64,000 bases of DNA. Origin: an uncultured Coriobacteriaceae bacterium (GTDB lineage: Bacteria; Actinomycetota; Coriobacteriia; Coriobacteriales; Coriobacteriaceae). How positions within the stretch are numbered: the stretch's first letter is position 1; the number at the start of each line of letters is the position of its first letter. The stretch is from the NCBI GenBank assembly GCA_944320725.1, contig CALUIM010000002.1, forward strand, positions 124,001-188,000, given 5' to 3'. The translations under genes and the position numbers were made by a program. Under the pieces are notes generated by a model. That model did no database searches. It was not told the origin of the DNA and worked only from the letters and a program-made list of their open reading frames with translations. Positions 1 to 64,000 of the stretch are shown here, in pieces.

Positions 1-1122
1 GAGCATGCGCTCGATGTCGTAGCGAATCATGATGTGCAACGGATAGGTGAGCTCGTCGGCATCCATGCGAATGAGGCCGGGTTTCGCATGGTTAACCACG
101 CGGTAGAGCTCGTCTTCGGTTGCCGTGGCAAACGCTTCGGGTGCGTGCGCGCGCATGATGGAAAGCAGCTGCCCCATGAAGGCGCGCGAGCGGCCGATAT
201 AGTTCTCAAAGAAGCGCGACTGGCTCTCGTGCACGCCCGACGAGGTGCCGCAGCCCAGGCAGGTGTAGGCATACGCCGGAGCGACGTTCTGCTCGTAGAT
301 GGCATGGCCGCCCTCGTGCAGCACGGAGAACGCGCTGTTGAGCGCATCGTGCTCGTAGATGTGTGTGGTCACGCGGACATCGCCCGGTGCCACACCGTTC
401 GAGAAGGGGTGCTCGACTTCGGCAAGTGCCAGACCGTCCATGTCGAGGCCTTCGAGCGCCAACAGGTCGCGTGCCTGCGCCAGCTGGGCCGCTGCCGGCA
501 CATAGGCGGTGGCAAAGGCGGGCTTGGGTTCCTCCGGACGTGAGGCGATTTCGTGCACCACCGGCACGACGGCATCTTTCACCTGGGTAAAGAAGGCGTC
601 GTACGCAGCGGCGTTCATGCCGCGTTCGAACTGATCGAGCATCACGTCGTAGGGGTCGCGCGTGCTGTCGAGATATCCGGCGCGACGCTTGACCCCGTCG
701 ACCACGCGGGTGAGGTAGGGCTCGAACGATGTCCAGTCGTCCGCCACCTTGGCGGCGCGCCAGGCGTTGGTCGACTCGGCGGTAAGACGCGCCCATGCGG
801 CCTCCTCCTCGGCGGGAATCGCGGTGGCCTCGCGCTGGTCGCGTGCGAATACGCGCAGTTCGTCGGTGGTTTGCTGGTCGAGTTCGCCGGCAGCTTGCGC
901 CTCGGTGAGCGCGGCAACCAACTCACGCGCCGCGCCGTTCGTGAGCAGCTCGTGGCGCTCGGCGGCAAGCTCGCCCATGGCGTCGGCGCGCGCAGCAGCT
1001 CCCTTGGCGGGCGCCATGGTCTCGCCGTCAAACTCGACAACGCTCATCAGATAGTAGTTGCGGCACAGCTTGCGTTGCACATCTTTGAACGCAGAGATCT
1101 GGTTGGCGGTCGTGTCTGCCAT
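1..1122 (-). CDS. M32-family metallocarboxypeptidase (3' end beyond window)
   Basis: Zinc carboxypeptidase of the thermostable Taq type, expected to trim amino acids from peptide C-termini in the cytoplasm. The gene reads leftward from ATG at 1122, with GAAAGGA as ribosome site, and runs off the left edge, leaving 374 residues of a family usually near 500. The zinc motif HEGGHAIYEQ is clear (HExxH with G at the third position, normal for M32), followed by the GVHESQSRFFEN segment that supplies the next ligand region. The N-terminus is charged and lacks a signal peptide. It is divergent from the amide hydrolase at 1296. The family assignment is firm; substrate preference cannot be read. Confidence 0.9.
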   Translation of the reverse strand, partial: MADTTANQISAFKDVQRKLCRNYYLMSVVEFDGETMAPAKGAAARADAMGELAAERHELLTNGAARELVAALTEAQAAGELDQQTTDELRVFARDQREATAIPAEEEAAWARLTAESTNAWRAAKVADDWTSFEPYLTRVVDGVKRRAGYLDSTRDPYDVMLDQFERGMNAAAYDAFFTQVKDAVVPVVHEIASRPEEPKPAFATAYVPAAAQLAQARDLLALEGLDMDGLALAEVEHPFSNGVAPGDVRVTTHIYEHDALNSAFSVLHEGGHAIYEQNVAPAYAYTCLGCGTSSGVHESQSRFFENYIGRSRAFMGQLLSIMRAHAPEAFATATEDELYRVVNHAKPGLIRMDADELTYPLHIMIRYDIERML

Positions 1123-1159
1123 AGCGGTCCTTTCTCGTTGCGCGCGAATGCTTTTGAGG

Positions 1160-1236
1160 TCTCGACTATTGTTGCGAGTTTCGACCTTTTTTGCCAGTTT
1201 CGACTCCTAAGTTGACGAAATTGTAGAAATCGTCAA
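1160..1236. promoter_or_regulatory. Divergent regulatory region with repeated GTTTCGAC and a TTGACGA inverted repeat
   Basis: The gap between the two divergent genes carries AGTTTCGAC twice near 1175 and 1193, and an inverted repeat TTGACGA (1212-1218) / TCGTCAA (1230-1236). A TCGACTATTGTTGCGAG stretch near 1160 resembles one arm of the larger inverted repeat in front of rsgA (15285-15304). These look like transcription factor sites; which gene they control is not known. TAGGAT at 1255-1260 may be the -10 of the rightward gene. Confidence 0.35.
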
Positions 1237-1295
1237 ATGCTGCGAGGGGTCTGCTAGGATGGTCCGCGCTCTATGGGACAAATGAAGGAGAATCC

Positions 1296-2426
1296 ATGGC
1301 AGGGAAACCCATGTCGCGCGCGAAAAGGGCGCTTGTTGGAGTTGCTGTCGCGCTTGTCGTGCTTGTTGTTGTGGCAGCTGCTGCGGTGTTCGCGCTCTTT
1401 GGGCACGAGCTCAAGACGCTTGGCTCAATCGAGAAGGTGAACGACTATCCGCTCTACACCATGATCTACGATGGCGACTACGGCATCGATGAGTTCATCG
1501 AGCAGGGTGGCGCTTCGAACGATAGCGAGCTCATCGAGTTCGTGGTGAACCGCATCATGAAGGGCCTGCCCATCACGATTGAGTTGCCCGACCTGGCCTG
1601 CTCGACGTTTAACGCCACCACGGCTGAAGGCGACGCGATCTTCGGGCGCAACTTCGACCTCGAGTATTCGCCGGGCATGCTTGTGCGCTGCGACCCCGAC
1701 GATGGCTACGCGAGCGTTTCGATGGTGAACCTCGGCTTTTTGGGCTATGGCGAGGACAAGATGCCCGATGACCTTATTTCGAGCCTGACGGCGCTTGCCG
1801 CGCCCTACGCGCCGCTCGATGGCGTGAACGAGGCGGGGCTTGCTGTGGGCGTGCTGCTCATCGATACCGAGCCCACGAACCAGGAGACCGACAAGGTTGA
1901 CATCACCACCACGACGGCCATCCGCATGATGCTCGACAGCTGCGCCACGGTGGACGAGGCGCTCGCGCTGCTTGCTCAATACGATATGCATTCGAGCGCG
2001 AATAGCTGCTATCACTTCCAGATCGCCGACGCCTCGGGTGCCTCGGCCATCGTCGAGTATATCGGCAACGAGATGAGCGTCCTCGAGCCCGGTGACGAGA
2101 CGACCATGGGTGCGCTGTCCGGCGCGGAGGGTGTGACCTACCAGGCGGCGACGAACTTCCTGCTCACGCCCGGCGATTACGATTTTGGCGGCGGCCAGGA
2201 CCGCTATCAGGTGCTCATGGAGACCCTCACCGCCGCAAACGGCGTGCTCTCCGAGGAAGATGCGATGAGCCTGCTCCAGAGCGTGTCGCGCGAGGTGCAG
2301 ATCCGCGACGACGGCAGTGTGTTCCAGACGCAATGGTCGGTTGTCTATAATCTCGACGACCTCACGGCCTCCATCATTATGGGCGGCGCCTACGACGAGC
2401 CTGCCTACGAAGTGAGCCTAGGCTAG
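1296..2426 (+). CDS. Membrane-anchored linear amide C-N hydrolase (choloylglycine/acid-ceramidase-like)
   Basis: Predicted N-terminal-nucleophile amidase of 376 aa. Residues 11-36 form a hydrophobic anchor or uncleaved signal. The core begins at LACSTFNATTAEGDAIFGRN: Cys102 would become the nucleophile after removal of the preceding propeptide, and R118, N119 and D121 match the GRNxDxE signature of bile-salt-hydrolase and acid-ceramidase relatives. The long stretch before Cys102 and the anchor argue against a classical cytoplasmic bile salt hydrolase, where Cys is residue 2, and favour an exported member that cleaves N-acyl amides or similar. ATG at 1296 follows a GAAGGAG site. Substrate unknown; fold assignment fairly sure. 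Confidence 0.8.
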   Translation: MAGKPMSRAKRALVGVAVALVVLVVVAAAAVFALFGHELKTLGSIEKVNDYPLYTMIYDGDYGIDEFIEQGGASNDSELIEFVVNRIMKGLPITIELPDLACSTFNATTAEGDAIFGRNFDLEYSPGMLVRCDPDDGYASVSMVNLGFLGYGEDKMPDDLISSLTALAAPYAPLDGVNEAGLAVGVLLIDTEPTNQETDKVDITTTTAIRMMLDSCATVDEALALLAQYDMHSSANSCYHFQIADASGASAIVEYIGNEMSVLEPGDETTMGALSGAEGVTYQAATNFLLTPGDYDFGGGQDRYQVLMETLTAANGVLSEEDAMSLLQSVSREVQIRDDGSVFQTQWSVVYNLDDLTASIIMGGAYDEPAYEVSLG

Positions 2427-2531
2427 CGTTGTCCTCGACATGCAGCGCATGCAATGACGCGCGGCTGGCGTTTGGTGCCGGTCGCGCGTTTTTCTGTATG
2501 CACGCATAGTGCCGCGTGATATACTGGACAT

Positions 2532-2560
2532 GTAATATGCATGCAAAATGCATGTATTGG
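2532..2560. promoter_or_regulatory. Putative antitoxin operator (ATGCAT inverted repeat)
   Basis: Two copies of the self-complementary hexamer ATGCAT lie 11 nt apart (ATGCATGCAAAATGCAT), just upstream of the ribosome site of the ribbon-helix-helix antitoxin gene. Antitoxins of this fold bind short repeated palindromes in their own promoter, so autoregulation is the natural reading. Position is seen; function is inferred. Confidence 0.5.
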
Positions 2561-2576
2561 GGCGAGAGGAGAACAG

Positions 2577-2933
2577 ATGCCCGCCTTGCAGATTCGAGAA
2601 TTTCCGCCGGACGTGTATGAGGAGCTCAAGACGTGTGCCGAGGAGGAACATCGCAGCATCTCCCAGCAAGCGCTTGCCATTATCGAGGAGTTCCTCGCCG
2701 AGCGTAAGCGCCAGCAGGAGATTGCAGCGGCTGTGGACTGCGCAGTTCCGCTTCCACCCAAGCCCTGGGAACCGGGGTATCGTGCGTACCAGCGCAGCGA
2801 GGCGGCGCGCAAGGAGCGCCTCGAGCGCCGGCGCGCGGTGTTCGCCAGCATTGACGCGCGCGAGCCATTCGAGGTTCCCGACGGCTTCCCTTCTATCGAG
2901 GAGATCGTTCGCGAGATGAGGGACGAGCGATGA
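2577..2933 (+). CDS. FitA/VapB-like ribbon-helix-helix antitoxin
   Basis: 118-aa DNA-binding antitoxin. The first 40 residues (MPALQIREFPPDVYEELKTC onward, with RSISQQALAII) have the pattern of FitA-type ribbon-helix-helix proteins: one basic/hydrophobic strand then two helices. The rest is charged and rich in Arg and Glu, suiting a toxin-neutralising tail. An upstream in-frame ATG at 2541 exists, but GAGAGGAGAACA lies correctly before 2577, so that start was chosen. The stop overlaps the next start (ATGA), the usual coupling of an antitoxin with its PIN toxin. The tail is longer than in typical FitA proteins (about 80 aa). Confidence 0.8.
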   Translation: MPALQIREFPPDVYEELKTCAEEEHRSISQQALAIIEEFLAERKRQQEIAAAVDCAVPLPPKPWEPGYRAYQRSEAARKERLERRRAVFASIDAREPFEVPDGFPSIEEIVREMRDER

Positions 2934-3433
2934 AGATTGTGCTCGATTGCAGCGCTGCTGTTGAGATGGCTCGGCACACGCCGAAAGGTGATGAGTATCG
3001 ATCGCACTTGGCTTTGAGGGGAGATGATGAGGTTATCGCTCCAGATTTGCTCTACGCGGAGGTAGGCAGCGCTGTGGCGAAATACGTGCGCGCTGGGCTT
3101 GCCACTATGCAGGAAGCGGAGGGTATTGTTCGCGATGCCGTAGAGCTGGCTGACGCCGTCGTTCCGATTGAGGAGCTGTATGAGGAGGCATTTGCCGAGG
3201 CGGTGCGTTTGGAGCATTCGGTTTACGACATGTTCTACTTTGTGTTGGCGCGCCGCAATGCGGCGACGCTGTATTCGTTTGATAAGCGTCTGAATGCCCT
3301 GTGTGAACGAGAGGGCGTCAGCTGCATCCATGAGTTCGATGTGAGCGAGTTGCTCGTGCAGCGAAATGGCAAGGAGGTGCCGGATATCGTCGATGCGGGT
3401 GATGACAGGTCCGGCATGATCGCCTCATCATGA
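2930..3433 (+). CDS. VapC-like PIN-domain ribonuclease toxin
   Basis: 167-aa PIN-domain protein, expected to cleave RNA with Mg2+ when freed from its antitoxin. The acidic quartet is visible: D6 in LDCSAA, E44 in LYAEV, D100 in YDMFYF and D118 in SFDKR. Length is a little above the usual 130-145 residues because of a 20-residue C-terminal extension. It overlaps the antitoxin gene by 4 nt and would be translationally coupled. RNA target unknown. Confidence 0.85.
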   Translation: MKIVLDCSAAVEMARHTPKGDEYRSHLALRGDDEVIAPDLLYAEVGSAVAKYVRAGLATMQEAEGIVRDAVELADAVVPIEELYEEAFAEAVRLEHSVYDMFYFVLARRNAATLYSFDKRLNALCEREGVSCIHEFDVSELLVQRNGKEVPDIVDAGDDRSGMIASS

Positions 3434-3489
3434 ATTTGCGCATTTTGCTGCTGGTGTGCGGCTAGATTGGGTGCTAACATACTGACCAA

Positions 3490-3762
3490 CGCGTTGACGG
3501 AGAGGGTTGCACCCGCCGCGTCGCCGCCAAGAGAGGGAGGGTCACCGGCTGAAAGCCCACCTGCGGAGACAAGGATGCAGCGTTCACTCCCGAGCAGCGA
3601 CCTGAACGGTCTGTCACGCGCAGATGCCAGTAGGGGAGCCGCCCGCCCGGGCGATATCGGGCCAAAGGGGGCGTGTCGGAGAGAAAACCGGCAGGTCAAA
3701 CAAGGTGGTACCGCGGATTTTACCGTCCTTGGGCAGGAAATGAGCCCGAGGGCGGTTTTTTT
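3490..3762 (+). promoter_or_regulatory. T-box leader of pheST (tRNA-Phe sensing)
   Basis: The leader in front of pheS ends with AAGGTGGTACCGCG (3703-3716), the conserved T-box bulge that pairs with uncharged tRNA acceptor ends, followed directly by a terminator hairpin (CCGTCCTTGGGC with GCCCGAGGGCGG, 3723-3755) and a T-run to 3762. Stem-loops lie upstream. A TTC triplet at 3583-3585, followed by A, is a plausible Phe specifier codon, consistent with the downstream gene. Uncharged tRNA-Phe should favour the antiterminator and raise pheST expression. The 5' boundary is approximate. Confidence 0.88.
3723..3762 (+). terminator. T-box-controlled intrinsic terminator
   Basis: Hairpin of about 12 bp with a GCAGGAAATGA-type loop followed by seven T residues. 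It is the off-state of the T-box leader: its 5' side lies immediately after the T-box bulge, so both structures cannot form together. Confidence 0.85.
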
Positions 3763-3837
3763 GTTCGACAGTGTGACACGAAAGCCGAACTCGGGGGCCC
3801 CGCAACGCGAGGGTCTTGATGACACGAAAGGGACAGC

Positions 3838-4914
3838 ATGAGCATACTGGACGATTTGCAGGCGCTCGAGAGCAAGGCAAAGGACCTCATTGCCGACGCC
3901 GATGACGCTGCGAAACTCGAGGAGGCGCGTATCGCGCTGCTGGGCAAGAAGGGCGAGATTACGGCCCTCATGCACATGATGGGCAAGGTGGCGCCCGAGG
4001 AGCGCCCGGTGCTGGGCAAGCGCGCCAACGAGCTGCGACGCACCGCCGAGGAGCTCATCAAGGAGCGCGGCGACGCCATCCGCCGCTCCACCATGGCGGC
4101 GACCGTTGCTGCCGAAGCCGTCGACGTAACGCTACCCGGCGCGCGCCCCACGCTCGGCCATCAGCACCTCATCACCCAGATTTCGCAAGAGATCGAGGAT
4201 GTGTTCTGCAACATCGGGTACACGGTTGAGGCCGGTCCCGAGGTTGAGACGAGCTGGTATAACTTCACGGCGCTTAACGCCCCCATGGATCATCCGAGCC
4301 GTTCGGCGCGCGACACGTTTTATGTGGTCGATAATGCTCCCGGCTCTGTGACGCATCCCGAGGAGCATGCGGCGGGCGAGTCCGACGTGCTGCTGCGCAC
4401 CCAGACCTCAGGCACACAGATCCACATCATGGAGCATCAGAAGCCGCCCATCTATGCCATCGTGCCGGGCACGGTGTATCGTCCCGATACCGCCGATGCC
4501 TGCCATCTGCCCCAGTTCCACCAGGTCGAAGGCCTCGTAGTGGATGAGGGTATCACATTCGGCGACCTCAAGGGCACCCTCGACTATTTTGCGAAGGCCA
4601 TGTTTGGCCCCGATCGTAAGACGCGCTATCGCCCGCACTTCTTCCCCTTCACCGAGCCCAGCTGCGAGCTCGACGTGTCGTGCCACGTCTGCGGCGGCAA
4701 GGGCTGCAGCTTCTGCAAGCATTCGGGTTGGATTGAGATCTTGGGCTGCGGCATGGTCGACCCTAACGTGCTCGTGAACTGCGGTGTCGATCCCGAGCGC
4801 TATACGGGCTTCGCCTTCGGCATCGGCGTCGAGCGCGTCGCGGCGCTCCGCTATGACCTGCCCGATCTGCGCGCCCTCATGACCGGCGACATGCGCTTCC
4901 TGGCGCAGTTCTAA
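3838..4914 (+). CDS. pheS: Phenylalanine-tRNA ligase alpha subunit
   Basis: Catalytic alpha chain of the alpha2beta2 enzyme that charges tRNA-Phe. 358 aa, normal for the bacterial form. Residues 1-90 form the coiled-coil tRNA-binding arm; the class II core follows with motif 2 (DACHLPQFHQVEGL) and motif 3 (GFAFGIGVERVAAL) near the C-terminus. A CHVCGGKGCSFCKHSG segment is an insert often found in high-GC Gram-positive PheS and could bind zinc. Start ATG follows GAAAGGGACAGC. pheT follows after 14 nt, so both are one T-box-controlled unit. Confidence 0.98.
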   Translation: MSILDDLQALESKAKDLIADADDAAKLEEARIALLGKKGEITALMHMMGKVAPEERPVLGKRANELRRTAEELIKERGDAIRRSTMAATVAAEAVDVTLPGARPTLGHQHLITQISQEIEDVFCNIGYTVEAGPEVETSWYNFTALNAPMDHPSRSARDTFYVVDNAPGSVTHPEEHAAGESDVLLRTQTSGTQIHIMEHQKPPIYAIVPGTVYRPDTADACHLPQFHQVEGLVVDEGITFGDLKGTLDYFAKAMFGPDRKTRYRPHFFPFTEPSCELDVSCHVCGGKGCSFCKHSGWIEILGCGMVDPNVLVNCGVDPERYTGFAFGIGVERVAALRYDLPDLRALMTGDMRFLAQF

Positions 4915-4928
4915 GAGAGGAGATACGC

Positions 4929-7391
4929 ATGCGCGTTTCATATACTTGGCTTCGCGACCTCATCGATGTGCCGGAGAGCCCCGACGAGCTTTCTCGTGAG
5001 TACATTCGTACCGGCACCGAGGTCGAGGCAATCGATACGGTGGGTGAGGCGTTTGAGCACGTGGTCACCGCCCAGGTTGTTTCCAAGGAGCCGCATCCCG
5101 ATTCCGACCACATGTGGGTCACGATGGTCGATGTGGGCCGCTTCAACCTCGACGAGAACGGCGAGCCTGCGCCGTTGCAGATTGTGTGCGGCGCCCAGAA
5201 CTTCGAGGCGGGTGACCATATCGTGACGGCGCTTGTGGGAGCAGAGCTCCCCGGCGGCATCAAGATCAAGAAGTCCAAGCTCCGTGGCGTTGTTTCGTGG
5301 GGCATGAACTGCTCCGCGCGCGAGCTTGGTCTTTCGGGCGATCACTCCGGCATCATGATCCTGCCTGAGGACGCGCCGGTGGGCGTGCCCTTCGCGGAAT
5401 ATCACAACACCGCGGACACTGTGCTCGACTGCGAGATTACCCCGAACCGCCCCGACTGCCTCTCGATGATGGGCATGGCGGTCGAAACCTCGGCCATCTT
5501 TGATCGCGATACGCATATCGAGCTGCCTCAGATCAAGCACGAAGACACGTCGGTGAGCGTGGGCGATCTCGTGGATGTGCGCGTGGACGACCCCGAGCTC
5601 TGCAGCCGCTATACGGCGCGCGTGGTGCGCGGCGTGAAGATCGGGCCTTCGCCCGAGTGGCTTGCCGAGCGCGTGGCAGCGGCGGGCATGCGCCCCATCA
5701 ACAATGTGGTGGACGTCACCAATTACGTGATGATGCTTACCGGTCAACCCCTGCACGCGTTTGACCTCGGCAAGCTTACCGAGCGCGACGGCCGCCGGCA
5801 TGTGGTGGTGCGCGCAGCGCGCGAGGGCGAGCAGATCGTGACGCTCGACAACGTGGAGCGGACGCTTTCTGCCGATATGTGCGTTATCACCGACGACGGC
5901 GCACGCCCGGTGTGCCTCGCCGGCGTGATGGGCTCGCTCGACTCCGAGATCGACGAGACCACCCATGACGTGCTGCTTGAGGCCGCATGCTTCGACTCGA
6001 GCCACATTTCGCGCACGAGCCGTAACCTCTCGCTCATCTCCGAAGCCTCGATTCGCTACGAGCGTCAGGTTGATCGTACGCGCTGCCCGGAGGTCTCCCG
6101 TATCGCAGCGGCGCTCTTCGAGGAGTGCTGCGGCGCCACCGTGGTTTCCGGCGCCATTGATGTCTACCCGGTGCCCGTCGAGCCTGCGACCATCGTCCTG
6201 CGCCCGGCGCGCGCGTGTGCTATTGCCGGCGCGGACATTCCCGCCTCGTTCATGGCAGCGCGCCTGACGCGCCTTGGCTGCACGGTTGCTGAGCAGGCGG
6301 ATGGCACGCTCGCGGTGACCGTTCCCACCAACCGTCCCGATCTCGAGCGCGAGATCGACCTTATCGAGGAGGTCGTGCGCCTCTGGGGCATGGACCGCGT
6401 GCCTGCGACCATTCCCGCTGCTAAGAACCATATCGGCGGCCTCACCCACGATCAGCGTCTCGTGCGCGAGATCGGCCAGGTCCTGCGCGCCTGCGGCCTC
6501 AACGAGACGCTCTCGTATGCGTTCGCAGCGCCCAACGACCTTGAGCGCTGCGGCATGGTCGACGAGGGCCGCGGCGTGCCGGTCAAGATTATGCGTCCGC
6601 TCGTTGCCGAGCAGTCTGAAATGCGCCGCACGCTGCTGCCGGGCCTTCTCACCTCGGTGGCGTACAACGAGGCGCACGGCTCGGAGAACGTGCATCTGTA
6701 CGAGATTGGTACGCTTTTCTATGGCCGCGAGAACGCGAGCCTGCCGAAGGAGCGCCAGAGCGTTGCCGGCGTGCTTTCCGGTGCGTGGGGTAATATCACG
6801 TGGAACCAGAAGTATGCACCCTTGCGCTTCTTTGACGGCAAGGGTGTCGTCGAGGAGCTGCTGGCTCAGCTGCGCGTGGAGAAGGTGCGCTTCCGTCCGG
6901 CAGAAGGCGCGGGCTTTGGCTTTTTGCAGCCCGGTCGTGGAGCCGAGGTGCTCTCGGGGGGTACGGTGCTTGGATGGGTTGGCGAGGTTCATCCCGAGGT
7001 GCGCGATGCCTACGATATCGCGCTGCCCGTGGTTGCCTTCGAGCTCGATCTCGATAAGCTGCTCACCTGCGCGCGCGATCAGGGCGCCTACGCTGGCTTC
7101 TCCACCTATCCGTCGGTCGATGTCGACCTTGCCATCGTTGTCGATGAGTCGGTGACCTATGAGACGCTCGTTCAGCGTCTTACCTCTGCCGGCGGCAAGC
7201 TGCTGCGCGATGTTCGCCTCTTCGATGTGTATCGCGATGAGGAGCGCGTTGGCGCGGGCAAGAAGTCCATGACCTTTGCGCTTACCTATCGCGCCGACGA
7301 CCACACGCTCACCTCCGACGAGGTGGAGCGCGTTCACGGCAAGCTTGTTACCAAGGTGTGCCGTGCTGTGGACGGCGAGGTGCGCAGCTAA
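4929..7391 (+). CDS. pheT: Phenylalanine-tRNA ligase beta subunit
   Basis: 820-aa beta chain, standard length. N-terminal tRNA-binding (EMAP-like) domain around residues 40-155 (IVCGAQNF), then B3/4 editing domain (residues about 210-380, which removes Tyr misacylated to tRNA-Phe), B5 domain, a catalytically dead class II core, and a C-terminal anticodon-binding FDX-ACB domain ending at 820 (TLTSDEVERVHGKL). GAGAGGAGATACGC precedes the start. Co-transcribed with pheS. A very long antisense frame opposite this gene is a composition artefact. Confidence 0.98.
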   Translation: MRVSYTWLRDLIDVPESPDELSREYIRTGTEVEAIDTVGEAFEHVVTAQVVSKEPHPDSDHMWVTMVDVGRFNLDENGEPAPLQIVCGAQNFEAGDHIVTALVGAELPGGIKIKKSKLRGVVSWGMNCSARELGLSGDHSGIMILPEDAPVGVPFAEYHNTADTVLDCEITPNRPDCLSMMGMAVETSAIFDRDTHIELPQIKHEDTSVSVGDLVDVRVDDPELCSRYTARVVRGVKIGPSPEWLAERVAAAGMRPINNVVDVTNYVMMLTGQPLHAFDLGKLTERDGRRHVVVRAAREGEQIVTLDNVERTLSADMCVITDDGARPVCLAGVMGSLDSEIDETTHDVLLEAACFDSSHISRTSRNLSLISEASIRYERQVDRTRCPEVSRIAAALFEECCGATVVSGAIDVYPVPVEPATIVLRPARACAIAGADIPASFMAARLTRLGCTVAEQADGTLAVTVPTNRPDLEREIDLIEEVVRLWGMDRVPATIPAAKNHIGGLTHDQRLVREIGQVLRACGLNETLSYAFAAPNDLERCGMVDEGRGVPVKIMRPLVAEQSEMRRTLLPGLLTSVAYNEAHGSENVHLYEIGTLFYGRENASLPKERQSVAGVLSGAWGNITWNQKYAPLRFFDGKGVVEELLAQLRVEKVRFRPAEGAGFGFLQPGRGAEVLSGGTVLGWVGEVHPEVRDAYDIALPVVAFELDLDKLLTCARDQGAYAGFSTYPSVDVDLAIVVDESVTYETLVQRLTSAGGKLLRDVRLFDVYRDEERVGAGKKSMTFALTYRADDHTLTSDEVERVHGKLVTKVCRAVDGEVRS

Positions 7392-7467
7392 CAGCGCGAA
7401 CGGCCGCGGTGGCTCCGTATTGGCGCGGGGCCGCCGCGGCGCTTTGCCGCGAAACGGGGAGTGGGGA

Positions 7468-8340
7468 ATGCCAAGCTGGAACATCCATATAGCGCAGACA
7501 GAGGCCCTGTTTGAGGAGCCTGCCGCCGTTGCGCATATCGTGCGCGATCGGAATGCCTTTTTGTTCGGCAGCCTCGTGCCCGACATCTACGTTGGCTATA
7601 TGGTTCCCGCCGTTACGCATCCCATTGCATATCGCATCACGCATTTTGCGACTCCGGCGCACATCCCCAAGCCGCGCGAGCATGAGTTTTGGGACACCTA
7701 TGTTGCGTCGCACGCAACGCGCCTTGGCATTGGCGCGCAAGCGACAACCGCGGGCGGCGACGAGCAGACCATATGCGCATCGTCGCTCAAGCTTGAACAG
7801 GATTTCGTGAGTCGCACGCATTATCCGGCGCGCTACGTAGATGCCGCGCCTCCGGTTGTGCAGTCGTGCGCGCAAGATGATGAGCTTGGCGAAGAGGGGC
7901 TCGATCGCTCGCTGTTCGATTTCGTGCTGGGTGTCTGGTCACATCTCGTAGCCGATAACCTTTGGAATACGCGCGTGAACGAGTTCCTCGATGCTCATGG
8001 CGGCAAGCCCAGTGAGCAGTTTCGCATCAAGAAGCAGGGTGATTTCGATGCGTTCGGCAAGACGCTCCGCATCGACTGGGTGCCTCGGCCAACACCGCGT
8101 CTTCTTGCCACGGCGGCGCGGTTTCCTCAGTACGCCATTGATGAGCAAACAACGCTGCTCGCCATTGGCGTCGCGCATGAAACGGTCCGAACCAATCACG
8201 CTCCGGCCGAGCCCTATCAATACCGCCTACTCACGAGTGGGTTTTTCAGCCAGACCTTCACCGAATCCGTCGAGCTCACCAACCGTCTACTCAAGGAGCG
8301 TCTATCGGCGACTCACGTCGATACGCCCGCCGGCGCTTAA
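7468..8340 (+). CDS. Zinc-dependent phospholipase C-like protein
   Basis: 290-aa protein with features of the Zn_dep_PLPC family: an N-terminal Trp-Asn-Ile-His-Ile (residues 4-8), a FLFGSLVPDIY segment, and WSHLVADNLWNTRVNEF, matching the family pattern of a His-Asp pair on a helix followed by an aromatic stretch. In characterised members, Trp1, His and Asp residues bind three zinc ions after signal removal; here no signal peptide is seen, so activity on phospholipid is doubtful. ATG at 7468 is preceded by GGGAGTGGGG and was preferred over an upstream in-frame ATG that would overlap pheT. Probably a hydrolase of unknown substrate. Confidence 0.6.
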   Translation: MPSWNIHIAQTEALFEEPAAVAHIVRDRNAFLFGSLVPDIYVGYMVPAVTHPIAYRITHFATPAHIPKPREHEFWDTYVASHATRLGIGAQATTAGGDEQTICASSLKLEQDFVSRTHYPARYVDAAPPVVQSCAQDDELGEEGLDRSLFDFVLGVWSHLVADNLWNTRVNEFLDAHGGKPSEQFRIKKQGDFDAFGKTLRIDWVPRPTPRLLATAARFPQYAIDEQTTLLAIGVAHETVRTNHAPAEPYQYRLLTSGFFSQTFTESVELTNRLLKERLSATHVDTPAGA

Positions 8341-8384
8341 ACCCAGATTTGCAGGCAAAAGGCATCGTTTACGGTGGATTATTG

Positions 8385-9474
8385 CTACGATGTTTTCCGG
8401 TGGCGTTTCTGGATGCTCTCCATTCCCAGGGTGTTCCAGTCAATGAAGAGATGGCGATTAAGTTCTGCCTCGCGTTGCCGCAGCCAAGGAGTTGATGATT
8501 TGGTGCGAATGTCGAGCCGCGTGGCGAGGTGGGTAATGAACGACCGAAAGCTGGTAGGGTTCGCGAGCATCTTATACGTAAGGGGTATGACTTCGACGCC
8601 GATGCTCTGGAGCGCGGTGATGCGCTCGGAGTCGGAGATTAGTTCTGCGCGACTGTTATGGTGGAGCATGCTTTGGCATTCGATATCGATATCTGAAGTG
8701 GATCCAGTAGCCTGAATGAAGATGTCGGCAACGCAAGAGTCGCGTCCGGCGAGTTGACGCGCGTTTTCCGGCAGCCAGATCCTATGATTGTTCTCAGTGA
8801 TACAGATGCCTTCTCCGCCCATACGAGGTGGTAGCTCGATTTTTTATGGTGGATTGGGCCTCGAAAGGCGAAGCGACGGTTCCGTGGATGAGTTGGGCTG
8901 CGCGAGCAAGTTTTGCGCTCCCCGGCATGCCTTGGGCTGACTTCAAGAAACGCGTGAGTTCATCAAATGTGACGAGCGGATTGCGTGTCCACAGGTCGCT
9001 TGGTTTCCCATTGTTGTTCACCGATCGCCGCCAGCCGCCGATTGCGCCATCTGTAAGGCCATACTCGCGAAATGCCTGTTCAATGGCTTCGGAAGGGTGA
9101 TAGACCGAAAAGGTTCCGCAGACCTCCATGAGCATCATGATGAGACTCACGATGTGCATCCTTGGGGCCAGCAGTAACAAGGTGAAGAGCGGGGAGGTGA
9201 CGGAAAACCCGAAGTCGGTCTCTTCTATGGCGCCGAAAGGTAGATCTACCGACCACGTATGCGTGAGGATGGTGTTGCGTCTTTGTCGATGATGGGGATC
9301 GAATACAAGCGAACGGATGGGAAGCTCGATGTCGCCGATACTTTCGGGGTGAAGGGAGAGCTTCTTTCTGCCTTGTTGGTGTCCCAGTTCGTCGAGTCCC
9401 GGCAGCAGGGTAAGCACCTGGGGAGGTATTCGGTGGTAACGGAAAGCGGAAATATGTGAAAGGATAAGTTCCAT
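8385..9474 (-). pseudogene. Frameshifted nuclease-like (DUF559/AbiEi-associated) protein gene
   Basis: Two leftward frames join into one protein of about 360 aa. The first, from ATG 9474 (MELILSHISAFRYHR), carries an uncharacterised helical domain up to ASPFEAQSTIKN; the second contains LPPRMGGEGICITENNHRI and a C-terminal domain with D...DIECQS, D..R and a G-V-x-V-I-x-L-T strand, the layout of DUF559/Vsr-type endonuclease folds. They are separated by a -1/+1 break in a run of six A (six T on the + strand, 8840-8845). With five A the reading continues as STIKIELPPRMGG. Related coriobacterial proteins join these segments, as far as I recall. Either a pseudogene, a sequencing error, or slippage-dependent expression. 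Confidence 0.65.
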
Positions 9475-9626
9475 GGTCTCACCGTAGCAAGAAGATGGAG
9501 TGCTTGAGCGATGAGAAGAAAAAAGTGACGTACGGTCTAACAAATATCTAACGCCTGAATAACAAAGCGGTTTTCGTTGCGATAGCGCTGCCTAGAAAAC
9601 AGTAAAAGAAATGAGAGTGAATGGAT

Positions 9627-9762
9627 ATCATATGGGGTTAGGCAATTTTATAGTGCATGTTGCAAGATACGGGGCCAATATAGCGTTTTTCCTGCAATAA
9701 CTAATTTCAAGATAATGAGATATTTGTAATTCGAGGATTAAAATTGCCTAACCCCATATGAT
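9627..9762. repeat. 136-bp AT-rich element bounded by perfect 24-bp inverted repeats
   Basis: Arms at 9627-9650 (beginning ATCATATGGGGTTAGGC) and 9739-9762 (ending GCCTAACCCCATATGAT) are exact reverse complements over 24 bases, enclosing 88 bases that code for nothing recognisable. Size and structure fit a miniature inverted-repeat element, but no target-site duplication is evident at the outer edges. A stable RNA hairpin or paired operator are alternatives. Confidence 0.6.
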
Positions 9763-9868
9763 GCATTTTTGGTCGCATTTAAAAAACGACAAAAGGGTGC
9801 GCATAGACCAAGATTCGCATGCGCCAATAGCGGAGAAAAACTCTTGATAGAGATGAATCGTTAAAGCA

Positions 9869-9904
9869 AGGCAGGGGGCAATCCATAAGGATGGCCCCCT
9901 GCCT
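9869..9904 (-). terminator. Terminator hairpin of pyruvate kinase gene
   Basis: An 11-bp perfect stem (AGGCAGGGGGC / GCCCCCTGCCT) lies just beyond the pyruvate kinase stop. On the leftward transcript it is followed by GCTTTAACG, a short T tract, so termination may be incomplete. Confidence 0.7.
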
Positions 9905-9927
9905 AATAGGTAGTTAAATATCCGTAC

Positions 9928-11388
9928 TTAGCGAACCTGCGCCACGTAGACCACATTCGTCGAGGTGATCTTGTCGGCCAGCGAGACGGAGGTCTTGGGA
10001 TCGCCGACGGTCACAACGGTGACATCGCCCTCTTTCACGTAGCCGCGCTCCTTGGCTGCGTCGATTGCCCTGGTGACGGTGTTGTCGACGGTGTCCTGGG
10101 TGAGCGCCTCGAGATGCGGCTCGACGCCCCAGTACATGATCATCTTCTGGACTGCCCACGGGTGGCGCGAGAACGCCGCGACCGGGGTGTGCGGATGGAA
10201 GTGCGAGATCAGACGCGCGGTGCGTCCCGTGGTGGTGGGGACGATGATGCAGCGGGCGCCAGTCGTGGTGGCCATGTTCACAGCAGAGAGACCAACGACG
10301 TTGTTGATCACGCGGGTGCCGGTACTGCCCTCGGGAACCTGGAGCGGGCCGTGCGCGGCGAGGTGCTTCTCGGTCTCGTGCGCAATCGACGCCTGCATCT
10401 TCACGGCCTCGACGGGGTACTGGCCGGCAGCGGTCTCGCCGGAAAGCATCACGGCATCGGTGCCGTCGTAGATGGCGTTGGCAACGTCGGCAACCTCGGC
10501 GCGCGTGGGGCGCGGGTTGCGAATCATGGAGTCGAGCATTTGCGTGGCGGTGATGACCGGCTTATAGGCGGCGTTGCACTTCGCGATGATCGTTTTCTGG
10601 AAATGAGGCACGAGCTCGGCGGGAACCTCGATGCCCAGGTCGCCGCGGGCAACCATAACGCCGTTAGAGGCCTTCAAGATATCGTCGAAGTTCTTGATGG
10701 CCATCGCGCACTCGATCTTGGGAAAGATGCTGACGTGCTCGCCGCCGTTCTCGTCGCACAGTTTGCGGATCTCGCGCACGGCGTTGCCGTTGCGAATGAA
10801 GGAGGCGGCGATGTAGTCGATGCCCTCGTTCAGGCCGAAGAGGATGTCCTCGCGGTCGCGCTCGGTAATGGCGGGCAGGCTGATGTGCACGTTCGGCACG
10901 TTGATGCCTTTGTGCTCGCCAATCTCGCCGCCGTTCTCGACGACGCAGTGCATATCCTGGCCATCAACGCTTTCGACCGTGAGCTCGATGAGGCCGTCGT
11001 CGATCAGGATCTTCGAGCCCTTCTCGACCTCGCTGGGCAGGGCGAGATAATCGAGCGAGATGTGGCTGGCGTTGCCAAGGAAATCCTCGGACGTGGGCTG
11101 GGCGGTGACGGTAATCTTGTCGCCGGCGCGGACGGTAACCTTTTCGTGGTTCTCGAGCAGGCCAGTGCGAATCTCAGGTCCCTTGGTGTCGAGTAGGATG
11201 CCAATAGGCGTGTCGAGCTCGGCGGCAATGCGCTTCACGCGCTCAATGCGTCCGTGATGCTCCTCATAGGAGCCGTGGCTGAAGTTGAAGCGAGCAACGT
11301 TCATACCCGCGAGAATCATCTCGCGCAACGTATCGTCGTTGTCGCAGGCTGGACCCATCGTGCATACTATCTTGGTGCGCTTGTACAT
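9928..11388 (-). CDS. pyk: Pyruvate kinase
   Basis: Glycolytic enzyme converting phosphoenolpyruvate and ADP to pyruvate and ATP. 486 aa, the size of enzymes without the extra C-terminal PEP-utiliser domain. N-terminal MYKRTKIVCTMGPA and NVARFNFSHG, the active-site segment SIFPKIECAMAI with the catalytic lysine, and VITATQMLDSMI are all in place, with a B-domain between about residues 70 and 170. ATG at 11388 follows GGAGGTCTGA. A separate transcription unit with its own terminator; TATAAT on the minus strand at 11447-11452 is a likely -10. Confidence 0.98.
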   Translation of the reverse strand: MYKRTKIVCTMGPACDNDDTLREMILAGMNVARFNFSHGSYEEHHGRIERVKRIAAELDTPIGILLDTKGPEIRTGLLENHEKVTVRAGDKITVTAQPTSEDFLGNASHISLDYLALPSEVEKGSKILIDDGLIELTVESVDGQDMHCVVENGGEIGEHKGINVPNVHISLPAITERDREDILFGLNEGIDYIAASFIRNGNAVREIRKLCDENGGEHVSIFPKIECAMAIKNFDDILKASNGVMVARGDLGIEVPAELVPHFQKTIIAKCNAAYKPVITATQMLDSMIRNPRPTRAEVADVANAIYDGTDAVMLSGETAAGQYPVEAVKMQASIAHETEKHLAAHGPLQVPEGSTGTRVINNVVGLSAVNMATTTGARCIIVPTTTGRTARLISHFHPHTPVAAFSRHPWAVQKMIMYWGVEPHLEALTQDTVDNTVTRAIDAAKERGYVKEGDVTVVTVGDPKTSVSLADKITSTNVVYVAQVR

Positions 11389-11751
11389 TCAGACCTCCAT
11401 CTGACGTTGCTTCACGCGCTTTCAGGCTGTGATGTAGTCACCGCGCATTATAGTTGAAGCGGGGTACCGTCCATCGAAAAATATCTGCCGTACACCGTTT
11501 TTATCTCAATATGAAGAAAAACTTGTTACATCGAGATAGTGAAGCGTACGCTTTGTAAGCACACCTGCTCGAACTGGGGAAATGTGGGCGATAGGGGACA
11601 GCGGTGCATCGCATTGCCACACGGGAGTATGCACATCTTATGTAGACTCAGTCGCGTCGCCCGTTTGCCGAGTTGAGCCCCTTTGAGCGCGCATAGTTTG
11701 GCAAGATGGTAATTCGCTCCGGTTCGCGTACAGTCGATGGAGGTCCTGCCC
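11389..11751. other. Intergenic region between pyk and the YhcH gene
   Basis: Carries the 5' leader and -10 of pyk (TATAAT read leftward, 11447-11452; no convincing -35) and, further right, presumably the promoter of the rightward YhcH gene, which I could not pin down. No coding segment of its own was recognised. Confidence 0.5.
11447..11452 (-). promoter_or_regulatory. -10 element of pyk
   Basis: Perfect TATAAT on the minus strand, about 59 bases before the pyk start codon. The matching -35 is weak, so only the -10 is annotated. Confidence 0.5.
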
Positions 11752-12240
11752 ATGATTATCGATAGCTTGGATGCAATTCGTAGGTACCAAGGATTTTCGA
11801 AGGGAATCGACGTGCTGATCGATTGGTTGGCGCATAACGACCCGGCCGCGCTTCCCGTGGGCTCGAATCCTATCGACGGCGACCGCGTGTTTGCCAACGT
11901 GATGGACGCCACGACGCGCCGCGAGGCGGATGCCCTCTACGAGGCGCACCATCGCTACATGGACGTGCAGGTAGATATCACGGGCGTCGAGCGCTTCAAG
12001 ACCTGCTTGAGCGCGCTGGATCCCGCTGGTCCGTTTGACGAGGCAACCGATGGTGGGCTGTTTGCCGCGCGCGGCGAGGAGGATGCGCTTGAAGGCGTGT
12101 TGGGGCCGGAGCGCTTCGTGGTGTTTCTGCCCGATGAGCCGCATATGCCTACGCTTGTGCCTGAGGGCGCAGAGCCGGCGCCGGTGCACAAGATTTGCTT
12201 CAAGGTGCTATCAGACGCATATTGGGGCGAGAGCGCGTAG
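11752..12240 (+). CDS. YhcH/YjgK/YiaL-family sugar-binding cupin
   Basis: 162-aa protein of the DUF386 family (EbgC, NanQ, YiaL relatives), small cupins that act as anomerases or accessory subunits in sugar catabolism, for example sialic acid or beta-galactoside use. Visible family features: IDVLIDWLA, the acidic EAHHRYMDVQ segment, whose H and D/E residues form the metal site, and FLPDEPHMPTL with a final K-V-C-F-K-V strand. An ATG at 11737 is in frame, but GGAGGT (11739-11744) sits 7 bases before ATG 11752. No sugar gene is adjacent, so the substrate is open. Confidence 0.85.
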   Translation: MIIDSLDAIRRYQGFSKGIDVLIDWLAHNDPAALPVGSNPIDGDRVFANVMDATTRREADALYEAHHRYMDVQVDITGVERFKTCLSALDPAGPFDEATDGGLFAARGEEDALEGVLGPERFVVFLPDEPHMPTLVPEGAEPAPVHKICFKVLSDAYWGESA

Positions 12241-12423
12241 CGTTGCCAAACCTTGATTAACTACAACTTAAACATGACGTGTACCTGCAAATTATCGCGG
12301 AGTCGGGTACTATATTCATCTGCATGGCGAGCCCTTGCCTTCCTGGAATTATGATCGGGAGCCATGTGCCTTGTACGAGGTGCATCGCGCACCTGAAGAC
12401 ACGTTACCCGGGAGGGGATTCGT

Positions 12424-15105
12424 TTGAAGGAGTACTTAGCTTCGGCTGAGGACGTGCTTCATGAGCAGTCCGTTGAAGCCGAGAGTGGTCTTACCTCGGG
12501 CGTTGCCGCGCAGCGCTTGAGCGAGGTGGGTCCCAACAAGCTCGACGAGGAGGAGAAGACGCCGCTGTGGAAGCGCTTCTTCGAGCAGATGGCCGATCCC
12601 ATGGTCATCATGCTTATCGTCGCGGCAGCTATCTCCGCTATCACTGGCACCATTCAGGGCGAGTCCGAGTGGGCCGACGTCATCATCATCCTCGCTGTCG
12701 TCATCATCAACTCCGTGCTCGGCGTGGTGCAGGAAGCCAAATCCGAGCAGGCGCTCGAGGCGCTCCAGCAGATGAGCGCCGCGCAGTCCAAGGTCATCCG
12801 CGACGGCAAGCTGGTGCACCTGCCCTCGGCCGATCTGGTGCCCGGCGACATCGTGATCCTCGAGGCCGGCGACTCGGTGCCCGCAGACTGCCGCGTGCTT
12901 GAGAGCGCCAGCATGAAGATTGAAGAGGCGGCGCTTACCGGCGAGTCAGTGCCGGTCGAGAAGCACGTCGAGGCCATCGCGCTCGCCGAGGGCACTGACG
13001 ACGTGCCGCTTGGTGATCGCAAGAACATGTGCTACATGGGCTCGACCGTGGTCTATGGCCGCGGCAGCGCTGTGGTGGTTGCCACCGGTATGAAGACCGA
13101 GATGGGCAAGATCGCCGACGCCCTCACCACCGCCAAGAAGGAGCTCACCCCGCTGCAGATGAAGCTTAACGAGCTCTCGGTGATTCTCACCAAGCTCGTG
13201 CTGGGCATCTGCGTGGTTATCTTCGCTGTCGACCTGCTGCGTCACGGTGGCGATCTGGGCTCCAATCCCGAGATGATCCTCGACACCTTCATGGTTGCGG
13301 TGTCGCTCGCTGTCGCCGCCATCCCCGAGGGCCTGGTCGCCGTGGTGACCATCGTGCTCTCCATGGGCGTTACCAAGATGTCCAAGCGTCAGGCCATCAT
13401 CCGCAAGATGACCGCGGTCGAGACCCTCGGCTGCACCACCGTCATCTGCTCGGATAAGACCGGTACGCTCACCCAGAACAAGATGACCGTGGTGAAGCAC
13501 GTGCTTTCCGCTCCCGAGGAGAAGCTGCTTGCTGGTATGGCACTGTGCTCCGACGCCAAGTGGGATCCCGAGGCCGGCGAGGCCGTGGGCGAGCCCACCG
13601 AGTGCGCGCTTGTAAACGATGCCGCCAAGGCCGGCCTCACCGGTCTCGAGGCGGAGCATCCGCGCGTGGGCGAGGCTCCGTTCGATTCCGGCCGCAAGAT
13701 GATGTCTGTGGTTGTGGAGACCTTGGACGGCACCTACGAGCAGTTCACCAAGGGCGCACCCGATGTGGTTTTGAGCCTGTGCACGATGGAGTACAAGGAC
13801 GGCGAGATTGTCGAGCTTACCGACGAGCGCCGTGCCGAGATTCTCGCTGCCAACAAGGCCATGGCCGACGAGGCTCTGCGCGTGCTGGCGCTCGCGAGCC
13901 GCAATCACAACGAGGTTCCGGCTGACTGCGCGCCTGAGGCGCTCGAGTACGACCTCATCTTCTGCGGCCTTTCCGGCATGATCGACCCGGAGCGCCCCGA
14001 GGTTGCCCCGGCTATTGCCGAAGCGCGCGAGGCGGGCATTCGTCCGGTCATGATTACCGGCGACCATATCGACACCGCCGTTGCCATCGCCAAGAACCTC
14101 GGCATTCTCGAGGGCGACGGTGCTGGCCACGCTATCACCGGTGCCGAGCTGGACAAGATCTCCGACGAGGAGTTCCATGATAAGGTGACCGAGTACAGCG
14201 TGTACGCGCGCGTTCAGCCCGAGCACAAGGCGCGCATCGTCGATGCGTGGAAGAGCCGCGGCAACATCGTCGCCATGACCGGCGACGGCGTGAACGACGC
14301 GCCGTCCATCAAGCGCGCCGACATTGGCGTGGGCATGGGCATCACCGGCACCGACGTCACCAAGAACGTCGCCGACATGGTGCTTGCCGACGACAACTTC
14401 GCCACCATCGTGAGCGCGGTCGAGGAAGGCCGTCGCATCTACGACAACATCCGCAAGGTCATTCAGTTCCTGCTGTCGGCCAACATCGCCGAGGTGCTCT
14501 CGGTGTTCGTGGCCACGCTCGTGGGCTTCACCATCTTCCAACCCGTGCAGCTGCTGTGGATCAACCTCGTGACCGACTGCTTCCCGGCGCTCGCGCTGGG
14601 CATGGAAGGTGCCGAGGGCGACATCATGAAGCGCAAGCCGCGTAAGGCCTCCGACGGCGTTTTCGCTGGTGGCATGGGCGTGGACATCATCGTCCAGGGT
14701 GTCATCATCACGGCGCTCGTACTCGCCTCGTTCTTCGCGGGTGTGTGGTTCGACATGGGCTACATCGACATCGCCGACATGATCGCCGGCACCGCCGACG
14801 AAGAGGGCGTCACCATGGCGTTCATCACGCTGTCCATGGTCGAGATCTTCCACTGCTTCAACATGCGCAGCCGCCGTCAGTCGCTGTTCAGCATGAAGAA
14901 GCAGAACAAGTGGCTGTGGGCTGCGGCACTTCTGGCCCTGTTCCTCACGGTCATCGTAGTTGAGTTCGATCCGCTGGCCGAAGCCTTTGGCTTCATGATC
15001 CTGCCGCCCGAGGCGCTGGCGACGGCCCTTGGCCTGGCATTCCTTATCATCCCGCTCATGGAGATCTACAAGGCTATCATGCGCGCGGTGGAGAAGGACG
15101 CATAG
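12424..15105 (+). CDS. Calcium-type (P2A) cation-transporting P-type ATPase
   Basis: 893-aa membrane pump related to SERCA/PMR1 enzymes, probably exporting Ca2+ (or Mn2+). N-terminal cation-ATPase domain, actuator motif LTGESVPV, TM4 motif IPEGL with a cation-binding glutamate, phosphorylation site DKTGTLTQNK (D344), hinge MTGDGVNDAPS, and M5/M6 residues in SANIAEVL and NLVTDCFPALALG that match P2A ion ligands. Ten membrane segments can be laid out. The start is TTG at 12424, supported by GGGAGGGGATTCG. It ends in a strong terminator at 15140. Upstream 12241-12423 may hold a promoter (TACTAT near 12308), but no known riboswitch was recognised. Confidence 0.93.
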   Translation: MKEYLASAEDVLHEQSVEAESGLTSGVAAQRLSEVGPNKLDEEEKTPLWKRFFEQMADPMVIMLIVAAAISAITGTIQGESEWADVIIILAVVIINSVLGVVQEAKSEQALEALQQMSAAQSKVIRDGKLVHLPSADLVPGDIVILEAGDSVPADCRVLESASMKIEEAALTGESVPVEKHVEAIALAEGTDDVPLGDRKNMCYMGSTVVYGRGSAVVVATGMKTEMGKIADALTTAKKELTPLQMKLNELSVILTKLVLGICVVIFAVDLLRHGGDLGSNPEMILDTFMVAVSLAVAAIPEGLVAVVTIVLSMGVTKMSKRQAIIRKMTAVETLGCTTVICSDKTGTLTQNKMTVVKHVLSAPEEKLLAGMALCSDAKWDPEAGEAVGEPTECALVNDAAKAGLTGLEAEHPRVGEAPFDSGRKMMSVVVETLDGTYEQFTKGAPDVVLSLCTMEYKDGEIVELTDERRAEILAANKAMADEALRVLALASRNHNEVPADCAPEALEYDLIFCGLSGMIDPERPEVAPAIAEAREAGIRPVMITGDHIDTAVAIAKNLGILEGDGAGHAITGAELDKISDEEFHDKVTEYSVYARVQPEHKARIVDAWKSRGNIVAMTGDGVNDAPSIKRADIGVGMGITGTDVTKNVADMVLADDNFATIVSAVEEGRRIYDNIRKVIQFLLSANIAEVLSVFVATLVGFTIFQPVQLLWINLVTDCFPALALGMEGAEGDIMKRKPRKASDGVFAGGMGVDIIVQGVIITALVLASFFAGVWFDMGYIDIADMIAGTADEEGVTMAFITLSMVEIFHCFNMRSRRQSLFSMKKQNKWLWAAALLALFLTVIVVEFDPLAEAFGFMILPPEALATALGLAFLIIPLMEIYKAIMRAVEKDA

Positions 15106-15139
15106 CGACGCTCCGCACATCGTAGCGACCTGGTCTTAC

Positions 15140-15186
15140 ACGGGCGCATCCCTGCCATCTCATGGCTTCGGGATGCGCCCGTTTTG
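15140..15186 (+). terminator. Intrinsic terminator after the P-type ATPase
   Basis: A 13-bp stem (ACGGGCGCATCCC / GGGATGCGCCCGT) with a 17-base loop, followed by TTTTG. It ends the ATPase transcript. Confidence 0.85.
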
Positions 15187-15254
15187 TATCTGGACTGGAA
15201 GATGGTGATGCCTGCAGCGCATCCGTCGTGTTGGATACGTGCTCGGCATAGTAT

Positions 15255-15304
15255 TGTCGAACATAGTCGACAAAATCAGCCAAATTTGTCGACTATGTTC
15301 GACA
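15255..15304. promoter_or_regulatory. Perfect 20-bp inverted repeat upstream of rsgA
   Basis: TGTCGAACATAGTCGACAAA (15255-15274) is repeated exactly in reverse complement at 15285-15304 with a 10-base spacer, ending 62 bases before rsgA. Each arm also contains the palindrome GTCGAC. No T-run follows, so an operator is more likely than a terminator. A related sequence lies near 1160. Confidence 0.5.
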
Positions 15305-15366
15305 GAATTGCTGCGGTAAGATGGCGGGGCGCCCTGTTTGAGGCGAGATAGGTCGAAAGGAAGCGG

Positions 15367-16524
15367 ATGGCAAAGCGGAAGCGACAAGCGCAAGGTGCGG
15401 CGGCAAAGCGGCGGCAGCGCCGAGGCCGGCAAGAGGCTGTGAGCACCGAGAGCCTGCCTGCGCCCGAGACGCTTCGCGACCTGCCGGCGTTTTCCGATAT
15501 GCACATCGACAGCGCGCAGCGCACCGCATTCGAGGAGGCGCGCGCTACTTCCGAGGCACCCGATGAGATGCATCTGGGTGTGGTCATCCGGCTTGATCGT
15601 GGGTTTCCGCTCGTGGCGTGTGAGGACGCATGCTTCCGGGCCGAGCACGGTGTGGCATTTGCCAAGCAGAACAAGGAGAAAGACGAAGGGATGCTTCCCG
15701 CCGTTGGCGATGCGGTGATGATCCGTCGCGCGCCCGATCACGACATGGGCGTGATTGAGCGGGTGCTGCCTCGTCGTACCTCGTTTGAGCGGTGGCGCGG
15801 CAAGAACCGCGGGCAGCGCCAGGTGCTGTGCGCCAATCTCGATACGGTGCTTATTGTGGCGGCGCTGGGTGCTGGCGAGGTGCTGCTCGATCGTATCGCG
15901 CGGTCGCTCATTTTGGCGCGCGATTGCGGGGCAGAGCCGGTAGTCATCCTTACCAAGGCCGATCGCTGTACGCGTGAAGAGCGCGAGGCCGAACTGGGGC
16001 GCGTGCGCGAATTGGTTGGTTTGGATGTGCGCGTGGTGGTAACTTCATCGGTCGATAAGGACGGTCTCGAGGCGGCGCGCGCCTGCGTGCCGGCGCATAC
16101 CTGCGCGCTCATTTTGGGTGAGTCGGGCGTGGGAAAGTCGACTCTGCTGAACGCTCTGCTGGGTTACGACGCGCTCGCCACCGGTGCGGTGCGTGAGCGC
16201 GACGACATGGGGCGCCACACCACGGTAGCCCGCGTGATGGTCAAGCTGCCGGGCGAAGCTGGCGTTATTGCCGATGCGCCGGGCCTGCGTAGCTTGCCGC
16301 TGGTGGGGCATGAGCGCGGGTTGGCGCGTGCGTTTCCCGAGATTGTCGAGGCATCGCGGGGTTGCAGGTTCAATGATTGCTCGCATACGCACGAGCCGGG
16401 CTGCGCGGTGCGCGAAGCGCTCGAGGCGGGCGAGATTAACGCGGTGCGGCTTGATGAGTTCTTGCTGCTTGCCCGTGAGATGCGCGTGAGTGCGCAGTCG
16501 CTCGATCCCGATATCCATATCTAG
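15367..16524 (+). CDS. rsgA: Ribosome small subunit-dependent GTPase A
   Basis: Circularly permuted GTPase that assists late 30S maturation. 385 aa, longer than usual because of a basic N-terminal tail (KRKRQAQGAAAKRRQRRGRQ) likely to contact rRNA. An OB-fold domain follows (about residues 75-145), then the permuted G domain: G4 TKAD, G1 GESGVGKST, G3 DAPG, and the C-terminal zinc module CRFNDCSHTHEPGCAV. ATG at 15367 follows GAAAGGAAGCGG. Confidence 0.96.
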   Translation: MAKRKRQAQGAAAKRRQRRGRQEAVSTESLPAPETLRDLPAFSDMHIDSAQRTAFEEARATSEAPDEMHLGVVIRLDRGFPLVACEDACFRAEHGVAFAKQNKEKDEGMLPAVGDAVMIRRAPDHDMGVIERVLPRRTSFERWRGKNRGQRQVLCANLDTVLIVAALGAGEVLLDRIARSLILARDCGAEPVVILTKADRCTREEREAELGRVRELVGLDVRVVVTSSVDKDGLEAARACVPAHTCALILGESGVGKSTLLNALLGYDALATGAVRERDDMGRHTTVARVMVKLPGEAGVIADAPGLRSLPLVGHERGLARAFPEIVEASRGCRFNDCSHTHEPGCAVREALEAGEINAVRLDEFLLLAREMRVSAQSLDPDIHI

Positions 16525-16852
16525 CGCGAGTGAGTTATACGCGCTGGCGCCGTATTGGCTGCCCACGCGCTGCCGTCATGCTGCCGCACCGCCGGTATGC
16601 CGTTGTGCCATAGGTGCGCTGGTACGTACCTCTTGAGGAAACCACATCTGCTACCTGCAGATTTGCTGAGGTCTAACAAATTGCAAACAAGATAATCCGT
16701 GCATCTAACACGCGTGTGAGACGCAAGACTCAGGCGTGTTGGAGCGGTGTCTCGCTTTCTCATTTTCCTCCGCTGAGCACGTAGGACTTCTTCGACAATG
16801 GTCGCAGGGAGCACATTCCGCGTTGCTGCAGGGCATGTTGGGAGGGCGGCGC
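16525..16852. other. Intergenic region before the tad pilus operon
   Basis: No gene seen. GATAAT at 16691-16696 is a possible -10, without a well-spaced -35. Two inverted repeats are present: ATCTGC-TACCT-GCAGAT near 16646 and AACACGC (16707-16713) / GCGTGTT (16734-16740). These are candidate control sites for the pilus operon. Confidence 0.4.
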
Positions 16853-17629
16853 ATGAAACGAACATCGAGATTGCTGCTGAGCGTCGGCACCGGTCTCATG
16901 GCCGCTGCGCTGGCGTGGGGATATGGTTCCCTGGTTCGCGCGGAGGCGGAGCAGGCCCAGCGAGAGGTGCTTGCCGCCTATGGTGGCGATCTTGTTGTGG
17001 CATGCGTTGCCTCGCGCGACATCGAGCCGGGTGAGGTGCTCGACGAGGCCAACGTCCAAGAGGAGGAATGGGTTGCTAGCCTACTTCCCAAAGACGCTGC
17101 AACGTCGCTCGAAGAGGTTGTTGGCGAACGTGCCACGTCGAGCATTCCCGCCCGCGCCGTACTCAATCCGGTCTATTTCGAGCAGGATGATCGCGCCATC
17201 GAGGTTCCCGAGGGCATGGTGGCGGTGTCGGTTCCCTCAGACGAAGAGCGCTCGGTGGGCGGCGCGGTGACGCCGGGAGATGCGGTGGACGTTTACGTGT
17301 CGAATGCCGGCGTTGCCGATTTGCTGTGCCGCGCGCAGGTGATTGATACCAGCGCTCGTGCCGAGAAGACCGAGAACAGCTCGATTGCCTGGGTGACGCT
17401 TGCGGTTGAGCCCGAGCGCGTTGCAGAGGTGCTCGCCGCAACGGCGAAGGGGACGATCAGCTTGGTGCTGCCCGGTACGCTCGACGAGGGCGAAGAGGCG
17501 GAAGCTGAGGAGGCGGCGCGTGCCGAGGAGCCAGCAGACGAAGGCGATGCAGCGGATGATGCGACGGCGAGCGACACGCCAGATGTAGCAGCTGCAGAGG
17601 GCACGGCTACAGCGGAGCGGGCGGGCTAG
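16853..17629 (+). CDS. cpaB: CpaB/RcpC-like SAF-domain pilus assembly protein
   Basis: 258-aa Flp pilus assembly protein. Residues 6-28 form a signal anchor, followed by a SAF domain (RDIEPGEVLDEANVQ) and the CpaB C-terminal region (VPSDEERSVGGAVTPGDAVDVYV), which places it outside the membrane. The last 50 residues are low-complexity, rich in Glu, Ala and Asp. ATG 16853 has GGGAGGGCGGCGC in front and was preferred to an upstream in-frame start at 16736. First gene of the tad cluster. In diderms CpaB helps the secretin; its role in a monoderm without secretin is unclear. Confidence 0.85.
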   Translation: MKRTSRLLLSVGTGLMAAALAWGYGSLVRAEAEQAQREVLAAYGGDLVVACVASRDIEPGEVLDEANVQEEEWVASLLPKDAATSLEEVVGERATSSIPARAVLNPVYFEQDDRAIEVPEGMVAVSVPSDEERSVGGAVTPGDAVDVYVSNAGVADLLCRAQVIDTSARAEKTENSSIAWVTLAVEPERVAEVLAATAKGTISLVLPGTLDEGEEAEAEEAARAEEPADEGDAADDATASDTPDVAAAEGTATAERAG

Positions 17630-17654
17630 CCCACAGGCAGGAATGGAGAACCTC

Positions 17655-19124
17655 ATGTCAACCACGCTTTGGTTCGCGCGGTGCGCGCAGGAGCACTACG
17701 CTTCGCTACAAGCCGAGGTCGAATCGAGAGATGCGCAGGCTCGGTTGCTGCGCCTGTGCAACGACGATGTCCTCATCCATATGGTGGGAGAGCTTGCGCG
17801 GGCAACAGGGACGTGCAACGCGTGCCTCTACGAAGCAACGGATGAGAATGTGGAGCCGTTGGTTGCCCAGCTTGCGCGGGCGGGTGCGCTCGTGCAGATC
17901 ATATGCTTCGTTTCCAATCTCGATCCAGAGCACATCGCACGGCTCTTTCAATCCGGTGCCACCGAGGTCATCGCGACAAGCGGCGCCGAGGTGCCGCAGC
18001 CGCGTTCGCAGGGACGGCGCGTGGAGAGGACATCCCCCGTGGATGCCATGCAATGTAGCGGCGTGGACGATGACTCGGCATATGGGGGCCAGCGTTGCGA
18101 CGTGCGTGCGGCGCCGGCCCCGCAGTCCACGGTACCAGCATCTATGACGCGCGAGCCGCCCGCCGCGCCGCTGGACGATCTGGATGAGCCGGAGGCTGCT
18201 GGGGGCGGCGCATATGGGCGGGTGCTCGAGCGGGCAGCGCGCAGCGCGGGAGCGCCACCGGTAAGTAGTCCCGCGCAGAAGCTCGCTCCCGTTGTGGTGG
18301 CGGTTGCCGGTTCTGGTGGGAGCGGAAAGACAACATTGCTCGCTGCGCTTGCCGCCTTTGCTGCCCGCGCGGGCTTGCGCACCGCCCTGCTCGATCTCGA
18401 TTTGATGTTTGGAGACGCCTGCTCCTTATTGGGCTCCGAGGAACCGGGCGATATTGGTCTGCTCGTCGAGCCGGCGCAGCGTGGTGTGTTGCGCGAGGAG
18501 GATGTGGTGAGGGCTTCGGCTCGTGTTGCCCCCGGGCTCACCGTGTGGGGCCCCATGGCGGTACCTGAACGTGCAGAGCTCGTAACACCAGGCGTCGAGC
18601 GCCTGATTGACGTGCTGCAGCGTGAGTCTGACATCATCTTTGTCGACACCTCAACGCATTGGAGCGATGCTGTGGCGGCAGCCGTTGCCACCTGCGACCG
18701 CTGCCTTGTTGTAGGCAGCCACGCGGCATCGTCCATCCCGTCCACCAAACGCGTCATCGAGCTCGTGCAGCGTATGGGCGTTGCGCGCACACGGATGGTG
18801 GGCGTGCTCAATCGATTTGGTGACGAGGGCTGCGGCGAGGAGTACGCGCTGCGATTCGAGATGTCCTGTGCACTGAGCGCCAAGGCGTGTATTGCCGATG
18901 GTGGGCGCGAGATAAACGATCTTGCCTCCTTCGGTCAGCTTCCGCAGGCGCTTGAGCGTCAGACGCCGTTTGCGCGCAGCGTAGACGATTTCGCGATGCA
19001 GCTGCTTAAAGAACTGGGTTGTCCGGTGGTAGGGGAGCGTGCATCGTCACAGCCTGCGGGCGCTGCGGCGTCTCGCCGGCGCTTGCGCCTGCCGTGGAAT
19101 AAGCGGGCAGGTGATGCGGCATGA
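17655..19124 (+). CDS. tadZ: TadZ/CpaE-like ParA-type ATPase
   Basis: 489-aa protein with an N-terminal receiver-like pseudo-domain (about residues 1-120, no clear phosphoacceptor), an Ala/Pro-rich linker with low order, and a C-terminal MinD/ParA ATPase starting at VAVAGSGGSGKTTLLAAL (deviant Walker A) followed by LLDLDLMFGD. TadZ proteins sit at the pole and localise the pilus machine. ATG 17655 fits GGAGA better than the ATG at 17643. The stop overlaps tadA (ATGA). Confidence 0.85.
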   Translation: MSTTLWFARCAQEHYASLQAEVESRDAQARLLRLCNDDVLIHMVGELARATGTCNACLYEATDENVEPLVAQLARAGALVQIICFVSNLDPEHIARLFQSGATEVIATSGAEVPQPRSQGRRVERTSPVDAMQCSGVDDDSAYGGQRCDVRAAPAPQSTVPASMTREPPAAPLDDLDEPEAAGGGAYGRVLERAARSAGAPPVSSPAQKLAPVVVAVAGSGGSGKTTLLAALAAFAARAGLRTALLDLDLMFGDACSLLGSEEPGDIGLLVEPAQRGVLREEDVVRASARVAPGLTVWGPMAVPERAELVTPGVERLIDVLQRESDIIFVDTSTHWSDAVAAAVATCDRCLVVGSHAASSIPSTKRVIELVQRMGVARTRMVGVLNRFGDEGCGEEYALRFEMSCALSAKACIADGGREINDLASFGQLPQALERQTPFARSVDDFAMQLLKELGCPVVGERASSQPAGAAASRRRLRLPWNKRAGDAA

Positions 19125-20446
19125 GCGTGCTGGAGCGTGCCGAGCGGGCAACACGAGCGACGCCGCGCCGTAGCCGGTCGACGAGTTTTCGAGAGACGGC
19201 GCGTGCGGTCAAGCGCGATGCGATGGACCGCATTGGCTATGACGAGATGGCGCGCATCGCCGATGCGGATGATCTTGCGCAGGCGCGCGACGAGCTGCGC
19301 GTGGCCGTTGAGGCGGTACTCAACGCCGACGACAGCATTTCGGTGGATGCCGCGGAGCGCAACGAGCTCATCGAGAACGTAATCGACGATGTGGTGGGTC
19401 TGGGCCCGCTGCAGACGCTGCTCGAGGACGATTCGGTGACCGAGATCATGGTCAACGGATGCGTTTCTGCGTATTACGAGCGGGGTGGCGTGCTCTATCC
19501 GTTGGAGCGCATGTTTGAGGATGACGAGCAAATCAAGATTCTCATCGACCGTATCATCTCGCCGCTGGGGCGGCGTATCGACGAGCGGAGCCCCATTGTG
19601 AACGCTCGCCTCAAGCAGGGCTATCGCGTGAATGCGGTTATTCCGCCTGTGGCGATTGACGGACCGCTGCTTACCATACGCAAGTTCTCCGATCGCATCT
19701 CAACGCTTCGTGAGCTTGTGCACCTGGGATCGCTTCCCGCGTGGTATGCCGAGCTGCTCTCGTGTGCGGTTTCGCTGCGCCAAGATCTAGCGGTGGCAGG
19801 CGGTACCGGATCGGGCAAGACGACGTTGCTCAACGCGCTCTCCTGCGAGATTCCCACAGATGAACGCATCGTGACCATCGAGGACTCCGCCGAGCTCAAA
19901 TTTGGCCGCCATCCGCATGTGGTGCGGCTTGAGGCGCGCGAAGCATCCATCGAGGGCGAAGGCGCGGTAACCATTCGCGATTTGGTGACGAATGCCCTGC
20001 GCATGCGCCCCGACCGCATCGTGGTGGGCGAGGTGCGCGGTGCCGAGTGCATCGACATGTTGCAGGCCATGAACACCGGTCACGATGGGTCGCTCACCAC
20101 GCTGCATGCAGGAACCGAGGAAGAGGCGGTTGTGCGCCTCACCTTGCTTGCGCGCTATGGCATCAATCTGCCTTCAGAGCTTATCGAGGAGCAGATCGCC
20201 ATGGCGCTCGACGGCATCATCATGTCCGAGCGTCACGCAGACGGCAGGCGCTTCGTCACATCGTATTCCGGCGTGTCGCGCAGCGAGCAGGGCGGCGTGC
20301 ATCTGACGCGCTACGTGACGTTCGACCGTGCCACGTGCGCCTGGACGCTCAACCAAGAGCCGCCGTTTATCGAAGAGGCGCTGCGGGCCGGCGTCCTTAC
20401 ACAGCAGGAGGTGGAACAATGGCGCAGCTCATGCCCTGCCTCGTAG
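19121..20446 (+). CDS. tadA: TadA/CpaF-type pilus assembly ATPase
   Basis: 441-aa secretion ATPase of the GspE/VirB11 superfamily that powers Flp pilus extension and perhaps retraction. N-terminal helical domain (residues 30-110), then the core: Walker A AGGTGSGKTTLLNAL, Asp box (TIEDSAEL), Walker B RPDRIVVGEVRGAE and His box (TGHDGSLTTLHAG). Overlaps tadZ by 4 nt and tadB by 28 nt, so translation is probably coupled. Confidence 0.95.
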   Translation: MSVLERAERATRATPRRSRSTSFRETARAVKRDAMDRIGYDEMARIADADDLAQARDELRVAVEAVLNADDSISVDAAERNELIENVIDDVVGLGPLQTLLEDDSVTEIMVNGCVSAYYERGGVLYPLERMFEDDEQIKILIDRIISPLGRRIDERSPIVNARLKQGYRVNAVIPPVAIDGPLLTIRKFSDRISTLRELVHLGSLPAWYAELLSCAVSLRQDLAVAGGTGSGKTTLLNALSCEIPTDERIVTIEDSAELKFGRHPHVVRLEAREASIEGEGAVTIRDLVTNALRMRPDRIVVGEVRGAECIDMLQAMNTGHDGSLTTLHAGTEEEAVVRLTLLARYGINLPSELIEEQIAMALDGIIMSERHADGRRFVTSYSGVSRSEQGGVHLTRYVTFDRATCAWTLNQEPPFIEEALRAGVLTQQEVEQWRSSCPAS

Positions 20447-21354
20447 GAGCGCTCGCGTGTCTTGCCTGTTGGGAGGCACTGTGGTGCGTGCAGTATCACG
20501 TGCCCGCGGTGGGCGTGCGGGCGCATGGACCGGCAGATGCGGCCCAGGGCGCGCTTGCTGGTGTGGGTGCGTTTGCGCTGCGACGCGTTCCCGCCGCGAA
20601 CGTGCTCGGGCGCTATGCCCAAGAGCTTGCAGAAATGTTGAGACTGCGCTGGCAGGTGAGCGGAAACGAGGCTGCGTTGGGCTTGCTCATCACGGCATCC
20701 GTTGCCTGTGCGCTCGCTGGGGGCATCATCGCCATGTCTCCTGTAGGAGCAATTGCGGGGCTTGCTGCGCCCTGTGCGGTTTGTGCCGGACGCATCTCGC
20801 GTGCGCGGCGGGAGCGGCAACGGGCACTCGAGACCGCCATGCCGGAGGCGTTTGGTGCGCTAGCGATCTCGCTGGGATCGGGGCATTCGCTTGCACAGGC
20901 GCTGCGGTTTGTAGGCAACCATGCGCAAGAGCCGGTGAAGTCGGAGTTCATGAAGGTGTCATGCTCCATCGCGTGCGGTGTGCCGGCGTCCGAGGCGCTC
21001 GATGCCATGATTGAACATCTCAAGGCGCCGGGGCTCGACCTTGTGGCACTGGCCCTCAAGGTGTCTCAGCGTACCGGCGCGCCGCTCAAGGACATGCTGG
21101 GTGAGGCATCGCGGATGGTGGGCGAGCGCATTGAACTCGAGCGCCGCCTCGAGGTGAAGACCGCGCAGGCACGTATGTCGGCGCGCATGGTGGCGCTCAT
21201 GCCCATCGCCATGATCGGTGTTCTCACACTTATTTCGCCCGATTTTCGCGATGGTCTCGCCTCGACCACGGGCACCGTCTCGGTGGGAATCGCGCTTGTG
21301 CTGAACCTCATGGCGTGGGTGGCGATTCGAAAAATCATGGAGGTGAGGCTCTGA
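20419..21354 (+). CDS. tadB: TadB-like inner-membrane platform protein
   Basis: 311-aa T2SSF-domain membrane protein. Hydrophobic segments near residues 1-20, 85-125 and two at the C-terminus flank a cytoplasmic domain with GSGHSLAQALRFVGNHA and MIEHLKAPGLDLVALAL, typical of TadB. It forms the membrane base with TadC and touches TadA. ATG 20419 has AGGAGGTGGAACA and starts inside tadA; the longer frame upstream is only the tadA overlap. Confidence 0.88.
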   Translation: MAQLMPCLVGALACLACWEALWCVQYHVPAVGVRAHGPADAAQGALAGVGAFALRRVPAANVLGRYAQELAEMLRLRWQVSGNEAALGLLITASVACALAGGIIAMSPVGAIAGLAAPCAVCAGRISRARRERQRALETAMPEAFGALAISLGSGHSLAQALRFVGNHAQEPVKSEFMKVSCSIACGVPASEALDAMIEHLKAPGLDLVALALKVSQRTGAPLKDMLGEASRMVGERIELERRLEVKTAQARMSARMVALMPIAMIGVLTLISPDFRDGLASTTGTVSVGIALVLNLMAWVAIRKIMEVRL

Positions 21355-22001
21355 TGGCAGATCCAACGCAGGTTCTGCTGCTGGCAGATGCATGTTTCGC
21401 AGCGCTGTGCTCCTGGATGGTGACTTCGTGGGAGCCGTGGGACCGCGCATGGCTCGCACGGGAGGCACGCGCGCTGTGCCGGCGGCTCGAGCTGGCGTGT
21501 AAGCCTGCCATGCGTGCGGTGCGCGCACGCGTGACATCGCACGGCGCTCGTACAGCACGTGTTTCGCTTGGCGAGGTATCCGAGATGATCGACGTGGTGC
21601 GGCTCGGGCTTACCGCGGGGCTCTCATTCGATGCGGCGCTTGCCATGTATTGCTTATTTCGCACGTCGCGGCTCTCGAAGCTGCTGGGCGAGGCGGCGCT
21701 TTCATGGCGTATCGGTGCCGCAACGCGCGGAGAAGCGCTTGGCGGCGTAGCGCAAGCGGCGGGTGTTCGCTCGCTTGAATCGTTTGGCATTGCTGTGGCG
21801 CAGGCGCTTGCGCTTGGCGCGCCGCTCGCAGAGACCCTGCTCGGCCAGGCGCGCGAGATTCGCGCTGCGCACCGGGCGGCTGTTGAACGTGAAATCGAAC
21901 GCGCACCGGTCAAGCTGCTCGTGCCGGTGGGGACGCTCATCTTGCCGGCGCTCTTGTTGTCCATAATGGGCCCGCTGCTTGCAGCCAGCGGGATGGTGTG
22001 A
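21354..22001 (+). CDS. tadC: TadC-like membrane platform protein
   Basis: 215-aa T2SSF-domain protein, shorter than tadB. After an N-terminal membrane segment the conserved core reads VSEMIDVVRLGLTAGLSFDA, and the C-terminus has a long hydrophobic hairpin (LLVPVGTLILPALLLSIMGP). The start overlaps the tadB stop (TGATG). Pairs with TadB. Confidence 0.85.
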   Translation: MADPTQVLLLADACFAALCSWMVTSWEPWDRAWLAREARALCRRLELACKPAMRAVRARVTSHGARTARVSLGEVSEMIDVVRLGLTAGLSFDAALAMYCLFRTSRLSKLLGEAALSWRIGAATRGEALGGVAQAAGVRSLESFGIAVAQALALGAPLAETLLGQAREIRAAHRAAVEREIERAPVKLLVPVGTLILPALLLSIMGPLLAASGMV

Positions 22002-22013
22002 GGAGGTATACCG

Positions 22014-22247
22014 ATGAAAAACATGCGAAATGCCTGCATGGATGTTGCGCGTGAGATTGAGGGGATGAGGCAGGCACTGACGTTTTCGCTGGTGCCGCTC
22101 GCACGCGAGCGCAGGGCACAGGGCACCACGGAATACGCCATCCTGGTAGGCGTTCTAGTCGTTATTGCGATCTTGGCCATCATCGCATTTCGTGATCGCG
22201 TGAGCGAGCTGTGGGAGGCCATCTCGAGTGGCATCAACAGCCTGTAA
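22014..22247 (+). CDS. Flp-type pilin (first copy)
   Basis: 77-aa prepilin, the likely main fibre subunit. A 39-residue basic leader precedes RAQGTTEYAILVGVLVVIAI, with the EY pair and long hydrophobic stem of Flp pilins; the mature part would be about 40 aa. The spacing from Gly to Glu (G-x-x-E) is shorter than the G-x4-E of proteobacterial Flp. GGAGGTATACCG precedes the ATG. Processing needs a TadV/CpaA-type peptidase, not found in the window. Confidence 0.85.
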   Translation: MKNMRNACMDVAREIEGMRQALTFSLVPLARERRAQGTTEYAILVGVLVVIAILAIIAFRDRVSELWEAISSGINSL

Positions 22248-22849
22248 TGGGACGGGCTGCGGCGAACAAGCTGCGCCAAGGGGCACTCGTGTGTGCGATA
22301 GCGGCCGTGCTTGCGGCGACCTTGCTGCTGGTAATGGGCACTCACGCGCCCGAAGCGCATCAAGAAGCGCCTTCCGCATCGTCGGAAAGAGGAGGCGCAG
22401 CAGGCAGCAGCGGGCTGGAGGCGTTCGGTCACGCCGCACCATCCTCTGCGGCAACCTTTCTCGACGATCTTGAGCGCGCATCGCTTGAGCAACAGGGTGC
22501 GGAAGGGCCGCGCGAGGAGGCACCGCCAGAGGGCGACGCAGAAGCGGATGCGGCGTCAGGGAGCGCATTACCAGCTGAAGCGCTCGATGCTGCGGCCGAG
22601 CAGGGCTCTGTGGCGGTTGCTTGGAGCGCTAACGAGGCGCTTCCCCATGTGGCCGCCACCCTGCTCGAGGCGTATCGCGATGAGGGGAGCGCAACGCTTG
22701 TTACCAGCGGGTACCTGGATGTAAGGGGCATGGTATGGGGCATGGTGGCAACCGGCGAGGCGGGCTGGGTGGATATTGCGTTCGTGTATGCAGACGCGTC
22801 GGACGACACGGCAACCGCGCGCGTGGCGCGACTGCGCCCGCCGGCATGA
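22247..22849 (+). CDS. Hypothetical exported protein within the tad operon
   Basis: 200 aa, not recognised. Residues 10-32 form a signal anchor (LVCAIAAVLAATLLLVMG), then a long Glu/Ala/Ser-rich linker, then a folded C-terminal part of about 75 residues (VAVAWSANEALPHVAATLL to ARVARLRP). Starts on the last base of the first pilin stop (TAATG) and overlaps the second pilin by 4 nt, so it is certainly part of the operon. A minor pilin-associated or surface factor is a reasonable guess only. Confidence 0.7.
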   Translation: MGRAAANKLRQGALVCAIAAVLAATLLLVMGTHAPEAHQEAPSASSERGGAAGSSGLEAFGHAAPSSAATFLDDLERASLEQQGAEGPREEAPPEGDAEADAASGSALPAEALDAAAEQGSVAVAWSANEALPHVAATLLEAYRDEGSATLVTSGYLDVRGMVWGMVATGEAGWVDIAFVYADASDDTATARVARLRPPA

Positions 22850-23070
22850 CGTTTGTCGGGAGGATCACGGATGAATGGCAGCTGCACAGTGAGGAACGCG
22901 CACAGGGAACGGTTGAATATGCGGTTGTCACCTCCGTGTTTGTTGTCATCGTTACGGCGCTGGCGCTGCTGGTGCGCGCGGGCCAAGAGGGCGTACTGCT
23001 CTCACTTGTCGAGGAGGCGGCCTCACACGTGTTCTCGGCCGCTGGCGCCGTCGATATCGCTCTGTATTGA
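22846..23070 (+). CDS. Flp-like pilin (second copy)
   Basis: 74-aa prepilin-like protein. A short 18-residue leader with the processing motif ERAQGTVEYAVV is followed by a hydrophobic stem VFVVIVTALALL. Sequence differs from the first copy except around the motif, so it could be a minor subunit. ATG 22846 overlaps the preceding stop (ATGA). Confidence 0.75.
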   Translation: MTFVGRITDEWQLHSEERAQGTVEYAVVTSVFVVIVTALALLVRAGQEGVLLSLVEEAASHVFSAAGAVDIALY

Positions 23071-23548
23071 GCTGACACGTGCGGAGCGTCGCGCCCAGGC
23101 AACAATCGAGGCGGCGCTGCTGCTTCCCAGCTTTCTTATCGTGCTGTTACTCGCGCTGCAGCCGATATGTCTGCTGTATACGCGTGCGGTCATGGAGTCC
23201 GCTGCCGCAGAAACCGCTCGCCTTATGATTACCACCTCGACGCCCGACGCCGATGGCTACCGCTCCTTTGCTCAGCGTCGCTTGGCTGCCGTGCCCGACC
23301 TCGACATATTCCATGCAGGCGGTCCACTGTCGTGGGATATCGAGACCGTTGCCTCATCGCAAGGGGATGCGGTACGCGTCTCAATTGAGGGGGCTGTGTC
23401 GCCGCTGCCCGTATTGGGAGCATTCGTGGGGATGTGGGGCGAGCGGAACGCATCCGGCGATGTGGTGTTGCGCGTCGAGGCCGCATATCGCGGAAGACCC
23501 GAGTGGTTGGAGGGGAGTTATGCGTCGTGGATTTCGGCATGGGGTTGA
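23066..23548 (+). CDS. tadE: TadE-like pseudopilin (start uncertain)
   Basis: About 160 aa. RRAQATIEAALLLPSFLIVL gives the TadE-type prepilin motif and stem, followed by a soluble C-terminal domain (ETARLMITTSTPDADGYRSF onward). The start is unclear: no ATG, GTG or TTG lies in frame just before the motif. ATT 23066 or CTG 23072, overlapping the second pilin stop, are candidates; ATG 22853 or 22919 would add residues that are only the shifted reading of the pilin gene. Non-standard or coupled initiation is possible. Confidence 0.65.
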   Translation: MELTRAERRAQATIEAALLLPSFLIVLLLALQPICLLYTRAVMESAAAETARLMITTSTPDADGYRSFAQRRLAAVPDLDIFHAGGPLSWDIETVASSQGDAVRVSIEGAVSPLPVLGAFVGMWGERNASGDVVLRVEAAYRGRPEWLEGSYASWISAWG

Positions 23549-25556
23549 TTTGTTTATCGAGGACGGCGCGTACACCACAGTGGCGTCCGCCGTGTCGATC
23601 CTCGTGGTGCTCACATTGCTCTTCTCGACGGTGACGGCGGTATGGAGCCTGTCGCGTGCCGGTGATGTGCAGGTGGCTGCCGATGCCACGGCACTTGCCG
23701 GATCGAATGTTGTGGGGTCGTATTACACCGCTGCCACGGTGGTCGATGCTGCGGTGCTGAGCATGGGGCTCGCGGGCTTTTGCGTTACCGGCACGGGGCT
23801 GGTGGGGCTGCTTATTCCCGGGGCCAATGCCATAGCCGTCGAGACCATCAAGACGGGCGTCAAGCTGCTTGAGACCCGCAACAAGTTCGCCACGTCCGCT
23901 TCGAAGGGGCTCTCCAAGCTGGAGAAGGCGTTGCCGTATCTCGCTGCTGCCAATGCGACGCGCACGTGTTCGGCACAGGGCTCAGAGCGAATCGCCTATA
24001 CCGGGACCGCGCTTGTGGTGCCTACGACTTCGGCATCGAAGTTTCCAGCGCTTGAGGGAGAGGGCGTGCAAACCGAGGCACTCGAGACCTCGGCAGAGGC
24101 GCTTGATGGCGCGGCAGACGAGCTCGAGGCGGCTTCTCAAAAGACTGAGGCGGAGAAGCGCCGGGCCTGGATTGCCGATTGCGGGCGCGATGGCTTCAAC
24201 ATGCAAGAGCGCGCCGGCAAGCTTTCGAGTATCTCGGCTGCAGAGAATCCCGATTACGCCTCGAGTGTGACCTGGGATCCTCAGGTTGGCATCGACCGTA
24301 CCCGCGCCTACTATCGCAGCAGGCTTGCCAGCGAGGCACCGCAGGGTTCGAGCGCCGAGGCGCAGGCAGACTCTGCAGCGCGTCGGGTCTTCTATGCATA
24401 TGCGCTCGAACAATTCGAGGGTGCGTACGTGGTTGAGCAGGATGGGCGCGTGAGTATGTCGGTGCCGCTGCTGCCGCGCAATACTAGCGAAGTTCGCGGC
24501 ACCACGCTCTACACCGATGCCGTGTGGCCAACAACCTACGAGGAAAACGGCCTGACCATGCACTATGGCCTGTCGTGCCCGGGGGCAACGGGCGGCGCGG
24601 GACCCTCCATTTCGCTTGCTGCGCAGGAGGGTGGCCGGGCGCGCGAGTGCGAGGCCTGCCGGTTTGGTGTGGGTGACGTGGGCAAGACGCCCGCTGCCTC
24701 AACGTCGATCGACAACGGATACGAGTACCATCTGCGCGAATATACGTTAGCCCTGCAGGACTATGTCGCCGCTCGCAACCACGAGCTCGAGCTGGAGCGG
24801 CGTGCCAAGGAACAAGCGGGTATTGCGCGCGAATCGTTCGAGGATGCGCTGGCCACGCTCGCCAACAAGCGACCCAGCATCGCGCCGCCTGGGCGCTACG
24901 GCTGTTTGGCGTTCACGGTTACCGGAGAGCTTGCGGCGTCGGACGAGCTACACAACCCGTTTACGGCAACCGGTGCGGTGGGTGCGCGCGGGGCGCTTTC
25001 GGCCTCGGTGTTGGCGCCGGATGGCGGGACGGAAGACAACAACGTGCTTTCTGAGTTCTTCAGCTCGGTGGAGGCGCATTCGGGCGGGCAGGGTGCCGTT
25101 GGCCTCATTGGCGACGTCATGGACGTGTGGGGCAAGCTGCTCGTGGCGTACGACGATATAGGCGATGGACTCGCCAAGCTCTTCGAAGATCTGACGGATG
25201 GGCTGTCCGCGTTCGGCTTCACTCCGCTGGCAACATGGCTCTCGGATACCCTCAGCACTACCGTAAGCACCCTCGGTCTTGAGCCTGCGGACCTACGGCT
25301 CAAAAAGCCGGTCCTCACCGATAGTGCTAACGTGCTCGCGAAAGCGAATCTAGGAAGTGCGGCAGATGCGCAGGAGCTGCTGCGATCGCTGCCGCTCGGC
25401 TCGAGCGATCCGGTTGCAGTACTCCAGGCGCTGGGTTACGAGGTGCAAGAGCGCATCAGCGAGACCACGTTCACCCTCGCCGAGATACCCCTGCCCGGCG
25501 GCGGATCTATTCCCATAACCATCCGCGTTAAAGACCTCATGAAGGGGGTGACATAA
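23520..25556 (+). CDS. Large TadG-like pilus-associated protein
   Basis: 678 aa. N-terminal segment FIEDGAYTTVASAVSILVVLT has the charged-then-hydrophobic layout of TadG/TadE stems, followed by AADATALAGSNVVGSY, the conserved start of Flp pilus-assembly TadG domains. The rest is a large Ala/Glu-rich extracellular region with a likely coiled coil (about residues 170-230 and 410-440). ATG 23520 has GAGGGGAGTT. Overlaps the tadE-like gene by 29 nt. Length is far beyond usual TadG, so it may form a tip or anchoring component; this is inferred. Confidence 0.75.
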   Translation: MRRGFRHGVDLFIEDGAYTTVASAVSILVVLTLLFSTVTAVWSLSRAGDVQVAADATALAGSNVVGSYYTAATVVDAAVLSMGLAGFCVTGTGLVGLLIPGANAIAVETIKTGVKLLETRNKFATSASKGLSKLEKALPYLAAANATRTCSAQGSERIAYTGTALVVPTTSASKFPALEGEGVQTEALETSAEALDGAADELEAASQKTEAEKRRAWIADCGRDGFNMQERAGKLSSISAAENPDYASSVTWDPQVGIDRTRAYYRSRLASEAPQGSSAEAQADSAARRVFYAYALEQFEGAYVVEQDGRVSMSVPLLPRNTSEVRGTTLYTDAVWPTTYEENGLTMHYGLSCPGATGGAGPSISLAAQEGGRARECEACRFGVGDVGKTPAASTSIDNGYEYHLREYTLALQDYVAARNHELELERRAKEQAGIARESFEDALATLANKRPSIAPPGRYGCLAFTVTGELAASDELHNPFTATGAVGARGALSASVLAPDGGTEDNNVLSEFFSSVEAHSGGQGAVGLIGDVMDVWGKLLVAYDDIGDGLAKLFEDLTDGLSAFGFTPLATWLSDTLSTTVSTLGLEPADLRLKKPVLTDSANVLAKANLGSAADAQELLRSLPLGSSDPVAVLQALGYEVQERISETTFTLAEIPLPGGGSIPITIRVKDLMKGVT

Positions 25557-26032
25557 TGTATGCACGTGGCGTGGCCCGCGAGTGCCGTGCGCAGGCGGTG
25601 GTTGAGATGGCAATCGTCACGCCGGTGCTCATCGTGTTGGCGCTCATCTCCTGCAACCTCATGATCTTCGCGGCAGCGGTTGCGCGGTTCGATCGCGTGG
25701 TGCCCGATATCGTGCTGGCGCATGCGGTGTCGCCCGCCGGTATGACGGGAGCCGATGGCGGTGAGGATGCTACCGCGACGGTTGCCGCTCAGATCGAGCA
25801 GGCCATGACGGGCTACGACGTTGAGATCACGGTCGAGCGAAGTGTGGGATCAGACGAGGACGGCGGCATGCTTGCCTTGGTGGGGGCGTTGCATACCTAT
25901 CGGTGCACGATGTCGTATACGCCCTGGCCCGGTGCGCTGTCCATTGCGGGCGTGAACATTGGCTCGCCGCTCGCGCTCAAGCACGTGCGCGAGACGGTGC
26001 TCGACCCCTGGCGTCCAGGCGTGGTGATGTGA
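25556..26032 (+). CDS. TadE-like pseudopilin (second)
   Basis: 158 aa. CRAQAVVEMAIVTPVLIVLA is a clear TadE-type motif and stem, followed by a periplasm-facing domain. TAATG overlap with the preceding gene. Shares the R-A-Q-[GA]-x-x-E signature with the other pilin-like proteins of the operon. Confidence 0.8.
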   Translation: MYARGVARECRAQAVVEMAIVTPVLIVLALISCNLMIFAAAVARFDRVVPDIVLAHAVSPAGMTGADGGEDATATVAAQIEQAMTGYDVEITVERSVGSDEDGGMLALVGALHTYRCTMSYTPWPGALSIAGVNIGSPLALKHVRETVLDPWRPGVVM

Positions 26033-26374
26033 TTGCGTGCGGTAGAGATTGCATCAATTGCGCGGGGTCTTGATGAGCTGGGGTGGCAGGCTGGCCGCGT
26101 CGTGGTTGCCACCGGGTTTTGGCAGCGCGCTTTTGGCCTCATTGGGGCCTCATGGCGCATGCGGCATCTGCGCAGGGCGGGCGGCGGTACGCAGCAAGCG
26201 AATATCGTCATGGTCTTCCCGCGCTGCGCCTCGGTGCATACCTTCTTCATGGGATGCTCGATCGACGTCGCGTTCATTGGCAGAGATGGGACCGTGCTGC
26301 AGATATATGGCGATGTGGGACCGGGGCGGGTGCTCAGGGTACCGGACGCTTTAGCCGTGATCGAATACTTGTAG
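26033..26374 (+). CDS. DUF192-family protein at the end of the tad operon
   Basis: 113 aa with the DUF192 core: MVFPRCASVHTFFMGCSIDVAFI, then G-x-V-L-Q-I and a closing P-D-A-x-A-V-I-E. The family is a small beta-barrel of unknown function, often exported or membrane-linked. Here there is no signal peptide. Start TTG directly follows the TGA of the pseudopilin gene, so it is likely the last gene of the tad operon. Confidence 0.75.
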   Translation: MRAVEIASIARGLDELGWQAGRVVVATGFWQRAFGLIGASWRMRHLRRAGGGTQQANIVMVFPRCASVHTFFMGCSIDVAFIGRDGTVLQIYGDVGPGRVLRVPDALAVIEYL

Positions 26375-26830
26375 GATGCACGCCCCTGTTTGGCCGACAT
26401 CGAAACGTACGGCACGGGGCTACGCCGTATTAGATGCGTTTGTGATGAACAGGGCGTACCCGTCGAGGTCTTCCAGCGCGGCGATGGCGTGCACGTGCGT
26501 TTCGCCCGTGCGGAGGCAGTTGCCGCCGATAACCCGCCGACAAACTAGCGAATCCGCCGATAACCCGCCGATAACCCGCCGATAACAAGCAAAGGACCCG
26601 CCGATAAACAGTTTTTAAGGACTTTAGAGGCAGCAAAGGGAACATCCTCGAAGAGCGAACATGCTGTTTGCGTGTACCTGTCCGAGAGTGGGCCTTCAAC
26701 CGTTTCAGATATGTCGAACGCTTTAGGAATCCCGACGAGAACGCTGCGCGATGTCATGCGTCGCCGTGTGGAGAGAGGTATCGTGGTGACGATGGGCGCT
26801 AGCAAGAATAGGCGGTACAGCTTAAGGTAA
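26375..26830 (+). pseudogene. Remnant of an AlbA_2/Schlafen-type ATP-binding regulator
   Basis: In one frame the region reads a family C-terminal piece (IETYGTGLRRIRCVCDEQG with VEVFQRGDGVHVRFARAE), then a repeat stretch with two in-frame stops (TAG and TAA within 26545-26565), then a winged-helix tail (VYLSESGPSTVSDMSNALGI to SKNRRYSLR) ending at 26830. The first two thirds of the parent gene are missing and there is no start. The interrupted part consists of CCGCCGATAAC repeats. This is a decayed accessory gene abutting the tad operon. Confidence 0.65.
26524..26607 (+). repeat. Short tandem repeat CCGCCGATAAC
   Basis: Five to six near-copies of CCGCCGATAAC(C), some adjacent, others separated by a few bases. 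They lie between the two conserved parts of the decayed regulator gene and include its in-frame stops. Too short and too irregular for a CRISPR array. Confidence 0.7.
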
Positions 26831-26905
26831 GTAGGGTTCCCGTTCGTAGCCGGTCCATTTTACTGCAAGCCAATATGCGTCATTGGGCGTTTGCGAGAGA
26901 GGAAA

Positions 26906-26932
26906 AACAAAAAACCCAGGCAGGAGCCTGGG
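26906..26932 (-). terminator. Terminator of tRNA-Phe
   Basis: Leftward hairpin CCCAGG-CTCCTG-CCTGGG followed by TTTTTTGTTTTT, 17 bases after the tRNA 3' end. Confidence 0.9.
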
Positions 26933-26948
26933 TATGGGGAACAAAGGG

Positions 26949-27021
<73 letters not shown>

Positions 27022-27046
27022 ACGTGTCGTCAAGCGACGGGTATCT

Positions 27047-27074
27047 ACTATATCAAATCAGATGATTCGGTCAA
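27047..27074 (-). promoter_or_regulatory. Promoter of tRNA-Phe
   Basis: Minus strand TTGACC (27069-27074), 16-base spacer, TATAGT (27047-27052), 26 bases before the mature tRNA. Good sigma-70-type match. Confidence 0.75.
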
Positions 27075-27167
27075 GCATCCAAATGCTTCTTTTCAAAAAA
27101 GCTTGGCTGCAGCGAGTTCGGCCTCGAGTTCGATGGTTGCTAGAAGCGGTGGAGTGCCCAAAGAAGC

Positions 27168-27247
27168 GGGCAGTCGCCTCTGCAAAAACGGCTGCCCACA
27201 TACAGTCTATGAGCAGGAGGGCTTATCCTCTGCTTGCTACGAGTATA
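27168..27247. repeat. Left copy of a structured direct repeat
   Basis: Hairpin GGGCAGTCGCC...CGGCTGCCC (27168-27197), then GCAGGAGGGCTTA (27213-27225) and TGCTTGCTACGAGTATA (27231-27247). The same parts recur in the same order at 27490-27587, on the other side of the small peptide gene. Read leftward, TGCTATACT could act as an extended -10. Confidence 0.65.
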
Positions 27248-27376
27248 GCAAAAGATACCGGAGGGGTACATAAAAAGCACGAACAATTGTTCCTATATCC
27301 AGGTAGAAATAGTAAAATGGAGACATGCAAGCGGGCGGTGCCCTCCGAGTCCAACGGGGTAGATAGGAGGGATCCC

Positions 27377-27460
27377 GTGCTAAAGCTATCCCAGCTGCTG
27401 CTTGCAGCGGCTATCTTGATCGCGCTGGTTTTACTAGCTTTCGAGATGATGCTTAGTTAA
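27377..27460 (+). CDS. 27-aa hydrophobic peptide, type I toxin-like
   Basis: Short gene from GTG 27377 with an excellent site AGGAGG at 27365-27370. The peptide is one membrane helix: L-K-L-S-Q then LLLAAAILIALVLLAFEMML, ending in Ser. An in-frame ATG at 27317 would give 47 aa, but its surroundings (TAAAATGG) look more like a -10 box. Followed after 30 bases by a hairpin (27490-27520) and flanked by direct repeats, as in Fst/Ldr-type toxin loci with an antisense antitoxin RNA. No sequence-level identity with a known toxin is claimed; it could also be a regulatory or transporter-associated micropeptide. Confidence 0.5.
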   Translation: MLKLSQLLLAAAILIALVLLAFEMMLS

Positions 27461-27489
27461 TCTGAGCGTGGGATGATGTCTAAGCAAGG

Positions 27490-27587
27490 GAACAGCCGCC
27501 TTTAGCGGAGACGGCTGTTCATGCGGGCATCGCCCACAAAGCCCAATTCGCAGGAGGGCTTAAAACCTTCTGCTTGCTACGAGTATA
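27490..27587. repeat. Right copy of the structured direct repeat, with hairpin
   Basis: Hairpin GAACAGCCG...CGGCTGTTC (27490-27520), then GCAGGAGGGCTTA (27550-27562) and TGCTTGCTACGAGTATA (27571-27587). Read leftward, GTATACT near 27582 is a possible -10 for an RNA of about 85 nt running back to the hairpin, that is, antisense to the 3' end of the peptide mRNA. No strong T-run is seen beside the hairpin. Confidence 0.55.
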
Positions 27588-27943
27588 CCCCATCGCGGCG
27601 TCCCCGTTCGCTGCGGGGTGTACTCGGCCCTATGTAAATTGCGGCAATCTTAAGAACGTTATTGGTGTGATTACGCCTGTTCCCCAAGCTTGCAAACAAT
27701 GTTGCTCCTAGTCAGATATTGCCAGCCGCAGGAGCAGGTGCTCTTGGCATGATCGCCGTGATGACGGAGTGCATGTTGAAGTAGGTGAGAGACATCCTTT
27801 AGCGGCTGTTGCCGACGATAAACGTGGTTGCGGGATATTCTGTGCGCTTGAGAGATGCGGGGAAAGAACAACCCGCTTTGATGGAAGCGATTCTTTGCTA
27901 TGGGTAAAGCGCTGCTTTGCCGGGGTTATCTTTTTCGCAATAT
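27588..27943. other. Non-coding stretch between the toxin-like module and the GH5 gene
   Basis: No convincing gene on either strand. An imperfect stem-loop (AGGAGCA-GG-TGCTC) is near 27738. The GH5 promoter follows. Codon use in the open frames present does not resemble the neighbours. Confidence 0.5.
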
Positions 27944-27973
27944 TTGGACCGCTCTTGGCGGCTTGGGTATACT
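27944..27973 (+). promoter_or_regulatory. Promoter of the GH5 gene
   Basis: TTGGAC (27944-27949), 18-base spacer, TATACT (27968-27973), 34 bases before the start codon. Confidence 0.6.
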
Positions 27974-28006
27974 CAATGCACAGCAATTCGAGTATGGGGA
28001 GGCGAT

Positions 28007-29071
28007 ATGGCGGAGCGGATTCGCGGGGTCAACCTGTCTGGTTGGTTTATTCCCGAGCCCTGGGTAACGCCATCGCTCTTTGCCGCTACGGGCGCGTCGA
28101 ACGAGGCCGAGCTTCAGGAGGCGTTGGGCGCAGCCGAGTATAACGAGCGCATCAGGCATCATTACGAGACGTTCATCACCGAAGACGATTTTAGGCGCAT
28201 GGCAGCCATCGGGCTCAATGCCGTGCGGCTGCCCGTGCCGTGGTACGCCTTTGGCTCGCAGAGCGAGTCTGAGGTGTATATCCCGGTGGTCGACTATATC
28301 GACCGCGCGTTTGAGTGGGGCGAGAAGTACGGGGTTCGCGTACTGCTGGATCTGGCAACGGTGCCGGGCGGCCAGGGCGACTCCAATGCAACCTCGACCA
28401 CGCCGGAGAGCACGGCCGCGTGGCATTCGTCTACCAACGGGCGCCACATTGCGCTCAACGTGCTGGAGCGTCTGGCGGCGCGCTACGGGGCGCGGCCCAA
28501 CCTGCTGGGCATCGAGCTGCTCGATTCGCCGGTCATGAGCACGCGCAAGGGGCTCTTCGCCACCACGGAAGGCATCCCGCGGCACTACCTGCGCAACTTC
28601 TACCGCGATGCCTACGAGCTCGTACGCATGCATATGGCAAACGATAAGCTCGTGGTGTTCTCGGCATCGGGCAATCCGTCGGCGTGGAAGCATTTCATGA
28701 GCAGCTCCAAGTACACCAACGTGTGCATGGACATCCACCTCTACCACCACCGCGGTGAGCACGCGCAGGAGATCACGAGCCCGCACGGGCTCTCGGCGGC
28801 GCTCGCGCGCAACCGTCAGCTCATTCGCGAGGCGCGCCTGGCAGGTTTCCCCGCCATCGTGGGCGAGTGGTCGGGTGCGGCGGTGTTTTCCAACGCCTCT
28901 ATCACGCCCGAGGGCCGCACAGCCTATGAGCGCGTGTTTATCTCCAACCAGCTGGCCTCGTTTGCCGAGGCTCGCGGCTGGTTCTTCCAAACGTGGAAAA
29001 CCGAGAAGCGCATTCCGGCATGGGACGCACGCGCTGCGCTGGGCACGCTCGAGCGCGCAATGATTGACTAG
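28007..29071 (+). CDS. Glycoside hydrolase family 5-like protein lacking the usual acid/base residue
   Basis: 354-aa TIM-barrel protein of the GH5 (exo-1,3-beta-glucanase-like) group: IRGVNLSGWFIPEPW, LNAVRLPVPWYAF, MDIHLYHH and IVGEWSGA, with the nucleophile at E287. In active relatives the strand-4 motif is L-N-E-P, whose Glu is the acid/base; here it reads GIELLDSP, so that position is Ser174. No signal peptide, so it is cytoplasmic. ATG 28007 has GGGGAGGCGAT. The protein may be an inactive binder, use another proton donor, or act on a substrate that needs no acid (for example, glycosides with good leaving groups). It sits 11 bases before rsmI. Confidence 0.8.
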   Translation: MAERIRGVNLSGWFIPEPWVTPSLFAATGASNEAELQEALGAAEYNERIRHHYETFITEDDFRRMAAIGLNAVRLPVPWYAFGSQSESEVYIPVVDYIDRAFEWGEKYGVRVLLDLATVPGGQGDSNATSTTPESTAAWHSSTNGRHIALNVLERLAARYGARPNLLGIELLDSPVMSTRKGLFATTEGIPRHYLRNFYRDAYELVRMHMANDKLVVFSASGNPSAWKHFMSSSKYTNVCMDIHLYHHRGEHAQEITSPHGLSAALARNRQLIREARLAGFPAIVGEWSGAAVFSNASITPEGRTAYERVFISNQLASFAEARGWFFQTWKTEKRIPAWDARAALGTLERAMID

Positions 29072-29082
29072 GCGGCCTGGGC

Positions 29083-29973
29083 GTGGGTGCGGGCAAGCTG
29101 TTGGTGGTGGGTACGCCCATCGGTAATTTGGGCGACCTCTCGCCGCGCGCCATCGAGGCGTTCCGCGCGGCCGATGCCATCTGCTGCGAGGACACGCGCG
29201 TTACATCCAAGCTGCTGGCGCACGCCGGCATCTCCAAGCCGCTCGTGCGCTGCGACGAGAACGTGATCGCAGCGCGTGCAGCGGGCCTGGTAGCACGCAT
29301 GGAGGCGGGCGAGGTGCTTGCCTTTGCCTCCGATGCCGGCATGCCGGGTGTCTCGGACCCCGGACAGGTGCTTGTGGATGCCGCCCGTGCGGCGGTCGTA
29401 CCGGTCGAGGTGATACCGGGACCAGTTGCCTGCATTACCGCACTCGTTGCCTCGGGGATTTCCTGCGACCACTTTTTCTTCGAGGGCTTTTTGCCGCGCA
29501 AGGCAGGCGAGCGCGCACGCCGCTTGGCCCGGCTCGTCACGGTGCCGGGGGCGCTGCTCTTCTACGAGTCGCCGCACCGCGCCGCCGCTACACTTGCCTC
29601 CATCGCCGAGGTATTTCCTGCACGCGAGGTAGCGCTTTGCCGTGAGCTCACCAAGCTGCACGAGGAGGTGTTGCGCGCGAGCGCACCCGAGCTTGCGGCG
29701 CAGGTGGACGCGCGCGGCGAGCTTAAAGGCGAGATCGTGATTGTGGTGGCCCCGCCTGTCGCCGAGGATGAGTTTGCCGAGGTGCCCGCAACGCCCGGAG
29801 CGCGTGCTCCCGAAGACCGCGATGTCGCGTTAGCGCGCGACATCGAGGAGGCGCTTGCGCAGGGCAAGAGCGCATCAGCCACCGCCAAGGAGCTCTCGCA
29901 GCGCTATTCGCGCCGTCGCCGCGAGGTGTATGAACTTGTGCTCGCCGCACAAGCGCGCGCAGACGGGCGCTAG
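29083..29973 (+). CDS. rsmI: 16S rRNA (cytidine-1402 2'-O) methyltransferase
   Basis: 296-aa SAM-dependent methyltransferase of the tetrapyrrole-methylase fold acting on the 30S decoding site. Hallmarks: KLLVVGTPIGNLGDLSPRA, CEDTRVTSKLLAH, ASDAGMPGVSDPG and VIPGPVACITAL, and FFEGFLPRK. GTG start at 29083. Close to metG, rsmA and tatD, a common translation/RNA cluster. Confidence 0.95.
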   Translation: MGAGKLLVVGTPIGNLGDLSPRAIEAFRAADAICCEDTRVTSKLLAHAGISKPLVRCDENVIAARAAGLVARMEAGEVLAFASDAGMPGVSDPGQVLVDAARAAVVPVEVIPGPVACITALVASGISCDHFFFEGFLPRKAGERARRLARLVTVPGALLFYESPHRAAATLASIAEVFPAREVALCRELTKLHEEVLRASAPELAAQVDARGELKGEIVIVVAPPVAEDEFAEVPATPGARAPEDRDVALARDIEEALAQGKSASATAKELSQRYSRRRREVYELVLAAQARADGR

Positions 29974-30040
29974 GCCGCCCTATGCGGTAGAATCAACAAT
30001 TGTCTGTATGCATTCGAATCGGTGGAAGGATCGCACCGCC

Positions 30041-31666
30041 ATGGACCACGCTCAGCCGTCGTACTACATCACCACGCCCATCTACTACGTGAACGCCCAG
30101 CCCCACTTGGGGACGGCCTACTGCACGGTGCTGGCCGACGTCCAGGCGCGGTTCCGCCGCTCGTGCGGGTACGACGTCAAGTTCCTCACCGGCATGGACG
30201 AGCACGGTGAGAAGGTGGCCGAGGCTGCCGGGAAGAACGGCTTCGATACGCCGCAGGCCTGGTGCGACCACATGGAACCCGCGTTCCGCGATTTGTGGGG
30301 CGAGCTCGAGATCTCGAATGACGATTTCATCCGCACCACTCAGCCGCGACACATCGCCGGTGTGCAGCAGTTTTTGAAGGCGCTGCTCGACCGCGGCTAC
30401 ATCTACAAAGATGCCTACGATGGCTGGTACTGCCGCCCCGACGAGACCTACTTCACCGAGACGCAGGTGCGCCATCACGAGGAGGAGCGCGTTGTCTCCG
30501 GCGAGGCTCCTGCCGACCCCGAGCATCCGCTCTGCCCGGATTGCGACCGCCCGCTCGAGCGCATCAAGGAGGAGAGCTGGTTCTTCAAGCTTTCCGAGTT
30601 CCAGCAGCCCCTGCTCGATTTCTACGAGGCGCATCCCGATTTCATCCAGCCCGAGACGCGCCGCAACGAGGTGCTCTCGTTTGTGAAGGGCGGCCTCAAA
30701 GACCTCTCCATCAGCCGCTCGACGTTTGACTGGGGCGTGCCGTTCCCCTTCGACGAGAAGCACGTAGCCTACGTGTGGGTGGACGCGCTCATCAACTACC
30801 TCTCGGCCGTGGGCTACGGTGCCGAGGGTGAGGACGCTGCCAACACGCTCGCGTTCCGCTGGCCCGCGCAGGTGCACGTGGTGGGCAAGGACATCATTCG
30901 CTTCCACTGCGTAATCTGGCCGGCGCTGCTCATGGCCGCGGGCCTGCCGCTGCCCGAGAAGGTCTTTGTGCACGGCTTCCTTACCGTGCGCAACGAGGAG
31001 ACCGGCAAGGTCGAAAAGATGAGCAAGAGCCGCGGCAACGTGATTGCACCGCAGGAGGTTGTAGAGCTGCTGGGGGTCGACGCGTACCGCTACTACTTCA
31101 TGACCGACGTGACACATGGCGCCGATTCGCCTATCAGCTGGGGCCGTATGCGCCAGGTGTATAACGCCGACCTTGCCAACAGCTGGGGTAACCTTGTGTC
31201 GCGTACGCTCAACATGAGTGCCAAGTACTTCGACGGCTGCGCGCCCCAGCGCCCGGCAACGTTCGACGAGCCCTCGCCCTTGCACGATGCGTGCGCAGGC
31301 ATCTTCGAGCGCTACGCCGCGCGCATGGAGGTCATGGATTATGGCGGGGCGGCAGCCGAGGTGCTGGGGATTGTCTCGGCGGCCAACCACTATATCGAGG
31401 ACATGGCGCCGTGGGCACTCGCGAAGGACCCCGCGAAGGCCGATGAGCTGGCGCAGGTGATCTGGAATCTGCTCGAGGTTATTCGCATCGCTGCCGAGCT
31501 CTACGAGCCCTTTATGCCGAGCATCTCGGCCGAGGTGCGTCGCCGCCTGTCGCTCGACGCGGCGCCCACGGCCGACCTTGCCGCGGCGTGCACGTGGGGC
31601 GGTCTTGCCGGTGGCGAGCCGGTGGAGAAGGGCGCGCCGCTCTTCCCGCGTCTTACCGACGAGTAA
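30041..31666 (+). CDS. metG: Methionine-tRNA ligase
   Basis: 541-aa class I synthetase of the short bacterial type, without the C-terminal dimerisation domain. HIGH-equivalent QPHLGTAY, zinc-knuckle region with WYC near residue 130 and CPDC near 160, KMSKSRGN, and the helical anticodon domain after residue 390. ATG 30041 was chosen because MDHAQPSYYITTPIYYVNAQ begins at the family start and GGAAGGA lies ahead; ATG 30008 is also possible. Confidence 0.97.
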   Translation: MDHAQPSYYITTPIYYVNAQPHLGTAYCTVLADVQARFRRSCGYDVKFLTGMDEHGEKVAEAAGKNGFDTPQAWCDHMEPAFRDLWGELEISNDDFIRTTQPRHIAGVQQFLKALLDRGYIYKDAYDGWYCRPDETYFTETQVRHHEEERVVSGEAPADPEHPLCPDCDRPLERIKEESWFFKLSEFQQPLLDFYEAHPDFIQPETRRNEVLSFVKGGLKDLSISRSTFDWGVPFPFDEKHVAYVWVDALINYLSAVGYGAEGEDAANTLAFRWPAQVHVVGKDIIRFHCVIWPALLMAAGLPLPEKVFVHGFLTVRNEETGKVEKMSKSRGNVIAPQEVVELLGVDAYRYYFMTDVTHGADSPISWGRMRQVYNADLANSWGNLVSRTLNMSAKYFDGCAPQRPATFDEPSPLHDACAGIFERYAARMEVMDYGGAAAEVLGIVSAANHYIEDMAPWALAKDPAKADELAQVIWNLLEVIRIAAELYEPFMPSISAEVRRRLSLDAAPTADLAAACTWGGLAGGEPVEKGAPLFPRLTDE

Positions 31667-31697
31667 GCCGCCCGCGCTGCTCGGTTGCATATCATGT

Positions 31698-31727
31698 AAG
31701 AAGCGCCGCCGGCCCGCGGCGCTTCTT
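31698..31727 (+). terminator. Hairpin between metG and rsmA
   Basis: Perfect 12-bp stem AAGAAGCGCCGC / GCGGCGCTTCTT with a 6-base loop. Only CTTGTA follows, so it may be an attenuator or processing signal rather than a full terminator. Confidence 0.6.
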
Positions 31728-31744
31728 GTACCAAGGGAGACCGT

Positions 31745-32629
31745 ATGACCACCTCGCCGCTTGCCAATCTTGCCGCCACGCGCGATCTGCTCGATGAGTT
31801 TGGGCTCGCTACCAAGCACCGTTTGGGGCAGAACTTCCTCATCGACAACCACGTAATCGAGCGCATCATGGCGCTTGCCGAGCTCACGGGCGTCGAGCGG
31901 GTGCTCGAGGTGGGCCCGGGCATTGGCACGCTTACACTCGCGCTTACGCAGGACGCAGGGCGCGTGGTCTCTATCGAGATGGATCGCGAGCTCGAGCCGG
32001 TGCTGGCGGCGCATGAGGCGGATTACGAGAATTTCCGCTACATCATGGGCGATGCGCTCAAGGTGCCCGTCGAGCAGATTGAGGTGGCTGCCGAGGGTGA
32101 GCCGACCGTGTTTGTGGCGAATTTGCCCTACAACGTTGCCGCGACGATTATCCTCGATTTCTTCGAGCGCATGCCCGCGCTTGAGCGCGCCGTGGTGATG
32201 GTGCAAAAAGAGGTTGCCGACCGCATCGCCGCAGCACCGGGGAGCAAGGTCTATGGCGCCTACACGGTGAAGCTGGCGCTGCATGCTCAGGTGACGGGCC
32301 GCTTTGAGGTGCCGCCGCGCTGCTTCATGCCCGCGCCGCACGTGGATTCCGCTGTGGTGCGGCTCGACCGGCGCGCGCCCACGCTGCCGGCAGGGCTTTC
32401 TATCTCCGATGTATGCCGCGTGGCGGATGCCGCGTTTGCGCAGCGCCGTAAGACGATTCGCAACTCCATGAGTGCCAGCGGATTTGATAAGGCGGCGCTC
32501 GATATCGCGTTTGCACAGTGCGACATTGCGCCAACGGCGCGCGCAGAGACCTTGGCGCCTCAGGACTTTGTGCGGCTTGCCGCTGCACTCTCCGAGCAGG
32601 GGAGCGGGGAGGTGCGCGATGGGAACTAA
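31745..32629 (+). CDS. rsmA: 16S rRNA dimethyladenosine transferase
   Basis: 294-aa KsgA enzyme that dimethylates A1518 and A1519 in the 16S 3' hairpin. KHRLGQNFLID, SAM motif EVGPGIGTLTLAL, catalytic NLPYNVAA, and C-terminal AFAQRRKTIRNSMS are all canonical. ATG follows AAGGGAGACCGT. The tatD start lies 11 bases inside its 3' end. Confidence 0.97.
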   Translation: MTTSPLANLAATRDLLDEFGLATKHRLGQNFLIDNHVIERIMALAELTGVERVLEVGPGIGTLTLALTQDAGRVVSIEMDRELEPVLAAHEADYENFRYIMGDALKVPVEQIEVAAEGEPTVFVANLPYNVAATIILDFFERMPALERAVVMVQKEVADRIAAAPGSKVYGAYTVKLALHAQVTGRFEVPPRCFMPAPHVDSAVVRLDRRAPTLPAGLSISDVCRVADAAFAQRRKTIRNSMSASGFDKAALDIAFAQCDIAPTARAETLAPQDFVRLAAALSEQGSGEVRDGN

Positions 32630-33695
32630 GGGTTCGGTGCTGGTGGCTCCTCATGCGGAACTGCCCGAGGACATTGCGCCCGGCACGCTCGTCTTTACCA
32701 AGCGCGTGAAGGGCAAGCTGCGCATCTTTCCTGCTCCCGTGGTGCCGGCACCGCTTGCCGATACCCATGGCCACCTGCTGAGTTTCTGGTCTCATAAGGA
32801 TCCAGTTGAGGCGCTGGTGAACGCCGCCCGCGCAGGTGTGCGTGCGCTCGTGGTGCCGTGGGACCCGCAGGGCGATCACATGCCGCTCGATGCGTTTCAA
32901 GGCGCTTTGCGCACCTGGATCGAGGCGGCACGCGAGCAGGTACGCGCGGGTGTGGCAGACGGCACGTTTTCAAATCAACTCGATGCGCGCGCCGCTGGCT
33001 TTCGTGCCACGGCGACCGATCCGGTGAGCCTCTTCGACCGCATCCGCTTTCTTGCGGGTGTGCACCCCTATGGCGCGCCGGCATACGCCGAGGCCGATCA
33101 CGCGCTCATCGCCGCCGCGCTGGATGATCCGCTGTGCGCCGGCATCGGCGAGTTTGGCCTGGATTACCACTTCGACACCGACGACCACATCGAAGCCGCC
33201 CCGCACGATGTGCAGATTGCCTGCATGGAGCGGCAACTCGCACTCGCCATCGAGCGCGGCGTGCCGGTCGAGCTGCATCTGCGCAATGACGATGCGGATG
33301 AGGTGCGCACCGCGCACGAAGATGCCTGGCGTGTGCTCAGCGAGCTCGGCATCCCTGCGGGCGGCTGCATCCTCCATTGCTTTGGTGAGGACCGCGCGTG
33401 CATGGAGCGTTTCTTGGAGCTCGGTTGCCACATCGCTTTCGGTGGTGCGGCCACGTTCAAACGGAATGTCGAGGTGCGCGAGGCCTTCGCCGCCTGTCCG
33501 CTCGACCGGTTGCTGCTGGAGACCGACTGCCCCTATATGGCGCCCGAGCCCATTCGCGGCGTGGAGTGCGAGCCCGCTATGATGGCGATTACCGCCACGG
33601 CGCTCGCCACCGATCGCGCGGTGCGTACCGGCGAGGCCACGTACGAGATTCTTCGCGCCACGTGGGATAACGCGCAACGCGTTCTGTTTTCGTAG
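32619..33695 (+). CDS. tatD: TatD-family metal-dependent deoxyribonuclease
   Basis: 358 aa, longer than the usual 260 because of about 50 extra N-terminal residues and an insert before AGVHPYG. Metal ligands: ADTHGHL (HxH), GEFGLDYH (E and H), PVELHLRN (H), GCILHCFG (H) and LLETDCPYMAPEP (D). Probably a 3'-5' exonuclease in DNA repair or RNA quality control. ATG 32619 has GGGGAGGTGCGCG and overlaps rsmA. An unusually ordered version of the metG-tatD-ksgA cluster. Confidence 0.9.
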   Translation: MGTKGSVLVAPHAELPEDIAPGTLVFTKRVKGKLRIFPAPVVPAPLADTHGHLLSFWSHKDPVEALVNAARAGVRALVVPWDPQGDHMPLDAFQGALRTWIEAAREQVRAGVADGTFSNQLDARAAGFRATATDPVSLFDRIRFLAGVHPYGAPAYAEADHALIAAALDDPLCAGIGEFGLDYHFDTDDHIEAAPHDVQIACMERQLALAIERGVPVELHLRNDDADEVRTAHEDAWRVLSELGIPAGGCILHCFGEDRACMERFLELGCHIAFGGAATFKRNVEVREAFAACPLDRLLLETDCPYMAPEPIRGVECEPAMMAITATALATDRAVRTGEATYEILRATWDNAQRVLFS

Positions 33696-33698
33696 ACG

Positions 33699-35075
33699 CT
33701 AGGCGGCGCTCGTCGCCGTTGTTACCGGTGCTGTGGCGAGCACCTCGGCGGGCGCTTCGGCGGGCTCGCCGGTGAAGAAGCGCACCACCCGGTCGAATCC
33801 CACCATGATGCGCTCGAAGATACTGGGTGCGGGAATGTTTTCCGCGGCAACCAGCTCCACGGTGGCGAGGGTGCGGTCGTCTTGCGAAAGGGTAAGGGTG
33901 CCCGCGGCGTCGCCCTCATGCACCTCGCCCGTGAGCGCGTTGAGCGCCACGTCTACCTCAACCTCATCGCCAAGATCAAAGTACGTCACCTGCTGGCTGG
34001 GGTCGGCGGCTACGACGGTGACGGTTTTATCAGACCAGTCGGCAAGCGTTGCCCGCCCCGCGATGGCACGCCCCTCGGTATCACGCACCTCGCTCGTCAC
34101 GGCGTTCGAAGTAACCATGTGCTCGCTATACCAGGCAACCAATGCAAGGGTGTCCACGAAGCGGGGTTCCTGCACGGTCTTCTTGACCTCCTCAGAAGGT
34201 TCGGCGCAGCCCAGCACCACCGTGTAGATCTCGCCCTCTTCACGCGCGAACGCGCCGGCGAAGCACGAGCCGGCGTCGTCGGTGAGACCGGTTTTGACGC
34301 CGATATTCCCCTCGGTGCCCACGAGCTGATTCACGTCGCGCAGGTGCAGCGTCTTGGCAGAGCCGTCTGCGGCCGTGACGGCGATATCGGCATCACCCTG
34401 GCCCACGATGGCGCGGAAGGTGTCGTTGTGCATGGCCGCCGCCACCATGGTGGCCACGTCGCGCGCGGTGGCGTGCATCGAGCCTGCCCATTCGTCGAAG
34501 TCGAGGCCATGGGGGTTCTCGAACACCGAGTCCTTCATGCCAAGCTCGGCCGCCTTCTCGTTCATGGCGTCGATAAAGGTTTGATAGGGATCGCTCGACG
34601 CAGGGTCGATGAGCGCGCCCACCGAGGTGGCGATGGCCATGGCGGCATCGTTACCCGAGGGGATGAGGAGTGCGCGCAGCGCGTCCTCGACGCTTAAGGT
34701 GTCGCCCTCCTTGAGGTTCGAGGTAGACTCGCCCACGGTTGCGGCAGCATGGTCGACGGTCACGGTGTCGGTGAGCGCGGCGTGGTCGAGCGCCACGAGC
34801 GCCGTCATGACCTTGGTGATCGAGGCGATCTTAACCTGCTCATCGGCAGCGCGCTCATACAGGACCGTGCCGTTCGCATCGACCATGATGGCGTGCGGTG
34901 CGGCGATGTCGGGCATGTCTGCCTGGGCAATGCCGCGCTCATCGGCGGTTTGTCCCAGCACGATGTCGGTGCCGCGAACCTCGGCGAGGGCTGGGTGCGG
35001 CGCTGCCAGCGCGAACGCGAAGGCGGCAAGCACGCCAAGCGCACGCTTCATGCTGCAGATATGGTTGAAGTTCAT
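33699..35075 (-). CDS. D-alanyl-D-alanine carboxypeptidase (PBP5/DacA-like)
   Basis: 458-aa exported serine peptidase that trims the terminal D-Ala from peptidoglycan stem peptides. Signal peptide in residues 9-32 (ends ALA-EV). Motifs: SITK (nucleophile Ser), SGND, and KTG in GVKTGLTDDAG. A C-terminal beta domain (about residues 300-420) and an amphipathic helix (IFERIMVGFDRVVRFF) for membrane contact complete it. ATG 35075 follows GGGGGAACACC; the upstream extension was rejected. Divergent from a VanR-like regulator, suggesting control by that system. Confidence 0.93.
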   Translation of the reverse strand: MNFNHICSMKRALGVLAAFAFALAAPHPALAEVRGTDIVLGQTADERGIAQADMPDIAAPHAIMVDANGTVLYERAADEQVKIASITKVMTALVALDHAALTDTVTVDHAAATVGESTSNLKEGDTLSVEDALRALLIPSGNDAAMAIATSVGALIDPASSDPYQTFIDAMNEKAAELGMKDSVFENPHGLDFDEWAGSMHATARDVATMVAAAMHNDTFRAIVGQGDADIAVTAADGSAKTLHLRDVNQLVGTEGNIGVKTGLTDDAGSCFAGAFAREEGEIYTVVLGCAEPSEEVKKTVQEPRFVDTLALVAWYSEHMVTSNAVTSEVRDTEGRAIAGRATLADWSDKTVTVVAADPSQQVTYFDLGDEVEVDVALNALTGEVHEGDAAGTLTLSQDDRTLATVELVAAENIPAPSIFERIMVGFDRVVRFFTGEPAEAPAEVLATAPVTTATSAA

Positions 35076-35180
35076 GGTGTTCCCCCGGTTGTGTGTTTGG
35101 GCTGTGTCGGGTGGGTACGCGTAAGTATACCGGTGCCGTGGCGGCTTGGCGAGGTTCATGGTGCATATGTGCGCGCCTTC

Positions 35181-35197
35181 TTAAGCCGAGGTTAAGC
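35181..35197. promoter_or_regulatory. Direct repeat TTAAGC-N5-TTAAGC, probable OmpR-family site
   Basis: Two TTAAGC copies with an 11-base period lie between dacA-like and vanR-like genes. OmpR/PhoB-type dimers bind head-to-tail repeats with this spacing, so the adjacent response regulator is the natural binder. TATACT read leftward at about 35124-35129 is a candidate -10 for the carboxypeptidase gene. Confidence 0.45.
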
Positions 35198-35262
35198 TCG
35201 CGCGCTGGCGCGGGGCGCCGCGCGCGGGTGGGCATAATGGGATGACGGGAAGGAGACACATT

Positions 35263-35961
35263 GTGGAGACTCGTATCCTCGTCGTAGACGACGAAAAAAC
35301 TATCACGGACCTCGTGGGCATCTACCTGCGCAACGAGGGTTATCAGGTAACACTTGCCTATACCGGTGCCGATGCCGCCCGCGCCATCCTGTCGCAGGAC
35401 TTCGATCTGGCGGTGCTCGACATCATGCTGCCCGACATCGACGGATTTGAGCTCTTGCGCACCATTCGCGCCGACCACACGTATCCGGTCATCATGCTCA
35501 CGGCGCGCGATTCGCAGGCCGATAAGATCGAGGGCCTCACGCTGGGGGCCGACGACTACGTGGTCAAGCCGTTTCGCCCGCTCGAGTTGGTGGCGCGCGT
35601 AAAGGCGCAGTTGCGTCGCTATACCAGCTATGGCAGCCGTGACCAGGCGGAAGACACGCAGCTGCTCTCGGTGAACGGACTCACCATCAACCGCGACGCT
35701 CATGCCGTTACGGTAGACGAGAAGCCCGTGCGCACCACGCCGCTCGAGTACGCCATCTTGCTTTATCTGGTTGAGCACCAGGGCAGGGTGGTGCCGGTGG
35801 AGGAGCTGTTCCGCGCCGTGTGGAAAGAGGAGTTCATGGCGAGCTCGAACAACACGGTCATGGTGCATATTCGGCACCTGCGCGAGAAGATTGGCGACGA
35901 TGCAGCCAACCCGCGCTTCATCAAGAACATCTGGGGCGTTGGCTATACCATCGAGGGGTAG
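35263..35961 (+). CDS. VanR-like OmpR-family response regulator
   Basis: 232 aa. Receiver domain with DDE acidic pocket, phosphoacceptor in LAVLDIMLPDIDG, T in MLTARD and K in VVKPFRP; C-terminal winged helix with TTPLEYAILLYL and NPRFIKNIWGVGYTIE. Start GTG 35263 is preceded by GGAAGGAGA; ATG 35242 would include the ribosome site itself. Precedes its kinase by 42 bases. Closest groups are VanR/YycF-like regulators of envelope genes. Confidence 0.92.
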   Translation: METRILVVDDEKTITDLVGIYLRNEGYQVTLAYTGADAARAILSQDFDLAVLDIMLPDIDGFELLRTIRADHTYPVIMLTARDSQADKIEGLTLGADDYVVKPFRPLELVARVKAQLRRYTSYGSRDQAEDTQLLSVNGLTINRDAHAVTVDEKPVRTTPLEYAILLYLVEHQGRVVPVEELFRAVWKEEFMASSNNTVMVHIRHLREKIGDDAANPRFIKNIWGVGYTIEG

Positions 35962-36003
35962 CAACGCAAGGCGCCGCGCATGGCGCGAGGTGAGGGAGAG
36001 CCC

Positions 36004-37470
36004 ATGGGCTTGCGAGATATGATGCCAAAGCAGGCGGTTCATGCGCCGGTGAACCCGGCGACGGGCGTGCCGAACAACGTGGCAGCCGGGCAACCGGCAA
36101 CAAGTTCGGTGCCAACCGGCGCCCCTGCGCCCGGGGCGGACGTCTCCGGCCAGCCGGCGCAAAGCGCATCTTTCGCTGCGGCATCTGCGACTGCCGAGCC
36201 CGTAGCTGCTGATTCTGCGCTCGATCCCAACGATGTGGCAGGCGCGCCGTCGCCGTGGGACTACGATTCCACGCGAAGCTTCCTCGAGCGGGCGCGCATG
36301 ATCTTAGACAGCCGCATCCTCTCGATTGCGATGCTCTTCATCCTGTTGTTCGTGGTGGTGGGCATCCAGAGCCTATTCGTCTTTCTCATCCTGCTGTTCG
36401 CAGGCTATATTCTGCTCGATCGCTTTGTCTCGGTGCGCCGCTGCATCGTGCTGGGCGGCACCGCATGGCTTTTGGTGATTCTACTTGGCCATGTGGTCGA
36501 CGAGAGCACCACCGGCCCCATTGTCTTTGGGCTCGACCATCTCTTCATGTTCTGCGGCTTTTTGCTCGCGTTGGCGGTGTGCGCGGCGTTTTTTGCCGGG
36601 CGCGCCATGTTCCACTACGGTTTTGACCAGGGGCAGGCGCATGCCGATCATGTGATCGCGCAGCATATGATTGATCGCCTCATCACACGGCCTGCGAATT
36701 GGGATCGACTCGACGGCGATTTCCTCGAGGTGGAAAGCGCGCTCAACCGCGTGCGCGAGCGCGAGCGCTTAACGGAGAAGGCCGCGTCCGACGAAGCGGG
36801 ACGTAAGGACGATCTGGTGACCTACCTGGCGCACGACCTTAAGACGCCGCTTGCGAGCGTGGTGGGGTATCTGTCGCTGCTCGAGGAGGCGCCCGATTTG
36901 CCGCAGGAGCAACGTGTGCGCTTCACGGGTATCGCGCTCGACAAGGCGCATCGCTTGGACGCGCTCATCGAGGAGTTCTTCGACATCACGCGGTTCGACT
37001 TCCACGACATCGTGCTCACGCGTGGCTACGTGGACCTCAACCTCATGCTCGCGCAGGTGGCCGATGAGTTTTATCCCACGTTGGCCGACCAGCACAAAGA
37101 GGCGGTTGTCGAGGTGCCGCCCAAGCTCACGGTGCTCATCGACGGCGACAAGATGGCGCGCGTCTTCAACAACGTTATGAAGAACGCCATCGCGTACAGC
37201 TATGAGGGGTCGACCATCCGTGTGAGCGCTGAGGACACGGGTGAGGTCGTCGAGATCCGTTTCGAGAACCAGGGCGATCCCATCCCAGAGCCCAAGCTCA
37301 AGGTAATCTTCGAGAAGTTCTACCGCTTGGACGCCGCACGCGCCACCAACCGCGGCGGTGCGGGTCTGGGCCTGGCCATTGCCAAGGAGATTGTGACGGC
37401 GCACGGCGGCATGATCGAATGCGAATCGTCGCCCGAGCGCACGGTGTTCATCATTAGGCTGCCGCGATAG
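36004..37470 (+). CDS. VanS-like sensor histidine kinase
   Basis: 488-aa kinase. A disordered Pro/Ala-rich N-terminal tail of about 85 residues is unusual. Four hydrophobic stretches follow (about residues 108-215), with little extracellular domain, then HisKA with YLAHDLKTPLASVVGYL (His in HDLKTP), N box NNVMKNAIAYS, and G box GGAGLGLAIAKEI. Small loops suggest an intramembrane sensor of envelope stress or of a partner protein. ATG 36004 has GGTGAGGGAGAG; ATG 35980 is less well placed. Confidence 0.9.
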   Translation: MGLRDMMPKQAVHAPVNPATGVPNNVAAGQPATSSVPTGAPAPGADVSGQPAQSASFAAASATAEPVAADSALDPNDVAGAPSPWDYDSTRSFLERARMILDSRILSIAMLFILLFVVVGIQSLFVFLILLFAGYILLDRFVSVRRCIVLGGTAWLLVILLGHVVDESTTGPIVFGLDHLFMFCGFLLALAVCAAFFAGRAMFHYGFDQGQAHADHVIAQHMIDRLITRPANWDRLDGDFLEVESALNRVRERERLTEKAASDEAGRKDDLVTYLAHDLKTPLASVVGYLSLLEEAPDLPQEQRVRFTGIALDKAHRLDALIEEFFDITRFDFHDIVLTRGYVDLNLMLAQVADEFYPTLADQHKEAVVEVPPKLTVLIDGDKMARVFNNVMKNAIAYSYEGSTIRVSAEDTGEVVEIRFENQGDPIPEPKLKVIFEKFYRLDAARATNRGGAGLGLAIAKEIVTAHGGMIECESSPERTVFIIRLPR

Positions 37471-37569
37471 GTTGCTTTACAGGGTCCTGACAAAGCGCTT
37501 TCAGCCGCATAAAACGCAACGCGTACCATCTCTTACGCTATAGAGCTATCCCCAAGGGAGGTACCAAGG

Positions 37570-38421
37570 TTGGTTACAGGCGATCAGTCATGGGCGGATG
37601 CGGTACGGGAGGCGACCGCCCGCGAGATGGGGGATGCAGCGTCGCAGGACGCCGCGCCGGAAGCCAGCCATCCGGTGCGCCTTTCGGTTCAGCATCTCGA
37701 TCTTTATTACGGCGACCATCAGGCGCTCAAAGATGTGAACATCGACATTCCCGATCGCGAGGTCACCTCGTTCATCGGGCCGTCTGGCTGCGGTAAGTCT
37801 ACGCTGCTGCGCTGTCTCAACCGCATGAACGACCTGGTGAAGGACTGCCGTATCGAGGGCATCATCACGCTCGATGGCGAGGACATCTACCAGGACTACA
37901 ACGTGACGAGCCTGCGCCAGCAGGTGGGCATGGTGTTCCAGCGTCCCAACCCGTTCCCCATGAGCATCTTCGACAACGTTGCCTACGGCCCGCGCGGGCT
38001 GGGCATCAAGAGCCATTCCGAGCTCGAGGGCATCGTGGAGGAGTCGCTCAAGCGCGCCGCGCTGTGGGACGAGGTAAAGGACAAGCTCAAGAGCCCGGGT
38101 CTGGGCCTTTCCGGCGGCCAGCAGCAGCGTCTGTGCATTGCCCGCGCTATCGCGGTAAAGCCGCAGGTGCTGCTCATGGACGAGCCCACCTCGGCACTCG
38201 ACCCCATCTCCACGCAGATGGTGGAGCAGCTGTGCATCGAGCTCAAAAAGCACTACACGCTCGTGGTGGTGACGCACAACATGCAGCAGGCGTCGCGCAT
38301 CTCCGACACCGTGGCGTTTTTCCTGCTCGGCGAGCTGGTGGAGCACGCGCCCACCGCACAGCTCTTCAGCGCACCTCGCGATCAGCGCACCGCAGACTAC
38401 CTCACCGGCCGCTTTGGCTGA
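37570..38421 (+). CDS. pstB: Phosphate ABC transporter ATP-binding protein
   Basis: 283-aa ATPase of the Pst phosphate importer. Walker [10 protein letters not shown], PstB-specific [10 protein letters not shown] and [19 protein letters not shown], signature [13 protein letters not shown], Walker [13 protein letters not shown]. An N-terminal extension of 35 residues precedes the core. TTG start at 37570 after GGGAGGTACCAAGG. No pstS, pstC, pstA or phoU lies next to it, which is unusual; a PhoB/PhoR-like pair follows. Confidence 0.92.
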
Positions 38422-38546
38422 TGTCGGTATTGGTTGATAGCTTGTGCGTATATGCTTCGCCCCGTGCTGCCATTGAGGCGTGCGGGGCGGTATGATAACT
38501 ACGACGTTGCCCGTGCGGCAGCCGGCTACGATCGGGAGACGCTTCG

Positions 38547-39230
38547 ATGATCTATTACGTTGAGGACGACGACAACATTCGTGGGCTTACGCTCTATGCG
38601 CTTCACCAGCAAGGTATTGAGGCGGAGGGGTTCTCGTGCGACAGCGAGTTCAAGGCCGCCGTTGCTCGTCGCGTGCCCGATGCGGTGCTGCTCGACATCA
38701 TGCTGCCCGATACCGACGGCCTCGAGATCCTGCGCCGCCTGCGTGCAGACCAGGAGACGGCGACGGTGCCCATCATGATGCTCACGGCGAAAGACACCGA
38801 GCTCGACAAGGTGGTTGCGCTCGATGGCGGCGCCGACGATTACCTCACCAAGCCGTTCTCCCTCATGGAGCTCACGAGCCGGTGCCGTGCGCTGCTGCGT
38901 CGCGGCGGCATGACCAAGAAGGCAACGAGCGACGTGCTTTCGGCATCGGGCATTGTGCTGTCGCCGAGCCACCGCGAGGTAACGGTGGATGGTGCCGAGA
39001 TTAAGCTCACGCTGCGCGAGTTCGACCTGCTTGAATACCTCATGCGCAAGCCCGGGGTGGTGTTTAGTCGCGAGGCGCTGCTGCAGAGCGTGTGGGGCTG
39101 GGATTTTGATGGCGGCTCGCGCACGGTCGACGTGCACGTGCAGACGCTGCGCCAGAAGCTCGGCGATCATGCGTCGTGCATCGAGACGGTGCGCGGCGTT
39201 GGCTATCGCTTTGCCGATCGTTCGGCGTAA
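38547..39230 (+). CDS. PhoB-like OmpR-family response regulator
   Basis: 227 aa. Acidic pocket EDDD, phosphoacceptor in VLLDIMLPDTDG, K in LTKPFSLMEL; winged-helix DNA-binding domain with LREFDLLEYLM and SRTVDVHVQTLRQKLG, typical of PhoB relatives. Located 125 bases after pstB and 21 bases before its kinase, so phosphate control of pst is likely. The exact signal is inferred from neighbours. Confidence 0.9.
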   Translation: MIYYVEDDDNIRGLTLYALHQQGIEAEGFSCDSEFKAAVARRVPDAVLLDIMLPDTDGLEILRRLRADQETATVPIMMLTAKDTELDKVVALDGGADDYLTKPFSLMELTSRCRALLRRGGMTKKATSDVLSASGIVLSPSHREVTVDGAEIKLTLREFDLLEYLMRKPGVVFSREALLQSVWGWDFDGGSRTVDVHVQTLRQKLGDHASCIETVRGVGYRFADRSA

Positions 39231-39251
39231 TGGGGCGGTGAAGCGCGTCCG

Positions 39252-40691
39252 GTGAGCCCGTTTGGATCTTCGCATTCGCTGTCCCGTCGCGTATTTGGGA
39301 CCGTCTTCGTGGTCGTGATCATCGCCATCGCGGTGTTCACGGTGGCGGGGACGGCCTTTTTGCAGAGCAATCTGGGCCGTGTGACGCGCAACGAGCTCTA
39401 CGACGAGGTTGAGATCGTTGCCGAGGCGCTCAATACCACCGAAGACGATATCGCGATGCTCGAGCGACTCGACTTGAGCGACAAGCGTCTGACGCTCATC
39501 CAGCCCGATGGTACGGTGGTGTACGACAGCGAGGAGCCGGCGTCGGCCATGGACGACCATGACGACCGCGAAGAGGTGCGCGAGGCGCTCTCAAGCGGGC
39601 ATGGATCGTCGCAGCGCTCGTCTACCACGCTCGGCGAGGTCATGCTGTACGAGGCGGTGTTGCTCGATGATGGCATGGTCATTCGCGTGGCGCAGGCGCA
39701 GGCAGGCTTTCTTTCCATCTTGCTGAGCTTTGTGGGGCCGCTGGTGATTATCGCGGCAATCGTGATTCTGGCATCGTACTTTGCGGCGCGCCGCGAGTCG
39801 AAGCGGATCATCGCGCCATTGCTCGAGGTGGATCTCGACCACCCCAAACACAACATGCAACAGGCGTATTCCGAGATGGTTCCCATGCTCGAGCGTATCG
39901 AAAGCCAGCGACAGGAGCTCAAGCGTCAGGTGAAGGTGCTGGCCGATAACGACCGCATGCGCCGCGAGTTCACTGCCAACATCACGCACGAGCTCAAGAC
40001 GCCGCTTACCACCATCTCCGGGTACGCGGAGCTCATCTCAACCGGTATGGTGGCCGACGAGGCAGACGTTAAGGACTTCACGGGCCGCATCTATCGCGAG
40101 GCCGGGCGCCTCACCTCGCTCGTGAACGACATCTTGACGCTCTCGAATCTCGACGAAGCGGAGCGCTCCGATGCGCAGGCGTCGTCGAGCGTGCTGGGGT
40201 CGGTTGAGCCGGTTGATTTGCCGCAGATGCTCGAGAACGTGGTGCAGCGGCTCGAGCATGTTGCAACGAAGGCGCAGGTTGCCGTCGAGCTCGATGCATA
40301 TCCGGCCATGGTGATTGGCGTGCAGCGGCTGCTCGACGAGCTCGTCTACAACCTTGTCTCAAACGCGATTCGCTATAACCGTCCCAATGGATTTGTAACC
40401 GTTACCTGCGATGTTGACGATGAGGGCCGGCCGTTTATCTGCGTGCAGGACACCGGCATCGGCATCCCCGAAGACGAGCAGGCAAAGATTTTCGAGCGCT
40501 TCTACCGTGTGGACAAAAGCCGCTCGAAGGCGCGCGGCGGCACGGGGCTCGGCCTCGCCATCGTGAAGCATGCGGCAACGTTTCATCGCGCCACCATCGA
40601 TCTCAAAAGCGAGCCCGAGCGCGGTACCACGATCACGGTGACCTTCCCGGTGCAGGCGTGGACCATCGAGGACGGTCTGCCTGTCGCCTAG
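39252..40691 (+). CDS. PhoR-like sensor histidine kinase
   Basis: 479 aa. TM1 (residues 12-35), an extracytoplasmic sensor domain of about 110 residues with acidic stretches (DDHDDREEVRE), TM2 (about 153-176), HisKA box TANITHELKTPLTTISGYAE, N box LVYNLVSNAIRYN, G boxes DTGIGIP and GGTGLGLAIVKH. GTG start at 39252. Pairs with the preceding regulator. The layout matches PhoR of Gram-positive bacteria. Confidence 0.9.
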   Translation: MSPFGSSHSLSRRVFGTVFVVVIIAIAVFTVAGTAFLQSNLGRVTRNELYDEVEIVAEALNTTEDDIAMLERLDLSDKRLTLIQPDGTVVYDSEEPASAMDDHDDREEVREALSSGHGSSQRSSTTLGEVMLYEAVLLDDGMVIRVAQAQAGFLSILLSFVGPLVIIAAIVILASYFAARRESKRIIAPLLEVDLDHPKHNMQQAYSEMVPMLERIESQRQELKRQVKVLADNDRMRREFTANITHELKTPLTTISGYAELISTGMVADEADVKDFTGRIYREAGRLTSLVNDILTLSNLDEAERSDAQASSSVLGSVEPVDLPQMLENVVQRLEHVATKAQVAVELDAYPAMVIGVQRLLDELVYNLVSNAIRYNRPNGFVTVTCDVDDEGRPFICVQDTGIGIPEDEQAKIFERFYRVDKSRSKARGGTGLGLAIVKHAATFHRATIDLKSEPERGTTITVTFPVQAWTIEDGLPVA

Positions 40692-40702
40692 GTGTGCGGG
40701 CG

Positions 40703-40721
40703 TTTGTCGATTGCAGACAAA
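40703..40721. promoter_or_regulatory. Small inverted repeat ahead of htpG
   Basis: TTTGTC-GATTGCA-GACAAA lies just upstream of the htpG promoter. It is not a classical CIRCE (TTAGCACTC) or HAIR site. Could be an operator or a weak end signal for the kinase gene. Confidence 0.35.
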
Positions 40722-40732
40722 CTTGTTCTGTC

Positions 40733-40762
40733 TTGCATACTTGCGCGCCAATGGGATATAAA
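40733..40762 (+). promoter_or_regulatory. Promoter of htpG
   Basis: TTGCAT (40733-40738), 18-base spacer, TATAAA (40757-40762), 75 bases before the start codon. Confidence 0.65.
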
Positions 40763-40836
40763 ATCTAAGTCTAACTGTATAAGGTTTGGTGCTCCGGAGA
40801 GCGCCAGCCGCCTGTGCTAGGGAAGGACCGCACGTC

Positions 40837-42870
40837 ATGCGCAAGTTTAAGACAGAGAGCAAGAAGCTGCTCGACCTCATGATCAACTCGATCTACACCA
40901 ACAAGGAGATCTTCCTGCGTGAGCTCATCTCCAACGCCTCGGACGCCGTCGACAAGCTCAACTTCAAGAGCCTTACCGACGATTCCATTCACGTCGAGCA
41001 AGGTGACCTTGCGATTCGTCTTGCGTTCGATAAGGATGCCCGCACCATCACCGTTTCCGACAACGGTATCGGCATGACCGAAGCCGAGCTCGAGAAGAAT
41101 CTCGGCACCATCGCGCACTCCGGCAGCGAGGAGTTTAAGGAGCAGAACGCCGAGAGCCAGGGCGACGCCGTGGATATCATCGGCCAGTTTGGCGTGGGCT
41201 TTTACTCCGCCTTCATGGTTGCCTCGAAGGTGCGCGTGGTGAGCCGCGCCTATGGCGAAGACGAGGCGCACGTGTGGGAGTCGGACGGTCTTGAGGGCTA
41301 TGCCATCGAGCCGGCTGAGCGCGCCGATCACGGCACCGATGTCATCCTGACGCTGCGCGAGAACGTACCGGGCAAGGACGGCGAGGAAGGCGAGAACTAC
41401 GACCGCTACCTCTCCGAGTGGGGGCTCAAAGACCTCGTGAAGCGCTACAGCAACTACGTGCGCTATCCCATTCAGATGATGGTGACCAAGAGTCGCGAGA
41501 AGCCCAAGCCCGAGGATGCCGGCGACGACTACAAGCCCGAGTACGAGAGCTACGAGGAGCTCGAGACCATCAACTCCATGACGCCCATCTGGAAGAAGCG
41601 TTCCGGTGATGTCGAGCAGAGCGACTACAACGAGTTCTACAAGAGCACCTTCCATGATTTCGAGGATCCGGCGCGCACCATTTCGTTCCATGCCGAGGGT
41701 ACGCTGGAGTACGACGCGCTGCTGTTCATTCCCGGGCGCGCGCCGTTCGATCTTTACAGCAAAGACTATGAGAAGGGCCTGGCGCTCTACAGCTCCAACG
41801 TCATGATTATGGAGAAGTGCGCCGATCTGCTGCCTGACTACTACAACTTCGTCCGCGGTGTGGTGGATTCCGCCGATGTCTCGCTCAACATCTCCCGTGA
41901 GACCCTGCAGCACGACCGTCAGCTCAAAGCCATCGCGCGCCGCGTGGAGAAGCGCGTCACGAGCGATCTTGAGGATATGCGCGACAACGATCGCGAAGCG
42001 TACGAGACGTTCTTCGAGAACTTTGGCCGCGGACTCAAGTACGGCATCTATGCGAGCTATGGCATGAAGGCGGCCGAGCTTGCCGACCTGCTGCTGTTCT
42101 GGAGTGCCAGGGAGCAGAAGATGGTCACGCTTGCCGAGTATGCCAAGGCAATGCCCGAGGGCCAGAAGGCTATCTACTACGCCGCCGGCGACTCCCGCGA
42201 GCGCCTCGCCAAGATGCCCGTGGTGACCGGCGTGCTCTCACGTGGCTATGACGTGCTTTTGCTCACGCAGGACGTAGACGAGTTCACGTTCCAGGCGATG
42301 CGCGAGTACGTGGCGCGCGACATGCCCAAGATCTACGAGGATGATGCTGCCCGCGAGGCAGCGGCGAAAGCCGTTGCCGATGGCGCCGAGCCCGAGCTTG
42401 AGGATCGCCATCTGGAGCTCAAGAACGTGGCGACCGGCGACCTTGACCTGGCAACCGAGGACGAGAAGAAGCAGGCCGAGGAGGCCACGAAGGAGCACGG
42501 TGACCTCTTCGCGGCCATGAAGGAGGCGCTCGGCGACAAGGTCGAGAAGGTTGCGGTATCGTCGCGCCTTGTTGGGGCCGAGGAGTCGCCTGCGTGCATC
42601 ACCACCGAGGGCCCGCTGTCGCTGGAGATGGAGAAGGTCTTGCAGCGCGGCCCCGAGGGCGATGTCGAGGGCATGCCCAAGTCGCAGCGTGTGCTCGAGC
42701 TCAACGCCCAGCATCCCGTGTTCGAGAAGCTGAGTGCCGCGCAGCAGGATGGCGATAGCGAGAAGGTGGCGCTGTACGCCGGCTTGCTGTACGACCAGGC
42801 ACTGCTGGTCGAGGGCATCCTGCCCGAGGATCCCGTGGCGTTTGCCCAGCGCGTCTGCGAGCTCATGTAG
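40837..42870 (+). CDS. htpG: Hsp90-family chaperone HtpG
   Basis: 677-aa cytosolic ATP-dependent chaperone. GHKL ATPase domain: LRELISNASDAVDKL, VSDNGIGMTEAEL, and IGQFGVGFYSAFMV; a middle domain with the catalytic NISRETLQHDR loop; then a dimerisation domain. The length is slightly above the E. coli protein (624 aa), with acidic linkers near residues 230 and 540. GGGAAGGACC precedes ATG 40837. A single-gene unit with its own promoter and terminator. Confidence 0.97.
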   Translation: MRKFKTESKKLLDLMINSIYTNKEIFLRELISNASDAVDKLNFKSLTDDSIHVEQGDLAIRLAFDKDARTITVSDNGIGMTEAELEKNLGTIAHSGSEEFKEQNAESQGDAVDIIGQFGVGFYSAFMVASKVRVVSRAYGEDEAHVWESDGLEGYAIEPAERADHGTDVILTLRENVPGKDGEEGENYDRYLSEWGLKDLVKRYSNYVRYPIQMMVTKSREKPKPEDAGDDYKPEYESYEELETINSMTPIWKKRSGDVEQSDYNEFYKSTFHDFEDPARTISFHAEGTLEYDALLFIPGRAPFDLYSKDYEKGLALYSSNVMIMEKCADLLPDYYNFVRGVVDSADVSLNISRETLQHDRQLKAIARRVEKRVTSDLEDMRDNDREAYETFFENFGRGLKYGIYASYGMKAAELADLLLFWSAREQKMVTLAEYAKAMPEGQKAIYYAAGDSRERLAKMPVVTGVLSRGYDVLLLTQDVDEFTFQAMREYVARDMPKIYEDDAAREAAAKAVADGAEPELEDRHLELKNVATGDLDLATEDEKKQAEEATKEHGDLFAAMKEALGDKVEKVAVSSRLVGAEESPACITTEGPLSLEMEKVLQRGPEGDVEGMPKSQRVLELNAQHPVFEKLSAAQQDGDSEKVALYAGLLYDQALLVEGILPEDPVAFAQRVCELM

Positions 42871-42902
42871 CAAGCACGCGTTTATAGCTTTGCTGCTATT
42901 TC

Positions 42903-42942
42903 GAGGCCGCGACACCGCGATTCTGCACGGTGTCGCGGCCTC
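42903..42942 (+). terminator. Terminator of htpG
   Basis: Perfect 15-bp stem (GAGGCCGCGACACCG / CGGTGTCGCGGCCTC) with a 10-base loop, then TGTGTTTCC. Confidence 0.8.
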
Positions 42943-43489
42943 TGTGTTTCCACGACGCGAAAAATCGCGTAGTCGCGGCGAGGAATCATCCACTACGCGA
43001 ATAATCGCGGTGTCGCTGCAAGGGCGCGCCTAAGCCGTACCTATATACGGTTTGGGCGCGTTGGTGTGCGGGGTATTTCTAGACGACGAGAAGCGGCGCG
43101 AACAATGCGCGAGCTAGAGCGCTTCTGCGTGCTTGAGCGGCTGGATGCTCAGCGCATCGAGCAGCCGGCGGCTGGAGTCTTCCAGATTCGTTTCTTGGTT
43201 ACGTGAGCGCTCGTTGCCTGCGGTGGAGCAAGGGAGGCCAGATCTTTGAATCGGGGGGAAGGAGAAAGGATCTGCATGGTGCGATGGCTGCGTGTGTGAC
43301 CATGTGCAAACTGCATCTTCGGAGCGTTGCATCGCGGCCTCCCTGCTCGTCCGCCATTGCTGCGCGCATGGGGTGCTGCGGTCCCATGCGCTGAGTCCAT
43401 TATGTCCGTTACGCCTCGATAGTTACTTATGAGCAGCCTAAGATTCCCTTACATCGCCGTGGAGGCTTCGTGATGCAGCAGCTAGCCTG
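42943..43489. other. Gene-free region with short repeats after htpG
   Basis: About 550 bases with no convincing gene. It has two similar 25-base units, ACGCGAAAAATCGCG... (from 42955) and ACGCGAATAATCGCG... (from 42995), exactly 40 bases apart, and an imperfect hairpin CGCCTAAGCCGTA / TACGGTTTGGGCG (43025-43057). A leftward frame ending near 43114 (LEDSSRRLLDALSIQPLKHA) could be the C-terminal trace of a lost gene, but this is weak. Confidence 0.45.
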
Positions 43490-44056
43490 CTAGACGGTCT
43501 CGAAGAAGACGTCGTCGGTAACCTCGAAGGTGAGCTTATCGAGGGTGTAGGTGCCGCAGGTCGAGAACCGGTTGGAGAAGTTATCGCCTACCGCAACGCT
43601 GATCGAGGTGTTGGTCTCGCAGGTCACGCGCAGGCTTTGGCTTGACGTCATGAGGCCATGCGCGGAGAGGACGCCGCGCAGATAGGCGAGGTAGTCATCG
43701 CTTGTCGTGGTGCGAACCTGCTCGTTCTCGTAGACGCGGAAACCGTAGGTGGTGTCGTAGAAGAAGCCGTAAGCGATGGGGTTCTCGGCGGCGTTTGTGG
43801 TGCTGAACGCATCGTAAGCGTATAGCGGGCAGTACATACGCATGTATTCGCAATAGCGCTCGAACGGTGTACCGTCGGTGTCATAGGTCAGCGTGGTCGT
43901 GGTAACGCCGGTTTCCTGCTGAACGCTGTCGCATGCATGTGCTTCGACGGGCGCGGCGAGGATGGCGCTGGCGATCACGATGGTGCAGATGCTTGCAGCA
44001 ATGGCGCCGACGCGACGGATGATGCGGGCGATGTTCTGGGCGGCGGTGCGTTTCAT
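43490..44056 (-). CDS. Exported hypothetical protein
   Basis: 188 aa, not recognised. A signal peptide (residues 15-40, ends VEA-HA) is followed by a Thr- and Tyr-rich beta-type domain (TTTTLTYDTDG, ENPIAYGFFYDTTYGFRVYE) with Cys residues suited to disulfides outside the membrane. ATG 44056 has AAGGAGGACCCC. Lies 98 bases after a lipoprotein gene on the same strand and may share its transcript. Confidence 0.7.
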   Translation of the reverse strand: MKRTAAQNIARIIRRVGAIAASICTIVIASAILAAPVEAHACDSVQQETGVTTTTLTYDTDGTPFERYCEYMRMYCPLYAYDAFSTTNAAENPIAYGFFYDTTYGFRVYENEQVRTTTSDDYLAYLRGVLSAHGLMTSSQSLRVTCETNTSISVAVGDNFSNRFSTCGTYTLDKLTFEVTDDVFFETV

Positions 44057-44154
44057 GGGGTCCTCCTTGGGGGTTGCTGTTCGTTGGCCCCAGTATGCAC
44101 CCGACCCAAAAACCCGCTTGCGCAAGCGACCCGAGTCGCTGTTTGCGGCAGGAG

Positions 44155-45168
44155 CTATGATGCCGGGATGATGAGATCGCCTGTGATGTAGTCGTAGATG
44201 TCCCAGGTGGCAAGGTCCATGCGGTACCAGCCCAAGGTGGCAATATGGTCGGGGTGATTCTCGAACACGTGGATGATGATCTCCTCGTCGGTGCGGCTGT
44301 CAACGATCGCACCGGTGCCCGCCGGGGTGAGTCCGGCGGCGGCGAGCTGATCAAACATGTACGTAGCAGGGTCAAGCGTTGGTTCGGCTGGTGCAGCGGT
44401 GTTTGTAGAGGAGCTTGTGCCCGATGTGCCTGCGGTGCTGCTCAGGTACACAACTGAAGTCAGGTGGTATCCAAAGATGCTTGCAGCGTCGGGCGTGCCG
44501 CTCACACGGTAGGTATACGTTACGGGATTGGAGATGCCATCGATATAGGTTACCTGCGCGTCGCAGGTAACGGTGCTGCCCGCAGCGACCCACGATGAGG
44601 TTGAGATGGAGCGCGAGAGCCCGCCATCCGCCTGCATGATGGTCCAGCCGTCACCGTTGTAGCTGGCGCCGTTCATGGTGATCGAGCGTACATCGCTTGG
44701 GCACGAGCCGTAGAAGGATGAGAGAATCGTCTGTCCCACGTCGAGCGAAATCTCATAGGGGCCGCTGTTGGGAATGGCATAGTCAAGGCCATATGAGGGT
44801 GTGTTCCAGGAGAGGTTCGCGCGATCGGGGTAGATGCTTGGGTAGATGATGTCGTAGATGAGCTTGGCATCTGCTTCGGCATTCGCGCCGGGTGCGCGCA
44901 GCATTTCACCGGACGGTTGCGCACCCGTGGTCGAGGGCGTGCCCGAGACGATATAGATAAGCGCCATGTCTTCAAACGCCGTTTGCGCGCTTCCCGTGGG
45001 AACGGCGGCTGAGGACTCCTCGGCAGGCTCAGGGTCGGTGTCCGTGACGATGGTGGTCGAGGAGTCGGAAGAGGATGAGCAGCCAACAAGGGCATAAGCG
45101 ACGCATATAAGCAGCAGGACGAAGATGGCGAGACTAGGCGTGCTGGTGATCCGTTTCTGTGCAGCCAT
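44155..45168 (-). CDS. Predicted lipoprotein of unknown function
   Basis: 337 aa. N-terminal hydrophobic stretch and lipobox LVGC (Cys near residue 30) followed by a Ser/Thr/Glu-rich spacer, so it is lipid-anchored on the outer face. The body has two beta-rich parts separated by a Thr/Ser/Ala linker near residues 245-265; the C-terminal part (FENHPDHIATLGWYRMDLAT, then WDIYDYITGDLI) resembles small exported domains that end in a D-x-T-G strand. ATG 45168 follows AGGGGGTTCACC and overlaps the NUDIX-Vsr gene by 35 bases, so both are probably co-transcribed. Function unknown. Confidence 0.75.
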   Translation of the reverse strand: MAAQKRITSTPSLAIFVLLLICVAYALVGCSSSSDSSTTIVTDTDPEPAEESSAAVPTGSAQTAFEDMALIYIVSGTPSTTGAQPSGEMLRAPGANAEADAKLIYDIIYPSIYPDRANLSWNTPSYGLDYAIPNSGPYEISLDVGQTILSSFYGSCPSDVRSITMNGASYNGDGWTIMQADGGLSRSISTSSWVAAGSTVTCDAQVTYIDGISNPVTYTYRVSGTPDAASIFGYHLTSVVYLSSTAGTSGTSSSTNTAAPAEPTLDPATYMFDQLAAAGLTPAGTGAIVDSRTDEEIIIHVFENHPDHIATLGWYRMDLATWDIYDYITGDLIIPAS

Positions 45169-46024
45169 GGTGAACCCCCTGTGTGCGATGCGGCGCAGCG
45201 GCGCGGACCGTCTCGATGACGCGGTCCATCGTCTCGTCGATCGTATCGCGTTTGAGTTCGCACTCCCAGATGGTAATCGGTGTCCAGCCGGCCTGCTGCA
45301 GATCAGCGGTAGCGCGCGCATCGCGCTCCACGTTGCGGCGGAACTTCGCCTCCCAAAACTCGGTGTTACGCTTGGGCACCGAGGGCTTGCATTTTGGACA
45401 ACGATGCCAGAAACATCCATTGACAAAGATGGCGATCTTGCGACCGGGGAAGGCAATGTCGGGCCTGCCCGGGACTTTCTTCCATTGCAGGCGGTACCCG
45501 GTGAGACCAGCCGCGCGCAGGCGCTGGCGAACCAGCAGCTCGGGTTTGGTGTCAGCGCGTTTGTTGCCCTGCATGGAGCGACGGCTGTCGCGGCGACGCT
45601 TCACGAGTTTTGCCTCGGCTTCACGGTCATGTGCCGCGGCGAGGGCGCGGATGAGGTCGCGGTCGGCCGGCATCCAGGTGAGTTCGGCGAGACTGCGTCG
45701 CGATATCCAGCGGATGTCGAGTTGGCGGTCGGAGCGTGTGGGCTCGCCTGATGCGATGTCGCATAAAAAGCATTCCATCGAGAGATGGAATTCGGGGTAA
45801 TCGTACTCAACGGTATAGAAGTCGCGGAGGTTGCATACGCGCACGTCGAGCTCCTCGGCAAGCTCGCGCCGGCAGGCATCGGCAGGGGTCTCCCCGCGTT
45901 CCACCTTGCCGCCGGGGAACTCCCAGAGCCCTTTCATGTCGCCATACCCGCGCTTCACGGCGAGTACGTTGTCGCTGTCATCACCAGCGCACACGATACC
46001 TGCTGCAACGCGAACCGTTTTCAT
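45134..46024 (-). CDS. NUDIX (MutT-like) - Vsr endonuclease fusion
   Basis: 296-aa two-domain protein. Residues 1-130 are a MutT-type NUDIX hydrolase: G39-x5-E45-x7-R53-E54-L-x-E57-E58-L-x-V, preceded by GLWEFPGG as in 8-oxo-dGTPases. Residues 145-278 are a very-short-patch repair endonuclease: TKPE (E162), PGRPDIAF (catalytic D189), NGCFWHRCPKC (H207) and IWEC, with Cys204, H207, Cys209 and Cys255 equivalent to the zinc ligands of E. coli Vsr. Vsr nicks T:G mismatches from 5-methylcytosine deamination; no cytosine methylase is nearby. GAAGGGACAGC precedes the ATG. The fusion would join pool cleansing and mismatch repair in one chain. Confidence 0.85.
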   Translation of the reverse strand: MKTVRVAAGIVCAGDDSDNVLAVKRGYGDMKGLWEFPGGKVERGETPADACRRELAEELDVRVCNLRDFYTVEYDYPEFHLSMECFLCDIASGEPTRSDRQLDIRWISRRSLAELTWMPADRDLIRALAAAHDREAEAKLVKRRRDSRRSMQGNKRADTKPELLVRQRLRAAGLTGYRLQWKKVPGRPDIAFPGRKIAIFVNGCFWHRCPKCKPSVPKRNTEFWEAKFRRNVERDARATADLQQAGWTPITIWECELKRDTIDETMDRVIETVRAAAPHRTQGVHHGCTETDHQHA

Positions 46025-46060
46025 GCTGTCCCTTCCTCGTTAAGCCTTCCTTCAGCATAC

Positions 46061-46087
46061 CTTACAGAACTGCAAGCTAGCTGTAAG
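46061..46087. promoter_or_regulatory. Inverted repeat CTTACAG-N13-CTGTAAG
   Basis: In the divergent space between the NUDIX-Vsr gene and the small membrane protein gene: CTTACAG (46061-46067) and CTGTAAG (46081-46087). Probable operator; the regulator is not known. Confidence 0.45.
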
Positions 46088-46145
46088 CCAAATCGATGGC
46101 TGCGAAATCTCGCCCCTGCCACTATAAGGTCAGGAGGTGTCGATC

Positions 46146-46304
46146 ATGGTCAAGAACAACCCATACGACAACATTCGCGAACAAGATCAGCGCAATCCCA
46201 TCGTGCGCGCCGGCATGTCGGTCGTCGAGATGATTGCGTGGCTCGTGGTGATGGCGGTGCTCGCCATCGGCATGATCTGGCTTCTCTGGAGCGCATCGCG
46301 CTAG
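46146..46304 (+). CDS. 52-aa single-pass membrane protein
   Basis: Small gene with a very good ribosome site (AGGAGGTGTCGATC) and ATG 46146. Residues 1-22 are polar (MVKNNPYDNIREQDQRNP), residues 27-48 a membrane helix (MIAWLVVMAVLAIGMIWLLW). It is 39 bases before the ABC transporter ATPase gene and may be its small partner. Not recognised as a known family. Confidence 0.6.
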   Translation: MVKNNPYDNIREQDQRNPIVRAGMSVVEMIAWLVVMAVLAIGMIWLLWSASR

Positions 46305-46343
46305 GGCAATATCATGGTGAGCAAACAAGGAGAGGATACGAAC

Positions 46344-47174
46344 ATGGTGGTACAAAGCCAAAGCTCCGCGACGGCGGGAGCGCATATGAAGACCGCAGGC
46401 GCGAACGGCGCGCCCGTGCTGGAGGTGCGCCATATCGAGAAGGTGTACGGCACGCGCAACAACGCAACGCATGCGCTGCGCGATGTTTCCTTCACGGTGG
46501 AGGAGGGCGACTTCATTGGCATCATGGGTGCGTCGGGTTCGGGCAAGTCGACCTTGCTCAACTGCATCTCGACCATCGATGCGGTGACGAGCGGTACCGT
46601 GCTGGTGCACGGCACCGATGTGACGCGTCTCAAGGCAAAGAAGCTCGCACGGTTTCGCCGCGAGCAGCTGGGGTTCATCTTCCAGGATTCAAATCTGCTC
46701 GATACGCTTACGGTCCGCGAGAACATCGCGCTTCCTCTCACCATCAGCCGCGTGCCGGCACACGACGTGCTCATTCGCGTTGAAGAGGTGGCGCGCCGTC
46801 TGGGCATTGCCGAGACGCTTGAGAAGTATCCCTACCAGCTCTCGGGCGGCCAGCAGCAGCGCGTTGCTGCCGCGCGTGCGCTCGTGACCGATCCGGCGAT
46901 TATCATGGCCGACGAGCCCACCGGTGCGCTCGATTCCAAAAACGCGCGCCTTTTGCTCGAGAGCCTCGAGACCATGAATGAGCGCTACCGCGCCACGGTG
47001 CTCATGGTCACGCACGACAGCTTTGCCGCGAGCTACACGCATCGTGTGCTCTTCATTCGCGATGGACGTATCTTCACCGAGCTTCGTCGTGGGGATGCAC
47101 CGCGCCAGGCGTTCTTCGAGCGCATCATGGAAGTCGTGGCGATGATGGGCGGTGACGGCAGCGATGCTCTGTAA
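46344..47174 (+). CDS. Bce/MacB-type ABC transporter ATP-binding protein
   Basis: 276-aa ATPase. Walker [11 protein letters not shown]-loop [21 protein letters not shown] (the family hallmark), signature [15 protein letters not shown], Walker [14 protein letters not shown]. Works with the FtsX-like permease next to it, whose start overlaps its end. Such pairs remove or sense peptide antibiotics that bind lipid II. ATG 46344 (AAGGAGAGGATACGAAC ahead) was preferred to ATG 46314. Confidence 0.9.
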
Positions 47175-49362
47175 GATCGCATGGGGCAACGTGCGTCGCG
47201 CGGGCAAAGACTACCTCATCTACCTGCTCACGCTTACGCTTGCCGTTACCGTGTTCTACGCGTTCAACACCATTTCCATCCAAGTTGACCTTGCGGGCGT
47301 GAGTGAGCAGAACTCCGGTATGGGTGATTTGCTTGGTGGCGTCATCTCCGGTCTCACGGTGTTTCTCGCCGTGGTGATGGGCTTTCTCATGGTGTATGCC
47401 AACAACTTCATCATGAAGCGGCGCAAAAAGGAGTTTGGCCTCTACCAGGTGCTCGGCATGAGCCGCGGCCAGGTTGCCCGTATCATGACACTCGAGACGC
47501 TCTTTGTGTCCTTAGCAGCACTCGTGCTGGGTATCATCTGCGGTCTGGCGCTCTCGCAGGTTATGGTGTTCTTCACCGCTTCGATTTTCAAGACGCAGAT
47601 CGCCGACTTCCATTTCTTCTTCTCGCTCGAGGCGTTTTGTACCACCGTGGGGTGCCTTGCCGCGATCTTTGTGGTCACGCTCATCTTTAACCTGCGCGTG
47701 GTGGCACGTGCGAAGGTGATTGATCTCATGGGGGCGGGACGCAAAAACGAGATCATTCGCGTACGCAACCCCTGGCTCTCGGCGGCGATCTTCATCGCCG
47801 GCATTGCGGCGATCGGCGTGGCGTATGTGCGCCTGCTCGACCAGGGTCTGCCCTACGACGGGCAACCCGAGGGCATGCGTGATTTCCTCATCACGACCGT
47901 CACCGTGGTCGTTGGCACCATTCTTATGTTCTATGGTCTCTCGGGCTTTCTGCTCAAGGCGCTGCAGGGTGTGCGCGGGCTCTACTGGCGCGGCCTCAAC
48001 ATGGTGACCATGCGCCAGCTTGCCGCGAAGGTGAACACGGTGAGCATGTCGATGGCGGTGATCGCGATGATCCTCTTTCTGGCCATCACGTCGGTGACCA
48101 CGGGTATGTCGCTCGCCGATACCATGAACAACACCGTGGAGCGCGGTACGCCGGTGGACTACACGCGTTGCCTGGTGTATTGGGGCCCGCGTTCGGTTGC
48201 CGAGATGAACTCACGTAAGGCGTATGCCGAGGATGATGTGGTCTATGCCGTGGCAACGGGTCCCGTTGACATGATGGCGGCAGGCAAGAACGACATCATG
48301 AATCCGGATACGCCCGAGGCCAAGCCCTTCGATCTCGCCTCGATTGCCGGCAGCTACGTGCAGGTGGATGCCTTTGATTCGACGCCGCGCGATGGCGACC
48401 ATCCGGTGGTCTCGCTGGGGGATCTCTGCGAAGCGGTCGACATGCCGCTGCCGGCTGGCACCGAGAACTCCGATATGACGACGCTTGGCCTCATGGTTAT
48501 CGACGAGAGCACCTACAACAAGTATCTGCGCTTCCGCGGGATGGAGCCCATCGAGCTTGGCGAGAACGGCTACACCATCACCTCCGATATGGGCGCCACG
48601 GTAAATGACGTGTACAACAAGGTGCTGGGCGAGGGCATCAAGCTCGAGATTGGCGGGCGCGCGCTGACGCCCGTGCAGGATCGTGTGCCCGAGGATGCGA
48701 GTACGTTCCAAAACGCCATGATGGGCATGAACTCTGGCACCATCGTGCTGCCCGACGACCTCGTGGCGTCGCTCAATCTGCCCCTGTACTACAGCTATCT
48801 CATGCTCAACTACGCCGACGGCGTTTCGGTGGAGGAAGGCGACGCCTACGTGGCAGCGCCGCGCACCTACAGCGACGTGCTGAACGAGGCAGGGGAGAGC
48901 ATCGCCGGCTGGGGCACGGAGGCATCACGCACGGTGACGTACGAGAGCGTCGACTCCATGAACGGTCTCATTAGCTATCTGGCCATCTACATCGGGTTCG
49001 TGCTCGTGCTGGCGTGCGCTGCGATTCTCACCATTCAGCAGCTTTCGGGCGTGGCGGAGGCGGGTGCCAACTATCGCATCCTCTCCGAGCTGGGTACCGC
49101 GACCGACCAGATTGCCCATTCGGTGCTTGCGCAGCAGACGATCTTCTTCCTCTTCCCACTGGTAGTTGGCATTGCGCACGCCATGGTGGCACTGAAGGTG
49201 ATCATCGAGCTTGTGGCGCTGTTCGGCGGCATGAGCATCGGCGGCACGGTGGGGCTTACCACACTCATTTTCGTGGTGGCATACGGCGGTTATTTCTGTG
49301 TGACCTACCTCATGAGCAGGGGCATGGTACACGAGGCAACGCTCGCGCGACACGCGGCGTAA
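47164..49362 (+). CDS. Bce-type FtsX-domain ABC permease
   Basis: 732-aa membrane protein with ten predicted helices in the BceB/YxdM layout: TM1 (residues 18-40), FtsX domain (TM2-4, about 55-165), four central helices, a large extracellular domain of about 230 residues between TM8 and TM9 (roughly 330-560), and a terminal FtsX unit. The big loop is where Bce transporters engage their peptide ligand. ATG 47164 was chosen; GTG 47152 is also in frame. No two-component genes sit next to it, unlike most Bce modules. Confidence 0.88.
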   Translation: MLCKIAWGNVRRAGKDYLIYLLTLTLAVTVFYAFNTISIQVDLAGVSEQNSGMGDLLGGVISGLTVFLAVVMGFLMVYANNFIMKRRKKEFGLYQVLGMSRGQVARIMTLETLFVSLAALVLGIICGLALSQVMVFFTASIFKTQIADFHFFFSLEAFCTTVGCLAAIFVVTLIFNLRVVARAKVIDLMGAGRKNEIIRVRNPWLSAAIFIAGIAAIGVAYVRLLDQGLPYDGQPEGMRDFLITTVTVVVGTILMFYGLSGFLLKALQGVRGLYWRGLNMVTMRQLAAKVNTVSMSMAVIAMILFLAITSVTTGMSLADTMNNTVERGTPVDYTRCLVYWGPRSVAEMNSRKAYAEDDVVYAVATGPVDMMAAGKNDIMNPDTPEAKPFDLASIAGSYVQVDAFDSTPRDGDHPVVSLGDLCEAVDMPLPAGTENSDMTTLGLMVIDESTYNKYLRFRGMEPIELGENGYTITSDMGATVNDVYNKVLGEGIKLEIGGRALTPVQDRVPEDASTFQNAMMGMNSGTIVLPDDLVASLNLPLYYSYLMLNYADGVSVEEGDAYVAAPRTYSDVLNEAGESIAGWGTEASRTVTYESVDSMNGLISYLAIYIGFVLVLACAAILTIQQLSGVAEAGANYRILSELGTATDQIAHSVLAQQTIFFLFPLVVGIAHAMVALKVIIELVALFGGMSIGGTVGLTTLIFVVAYGGYFCVTYLMSRGMVHEATLARHAA

Positions 49363-49444
49363 GGCCAAGCGAGCGGGGGAGGTGTGTGCCGACCCCGCTC
49401 GCTTTCTATCGAAACACGGCATTACATGGATGAGGAGTGCGTTC

Positions 49445-49807
49445 ATGAAGCGAGCATTTGGTGTGGCGATGGCAGTGGTGCTTATCGCGGTGGCGGTTTA
49501 TTTCCTTTCGGTTGGCTATGATCGCGTGTTTGTTTCTCCTGATACCTACTATGCGCAGGTTGACAACACGCATCTCAGCAAGGCAGAAGATAGCATCAAC
49601 GAGTTTGATTACCACTATGAGCTGCCTGCGGTATCCGAAGACGGCAACACCACCAAGCTTGGATTCGATACAAGCCGTGAGTTGCGTGAAGGCGCCTATC
49701 TCAAGCTCGAAACACTCGCCTTGCGGGGCGTGGTGCGCTGGGAAGAGGTGACATGGGACGAGATTCCCGCCGCGGCGCAAGCCGAGCTCGATGCGCCCGC
49801 GGCGTGA
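49445..49807 (+). CDS. YxeA-family (DUF1093) protein
   Basis: 120 aa: N-terminal signal anchor (residues 5-24) then an OB-like domain with D-T-Y-Y-A-Q-V-D, YELPAVSEDGNTTKLGF, and G-A-Y-L-K-L. In Bacillus subtilis yxeA follows the yxdJKLM two-component/ABC operon, the same neighbourhood as here. Role unknown, possibly in the envelope near the transporter. ATG 49445 fits GAGGAG. Its stop directly abuts the stop of the convergent LuxR gene (no gap). Confidence 0.8.
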   Translation: MKRAFGVAMAVVLIAVAVYFLSVGYDRVFVSPDTYYAQVDNTHLSKAEDSINEFDYHYELPAVSEDGNTTKLGFDTSRELREGAYLKLETLALRGVVRWEEVTWDEIPAAAQAELDAPAA

Positions 49808-50773
49808 TTAGTGCTTCCAGAAGAAGAGCACGAGCTCGTCGCGGCTTTTCTGCCCGGTTTTCACGAGGATGTTGTGCACATGGGCCTTCACAGTGCCCAC
49901 GGCCAGATAGAGTTCGCTGGCGATTTCCTGGTTGCTCTTGCCGAGCACCACGAGCCGAAGCACCTCGGCCTCGCGGCCCGAGAGCTTGTTCTCCTCGCGG
50001 AAGAACGGCATGAGCTCCTCGATGTGGCGTTCGAGATCGTTGACCTCGTCTTTGACCGGTGCCTCTTTAATGCGAATCGAAAGTACGTTAATGGCGTTTT
50101 TCACCAAGATGAAGGCGAAGAAGACCACAAGCAGGTTCTCGGAGAAGTTGCGCTCGGAGAGATAGAGCTGCAGCCAGCTGGGATACACATTCATAGGTGA
50201 GGCGATGATCACCACGGTGTCCTCAATCAGCACGAGTATGGTGAGGGCAATCGTGATGAACATCGCCTTCTTGTACTTCTCAAGACGCAGCCGGTAGGTG
50301 GGGTCTTTGGATCGGTAGTAGGCGCAGAGCGCATAGCCATAGGTATAGAAGAGGAATACCTGGCGCATGGTGTAGTACAGCCACTGGCGCACAGGACCCT
50401 CGGGCAGGCCGAGAATTACGATGACATTGGCTACCACAAAAACCGCGAGCGGAATATAGAACAGCCGCTTAGAGCGCTTGTCGAGCGCGTCGAGGATGAT
50501 GGCCCATACGCACGCGTTGAGCGCCGTGACGATGGCCGTGCGTAAAAAGGGCATCGAGATCTCGTAATAGAGTGTCACGTCGAAGGGCAGGTTTTGCGAA
50601 GTGAACTCATTAAAGAAGATCTCGGCGATTTCGATGCCATAGAGGGCGAATGCGCCGCAGGAATAGAGATACACGCGCCTGCGCGAAGACAGATAGGTTG
50701 CTATCGAGATGGCCGAGGCCAGGACGCAGATGACAAGCAGCAAAAGCGTGTAAAAGAACAGCACTGAATCCAT
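49808..50773 (-). CDS. Membrane-bound LuxR-family regulator (agmatine locus)
   Basis: 321 aa. Seven hydrophobic segments fill residues 1-225, followed by a linker helix and a C-terminal LuxR helix-turn-helix (LSGREAEVLRLVVLGKSNQE, then VGTVKAHVHNILVKTGQKSR). The last membrane part has LSERNFSENLLVV, nearly repeated in the second regulator at 59317. Such proteins are typical of Coriobacteriia and are thought to sense ligands at the membrane and bind DNA directly. It is divergent from ptcA, 613 bases away, and likely controls it and itself. Confidence 0.88.
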   Translation of the reverse strand: MDSVLFFYTLLLLVICVLASAISIATYLSSRRRVYLYSCGAFALYGIEIAEIFFNEFTSQNLPFDVTLYYEISMPFLRTAIVTALNACVWAIILDALDKRSKRLFYIPLAVFVVANVIVILGLPEGPVRQWLYYTMRQVFLFYTYGYALCAYYRSKDPTYRLRLEKYKKAMFITIALTILVLIEDTVVIIASPMNVYPSWLQLYLSERNFSENLLVVFFAFILVKNAINVLSIRIKEAPVKDEVNDLERHIEELMPFFREENKLSGREAEVLRLVVLGKSNQEIASELYLAVGTVKAHVHNILVKTGQKSRDELVLFFWKH

Positions 50774-50835
50774 AAGCGCAACCGCCTGAAACCAACGAAC
50801 GTGTATGTAACTGTAACGACATCCAACTAGCTGCC

Positions 50836-50863
50836 AGTGTAGCCGAGTTTACCGTTCGTCGAA
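50836..50863 (-). promoter_or_regulatory. Promoter of the LuxR-like gene, overlapped by a GAACGGT site
   Basis: Minus strand TTCGAC (50858-50863), 16-base spacer, TACACT (50836-50841). The spacer contains CGAACGGT (ACCGTTCG on the + strand, 50851-50858), the motif that recurs through the locus, which would allow autoregulation. Confidence 0.45.
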
Positions 50864-51095
50864 AGGCTCGACTTTCGCGGCGCGCTGTGATGCTTTTGAC
50901 GTATGCCCTCATAACAGGGTGGTTTGCTTCCACTGTAGGACGCAGGGGAGGGGGCGCCGCGCAGGGCTTCCCAGGCTGGTAGAAGCGCACAGAAGCGGGG
51001 TTTAGACAGGTTGCATCGAGCGGAAGAGGTATCTCGCCGTGAGGAGCGCCTGCACCGCGCGTTGAGGGTGCCCCGACCGTCACCGTCCAAAACCG

Positions 51096-51138
51096 ACCGT
51101 TCGCGGAGAGGTGCCAATCGAAATAATCGGCGAACGGT
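51096..51138. promoter_or_regulatory. Inverted repeat ACCGTTCGC / GCGAACGGT (first pair)
   Basis: ACCGTTCGC at 51096-51104 and GCGAACGGT at 51130-51138 with 25 bases between. The same 9-mer pair occurs, in the opposite arrangement, after ptcA (52507-52538). Confidence 0.5.
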
Positions 51139-51184
51139 AAGCCTAGATGCCCCGCTTTTCGGGAATACTCGCTGTAGCTGCGCG

Positions 51185-51252
51185 TTTATGGTTGGTTTAT
51201 GCCGGTTATATTTCCGCAGTCGGTCTTTAAACCGCCATAAACTCGCCATAAA
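51185..51252. promoter_or_regulatory. Symmetric four-site operator (TTTATGG x2 / CCATAAA x2)
   Basis: TTTATGG (51185) and TTTATGC (51196), 11 bases apart, are mirrored by CCATAAA (51235) and CCATAAA (51246), also 11 bases apart. The inner halves extend the symmetry (TTTATGCCGGTT against AAACCGCCATAAA). Such pairing of head-to-tail 11-base repeats around a centre suits two cooperating regulator dimers. It lies 135 bases before ptcA. Confidence 0.6.
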
Positions 51253-51386
51253 TATCGGGCGGTTCATATGATGTGCTTAACAGGTTCGGGTGCCACGGAT
51301 ACGGCAACACAGCTCGCGCCTGAGGCAATTATTTGGTTCGGCGCTCCGGAGAGAAAGCCGGGGCAAAGGAGACAAAGGAGGCAGTA

Positions 51387-52460
51387 ATGGTTAAGGATTT
51401 CATTGACACAAATGACTTCACCAAGGAAGAGATTCTCGCCATCGAGGATCTCGGCATTGCCATGAAGAAGGCCATCAAGGAGGGCGGCTATTATCCGCAC
51501 CTGCTCCGCAACCAGAGCCTTGGCATGATCTTCCAGCAGGTTTCCACCCGCACCCGTCTCTCCTTCGAGACCGCTATGACCGACCTCGGCGGCCACGCCC
51601 AGTTCTACGGCCCTGGCACCATCCAGCTCGGTGGTCATGAGTCCCTCGGCGACACCGCTCGCGTCATGGGCTCTCTGCTCGACATCATGATGGCCCGCGT
51701 TGACCGTCATAAGGATGTTGTTGGTCTCGCCGAAGGCTCCGCTGTGCCCGTGATCAACGGCATGTCCGAGTTCAACCATCCCACGCAGGAGATGGGCGAC
51801 CTCATGACCATGCTCGAGAACCTCCCCGAGGGCAAGAAGATCGAGGACTGCACCCTCGCCTTCATCGGCGACGCTACTCAGGTCTGCCTCTCCCTCATGT
51901 TCATCTGCTCCAAGATCGGCATGAACTTCGTGCAGTTCGGACCCAAGGGTCACCAGATCTGCGACGGCGCCCTGCACGTGGGCACCACCGAGGAGCGCGC
52001 TGAGTTCGGTAAGCAGCTCATGGCCATCGGCGAGGAGAACTGCAAGGTCTCCGGTGGCACCATCACCATCTCCGATGACATCGAGTGCATCAAGGGCGCT
52101 GACTTCATCTACACCGACGTGTGGTATGGCCTGTACGATGAGGAGGTCGAGGGCGAGAACTACATGGACGTGTTCTATCCCAAGTATCAGGTCACCATGG
52201 ACATGATGAACTTCGCCGGCCCCAACTCCAAGTTCATGCACTGCCTGCCCGCCACCCGCGGCGAGGAGGTCGTGGACGAGGTCATGGACGATCCCGAGCG
52301 CTCCCTGTGCTGGGTCGAGGCCGAGAACCGCAAGCACTCCATCCGCGCCATCATGGCCGCGCTTGGCCGCCGCACCCCGCTCAACGATGACGATGTCGAC
52401 TACATCGGCAAGGAGGAGCTGCACGCTGCGCTCGCCAAGATCGAGGAGCTCCAGGCCTAA
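51387..52460 (+). CDS. ptcA: Putrescine carbamoyltransferase
   Basis: 357-aa transcarbamoylase in the agmatine deiminase pathway: carbamoylputrescine plus phosphate gives putrescine and carbamoyl phosphate. Carbamoyl-phosphate loop [32 protein letters not shown], all family hallmarks. Putrescine rather than ornithine enzyme is inferred from the neighbouring agmatine deiminase and antiporter and from the lysine/helix-rich C-terminus; ornithine carbamoyltransferases usually have the SMG substrate loop in a different setting. ATG 51387 follows AAAGGAGGCAGTA. Confidence 0.88.
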
Positions 52461-52506
52461 GGTTTGCCCTCTCTAGGTACGGCGGCCCCCGCGGTCGCCG
52501 TACCGA

Positions 52507-52538
52507 GCGAACGGTGGATGCTCGTCTCAACCGTTCGC
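52507..52538. promoter_or_regulatory. Inverted repeat GCGAACGGT / ACCGTTCGC after ptcA
   Basis: GCGAACGGT (52507-52515) and ACCGTTCGC (52530-52538) with a 14-base loop. It can form an RNA hairpin between ptcA and the antiporter gene, or be a regulator site. Same 9-mer as upstream of ptcA. Confidence 0.5.
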
Positions 52539-52609
52539 GAAACCCTCGCTCGCGCGCTCGGCAGTGCGGGTGAGGGGTCCTACTAACGACTGAGCAAAGG
52601 ATCTGAACT

Positions 52610-54043
52610 ATGGCTGAAAAAGCAAAGAAGCTTTCATTCTTGACCGTCATCTCCACGGTCATCTGCGTGGTGTTCGTCTGCGAGGCCGCCGCGCCTGCAG
52701 CCGCCATTGGTAACCAGCAGTTCTTCTGGTGGATCTTCCTGATCATCACCTTCCTGCTGCCCTATGGCATGATCGTCGCCGAGCTTGGCACCACCTACGA
52801 TGGAGAAGGCGGCATCTACGACTGGGTTCGTGACGGACTCGGTGACAAGTGGGGTGCCCGCATCTCCTGGTACTACTGGGTGAACTATCCGCTGTGGATC
52901 GCATCGCTCGCTACCATGTTCCCCGATATCCTGGGCATGGTCTTTGGCGTGTCGTTCGATCTTCCCGTTGCGATGGCCATCGAGCTCGCCTTCGTGTGGA
53001 TCGTCTACCTCATGGGTCGCTCCAAGGCAGCCGACTCTGAGTGGGTGCTCAACGGTGGCGCCCTCATCAAGGTGATCGTGGCCGTGGCCGTTGGCGCCCT
53101 GGGCATTTGGTACGCCATGGAGAACGGTTTTGCGAGCGATATGAGCGCGCAGACCTTCCTGCCCGATATCGCCAACGTTGACGCGCTTGGTTACCTCTCG
53201 ATCATCATCTTCAACTTCATGGGCTTCGAGGTCATCTGCACCATGACCGACGACATGGCCGATCCTGCCCGCGACATCCCCAAGGCCATCATCATGGGCG
53301 GCGCCGCGATTGCAGTCATCTACCTGTTCGCCGGCTTTGGCATCGGCGCGGCCATCCCCGCTGCCGAGATCGATCCCGACTACGGCATGATCTATGCAGT
53401 CCAGACCATGGTGGGCGATTCCGCGATCTTCAAGATCATCTGCATCGCCTTCCTCATCACGCTTTTCGCGAACATGGCTGCTTGGTCCTTCGGCGTCAAC
53501 TCCGTTGCCCGCTATGCTGCTGAGCACGGCAATATGCCCAAGGTCTTCGCTTCCATGATCTCCAAGGACGATATGCCCAACGGCGCCAACCTCGTGAATG
53601 CCGTCGTCGCGACGCTCGTCCTGGCCCTGCAGCTCGTCCCCGTCGAGGCCATCTCCGACGGCATCTTCTGGATGCTCTTCGGCACCTCCGTCGTGTTCCT
53701 GCTGCTCACCTACATCCCGATGTTCCCGGCCTTCCTGAACCTGCGCAAGAACGATCCGAATCGCGAGCGCATCTTCACCTTCCCGTTCAAGGGTGCCCTT
53801 ATGAAGGTCGCCATCGCGGTGCCGTGCATCGAGCTCGTGCTCACCATCGTCGCTACCATCGTCCCGCTTTCCGAGGCCGAGATAGCCGATAAGGTTCCGA
53901 TGCTCATCATCTTCATCGTCATTGTGCTCATCGGCGAGGTCGTGCGCGTCTGGAGTGCCCGCGGCCGCAAGGAGGAGTACAAGGGCCTGACTCCCGAGCT
54001 CGCCGCCCAGCGTCTGGCCGAGGAGGCCGAGTCCGAGGAGTAG
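52610..54043 (+). CDS. APC-superfamily antiporter, probable agmatine/putrescine exchanger
   Basis: 477 aa, 12 membrane helices. Begins with VICVVFVCEAAAPAAAIGNQ, the APC TM1 region, and has FNFMGFEVICTMTDDMADPARDIPKA in TM6, a substrate-binding region of amino acid antiporters. Position between ptcA and aguA matches AguD, which swaps external agmatine for internal putrescine. ATG 52610 follows GCAAAGGATCTGAACT. The C-terminus is acidic. The function is from context and family. Confidence 0.85.
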   Translation: MAEKAKKLSFLTVISTVICVVFVCEAAAPAAAIGNQQFFWWIFLIITFLLPYGMIVAELGTTYDGEGGIYDWVRDGLGDKWGARISWYYWVNYPLWIASLATMFPDILGMVFGVSFDLPVAMAIELAFVWIVYLMGRSKAADSEWVLNGGALIKVIVAVAVGALGIWYAMENGFASDMSAQTFLPDIANVDALGYLSIIIFNFMGFEVICTMTDDMADPARDIPKAIIMGGAAIAVIYLFAGFGIGAAIPAAEIDPDYGMIYAVQTMVGDSAIFKIICIAFLITLFANMAAWSFGVNSVARYAAEHGNMPKVFASMISKDDMPNGANLVNAVVATLVLALQLVPVEAISDGIFWMLFGTSVVFLLLTYIPMFPAFLNLRKNDPNRERIFTFPFKGALMKVAIAVPCIELVLTIVATIVPLSEAEIADKVPMLIIFIVIVLIGEVVRVWSARGRKEEYKGLTPELAAQRLAEEAESEE

Positions 54044-54133
54044 CACCTAGGTGTCTCCATCTGCCGGCATTGTGCCTCGTGCCAGCAGAAGCCACAAGCC
54101 GCCCGGCGGGTGCGGTACCCAAACCCGCCACCT

Positions 54134-54164
54134 CATCTGGTAAGAACCGCTGAGGCATATCTCA
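54134..54164 (+). promoter_or_regulatory. Hairpin before the agmatine deiminase gene
   Basis: AACCGCTGAG / CTCAACGGTT forms an imperfect stem with a 6-base loop, about 33 bases before aguA. May protect or punctuate the polycistronic mRNA. Confidence 0.4.
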
Positions 54165-54196
54165 ACGGTTAGGGTCCCTGCGTATTGGAGGAAACA

Positions 54197-55423
54197 ATGC
54201 GTACTATCACCGAGTCTGAGTCCACTCCGAGGGCAGACGGCTTCCGTATGCCTGCCGAGTTCGAGCCGCAGGATCGCGTGTGGATGGGTTGGCCCCACCG
54301 CACCGACACTTGGGCCCATGGCGCCAAGCCTGCTCAGAGCCAGTATGCCGACATCGCCAACGCGATCGCCGAGTTCACCACGGTTGTCATGTGCGTCAAC
54401 CAGGCCGACTATGCTAACTGCAAGGCGGTCTTCGAGGACGAGAAGTATGAGAACCGTGACAACATCATCGTGCTCGAGATGACCACCGACGACGCGTGGT
54501 TCCGTGACACCGGCGCTACCTTCGTGATCGACGATCACGGCAACAAGCGCGCCAACCACTGGCACTTCAACGCTTACGGCGGCATGATCGACGGTCTGTA
54601 CTTCCCGTGGGACAAGGATGAGCAGATCGCCCTCAAGATGGCTGAGTTCGCTCGCTGCGACCGCTATCGCCCCGATGACATGATTCTCGAGGGTGGCTCC
54701 ATCACCGTCGACGGCGAGGGCACCCTTGTCGTGACCGACCAGTGCCTGCTTTCCCCCGGCCGCACCGCCAGCGCTGTGCGCGTCGAGGAGGACGAGGATG
54801 ACCTCTGGCCGAGCTACGCGCTCAAGTTCCAGCCCTGGAGCGAGGAGCTGCGCGAGTACATGAACGAGCACCTCAAGGAGTACCTGAACGTCGAGAAGAT
54901 CATTTGGGTCAAGGAGGGCATCGACCCCTGTGAGACCAACGGTCACATCGACGACGTCGCGACCTTCATCGCTCCTGGCGTTATGGCCTGCATCTGGTCC
55001 GACGATCCCGAGTACCCGTTCTATCGTCAGTGCCATGAGGCCTATGAGACGCTGTCCAACGCCACCGATGCCAAGGGCAACAAGCTCAAGGTCTACAAGC
55101 TCTGCATGCCTGTGAAGCCGCTCTACATGGATCAGGCTTCCTGCGACTCCATCGACATCGACGAGAACGCCGAGCCGCGCGTTCCCGACGAGCCGCTGAT
55201 CGCTTCCTACATGAACTACCTCGTCACCAACCACGGCGTCATCGTGCCGCAGTACGGCGACGAGAACGACCAGCTCGCGGTCGACACGCTCCAGAAGATC
55301 TACGATGAGGTTTGGGGCGAGGGCGTCTACAAGTGCGTGGGCGTCAAGTCCGACCAGGTCGTCTACGGTGGTGGCAACATCCACTGCATTACGCAGCAGG
55401 AGCCTTCCGCTCAGACCAAGTAA
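54197..55423 (+). CDS. aguA: Agmatine deiminase
   Basis: 408-aa PAD-family enzyme hydrolysing agmatine to N-carbamoylputrescine and ammonia. MGWPHRTDTW, DDAWFRDTGATFV (Asp substrate ligands), TNGHIDDVATF (catalytic His/Asp) and the C-terminal GGGNIHCITQQEP with the nucleophilic Cys. About 30 residues longer than many AguA. ATG 54197 follows TTGGAGGAAACA. Ends in a strong terminator. With ptcA, it forms the agmatine deiminase pathway, without carbamate kinase in view. Confidence 0.96.
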   Translation: MRTITESESTPRADGFRMPAEFEPQDRVWMGWPHRTDTWAHGAKPAQSQYADIANAIAEFTTVVMCVNQADYANCKAVFEDEKYENRDNIIVLEMTTDDAWFRDTGATFVIDDHGNKRANHWHFNAYGGMIDGLYFPWDKDEQIALKMAEFARCDRYRPDDMILEGGSITVDGEGTLVVTDQCLLSPGRTASAVRVEEDEDDLWPSYALKFQPWSEELREYMNEHLKEYLNVEKIIWVKEGIDPCETNGHIDDVATFIAPGVMACIWSDDPEYPFYRQCHEAYETLSNATDAKGNKLKVYKLCMPVKPLYMDQASCDSIDIDENAEPRVPDEPLIASYMNYLVTNHGVIVPQYGDENDQLAVDTLQKIYDEVWGEGVYKCVGVKSDQVVYGGGNIHCITQQEPSAQTK

Positions 55424-55438
55424 GCACTGCGTGCATAC

Positions 55439-55484
55439 AAAGGGCCCCGCGCCTACCCGTCGGCGCGGGGCCCTTTCTTTTTTC
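55439..55484 (+). terminator. Strong terminator of the agmatine operon
   Basis: Perfect 15-bp stem AAAGGGCCCCGCGCC / GGCGCGGGGCCCTTT followed by CTTTTTTC. Separates aguA from the second permease gene, whose start is 15 bases later. Confidence 0.92.
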
Positions 55485-55498
55485 GAAAGGCCAGGGGT

Positions 55499-56941
55499 AT
55501 GTCTGGTAAGAAGTTTTCGCTAATAGACGTGGTGCTGTCAGTTATCTGCGTGGTATTCACCATCGAGGCCGCAGCTCCCGCCTCTGCTATGGGCAACGTT
55601 CAATTCTTCTGGTGGGGTTTTCTCATCATTACGTTTTTGCTGCCATATGGCCTTGTGGTTGCCGAGCTTGGTACCACCTATGACTCCGAGGGCGGCCTGT
55701 ACGACTGGGTTCGCGATGGTCTGGGTGACACCTGGGCTGCCCGTTGCTCGTGGTTCTACTGGGTGAATTTCCCCTTATGGGTAGCAAGTCTCGCCTGCAT
55801 GTTTCCAAGCATCATTACCGCGATCAGCGGATTTGAGTTTTCGCTGCCGCTGGCAATCGCGCTTGAGCTCGCCTTTGTGTGGGGTGTTACGATTCTGGCA
55901 TTTTCGCCGGTTTCCGAGGCAGACTGGATCATGAACGGCGGAGCCATCATCAAGGTGTTCATCACCTGTGTGGTGGGTGCCGTGGGTATCTGGTTTGCGT
56001 GCACAAGCGGCTTTGCGAACGACATGAGCCTGCAGACGTTCTTCCCTAACCTGGGCGACCTTAACTCGCTCACCTATCTCTCGGTTATCCTCTTCAACTT
56101 CATGGGCTTCGAGGTAGTGGCAACCTTCGCCGGCTCGATGAAGAACCCCGCAACCGATATCCCTAAGGCCATCATCGTGGGTGGCATTGCTATTGCTGCG
56201 GTGTATATCATCTGTGGTATTGGCATTGGCGCTGCGGTGCCCACCGACCAGCTGTCGCTCGACTCGGGTATCGTCGATGCGGTGGGTGCCATGTTGGGTA
56301 CCACCCATCCGCTCACCATTATCGTGGGCGTCGTGTTTCTCATCACCTTGTTCGCCAACATGACCTGCTGGTCGTTTGGTGTGAACTCGGTGGCGAGCTA
56401 TGCTGCGCGTCACGGCAACATGCCTAAGCCGTTCGCGCTGTGCTCCAAGAAGACCGGCATGCCCAACGGCTCGGCCATTATGAACGGCATCATTGCGAGC
56501 GCAGTGCTGTTGCTGCAGTTGTTCTTGGGCGAGGATTCCGAGGTGTTCTGGGTGCTCTTCTCCATGAACATCGTGTTCTTGCTTATGAGCTACATCCCCA
56601 TGTTTCCAGCGTTTTGGAAGCTACGGAAGTTTGACGGCGATCGGCCCCGCGTATTCCGTGCGCCCTTTGAGGGCAAGCTTCTTGCGGTCATGCTCATCAT
56701 TCCGGCGGTTGAGCTCGTGCTTTCCATTGTGGCGACCGTCGTGCCGTTCAATGGCTCGCCCGAAGAGCTCAGCAAACTCCCCATGTTGCTGGGCGTGGTA
56801 ATTCTCATTGTATTGGGCGAGGTGGTACGTGTGATCTCGAAGCGCGGACGCGCTGAGGATTACCCCGGGGTCGAGGCAGAAAAAAGCCGCCTGGCAAAGC
56901 AGGCGGCCGATGCGGTCGATGGGGCTGGCAAACTCGGGTAG
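55499..56941 (+). CDS. APC-superfamily permease, paralogue of the agmatine antiporter
   Basis: 480 aa, 12 membrane helices, closely similar to the protein at 52610 throughout (for example VICVVFTIEAAAPASAMGN, WVNFPLWVASLACM, FNFMGFEVVATFAGSMKNPA). The TM6 substrate region differs (TMTDDMADPARD versus TFAGSMKNPATD), so a related but distinct amine or amino acid is likely. ATG 55499 directly follows the terminator hairpin; GGCCAGGGGT serves as ribosome site. Read-through or its own promoter within the hairpin region is unclear. Confidence 0.85.
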   Translation: MSGKKFSLIDVVLSVICVVFTIEAAAPASAMGNVQFFWWGFLIITFLLPYGLVVAELGTTYDSEGGLYDWVRDGLGDTWAARCSWFYWVNFPLWVASLACMFPSIITAISGFEFSLPLAIALELAFVWGVTILAFSPVSEADWIMNGGAIIKVFITCVVGAVGIWFACTSGFANDMSLQTFFPNLGDLNSLTYLSVILFNFMGFEVVATFAGSMKNPATDIPKAIIVGGIAIAAVYIICGIGIGAAVPTDQLSLDSGIVDAVGAMLGTTHPLTIIVGVVFLITLFANMTCWSFGVNSVASYAARHGNMPKPFALCSKKTGMPNGSAIMNGIIASAVLLLQLFLGEDSEVFWVLFSMNIVFLLMSYIPMFPAFWKLRKFDGDRPRVFRAPFEGKLLAVMLIIPAVELVLSIVATVVPFNGSPEELSKLPMLLGVVILIVLGEVVRVISKRGRAEDYPGVEAEKSRLAKQAADAVDGAGKLG

Positions 56942-56961
56942 CTTGCCTGCGATAGCGTGCC

Positions 56962-57150
56962 TTAAGCGCCGAACCCAGCGAGCTGCGCCTTCTTGCGCGC
57001 GCTCATCTTGGGGGCGAAGTAGGGGATATGGCCGAGGTACGGGCACTCGTTGGCGCCGAGCTCGGGCGTGATAGGGTCGTAGGTAAAGAGGCCACCGATG
57101 CGGGTGATGGCCTTGGCGGTGGACGTTGCGATGAAATCGATCACGGTCAT
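56962..57150 (-). CDS. 62-aa hypothetical protein
   Basis: Small leftward gene from ATG 57150 with GGGAGACAACC ahead. Sequence begins MTVIDFIATSTAKAITRIGG and ends with a basic stretch (MSARKKAQLAG). An amphipathic N-terminal helix and a Pro/Tyr-rich middle are seen. No family recognised. Its 3' end converges on the second permease. Confidence 0.55.
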   Translation of the reverse strand: MTVIDFIATSTAKAITRIGGLFTYDPITPELGANECPYLGHIPYFAPKMSARKKAQLAGFGA

Positions 57151-57388
57151 GGTTGTCTCCCTTCGGTAGATGGCGAATGTTGTTGGCAATTTCGGTTCCT
57201 CCGAACGCCCGCGGCCGTACACCGCGCACACTCGTTAGTCCGAAATCGGTCGACGCTAGTCTAGCGTGCGCGATTCATCACTGCAACAGCGAAATCATGG
57301 CATTGCTGCCGTGTTTCAAAATTCATCATTTTTGCATGAATGCTCTGGTATCAGGGCTGCAGGGCGTCATGCACAAGGAGGGTATGTC

Positions 57389-59008
57389 ATGCAGCGCACG
57401 GTGATTCGCAGTCATGCGGTGTTTACCGGTTTAGGTGATCGTCCGCATGCGGGCGGCGTTGCTCTTGAGGGTGACCGCATTGTGTACGCGGGGCCGGCGG
57501 AAGGACTGGAGCCGTATCTGCCTGGAGCACACGTGGTGGATGTGGGCGACGGTCTTGTGTGTCCCGGGCTGATTGATGCTCACCTGCATTTCTTTACCGC
57601 CGCCATTAACCGTTCGCGCTTCGCCGTCTTTTGCGAGGGGACCTGCGCCGAGGATTGCGTGGAGGCGCTCGCACAGGTGGAAGACGCGCGCCCGCATGAT
57701 GAATTCTTGCTTTCCTATGGCTGGTACCACCCGCTATGGCACACGCCGGATCTGCCCACAAAAGAGATTATCGACCGCGAATATCCCGATCGTCCCGTGT
57801 GCCTCATGGGTGCCGACGTGCATACGCTCTGGCTCAACAGCAAGGCACTCGAGGTGCTGGGCATCACCGATGACGCCGTGCCGCCTGCAGGCGGCATCTA
57901 CCAGCGGGATGCGTCGGGACACCTCACCGGTATTGTCCAAGAGGCGGCGGCATTCGCATTGCTGTCGCGAATTTACCGTGTTACCCCCGAAGAAGGAGAG
58001 GAAGCCGTTGCCGCGCTGATCGACGATCTGCATGCGTGCGGCATCACGGGCGTGGGCGATATGGCGCTTACGCCGCAGCCTGGTTCAGATATGCTGTGCG
58101 ACCGCGTGTTTGAGCAGCTTGAGCGGGCGGGGCACCTTGGGCTTCGCGTGAGTCTTTTTCCTGCCGCGCTGGGTGACTACACGCGTGTGTACGAGCTTGA
58201 GCAGCGCTTTTCCGAGAGCGCGTTGGTGCGAGTAGGGGGCTTGAAGCAGTTTTTCGACGGCGTCACCTCAACGCATACCGCCTGGCTCTCAAAACCCTAT
58301 AGCAACGCCCTATCTCCCGACGATGTTGGCAGGCCAACGATTCCTGCTCAGCGCATGCGCGAACTCGTGCTCGATGCTGCGGCGCATGGGTACGCCACAC
58401 GTATCCATACCATCGGTGACCGTGCGGTTTCCACGGCGCTTGATTTCTTTGCCGAGGCGCGTGAGCGCTATGGTGCTCCGCAGGTGGGTACCTATGGGTT
58501 GGAGCACTTGGAATACATGCGCGATGAGGATATTCCGCGGCCCGCTGAGCTGGGGGTATGTGCGAACGTGCAGCCGCCGCATGCAACGCTTGATCCAGAG
58601 GGTACGGTGCGTGACATGGGTCTTGCGCGCGCACGACGCATGTGGCCGTTCGCCTCGTACGAGCGCTCCGGCGTGCGTTTCTCCTTTGGCACCGATGCGC
58701 CGGTTGTGGATATCGATAGCCGCGCGGTGCTGTATGACGCAGTGACGAGGCGCGATGCGGTGACGGGCAAACCTGAGGGCGGGTGGGTGCCCGAAGAGTG
58801 CCTTGGCCTTGCGGAGGCGCTGCGTGCGTACACGCTGGAATCGGCGGCGGCGATCGGGCGCGAGCACGAACTGGGAACGCTCGAGGCCGGCAAGCTCGCC
58901 GACCTCACGATATTCGCCGACAACCTCTTTGATCTTGATGTCGAAGATCTCAAAACCGCATCGGTGCGCATGACAATAGTTGGTGGCAAGGTGGTGCACG
59001 AAGCCTAG
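57389..59008 (+). CDS. YtcJ-like amidohydrolase (first copy)
   Basis: 539-aa metal-dependent hydrolase of the amidohydrolase_3 group. Small N-terminal beta domain (VFTGLGDRPHAGGVALEGDR), metal ligands H65 and H67 in DAHLHFF, HTIGDRAV and GLEHLEYM histidines, and the catalytic Asp in FGTDAPVVD; it closes with the returning beta domain (GTLEAGKLADLTIF). Substrates of this family are varied amides, ureas and formamides. ATG 57389 follows AAGGAGGGTATGTC. Paralogous to the genes at 62042 and 63823. Confidence 0.88.
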   Translation: MQRTVIRSHAVFTGLGDRPHAGGVALEGDRIVYAGPAEGLEPYLPGAHVVDVGDGLVCPGLIDAHLHFFTAAINRSRFAVFCEGTCAEDCVEALAQVEDARPHDEFLLSYGWYHPLWHTPDLPTKEIIDREYPDRPVCLMGADVHTLWLNSKALEVLGITDDAVPPAGGIYQRDASGHLTGIVQEAAAFALLSRIYRVTPEEGEEAVAALIDDLHACGITGVGDMALTPQPGSDMLCDRVFEQLERAGHLGLRVSLFPAALGDYTRVYELEQRFSESALVRVGGLKQFFDGVTSTHTAWLSKPYSNALSPDDVGRPTIPAQRMRELVLDAAAHGYATRIHTIGDRAVSTALDFFAEARERYGAPQVGTYGLEHLEYMRDEDIPRPAELGVCANVQPPHATLDPEGTVRDMGLARARRMWPFASYERSGVRFSFGTDAPVVDIDSRAVLYDAVTRRDAVTGKPEGGWVPEECLGLAEALRAYTLESAAAIGREHELGTLEAGKLADLTIFADNLFDLDVEDLKTASVRMTIVGGKVVHEA

Positions 59009-59316
59009 GGCAGCGCCATGGCCGCGCGTCGCGGGGGCGCGGCCGGAGCCCTCGTCGCATTGCCCATTTCGTTTTCTGTGCACCCTGCTGAACTTGTTTG
59101 TGCAGTCGACACGCCTGTTCTGTGCGCCAAAGTTACGTTTGAACGCGTGGAATGCCATTTTGGCGCACAAACAAGGCGCGCCGACTGCACAAAAAACATG
59201 TCGAACTATGGAGTTGCGGCACGTAATCTGCGCAACAGGGCGCATAATCATATATACCGGCGCGTTGCCGGGAAGATGGGATTACGATTGCCGGGCTTGG
59301 ATGGTGAGAAACAAGC
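59009..59316. other. Intergenic region with a 35-base imperfect inverted repeat
   Basis: No gene seen. The inverted repeat at 59097-59193 dominates it. The luxR-like promoter should lie after 59200, but no good boxes were found; ATATAC near 59251 may be part of a -10. Confidence 0.45.
59097..59193. repeat. 35-base inverted repeat (30 of 35 matching)
   Basis: Left arm 59097-59131 (starts TTTGTGCAGTCGACACGCC) and right arm 59159-59193 (ends GCGCGCCGACTGCACAAA) are complementary at 30 of 35 positions, enclosing 27 bases. No T-run follows on either side. Possible operator, RNA structure or a dispersed repeat element. Confidence 0.6.
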
Positions 59317-60420
59317 ATGGACACCCTTTGGTTTCTCTACACTTGTGCGCTGCTCGCCATAACGCTTATATCGTGCTCACTTTCTCTTGCCGTGTGGATG
59401 GCAACCCGCCGGCGCGACTGCCTGGTTTCCGCTGCGGGCTTCATCGTGTACGCGTTCGAGCTTGCATTCATTTTCTTTGATGAATACGCACGCACCAAGT
59501 ACGACTATCCGCAGAACTTCGATGCCCCGCTCACGCATCCTATCGAAAGCGCCGTGCTGAGCATTATATTCACCGGCATCCTTTGGACTTGGATGCTCAT
59601 GAGGCTGCATAAGCACATGGATTGGCGCCGTGTGTTGGCGCCGATTGCGGTGTATGCGGTGATCGCCCTGACGCTTGTGCCAAAAGATGGCATGTCGAGC
59701 ACGTTGCAGCAGTGGGCATATTGGCTTGTGCGCGACCTTACGTTACTGGGCAGCTTGCTGTATGCGCTTTGGTGCTACCGGCATGCTGTGAGCGAAAGCG
59801 AACGGCTGGACCTGGCGCGCTCAAAACGGTTTTTTACATTCGCGTGTGTCCTGGTAGGATTCATTATCCTCGAGGATACGTACATGATCTTGTTCTACCG
59901 TCCCACGCTCGACAATACGCTTGAAGCACAGTTCTTCTGGCATCTCTCGGAGCGCAATATTTCGGAGAACATTTTGATGGTTGCCTGCGCTATCCAGCTA
60001 CTGCGCAAGAACCAGCAGGTGCTTTCAATGTACTTCAATCATCCGCCGGTGGGCAGAAGCCAGACGAACTCCGAGCCGCTGAGCTATGTTGAGCAGCCGG
60101 CGCAGGAGGGCGAGTCGGTCAATGCGACGCCGCCGGCGGTGACTCGAAGCCGCCGCGTGCTAGAAGAGGCGCGCGCCGAACGCGAGCGGCAGATTTCAAA
60201 CGAGCTGGAGAGCCGCATTTTGCTCTACGGCGACGAGCACGGTCTTTCGGTACGTGAGCGCGATGTGCTGAATCTACTCATCCAAGGAAAGGACACGCGC
60301 AACATCGCGAGCTCATTGGTGATTTCGGTGGGTACGGTCAAAGCACATCTGTCGCGTATCTACAAGAAGGTGGGCGTATCGGGTCGCGAGGAGCTGGCTC
60401 GCGATTTCTGGAGCAGCTAG
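59317..60420 (+). CDS. Membrane-bound LuxR-family regulator (amidohydrolase locus)
   Basis: 367 aa. Seven hydrophobic segments in residues 1-235, then a polar linker of about 60 residues, then a LuxR DNA-binding domain (LSVRERDVLNLLIQGKDTRN, then VGTVKAHLSRIYKKVGVSGR). Related to the regulator at 49808: both have LSERN-x-SEN before the last membrane helix and an FWxx C-terminus (FFWKH, DFWSS). Lies between two amidohydrolase genes and upstream of the MATE gene, so it is their likely regulator. Confidence 0.88.
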   Translation: MDTLWFLYTCALLAITLISCSLSLAVWMATRRRDCLVSAAGFIVYAFELAFIFFDEYARTKYDYPQNFDAPLTHPIESAVLSIIFTGILWTWMLMRLHKHMDWRRVLAPIAVYAVIALTLVPKDGMSSTLQQWAYWLVRDLTLLGSLLYALWCYRHAVSESERLDLARSKRFFTFACVLVGFIILEDTYMILFYRPTLDNTLEAQFFWHLSERNISENILMVACAIQLLRKNQQVLSMYFNHPPVGRSQTNSEPLSYVEQPAQEGESVNATPPAVTRSRRVLEEARAERERQISNELESRILLYGDEHGLSVRERDVLNLLIQGKDTRNIASSLVISVGTVKAHLSRIYKKVGVSGREELARDFWSS

Positions 60421-60477
60421 GATTGCCAGACTATTGCGAATCCGTGTCATCCCGGTTTCGGCAAACGGTAGCAAATT

Positions 60478-60509
60478 GCTGTAATCCTTGCAGGTAAACG
60501 CTGTAATCC
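60478..60509 (+). promoter_or_regulatory. Direct repeat GCTGTAATCC, 22-base period, before the MATE gene
   Basis: GCTGTAATCC at 60478-60487 and 60500-60509, exactly two helical turns apart, followed by a small hairpin AGCTTTCCGC-TT-GCGGAAGCT (60516-60537). Candidate binding site for the adjacent LuxR-type regulator. Confidence 0.45.
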
Positions 60510-60645
60510 GCATTAAGCTTTCCGCTTGCGGAAGCTGAATGGAAACAAGGTCTTCCTATGCTTGACCATGGTAGCTACAGAAGTTACCGCGCGGGTGCAA
60601 GCACCGCATCCGCGGGTGTTACCGTATCGACGAAGGGAGACCGTC

Positions 60646-62037
60646 ATGGCAGATACGGATGTGGCCCAGGCCACGCAAGAGAGCCAGGAGGATCGAGAGC
60701 TTGGTACGCTCCCTATCCCGCAGCTCTTCATTAAGTATTCGGCGATTGCATTCGCCGGCATGATCGCTCAGATCATCATGGTTGTGCTCGAGGGCATCAT
60801 CATGGGCAACGGACTGGGTGCGCACGGCCTCGCCTGCGTCTCCATCATCATGTCCATCGAGCTTCTAAACGTGGCGCTTGGCAGCGCGCTCGCCGTTGGT
60901 GTTTCTACCGTTGCGGGCAATCGCCTCGGCGCTGGTGATACCGAGGGCGCTAAGACGGCGTTTTCTCAGGGATTCTGGTTCACCACGTTCCTCATCATCC
61001 TGCTCGTGGTGCTCGCTGAGATCTTCGTCGAGCCGCTCGTCGCGTTCTTGGGTGCCACCCCGGACATCTTTGATGACTCCGTGGGCGCTATTCGCGTCTT
61101 CTTGCTTGGTCTGCCGTTCTGCGTAATCGGCCAGATGCTCTGCGGCATGCTCCGTATCGACGAGAAGCCGCATGCGGCTGCGACCATTCAGATTGTGTCT
61201 GCCGTTATCGCCATCATCTGGCTCGCGCTTTCTACGTTCGTCCTCAACTTCGGCGTCACTGGTGCCGGCCTGTATTACGCCGCTTCCATTGGCATCTGGT
61301 TCGTGGTGATCTACTACTTCGTTGGTGGCGAGCGCTCCATCTTCCAGATTCGCGCCAAGGACATGAAGCTCGATTTTGGTCTCTGCTTCCAGATTGTGAA
61401 GATTGGCTTCCCGCTGTTTTTGCTGCAGGCTACGAGCTCGGTGTATACCACCGTGGTGAACAATCAGCTCGGCATGCTTGGCTCCAGCCTTGATATCGCC
61501 GCGTTCGCCATCATCAACGGTTATGTGGTCTACATCATCATGATGGTGGTTCAGGCCATCACCTACGGCGTCCAGCCCATCGCCGCCTACAACGCCGGCG
61601 CGAAGGCCTATGGCCGCATGAAGCAGCTCCTTACCACGTCGCTCGCCGCCGAGGTCATCGTGATTGCCATCGTGACCGTGATCGTGTGGCTCGCCGCGTA
61701 TCCCATCTGCCTCATCTTCGCAGGCGATCCCGAGCTGGCAACAGTTTCTGCCGACGCAACCCGCATCGTCATCCTCTTCGGTGCGCTTGGTTGGGCATCT
61801 CAGGTTATTTCCAGCTACTTCGAGTGCGTCGAGAAGATCGTTATCGCCACGATTCTGGGTATCGCGCGCTACATCTTCTTCACCATTCCGGCGGTCTACA
61901 TCCTGGGTGGCATGATGGGCGTCCAGGGCGTCTGGGTTGCACAGCCCGTCGCCGACGTGATTACGTTCGTGCTCGTTGCAATCTTTGTGGTCTATGAGAT
62001 CAAGCGTCTTTCCTCGCTTGAGCAGAAGGAGGCATAA
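60646..62037 (+). CDS. MATE-family efflux transporter
   Basis: 463 aa with 12 membrane helices in two homologous halves. The family pattern starts with PIPQLFIKYSAIAFAGMIAQ, followed by LGSALAVGVSTVAGNRLGAGD and, in the second half, YGVQPIAAYNAGAKAYGRMK. MATE pumps export organic cations or drugs in exchange for Na+ or H+. ATG 60646 follows GAAGGGAGACCGTC. It is 4 bases before the second amidohydrolase gene, so they form an operon; the pump may expel the hydrolysis product or the toxic substrate. Confidence 0.93.
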   Translation: MADTDVAQATQESQEDRELGTLPIPQLFIKYSAIAFAGMIAQIIMVVLEGIIMGNGLGAHGLACVSIIMSIELLNVALGSALAVGVSTVAGNRLGAGDTEGAKTAFSQGFWFTTFLIILLVVLAEIFVEPLVAFLGATPDIFDDSVGAIRVFLLGLPFCVIGQMLCGMLRIDEKPHAAATIQIVSAVIAIIWLALSTFVLNFGVTGAGLYYAASIGIWFVVIYYFVGGERSIFQIRAKDMKLDFGLCFQIVKIGFPLFLLQATSSVYTTVVNNQLGMLGSSLDIAAFAIINGYVVYIIMMVVQAITYGVQPIAAYNAGAKAYGRMKQLLTTSLAAEVIVIAIVTVIVWLAAYPICLIFAGDPELATVSADATRIVILFGALGWASQVISSYFECVEKIVIATILGIARYIFFTIPAVYILGGMMGVQGVWVAQPVADVITFVLVAIFVVYEIKRLSSLEQKEA

Positions 62038-62041
62038 CATC

Positions 62042-63682
62042 ATGGCTACGGCAGAGTTGGTTCTGAAGAGCAACGCGGTTTTCACAGGCGATGGCAGCCA
62101 GCCGTTCGCCGGCGGTGTCGCGATTGCCGACGGCAAGATCCTCGCGTGCGGCGATGATGCGACGATCGCGCCCTACATTGGCGAGGACACCGAGGTCCGC
62201 GAGTATGGCGACAAGCTCATCATGCCGGGTTTCAACGATTCGCACACCCACTTCACGCAGGGCGCGCTTGTAGATGATCCGGATTTCTGCATTCATATCG
62301 GCGGGACCGATACGCTCGAGGAGGCGCTCGCCAACCTGAAAGCGTGGGCCGACGCGCATCCCAACAACGAGTGGGTGTTTGGCAACGAGGTCATTCAGTT
62401 CAACTGGGAGACGCCGCTCATGCCCACCGCAGCGCAGATCGATGCGGTGATTCCCGATCGTCCGGTCGTGCTTGCCCAGGTCGACATGCACACGTTCTCG
62501 GCTAACACGCGTGCTATGGAGAAGGCAGGTGTCACGCGCGATACGCCCGATCCGTACGGCGGCGAGATCCTGCACGACGAGCAGGGCGAGCCCACCGGTG
62601 TCTTCTCCAACACCGCTACGGACATCTTTACGGCGCTGCTGTTCCATCCCGAGTGGGAGGATATGAAGACCTCGTATCGCAAGGGATTCGAGAAGGCGAA
62701 GCGCCTGGGCCTCACCTCCGTGTGCGTGGTCTTCCCCGAGGGCGTTTCCTACGACGACCCGTTCGAGGTATTCCATGAGTTCGAGCAGGATGGCGAGCTG
62801 CCGTTCCGCATGCCGTATTACACGCAGCTCTCGAGCAGCGAGCATGAGGACCTCATCGCTAAGATCGAGCGCATGCAGGAGAAGTACAACAAGCCCGGCT
62901 CGCTCATCACCTGCAATGGCTTCAAGATTCTGATCGACGGCGTGTGCTCCGACCACACCGCGTGGATGGCGTGGCCCTATGCGAACGATGCCACAACCAA
63001 CGGCATGCCCGCTATGGACCTCACCCAGGTGCGCTCCGATCTGCTGCGCGCCTGCGAGGCAGGATATCCCGTGCGCATTCATACCATTGGCGATGCCGCG
63101 GTGCATTGGGCGCTCGATGCGTTCGATGAGGCGAAGCGCCGCTGCGGTGATAAGGGTCTGCGTCACGTGCAGGAGCATGTCGAGACCATTCAGCCCGACG
63201 ACCTCAAGCGTTTTGCCGAGATTGGTGTGGTTGCCTGCATGCAGCCCATGCACATGATTCTCGACCTCGAATTCCGCTCGAAGGACGACGCCGTTGGTCC
63301 CGAGCGCCTGCCGTACTGCTGGCCCATGCGCTCGCTCATCGATGCCGGTACCGGCGTCGCGCTTTCCACCGACTTCCCCGTGGTGGGTATCGAGCCGCTT
63401 GAGGAGGTTTATGCCGCGGTGACCCGCCAGCTCTTCGACGGCACGCCCGAGGAGGGTTGGGTGCCCGAGCAGCGCATCACCATGGCCGAGGCACTCAAGG
63501 CCTATACCTATGGTTCGGCCTATTGCGAGGGCGTCGAGGATCAGGTTGGTACCCTCGAGGCTGGCAAGCTCGCCGATGTGATTGTGCTTTCGAAGAACCT
63601 CTTTAAGGTCGATCCCAAGGAGATTCTGGAGACCACGGTCGATCTTACGGTCTTCAATGGCAAGGTGGTCTACGAGGCGTAA
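62042..63682 (+). CDS. YtcJ-like amidohydrolase (second copy)
   Basis: 546 aa. Same layout as the gene at 57389: N-terminal beta domain (AVFTGDGSQPFAGGVAIADG), metal ligands H68 and H70 in NDSHTHFT, RIHTIGDAAVHWAL, HVQEHVETI, and Asp in LSTDFPVVGIEP, ending GTLEAGKLADVIVLSKNLF. Identity with the first copy is clear but moderate, so the substrate may differ. GAAGGAGGCATAAC precedes ATG 62042, partly inside the end of the MATE gene. Confidence 0.9.
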   Translation: MATAELVLKSNAVFTGDGSQPFAGGVAIADGKILACGDDATIAPYIGEDTEVREYGDKLIMPGFNDSHTHFTQGALVDDPDFCIHIGGTDTLEEALANLKAWADAHPNNEWVFGNEVIQFNWETPLMPTAAQIDAVIPDRPVVLAQVDMHTFSANTRAMEKAGVTRDTPDPYGGEILHDEQGEPTGVFSNTATDIFTALLFHPEWEDMKTSYRKGFEKAKRLGLTSVCVVFPEGVSYDDPFEVFHEFEQDGELPFRMPYYTQLSSSEHEDLIAKIERMQEKYNKPGSLITCNGFKILIDGVCSDHTAWMAWPYANDATTNGMPAMDLTQVRSDLLRACEAGYPVRIHTIGDAAVHWALDAFDEAKRRCGDKGLRHVQEHVETIQPDDLKRFAEIGVVACMQPMHMILDLEFRSKDDAVGPERLPYCWPMRSLIDAGTGVALSTDFPVVGIEPLEEVYAAVTRQLFDGTPEEGWVPEQRITMAEALKAYTYGSAYCEGVEDQVGTLEAGKLADVIVLSKNLFKVDPKEILETTVDLTVFNGKVVYEA

Positions 63683-63693
63683 AGCCTCCACGG

Positions 63694-63772
63694 AGAGCCT
63701 CCGGGATTTTCCTTGCTGCGTCCTCGCCGCGCTGCGGCTGCGGATTGCAGCTACGGAAAACCCGGAGGCTCT
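63694..63772 (+). terminator. Long hairpin after the second amidohydrolase gene
   Basis: AGAGCCTCCGGGATTTTCC (63694-63712) pairs with GGAAAACCCGGAGGCTCT (63755-63772) with one bulge, around a GC-rich internal loop. A CTTTTCG tract follows at 63777. Likely terminator or attenuator before the third copy. Confidence 0.6.
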
Positions 63773-63822
63773 TCGGCTTTTCGTCTAGCGTGGGTGCGAG
63801 GAATTATGTGGAAGGGTTCGTG

Positions 63823-64000
63823 ATGTTTGCGGACCGTGTGCTCAAGACGACGAAGCTATTCATGTCGACCGATAATTGGCCCTATGCGGGCGGAGTTGCC
63901 ATGGCAGGCGACCGCATCTGCGCGGTAGGGCCGTGGGATGAGGTCGAATACTGGATTGGCCCCGATACCGAGGTGCTCGATCTCGGCGATGCGTTCGTGT
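63823..64000 (+). CDS. YtcJ-like amidohydrolase (third copy, 5' part)
   Basis: ATG 63823 with GAAGGGTTCGTG ahead opens a frame that runs to the window end (59 residues). It matches the N-terminal beta domain of the other two copies: PYAGGVAMAGDRICAVGPWD followed by an acidic I-G-P-D-T-E-V-L-D-L-G-D strand. The metal-binding HxH would lie just beyond the edge. A third member of the cluster. Confidence 0.8.
   Translation, partial: MFADRVLKTTKLFMSTDNWPYAGGVAMAGDRICAVGPWDEVEYWIGPDTEVLDLGDAFV

Follow-up and report, generated by a model that had tools for sequence, protein, structure and literature searches.

The 64,000-nucleotide stretch of DNA analysed here (the window), from an uncultured Coriobacteriaceae bacterium (contig CALUIM010000002.1, positions 124,001 to 188,000), holds a short reading frame for a hydrophobic peptide with a ribosome site before it, a hairpin after it and repeats on either side, and raises the question of whether so small a frame is a gene at all and, if it is, whether it is one half of a type I toxin-antitoxin pair, as a first-pass annotation of the sequence had proposed. 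All of these elements are present (Table 1), with homologues and conservation placing them beyond chance. The comparisons presented here make it probable that the locus is an SOS (LexA)-controlled type I toxin-antitoxin module; the sequences of its relatives support calling it a module, and from them we infer that the peptide is a toxin and that the mechanism is the one proposed below. Neither the LexA box at 27281-27292 nor the complementarity of the mRNA leader to both the Shine-Dalgarno (SD) sequence and the 3' repeat had appeared in the first-pass annotation.

Table 1. Features of the unit and of its surroundings, in window positions.
Feature	Position	Strand	Remarks
Segment missing from closest relative	27112-27920		34 bp there instead of 809
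Left repeat: second unit without toxin, reduced to an orphan antisense module	27160-27248	-	nhmmer 35.9 bits; TATACT kept at 27242-27247
LexA (SOS) operator GAACAATTGTTC over putative toxin promoter	27281-27292	+	Same box as before lexA, recA and (presumed) ruvC
Predicted toxin mRNA -10 box TAAAAT	27313-27318	+	Aligns with TATAMT-type boxes of other units
mRNA leader GCAAGC..GCCCTCC	27327-27346	+	CCCTCC pairs with the SD, or together with GCAAGC with the 3' repeat
Shine-Dalgarno GGAGGG	27366-27371	+	Conserved (alignments A2, A3)
27-aa one-helix hydrophobic peptide (putative toxin)	27377-27460	+	GTG start, 27 codons
Nested hairpin in 3' UTR	27468-27537		Inner hairpin 27490-27520 is the likely antisense terminator
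Predicted antisense RNA (antitoxin), ~95 nt, leftward	27480-27575, ends approximate	-	Inferred from -10 box and hairpin 27490-27520
Right repeat	27550-27577		Predicted antisense RNA 5' end (minus), leader pairing partner (plus)
Right-end hairpin, possible toxin mRNA end	27581-27625	+	Arms partly conserved
Predicted antisense promoter -10 box TATACT	27582-27587	-	At least 5/6 matches to TATAAT in 42/44 units

A family of small hydrophobic peptides

Other copies of the unit, for which the first-pass annotation suggested a search, do exist, with a nucleotide search against 98 relatives giving many strong matches within the same family, down to an E-value of 3e-89. For the comparison of the peptides, 39 stretches of relatives were fetched, with the members of the family found to be of 25-32 residues, to form one helix and to share the consensus MAKLTxLLLAAAxLLAxxxILxL in a 28-member alignment. 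The SD and the start codon are aligned and conserved across 31 units; the ORF scan for the peptides of relatives demanded an SD-like site, and the conservation of the SD is therefore a result of the alignments alone. Pooled over pairs of at least 60% identity, which are not independent of one another, a pN/pS of 0.39 indicates purifying selection on the peptide. A protein-profile search of 64 genomes of the family gave 36 matches at E ≤0.1 in 22 of these genomes, 31 of them with E ≤1.2e-4 and the other five weak, one of the weak matches being the known unit in L034. On the evidence of these sequences, the peptide is a member of a family under selection.

A covariance model of the leader, spanning only ~54 positions that end at the start codon, detects the unit in 23 of the 65 genomes searched from the window's Coriobacterial family, in 33 of 395 from its order and in 12 of 396 from a phylum-wide sample; all the units lie in just two families, f1 and f5. 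The distribution is patchy, with up to four or five units per genome and tandem units present. Carriers with names, among the listed loci of a pattern scan that were then searched with the module HMMs, are Enorma massiliensis phI, Collinsella intestinalis DSM 13280, Collinsella sp. An2, Collinsella stercoris and Olsenella sp. SW781. This pattern scan, of genome contigs, was too loose, returning at least 119 stretches that are mostly chance matches in GC-rich genomes, and the same kind of scan over viral contigs picked out 15 loci, in which neither the 5' nor the 3' module is present. Among the 134 listed loci of the genome and viral scans, the 3'-module HMM matches six and the 5'-module HMM seven, and the pattern-scan loci were used for naming hosts, not for counts.

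A known toxin family was ruled out, with the Pfam, NCBIfam and PADLOC toxin models giving no match beyond noise against the 28 members. A known RNA family was likewise ruled out, with Rfam over 24000-31000 giving tRNA only, as was a phage or plasmid gene, no match being found in phage or plasmid records.

A LexA operator over the peptide promoter

The palindrome GAACNNNNGTTC stands, in relaxed form, upstream of the -10 box in 27 of 28 units. The window's own genome holds 23 exact GAACNNNNGTTC sites, compared with 82 for a reversed control pattern; two of the 23 lie before lexA, one before recA, one before the gene that we take to be ruvC (it and ruvA were named from their translations) and one in the unit itself. 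In all three other genomes examined, recA is preceded by the same box. Over 44 non-redundant units, a relaxed LexA-type box occurs in 42 and a strict box in 24, compared with 0.26 and 0.055 respectively expected from dinucleotide shuffles; the two units without a LexA-type box are L036_11078, whose upstream region has been replaced, and L265.

The leader model yielded 14 further loci, with L260 and L271 being the same as L114 and L118, both already in the model, and omitted from the 12 held-out loci and from the 44 units. The 12 loci outside the model, several of which are close relatives of already known units, have a LexA-type box in 11 cases, the peptide in 11 and the 3' repeat in 10. At L261 (genome G210), a single deletion took the middle of the ORF together with the 3' antisense module, with the LexA-type box, leader and SD kept. 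At L269, the peptide frame is kept and the antisense repeat is missing, which counts against the module, though the SD and -10 box there are degenerate. Judged by its sequence and by the genes that share it, the box over the peptide promoter is a LexA operator, placing the peptide gene in the predicted SOS regulon.

A separate LexA-type box, GAACAAGTGTTC, was observed at G000:C1:78860-78871 (L067:1501-1512), ~140 bp before an ORF that, judged from its translation, is presumably a bile-salt (choloylglycine) hydrolase; this arrangement possibly reflects an SOS link, or chance.

A predicted antisense RNA over the 3' end

The leftward -10-like box seen in the right repeat by the first-pass annotation is kept in 42 of 44 units, mostly as TATACT, with the variants TATATT, TACAAT, TATTAT and TATAAT all still -10 boxes; the units without it are L261 and L269. 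The right-end hairpin has 60.3% (helix 6) and 74.7% of cells paired in its arms, the opposite arm being much less conserved, and its T-run is missing in the window and present in some relatives. Because the plus-strand hairpin that contains the -10 box is only 60.3% paired, a minus-strand promoter better explains the conservation of the box.

The hairpin of the 3' UTR has an MFE of -39.7 kcal/mol when 27455-27538 is folded, and its inner hairpin, 27490-27520, covaries; helix 2 has 7 of 10 pairs changed on both sides and 91.5% of cells paired. In the nine nucleotides that follow the inner hairpin, the T fraction is 0.38 on the antisense side, compared with a background of 0.22, and 0.23 on the sense side, compared with a background of 0.20, as scored in 28 of 32 units with four skipped. 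The T-richer antisense side is modest evidence for an antisense terminator, the T-run of which would be weak. A scan for the sigma-70 consensus gave no promoter for either transcript, both having a -10 box without a clear -35, and no strong intrinsic terminators were found for the module. The prediction of an antisense RNA from the minus strand is well supported by the comparison of units.

All 31 confident peptides (E ≤1.2e-4) carry the 3' antisense module, with the loci of 26 examined directly and the other five, in L034, L036, L050, L051 and L053, matched via the module HMMs; the 5' module, too, is present in every one of these loci. In the opposite direction, 17 of 51 antisense 3' modules, the left repeat of the window among them, have no 5' (toxin) module, with some of these keeping the end of the ORF and many keeping TATACT. 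Loss of the toxin with retention of the antitoxin is the outcome predicted by a toxin-antitoxin pair, though simple one-sided decay could also have left such orphans. Within the confident profile matches, the putative toxin never occurs without the 3' module, the one exception, the degenerate L269, having come by another route. The selected peptide, the surviving -10 box, the 31 of 31 co-occurrence and the decayed units together lend support to the type I module suggested by the first-pass annotation.

Orphan hairpins that resemble the 3' module, similarly placed and lacking the antisense -10 box, were also seen at L063, L065 and L066 in three genomes of the window's genus; these may be a different terminator family.

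The 3' region is where the module can be set against an SOS-induced small membrane peptide that has a useful job and no antitoxin RNA, the 3' region then being only a terminator or RNA-stability structure. Such a job might be, for example, to brake cell division or respiration, as with SidA of Caulobacter. The LexA box and the conservation of the peptide would, by themselves, fit such a peptide, as would a 3' UTR hairpin conserved as structure on whichever strand; however, the minus-strand box remains a -10 box despite its sequence changes, the inner hairpin is followed by a T-richer antisense side, a third of the 3' modules (17/51) survive with no 5' module beside them, and the units are patchily distributed and occur in tandem. 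We consider a useful peptide without an antitoxin unlikely.

Predicted pairing of the leader with the SD and the 3' repeat

The leader and the 3' repeat can pair in 87.0% of cells, compared with 44.0-55.2% when the two are slid out of register, with 14 cells changed on both sides compared with a shuffle mean of 6.0, and with none of 500 shuffles as high. Pairs in which both sides have changed are no more numerous than in the shuffles (256/500). Taken together, covariation gives partial support to a predicted pairing of leader and 3' repeat. The pairing of the leader with the SD through CCCTCC is possible in 98.4% of cells and is invariant, with zero compensatory change, and because it is invariant, covariation cannot confirm it.

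Duplex energies in the window are -33.2 kcal/mol for leader and 3' repeat, -24.2 kcal/mol for leader and SD, and -66.6 kcal/mol for antisense RNA and 3' repeat. Because the minus strand of the 3' repeat is predicted to form the start of the antisense RNA, both RNAs would begin with similar sequences. A clean on/off switch of the SD, with the leader exchanging the SD for the 3' repeat, is not general by ensemble folding, which over 31 units that differ widely from one another gives the SD a mean unpaired probability of 0.16 in the full mRNA and of 0.10 when the 3' repeat is blocked. With the SD mostly paired either way, an opening step, such as processing as in tisB, would probably be needed.

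The left repeat and the history of the site

The direct repeats at 27213-27247 and 27550-27587 share 19 identical nucleotides plus a 13-nt block. The first-pass annotation took the left repeat for half of a decayed second unit, and this is borne out by 27212-27247, where 36 of 36 positions agree with the right repeat in L039; that unit, also from the window's genus, carries a different, 32-aa peptide. From this match, at least two units reached the site, one of which is now toxin-less. The unit is adjoined by a tRNA-Phe gene (26946-27022, minus strand), and in all eight congeners this tRNA and the next gene are present with the module absent at the site. The segment missing from the closest relative was either inserted in this lineage or lost from that relative.

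The tail of the segment, 27631-27920, has no match among the other loci compared and no clear gene. Elsewhere near the site, a short tandem repeat (ccgccgataa-type) at 26525-26600 stands just before a 52-aa ORF at 26672-26830.

The state of the site also bears on whether the same toxin-antisense pair is a selfish addiction element, maintained through the death of cells that lose it, with an SOS link that would work for the spread of the element and not for a host stress response. A site that is without the unit in eight of eight congeners, the closest having 34 bp in place of 809, would suit such an element, as would its occurrence in 33 of the order's 395 genomes, with as many as four or five units in one genome, and orphan antitoxins. 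In contrast, no integrase or transposase was recognised by eye among the ORFs of the inserted segment, no match was found in phage or plasmid records, and LexA control is a host-like signal, and we regard an addiction element as quite improbable. That there is no gene at all, and only a chance ORF between repetitive structured sequences, can be dismissed: short ORFs are common and the first-pass annotation rested on one sequence, but the pN/pS of 0.39, the profile matches at E ≤0.1 (a few of them weak) in 22 of 64 genomes and the conserved SD and start codon rule it out.

Comparison with known type I systems

For the SOS-controlled type I module favoured here, control by LexA makes TisB and DinQ closer functional parallels than Ldr and Fst. 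According to excerpts of the papers cited, tisB/istR-1 of E. coli likewise consists of a LexA-controlled, 29 aa hydrophobic membrane peptide and an antisense antitoxin, and has an inactive mRNA with a structured 5' UTR (PMC4147584, PMC8309996). The IstR-1 gene is divergent and its RNA binds the 5' UTR at a site far upstream, whereas the antisense RNA predicted in the window would converge on the mRNA and cover its 3' end; none of the 28 members matches the TisB family in Pfam or NCBIfam, and the host phylum differs from that of E. coli. The dinQ/agrB pair of E. coli is described, again in excerpts, as a LexA-regulon toxin of 27 aa, with a single helix, that is countered by an antisense RNA (PMC8309996, PMC3567139); the agrB antitoxin has a divergent gene and complementarity to the long 5' UTR (PMC4147584); the window unit has no sequence match to it.

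Fst/RNAII (par of pAD1) and Ldr are alike in their convergent RNAs that overlap at the 3' ends, with repeats allowing the antisense RNA to reach the ribosome-binding region, as the excerpts of PMC4147584 describe for Fst. The unit has a similar layout in its sequence, with both of its RNAs predicted. In contrast to Fst and Ldr, the predicted antisense 5' end in the window copies the whole mRNA leader, the unit is under predicted LexA control and there is no family match. The likeness to Ldr and Fst drawn by the first-pass annotation thus holds for the convergent layout and fails for family membership, no model matching the 28 members.

The bsrG/SR4 and txpA/RatA pairs of B. subtilis also have an antisense RNA overlapping the 3' end, and 3'-end pairing in BsrG lengthens the stem that hides the ribosome-binding site (excerpts of PMC4147584), an effect that we propose for the window unit. 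TxpA is longer (59 aa), both pairs lie in prophage-type elements, and the excerpts describe no LexA control for them. The zor/orz system of E. coli is alike in its tandem units and antitoxin-only loci, which recall the left repeat (PMC11264685, in excerpt), and differs in its divergent, 5' UTR antisense RNA and unrelated peptide. By analogy with these systems, we read the unit as a putative SOS toxin of the TisB/DinQ type with a 3'-overlapping antisense RNA of the Fst/BsrG type that copies the mRNA leader.

Proposed mechanism and significance

In healthy cells, LexA would block the toxin promoter and the leader CCCUCC would keep the SD closed. A leftward antisense RNA of ~95 nt, presumably constitutive, would cover the 3' UTR of the mRNA, with its 5' end, as a copy of the leader (GCRAGC..GCCCUCC), occupying the 3' repeat, leaving the leader on the SD and touching the SD, and RNase III would cut the double strands. 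Upon DNA damage, LexA would be lost, the mRNA would outrun the antisense RNA and the peptide would be made, with the putative toxin then inserting in the membrane and slowing growth. As a more tentative proposal, which we hold to be possible though doubtful, the units may form an SOS-controlled type I family of Actinomycetota in which the antitoxin copies the toxin leader. A shared anti-Shine-Dalgarno sequence at the start of the two RNAs would then set them in competition for the SD and the 3' repeat, and copies that lack the toxin, the left repeat among them, would confer immunity in trans to related units.

Type I systems were known only from Proteobacteria, Firmicutes and Tenericutes until a 2025 paper added Cyanobacteria, according to the excerpts of PMC12390103, and the SOS-inducible type I systems named in excerpts of PMC5848175 and PMC6563280 are tisB, dinQ and symE, all of E. 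coli. Our literature search found neither a type I toxin in Coriobacteriia nor a description of such a unit, which does not prove their absence from print. The unit is a strong candidate for a toxin-antitoxin pair of a kind unreported from Actinomycetota in the literature searched. If this is true, the family would add Actinomycetota to the phyla with type I systems, and the coupling of DNA damage to a membrane peptide and an antisense RNA would have evolved a further time, in another layout. The unit can be tested directly in named carriers, among them Collinsella intestinalis and Enorma massiliensis.

Follow-up and report, generated by a model that had tools for sequence, protein, structure and literature searches.

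A NUDIX–Vsr fusion conserved in the Collinsella family is a candidate mutation-avoidance enzyme

We describe a gene in which a NUDIX hydrolase domain and a Vsr endonuclease domain are joined in one chain, and we favor, with moderate confidence, the view that, in the Collinsella family, this chromosomal housekeeping gene encodes an enzyme of mutation avoidance. Judging from the sequence, the NUDIX half probably clears faulty DNA building blocks, and the Vsr half probably cuts at T:G mismatches. The protein is a variant of these two known families. The gene lies in a window of 64,000 nucleotides (G000:C2:124001-188000), the whole stretch of DNA analyzed here, from a 2.07 Mb genome that is 99.46% complete. 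By similarity, its close relatives among named records are Collinsella.

Results

The fused gene (45134..46024, minus strand) starts with ATG and encodes 296 residues followed by a stop codon. The original prediction had placed both domains in one uninterrupted frame, without stating the strand, and had proposed a Pfam search as a check. Such a search of the protein matched NUDIX (PF00293, 1.4e-19) and Vsr (PF03852, 1.6e-19) within this single frame, and the NCBIfam Vsr model matched as well. On the same strand, the MutT/NudG-like NUDIX domain occupies residues 1-130 (45635..46024) with its NUDIX box at residues 39-61 (GKVERGETPADACRRELAEELDV; 45842..45910), followed by a linker (residues 131-145; 45590..45634) and the Vsr domain (residues 146-272; 45209..45589). 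In an AlphaFold model of the fusion (pLDDT 93, pTM 0.67), the individual domains are modelled well and their placement relative to each other is not. Across the family the linker ranges from 12 to 120 residues and is frequently basic (Lys/Arg-rich); because its length is so variable, no fixed contact between the NUDIX and Vsr domains is implied.

The fusion is not limited to one assembly. Our sample of the order consisted of 199 genomes, each at least 90% complete, 60 of which belong to the family. NUDIX and Vsr share an open frame in 55 of these 60 genomes (as one match in 20, and in 35 as two neighboring matches within a frame of the same length), which rules out a frame or assembly error that joined two genes. 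All nine genomes of the genus contain the gene. Vsr is unfused in all four genomes of one genus of the family (g6). A single sampled family genome, G163 (1.7 Mb), which has a C5-methylase, lacks any Vsr; this natural loss could be used for a comparison of mutation spectra. In trees built from few columns, the fused NUDIX domains of the family formed one clade (support 99) nearest to standalone NUDIX proteins of Coriobacteriales, and the fused Vsr domains formed one clade (support 96) nearest to Vsr of Eggerthellaceae. These placements suggest that the family probably gained the fusion once, out of parts that it already had, and that a fusion found in Bacteroidales (see below) is separate.

The surroundings of the gene are also conserved. 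An ABC transporter/FtsX pair adjoins it in most relatives with enough flanking sequence; in the window, the transporter ATPase lies at 46314..47174 (plus strand). Between the two is a divergent gene for a one-helix membrane protein of 52 residues (46146..46304, plus strand), which is found beside the fused gene in relatives across the family (48-69% identical). On its other side, the fused gene of the window has Hsp90 (htpG; 40837..42870, plus strand), as do several to many of the relatives. A lipoprotein gene (44155..45168, minus strand) had been noted as an odd partner that overlaps the end of the fused gene. The overlap, of ~35 nt, is real; the partnership is not conserved, since this lipoprotein gene was not found next to the fused gene in relatives. 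The overlap is created by a C-terminal extension (residues 281-296; 45137..45184, minus strand) that is modelled with low confidence and is missing from the nearest relative, whose fused frame ends earlier. We therefore regard the overlap as a local accident of this lineage and rule out the lipoprotein as a functional partner.

Searches for the fused gene on plasmids and phages gave no match covering at least 80% of the query length. A 900-kb Collinsella aerofaciens record named "plasmid 6" (NZ_OY725717.1, L218) contains the fused gene together with the ABC transporter genes that normally adjoin it, and is probably a mislabelled piece of chromosome. In the annotated record that we looked at, the whole fused protein is labelled just "DNA mismatch endonuclease Vsr", so the annotation hides the fusion. 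We found no publication on a NUDIX–Vsr fusion in the open-access literature.

Vsr has other fusion partners in the order. A DNA-deoxyinosine glycosylase (TIGR04274, above cut-off), Vsr and GIY-YIG form a triple fusion in Ellagibacter (L031:5239-6837, plus strand) and in a relative, G117 (L219:768-2555, plus strand), and the Ellagibacter protein recurs in G177 (L228:1431-3029, minus strand); a single protein may here hold a complete module for base repair. An HhH-GPD/AlkA-like glycosylase is fused to Vsr in another family of Coriobacteriales (G101; L220:1140-2366, plus strand). The repair logic is not obvious for a GNAT acetyltransferase–Vsr fusion (G145; L225:1603-2856, minus strand) or for a fusion of Vsr to an aminoacyl-tRNA editing domain (G114; L226:1002-2081, minus strand). 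Outside the order, in Bacteroidales, NUDIX domains of the same subfamily are fused to Vsr (L024), encoded directly before it (L029, L186, L190) or encoded after it (L073, L092, L199). By our own count, ~6 of 25 Vsr loci in Bacteroidaceae have a NUDIX gene of this subfamily within ~1.6 kb, much more often than chance would give in a 3-Mb genome. A different NUDIX gene overlaps Vsr in a restriction island of Victivallales (L086).

These pairings bear on the idea that a single event in the family ancestor joined two useful housekeeping enzymes, which have been co-inherited ever since without being coupled; this idea is compatible with the domain functions that we favor. We consider such a neutral fusion a serious minority possibility. 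It would fit the single origin in the family, the variable linker and the persistence of a standalone NUDIX paralog in the same genome (L012). Moreover, Vsr fusions may be partly promiscuous, given that Vsr is joined to GNAT and tRNA-editing domains as well. A neutral history accounts less readily for the independent fusion and repeated adjacency of NUDIX and Vsr in Bacteroidales, in both gene orders, or for the finding that three of the five types of Vsr fusion in the order have a nucleotide-pool or base-repair enzyme as the partner.

We then considered the two domains separately. The fusion protein scored 70.9 bits against PF00293 (cut-off 21.1) and thus belongs to the NUDIX hydrolases. An intact NUDIX box had been predicted, and its catalytic residues (G39, E45, R53, E54, E57 and E58) indeed showed no variation in 37/37 fused relatives; Asp60 stands where the textbook box has its last Gly. 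The scores fell below the equivalog cut-offs both for MutT 8-oxo-dGTP diphosphatase (TIGR00586, 86.4 versus 97.9) and for NudG pyrimidine dNTP diphosphatase (NF007834, 58.6 versus 156), and at the sequence level the domain is closer to E. coli MutT (33% identity, 70 bits) than to NudG (28%, 49 bits). In E. coli MutT, Asn119 is the residue that reads 8-oxoguanine; the same column holds Asp121 in the fusion, and NudG likewise has Asp. Owing to this Asp and to the score below the MutT cut-off, a specific 8-oxo-dGTPase activity of the domain is not established. Structure matches were obtained to 3r03 (Z 19.8), to MutT with 8-oxo-dGMP (3a6t, Z 18.8) and to MutT2 with 5-methyl-dCTP (5zro, Z 18.4).

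The Vsr domain scored above the cut-offs of TIGR00632 (115.5 versus 97.85 bits) and PF03852 (69.9 versus 27), which places it in the Vsr family, and it matched the Vsr–DNA complex 1cw0 (Z 16.7, rmsd 2.3 over 125 residues). The predicted intact core, with its catalytic Asp and zinc ligands, was confirmed: E162, D189, H207 and D235 (E. coli E25, D51, H69 and D97) are kept, as are the Cys residues at zinc positions (C204, C209, C212 and C255). Asp189 (45458..45460, minus strand) did not vary among the 39 fused and 94 standalone Vsr rows compared. Residues that wedge into or contact the T:G pair are likewise kept (wedge M151, F205 and W206; contacts K227 and N231). The segment 200-212 (FVNGCFWHRCPKC; 45389..45427, minus strand) holds zinc Cys residues, the FW of the wedge, the catalytic His207, and Asn202, which replaces His64 of the E. 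coli enzyme. Residue roles in the E. coli enzyme were taken in part from a study in which position 64 is Asp in the relaxed-specificity Neisseria Vsr and in Caulobacter VsrA (PMC12907096). One such enzyme, V.NgoAXIII, is reported to act on T:G in all sequence contexts (PMC6116569), a precedent for context-free T:G nicking. Given these precedents and the replacement of His64, relaxed sequence specificity of the Vsr domain in the fusion is plausible by analogy. As a separate observation, the zinc loop of Vsr proteins of Bacteroidales is interrupted, always at the same point, by low-complexity insertions that vary (L024:6580-6621; same place in L029, L073 and L092), and that of L024 contains a 21-nt in-frame tandem repeat.

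The original prediction also held that no cytosine methylase is nearby, and suggested a genome search for Dcm-type methylases. The statement extends to the whole genome: a PF00145 (C5-methylase) profile gave 0 candidates in the genome of the window, and likewise 0 in its nearest relative (G005). Between these two methylase-free genomes, dN/dS was 0.054 for the NUDIX domain and 0.048 for the Vsr domain; both are under strong purifying selection. Vsr occurs without any C5-methylase in 20/59 Vsr-bearing genomes of the family, a third of them and including that of the window, which supports the earlier proposal that the target may be other than the Dcm product; across the order the figure is 50/161. 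The list of Vsr-minus genomes was finished by subtraction. No conserved repair-gene neighborhood was found around standalone Vsr, whose neighbors are mixed.

We next weighed the possibility that the fusion is a broad-spectrum guard against 5-methylcytosine damage. Here, a multispecific Vsr would mend the deamination products of transient restriction C5-methylases and the NUDIX domain would hydrolyze recycled 5-methyl-dCTP, with no general role in mismatch repair; we judge this possible but rather unlikely. In the order as a whole, Vsr and C5-methylases co-occur above chance (odds ratio 7.2, Fisher 6e-7, phylogeny ignored), mostly in family f5, and both the match to M. smegmatis MutT2 with bound 5-methyl-dCTP and the NudG-like Asp at the base-reading position would suit such a guard. 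NUDIX, Vsr and C5-methylase genes also lie close together in L029 (Bacteroidales) and L086 (Victivallales), and Caulobacter Vsr is associated with an unlinked solitary methylase (PMC12907096). Nevertheless, the third of family genomes with Vsr and no C5-methylase, and the dN/dS of ~0.05 between two of them, are not what a guard of this kind predicts. In Caulobacter, Vsr deprived of its methylase triggers SOS, which is the reverse of being stably retained. Furthermore, a C5-methylase rarely adjoins Vsr in the order (0/21 loci with ~5 kb or more of flank; 2/112 neighbor ORFs), whereas by our own count one lies next to Vsr at ~11 of 18 loci from outside the order.

Profile searches in the order, in which positive controls were detected, found MutS_I in 0/40 and MutL in 0/40 genomes. 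Nine weak NucS matches in relatives covered at most 55 of 124 positions, with two of them barely above the cut-off; we do not regard these partial matches as genuine NucS. Our results agree with a report that all analyzed Coriobacteriia lack NucS and MutS-MutL (PMC5290159). Of the components of Dcm–Vsr VSP repair, the cognate C5-methylase is missing here, as are MutL and MutS. Vsr itself is present in 161/199 genomes of the order, in single copy in 160, versus 50/221 other Actinomycetota.

It is possible, though in our view unlikely, that Vsr replaces mismatch repair in Coriobacteriales. In an extended form of this idea, which we likewise think unlikely, a domesticated, context-free Vsr would be the core of a third, nick-based pathway of T:G mismatch correction in an order without MutS, MutL or NucS, reinforced by family-specific fusions to MutT-like, deoxyinosine-glycosylase/GIY-YIG or AlkA-like partners. 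Against such a replacement stand the 38/199 genomes of the order without Vsr, so that Vsr is not indispensable there, and the correlation of Vsr with C5-methylases. In addition, the template strand would not be told apart from the new one. Vsr always cuts the T strand, hence errors with T as the template base would be made permanent instead of being repaired.

Another alternative, which we regard as improbable, is that the NUDIX domain is not an enzyme but a reader of lesions that steers Vsr to damaged bases, in the manner of the C-terminal domain of MutY. The domain also matches PF14815 NUDIX_4 (3.2e-17, Pfam), which we take to be the MutY-type model, and basic linkers would be in keeping with this role. 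The reader domain of MutY is not known to have a catalytic NUDIX box, however, whereas the full box is present in every fused relative compared, and the closest structures are those of hydrolases. The other function originally proposed, that of an anti-phage nuclease controlled by a nucleotide signal that the NUDIX domain would sense, is very improbable despite matches to the PADLOC models Vsr (6e-21) and PDC-S07 (6.5e-38), because the gene is a fixed, single-copy, near-universal chromosomal locus of the family and PDC-S07 is unspecific, matching E. coli MutT and NudG alike. The PDC-S07 model (PDLC04899) scores these two proteins at 131 and 147 bits, respectively, so genes called as PDC-S07 may be housekeeping NUDIX genes of the ordinary kind.

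Discussion

The combined anti-mutation enzyme raised in the original prediction is, from the sequence comparisons, the reading that fits best. We favor it on the grounds that the active sites are kept by selection, that MutS, MutL and genuine NucS are all missing from the order, and that related families join Vsr to other repair enzymes. In this mutation-avoidance enzyme, the N-terminal MutT/NudG-like domain would hydrolyze mutagenic or modified dNTPs (8-oxo-dGTP, or derivatives of dCTP, for instance 5-methyl- or 5-hydroxy-dCTP), and the C-terminal Vsr domain would nick DNA 5' of the T at T:G mismatches in a relaxed sequence context, after which polymerase and ligase would bring back C:G. The flexible, often basic linker would keep both activities on the product of one single-copy gene, and the two would serve one shared pathway.

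One close comparison is with E. coli Vsr (V.EcoKDcm, 1cw0/1vsr), with which the fusion shares the fold, the catalytic Asp/His/Glu, a Cys zinc site, the FW+M wedge and the K/N contacts to T:G. By contrast, the fusion has an N-terminal NUDIX domain and no dcm partner, its host cell offers neither MutL nor MutS to work with, and His64, Thr63 and the zinc ligand His71 are replaced by Asn202, Val201 and Cys209, respectively. V.NgoAXIII, the multispecific Neisseria Vsr (PMC6116569), also has a residue other than His at position 64 (Asp, as against Asn in the fusion; PMC12907096), but is a standalone protein from a genome with several C5-methylases and MutS/MutL. The NUDIX half shares the hydrolase fold and box with E. 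coli MutT/NudG and M. smegmatis MutT2, and the Asp at the base-reading position with NudG; unlike MutT and NudG, whose equivalog cut-offs it does not reach, it is joined to a nuclease. MutY, a glycosylase with a C-terminal NUDIX-like reader, is a precedent for a NUDIX domain and a DNA-repair enzyme in one chain, although its domain order is reversed, its enzyme is a glycosylase and not a nuclease, and its reader is not known to be catalytic. NucS cuts both strands, whereas Vsr nicks one. NucS/EndoMS of Actinomycetes resembles the fusion, whose Vsr activity is predicted, as a mismatch-acting nuclease in bacteria without MutS/MutL; it belongs to another family and is absent in Coriobacteriia (PMC5290159).

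The retention of Vsr by selection in genomes without a cytosine methylase runs counter to the usual view of Vsr as the servant of Dcm. In open-access papers we found no answer to how Coriobacteriia, which are common gut bacteria, control mutation without known mismatch repair; the NUDIX–Vsr fusion offers one concrete, testable candidate.
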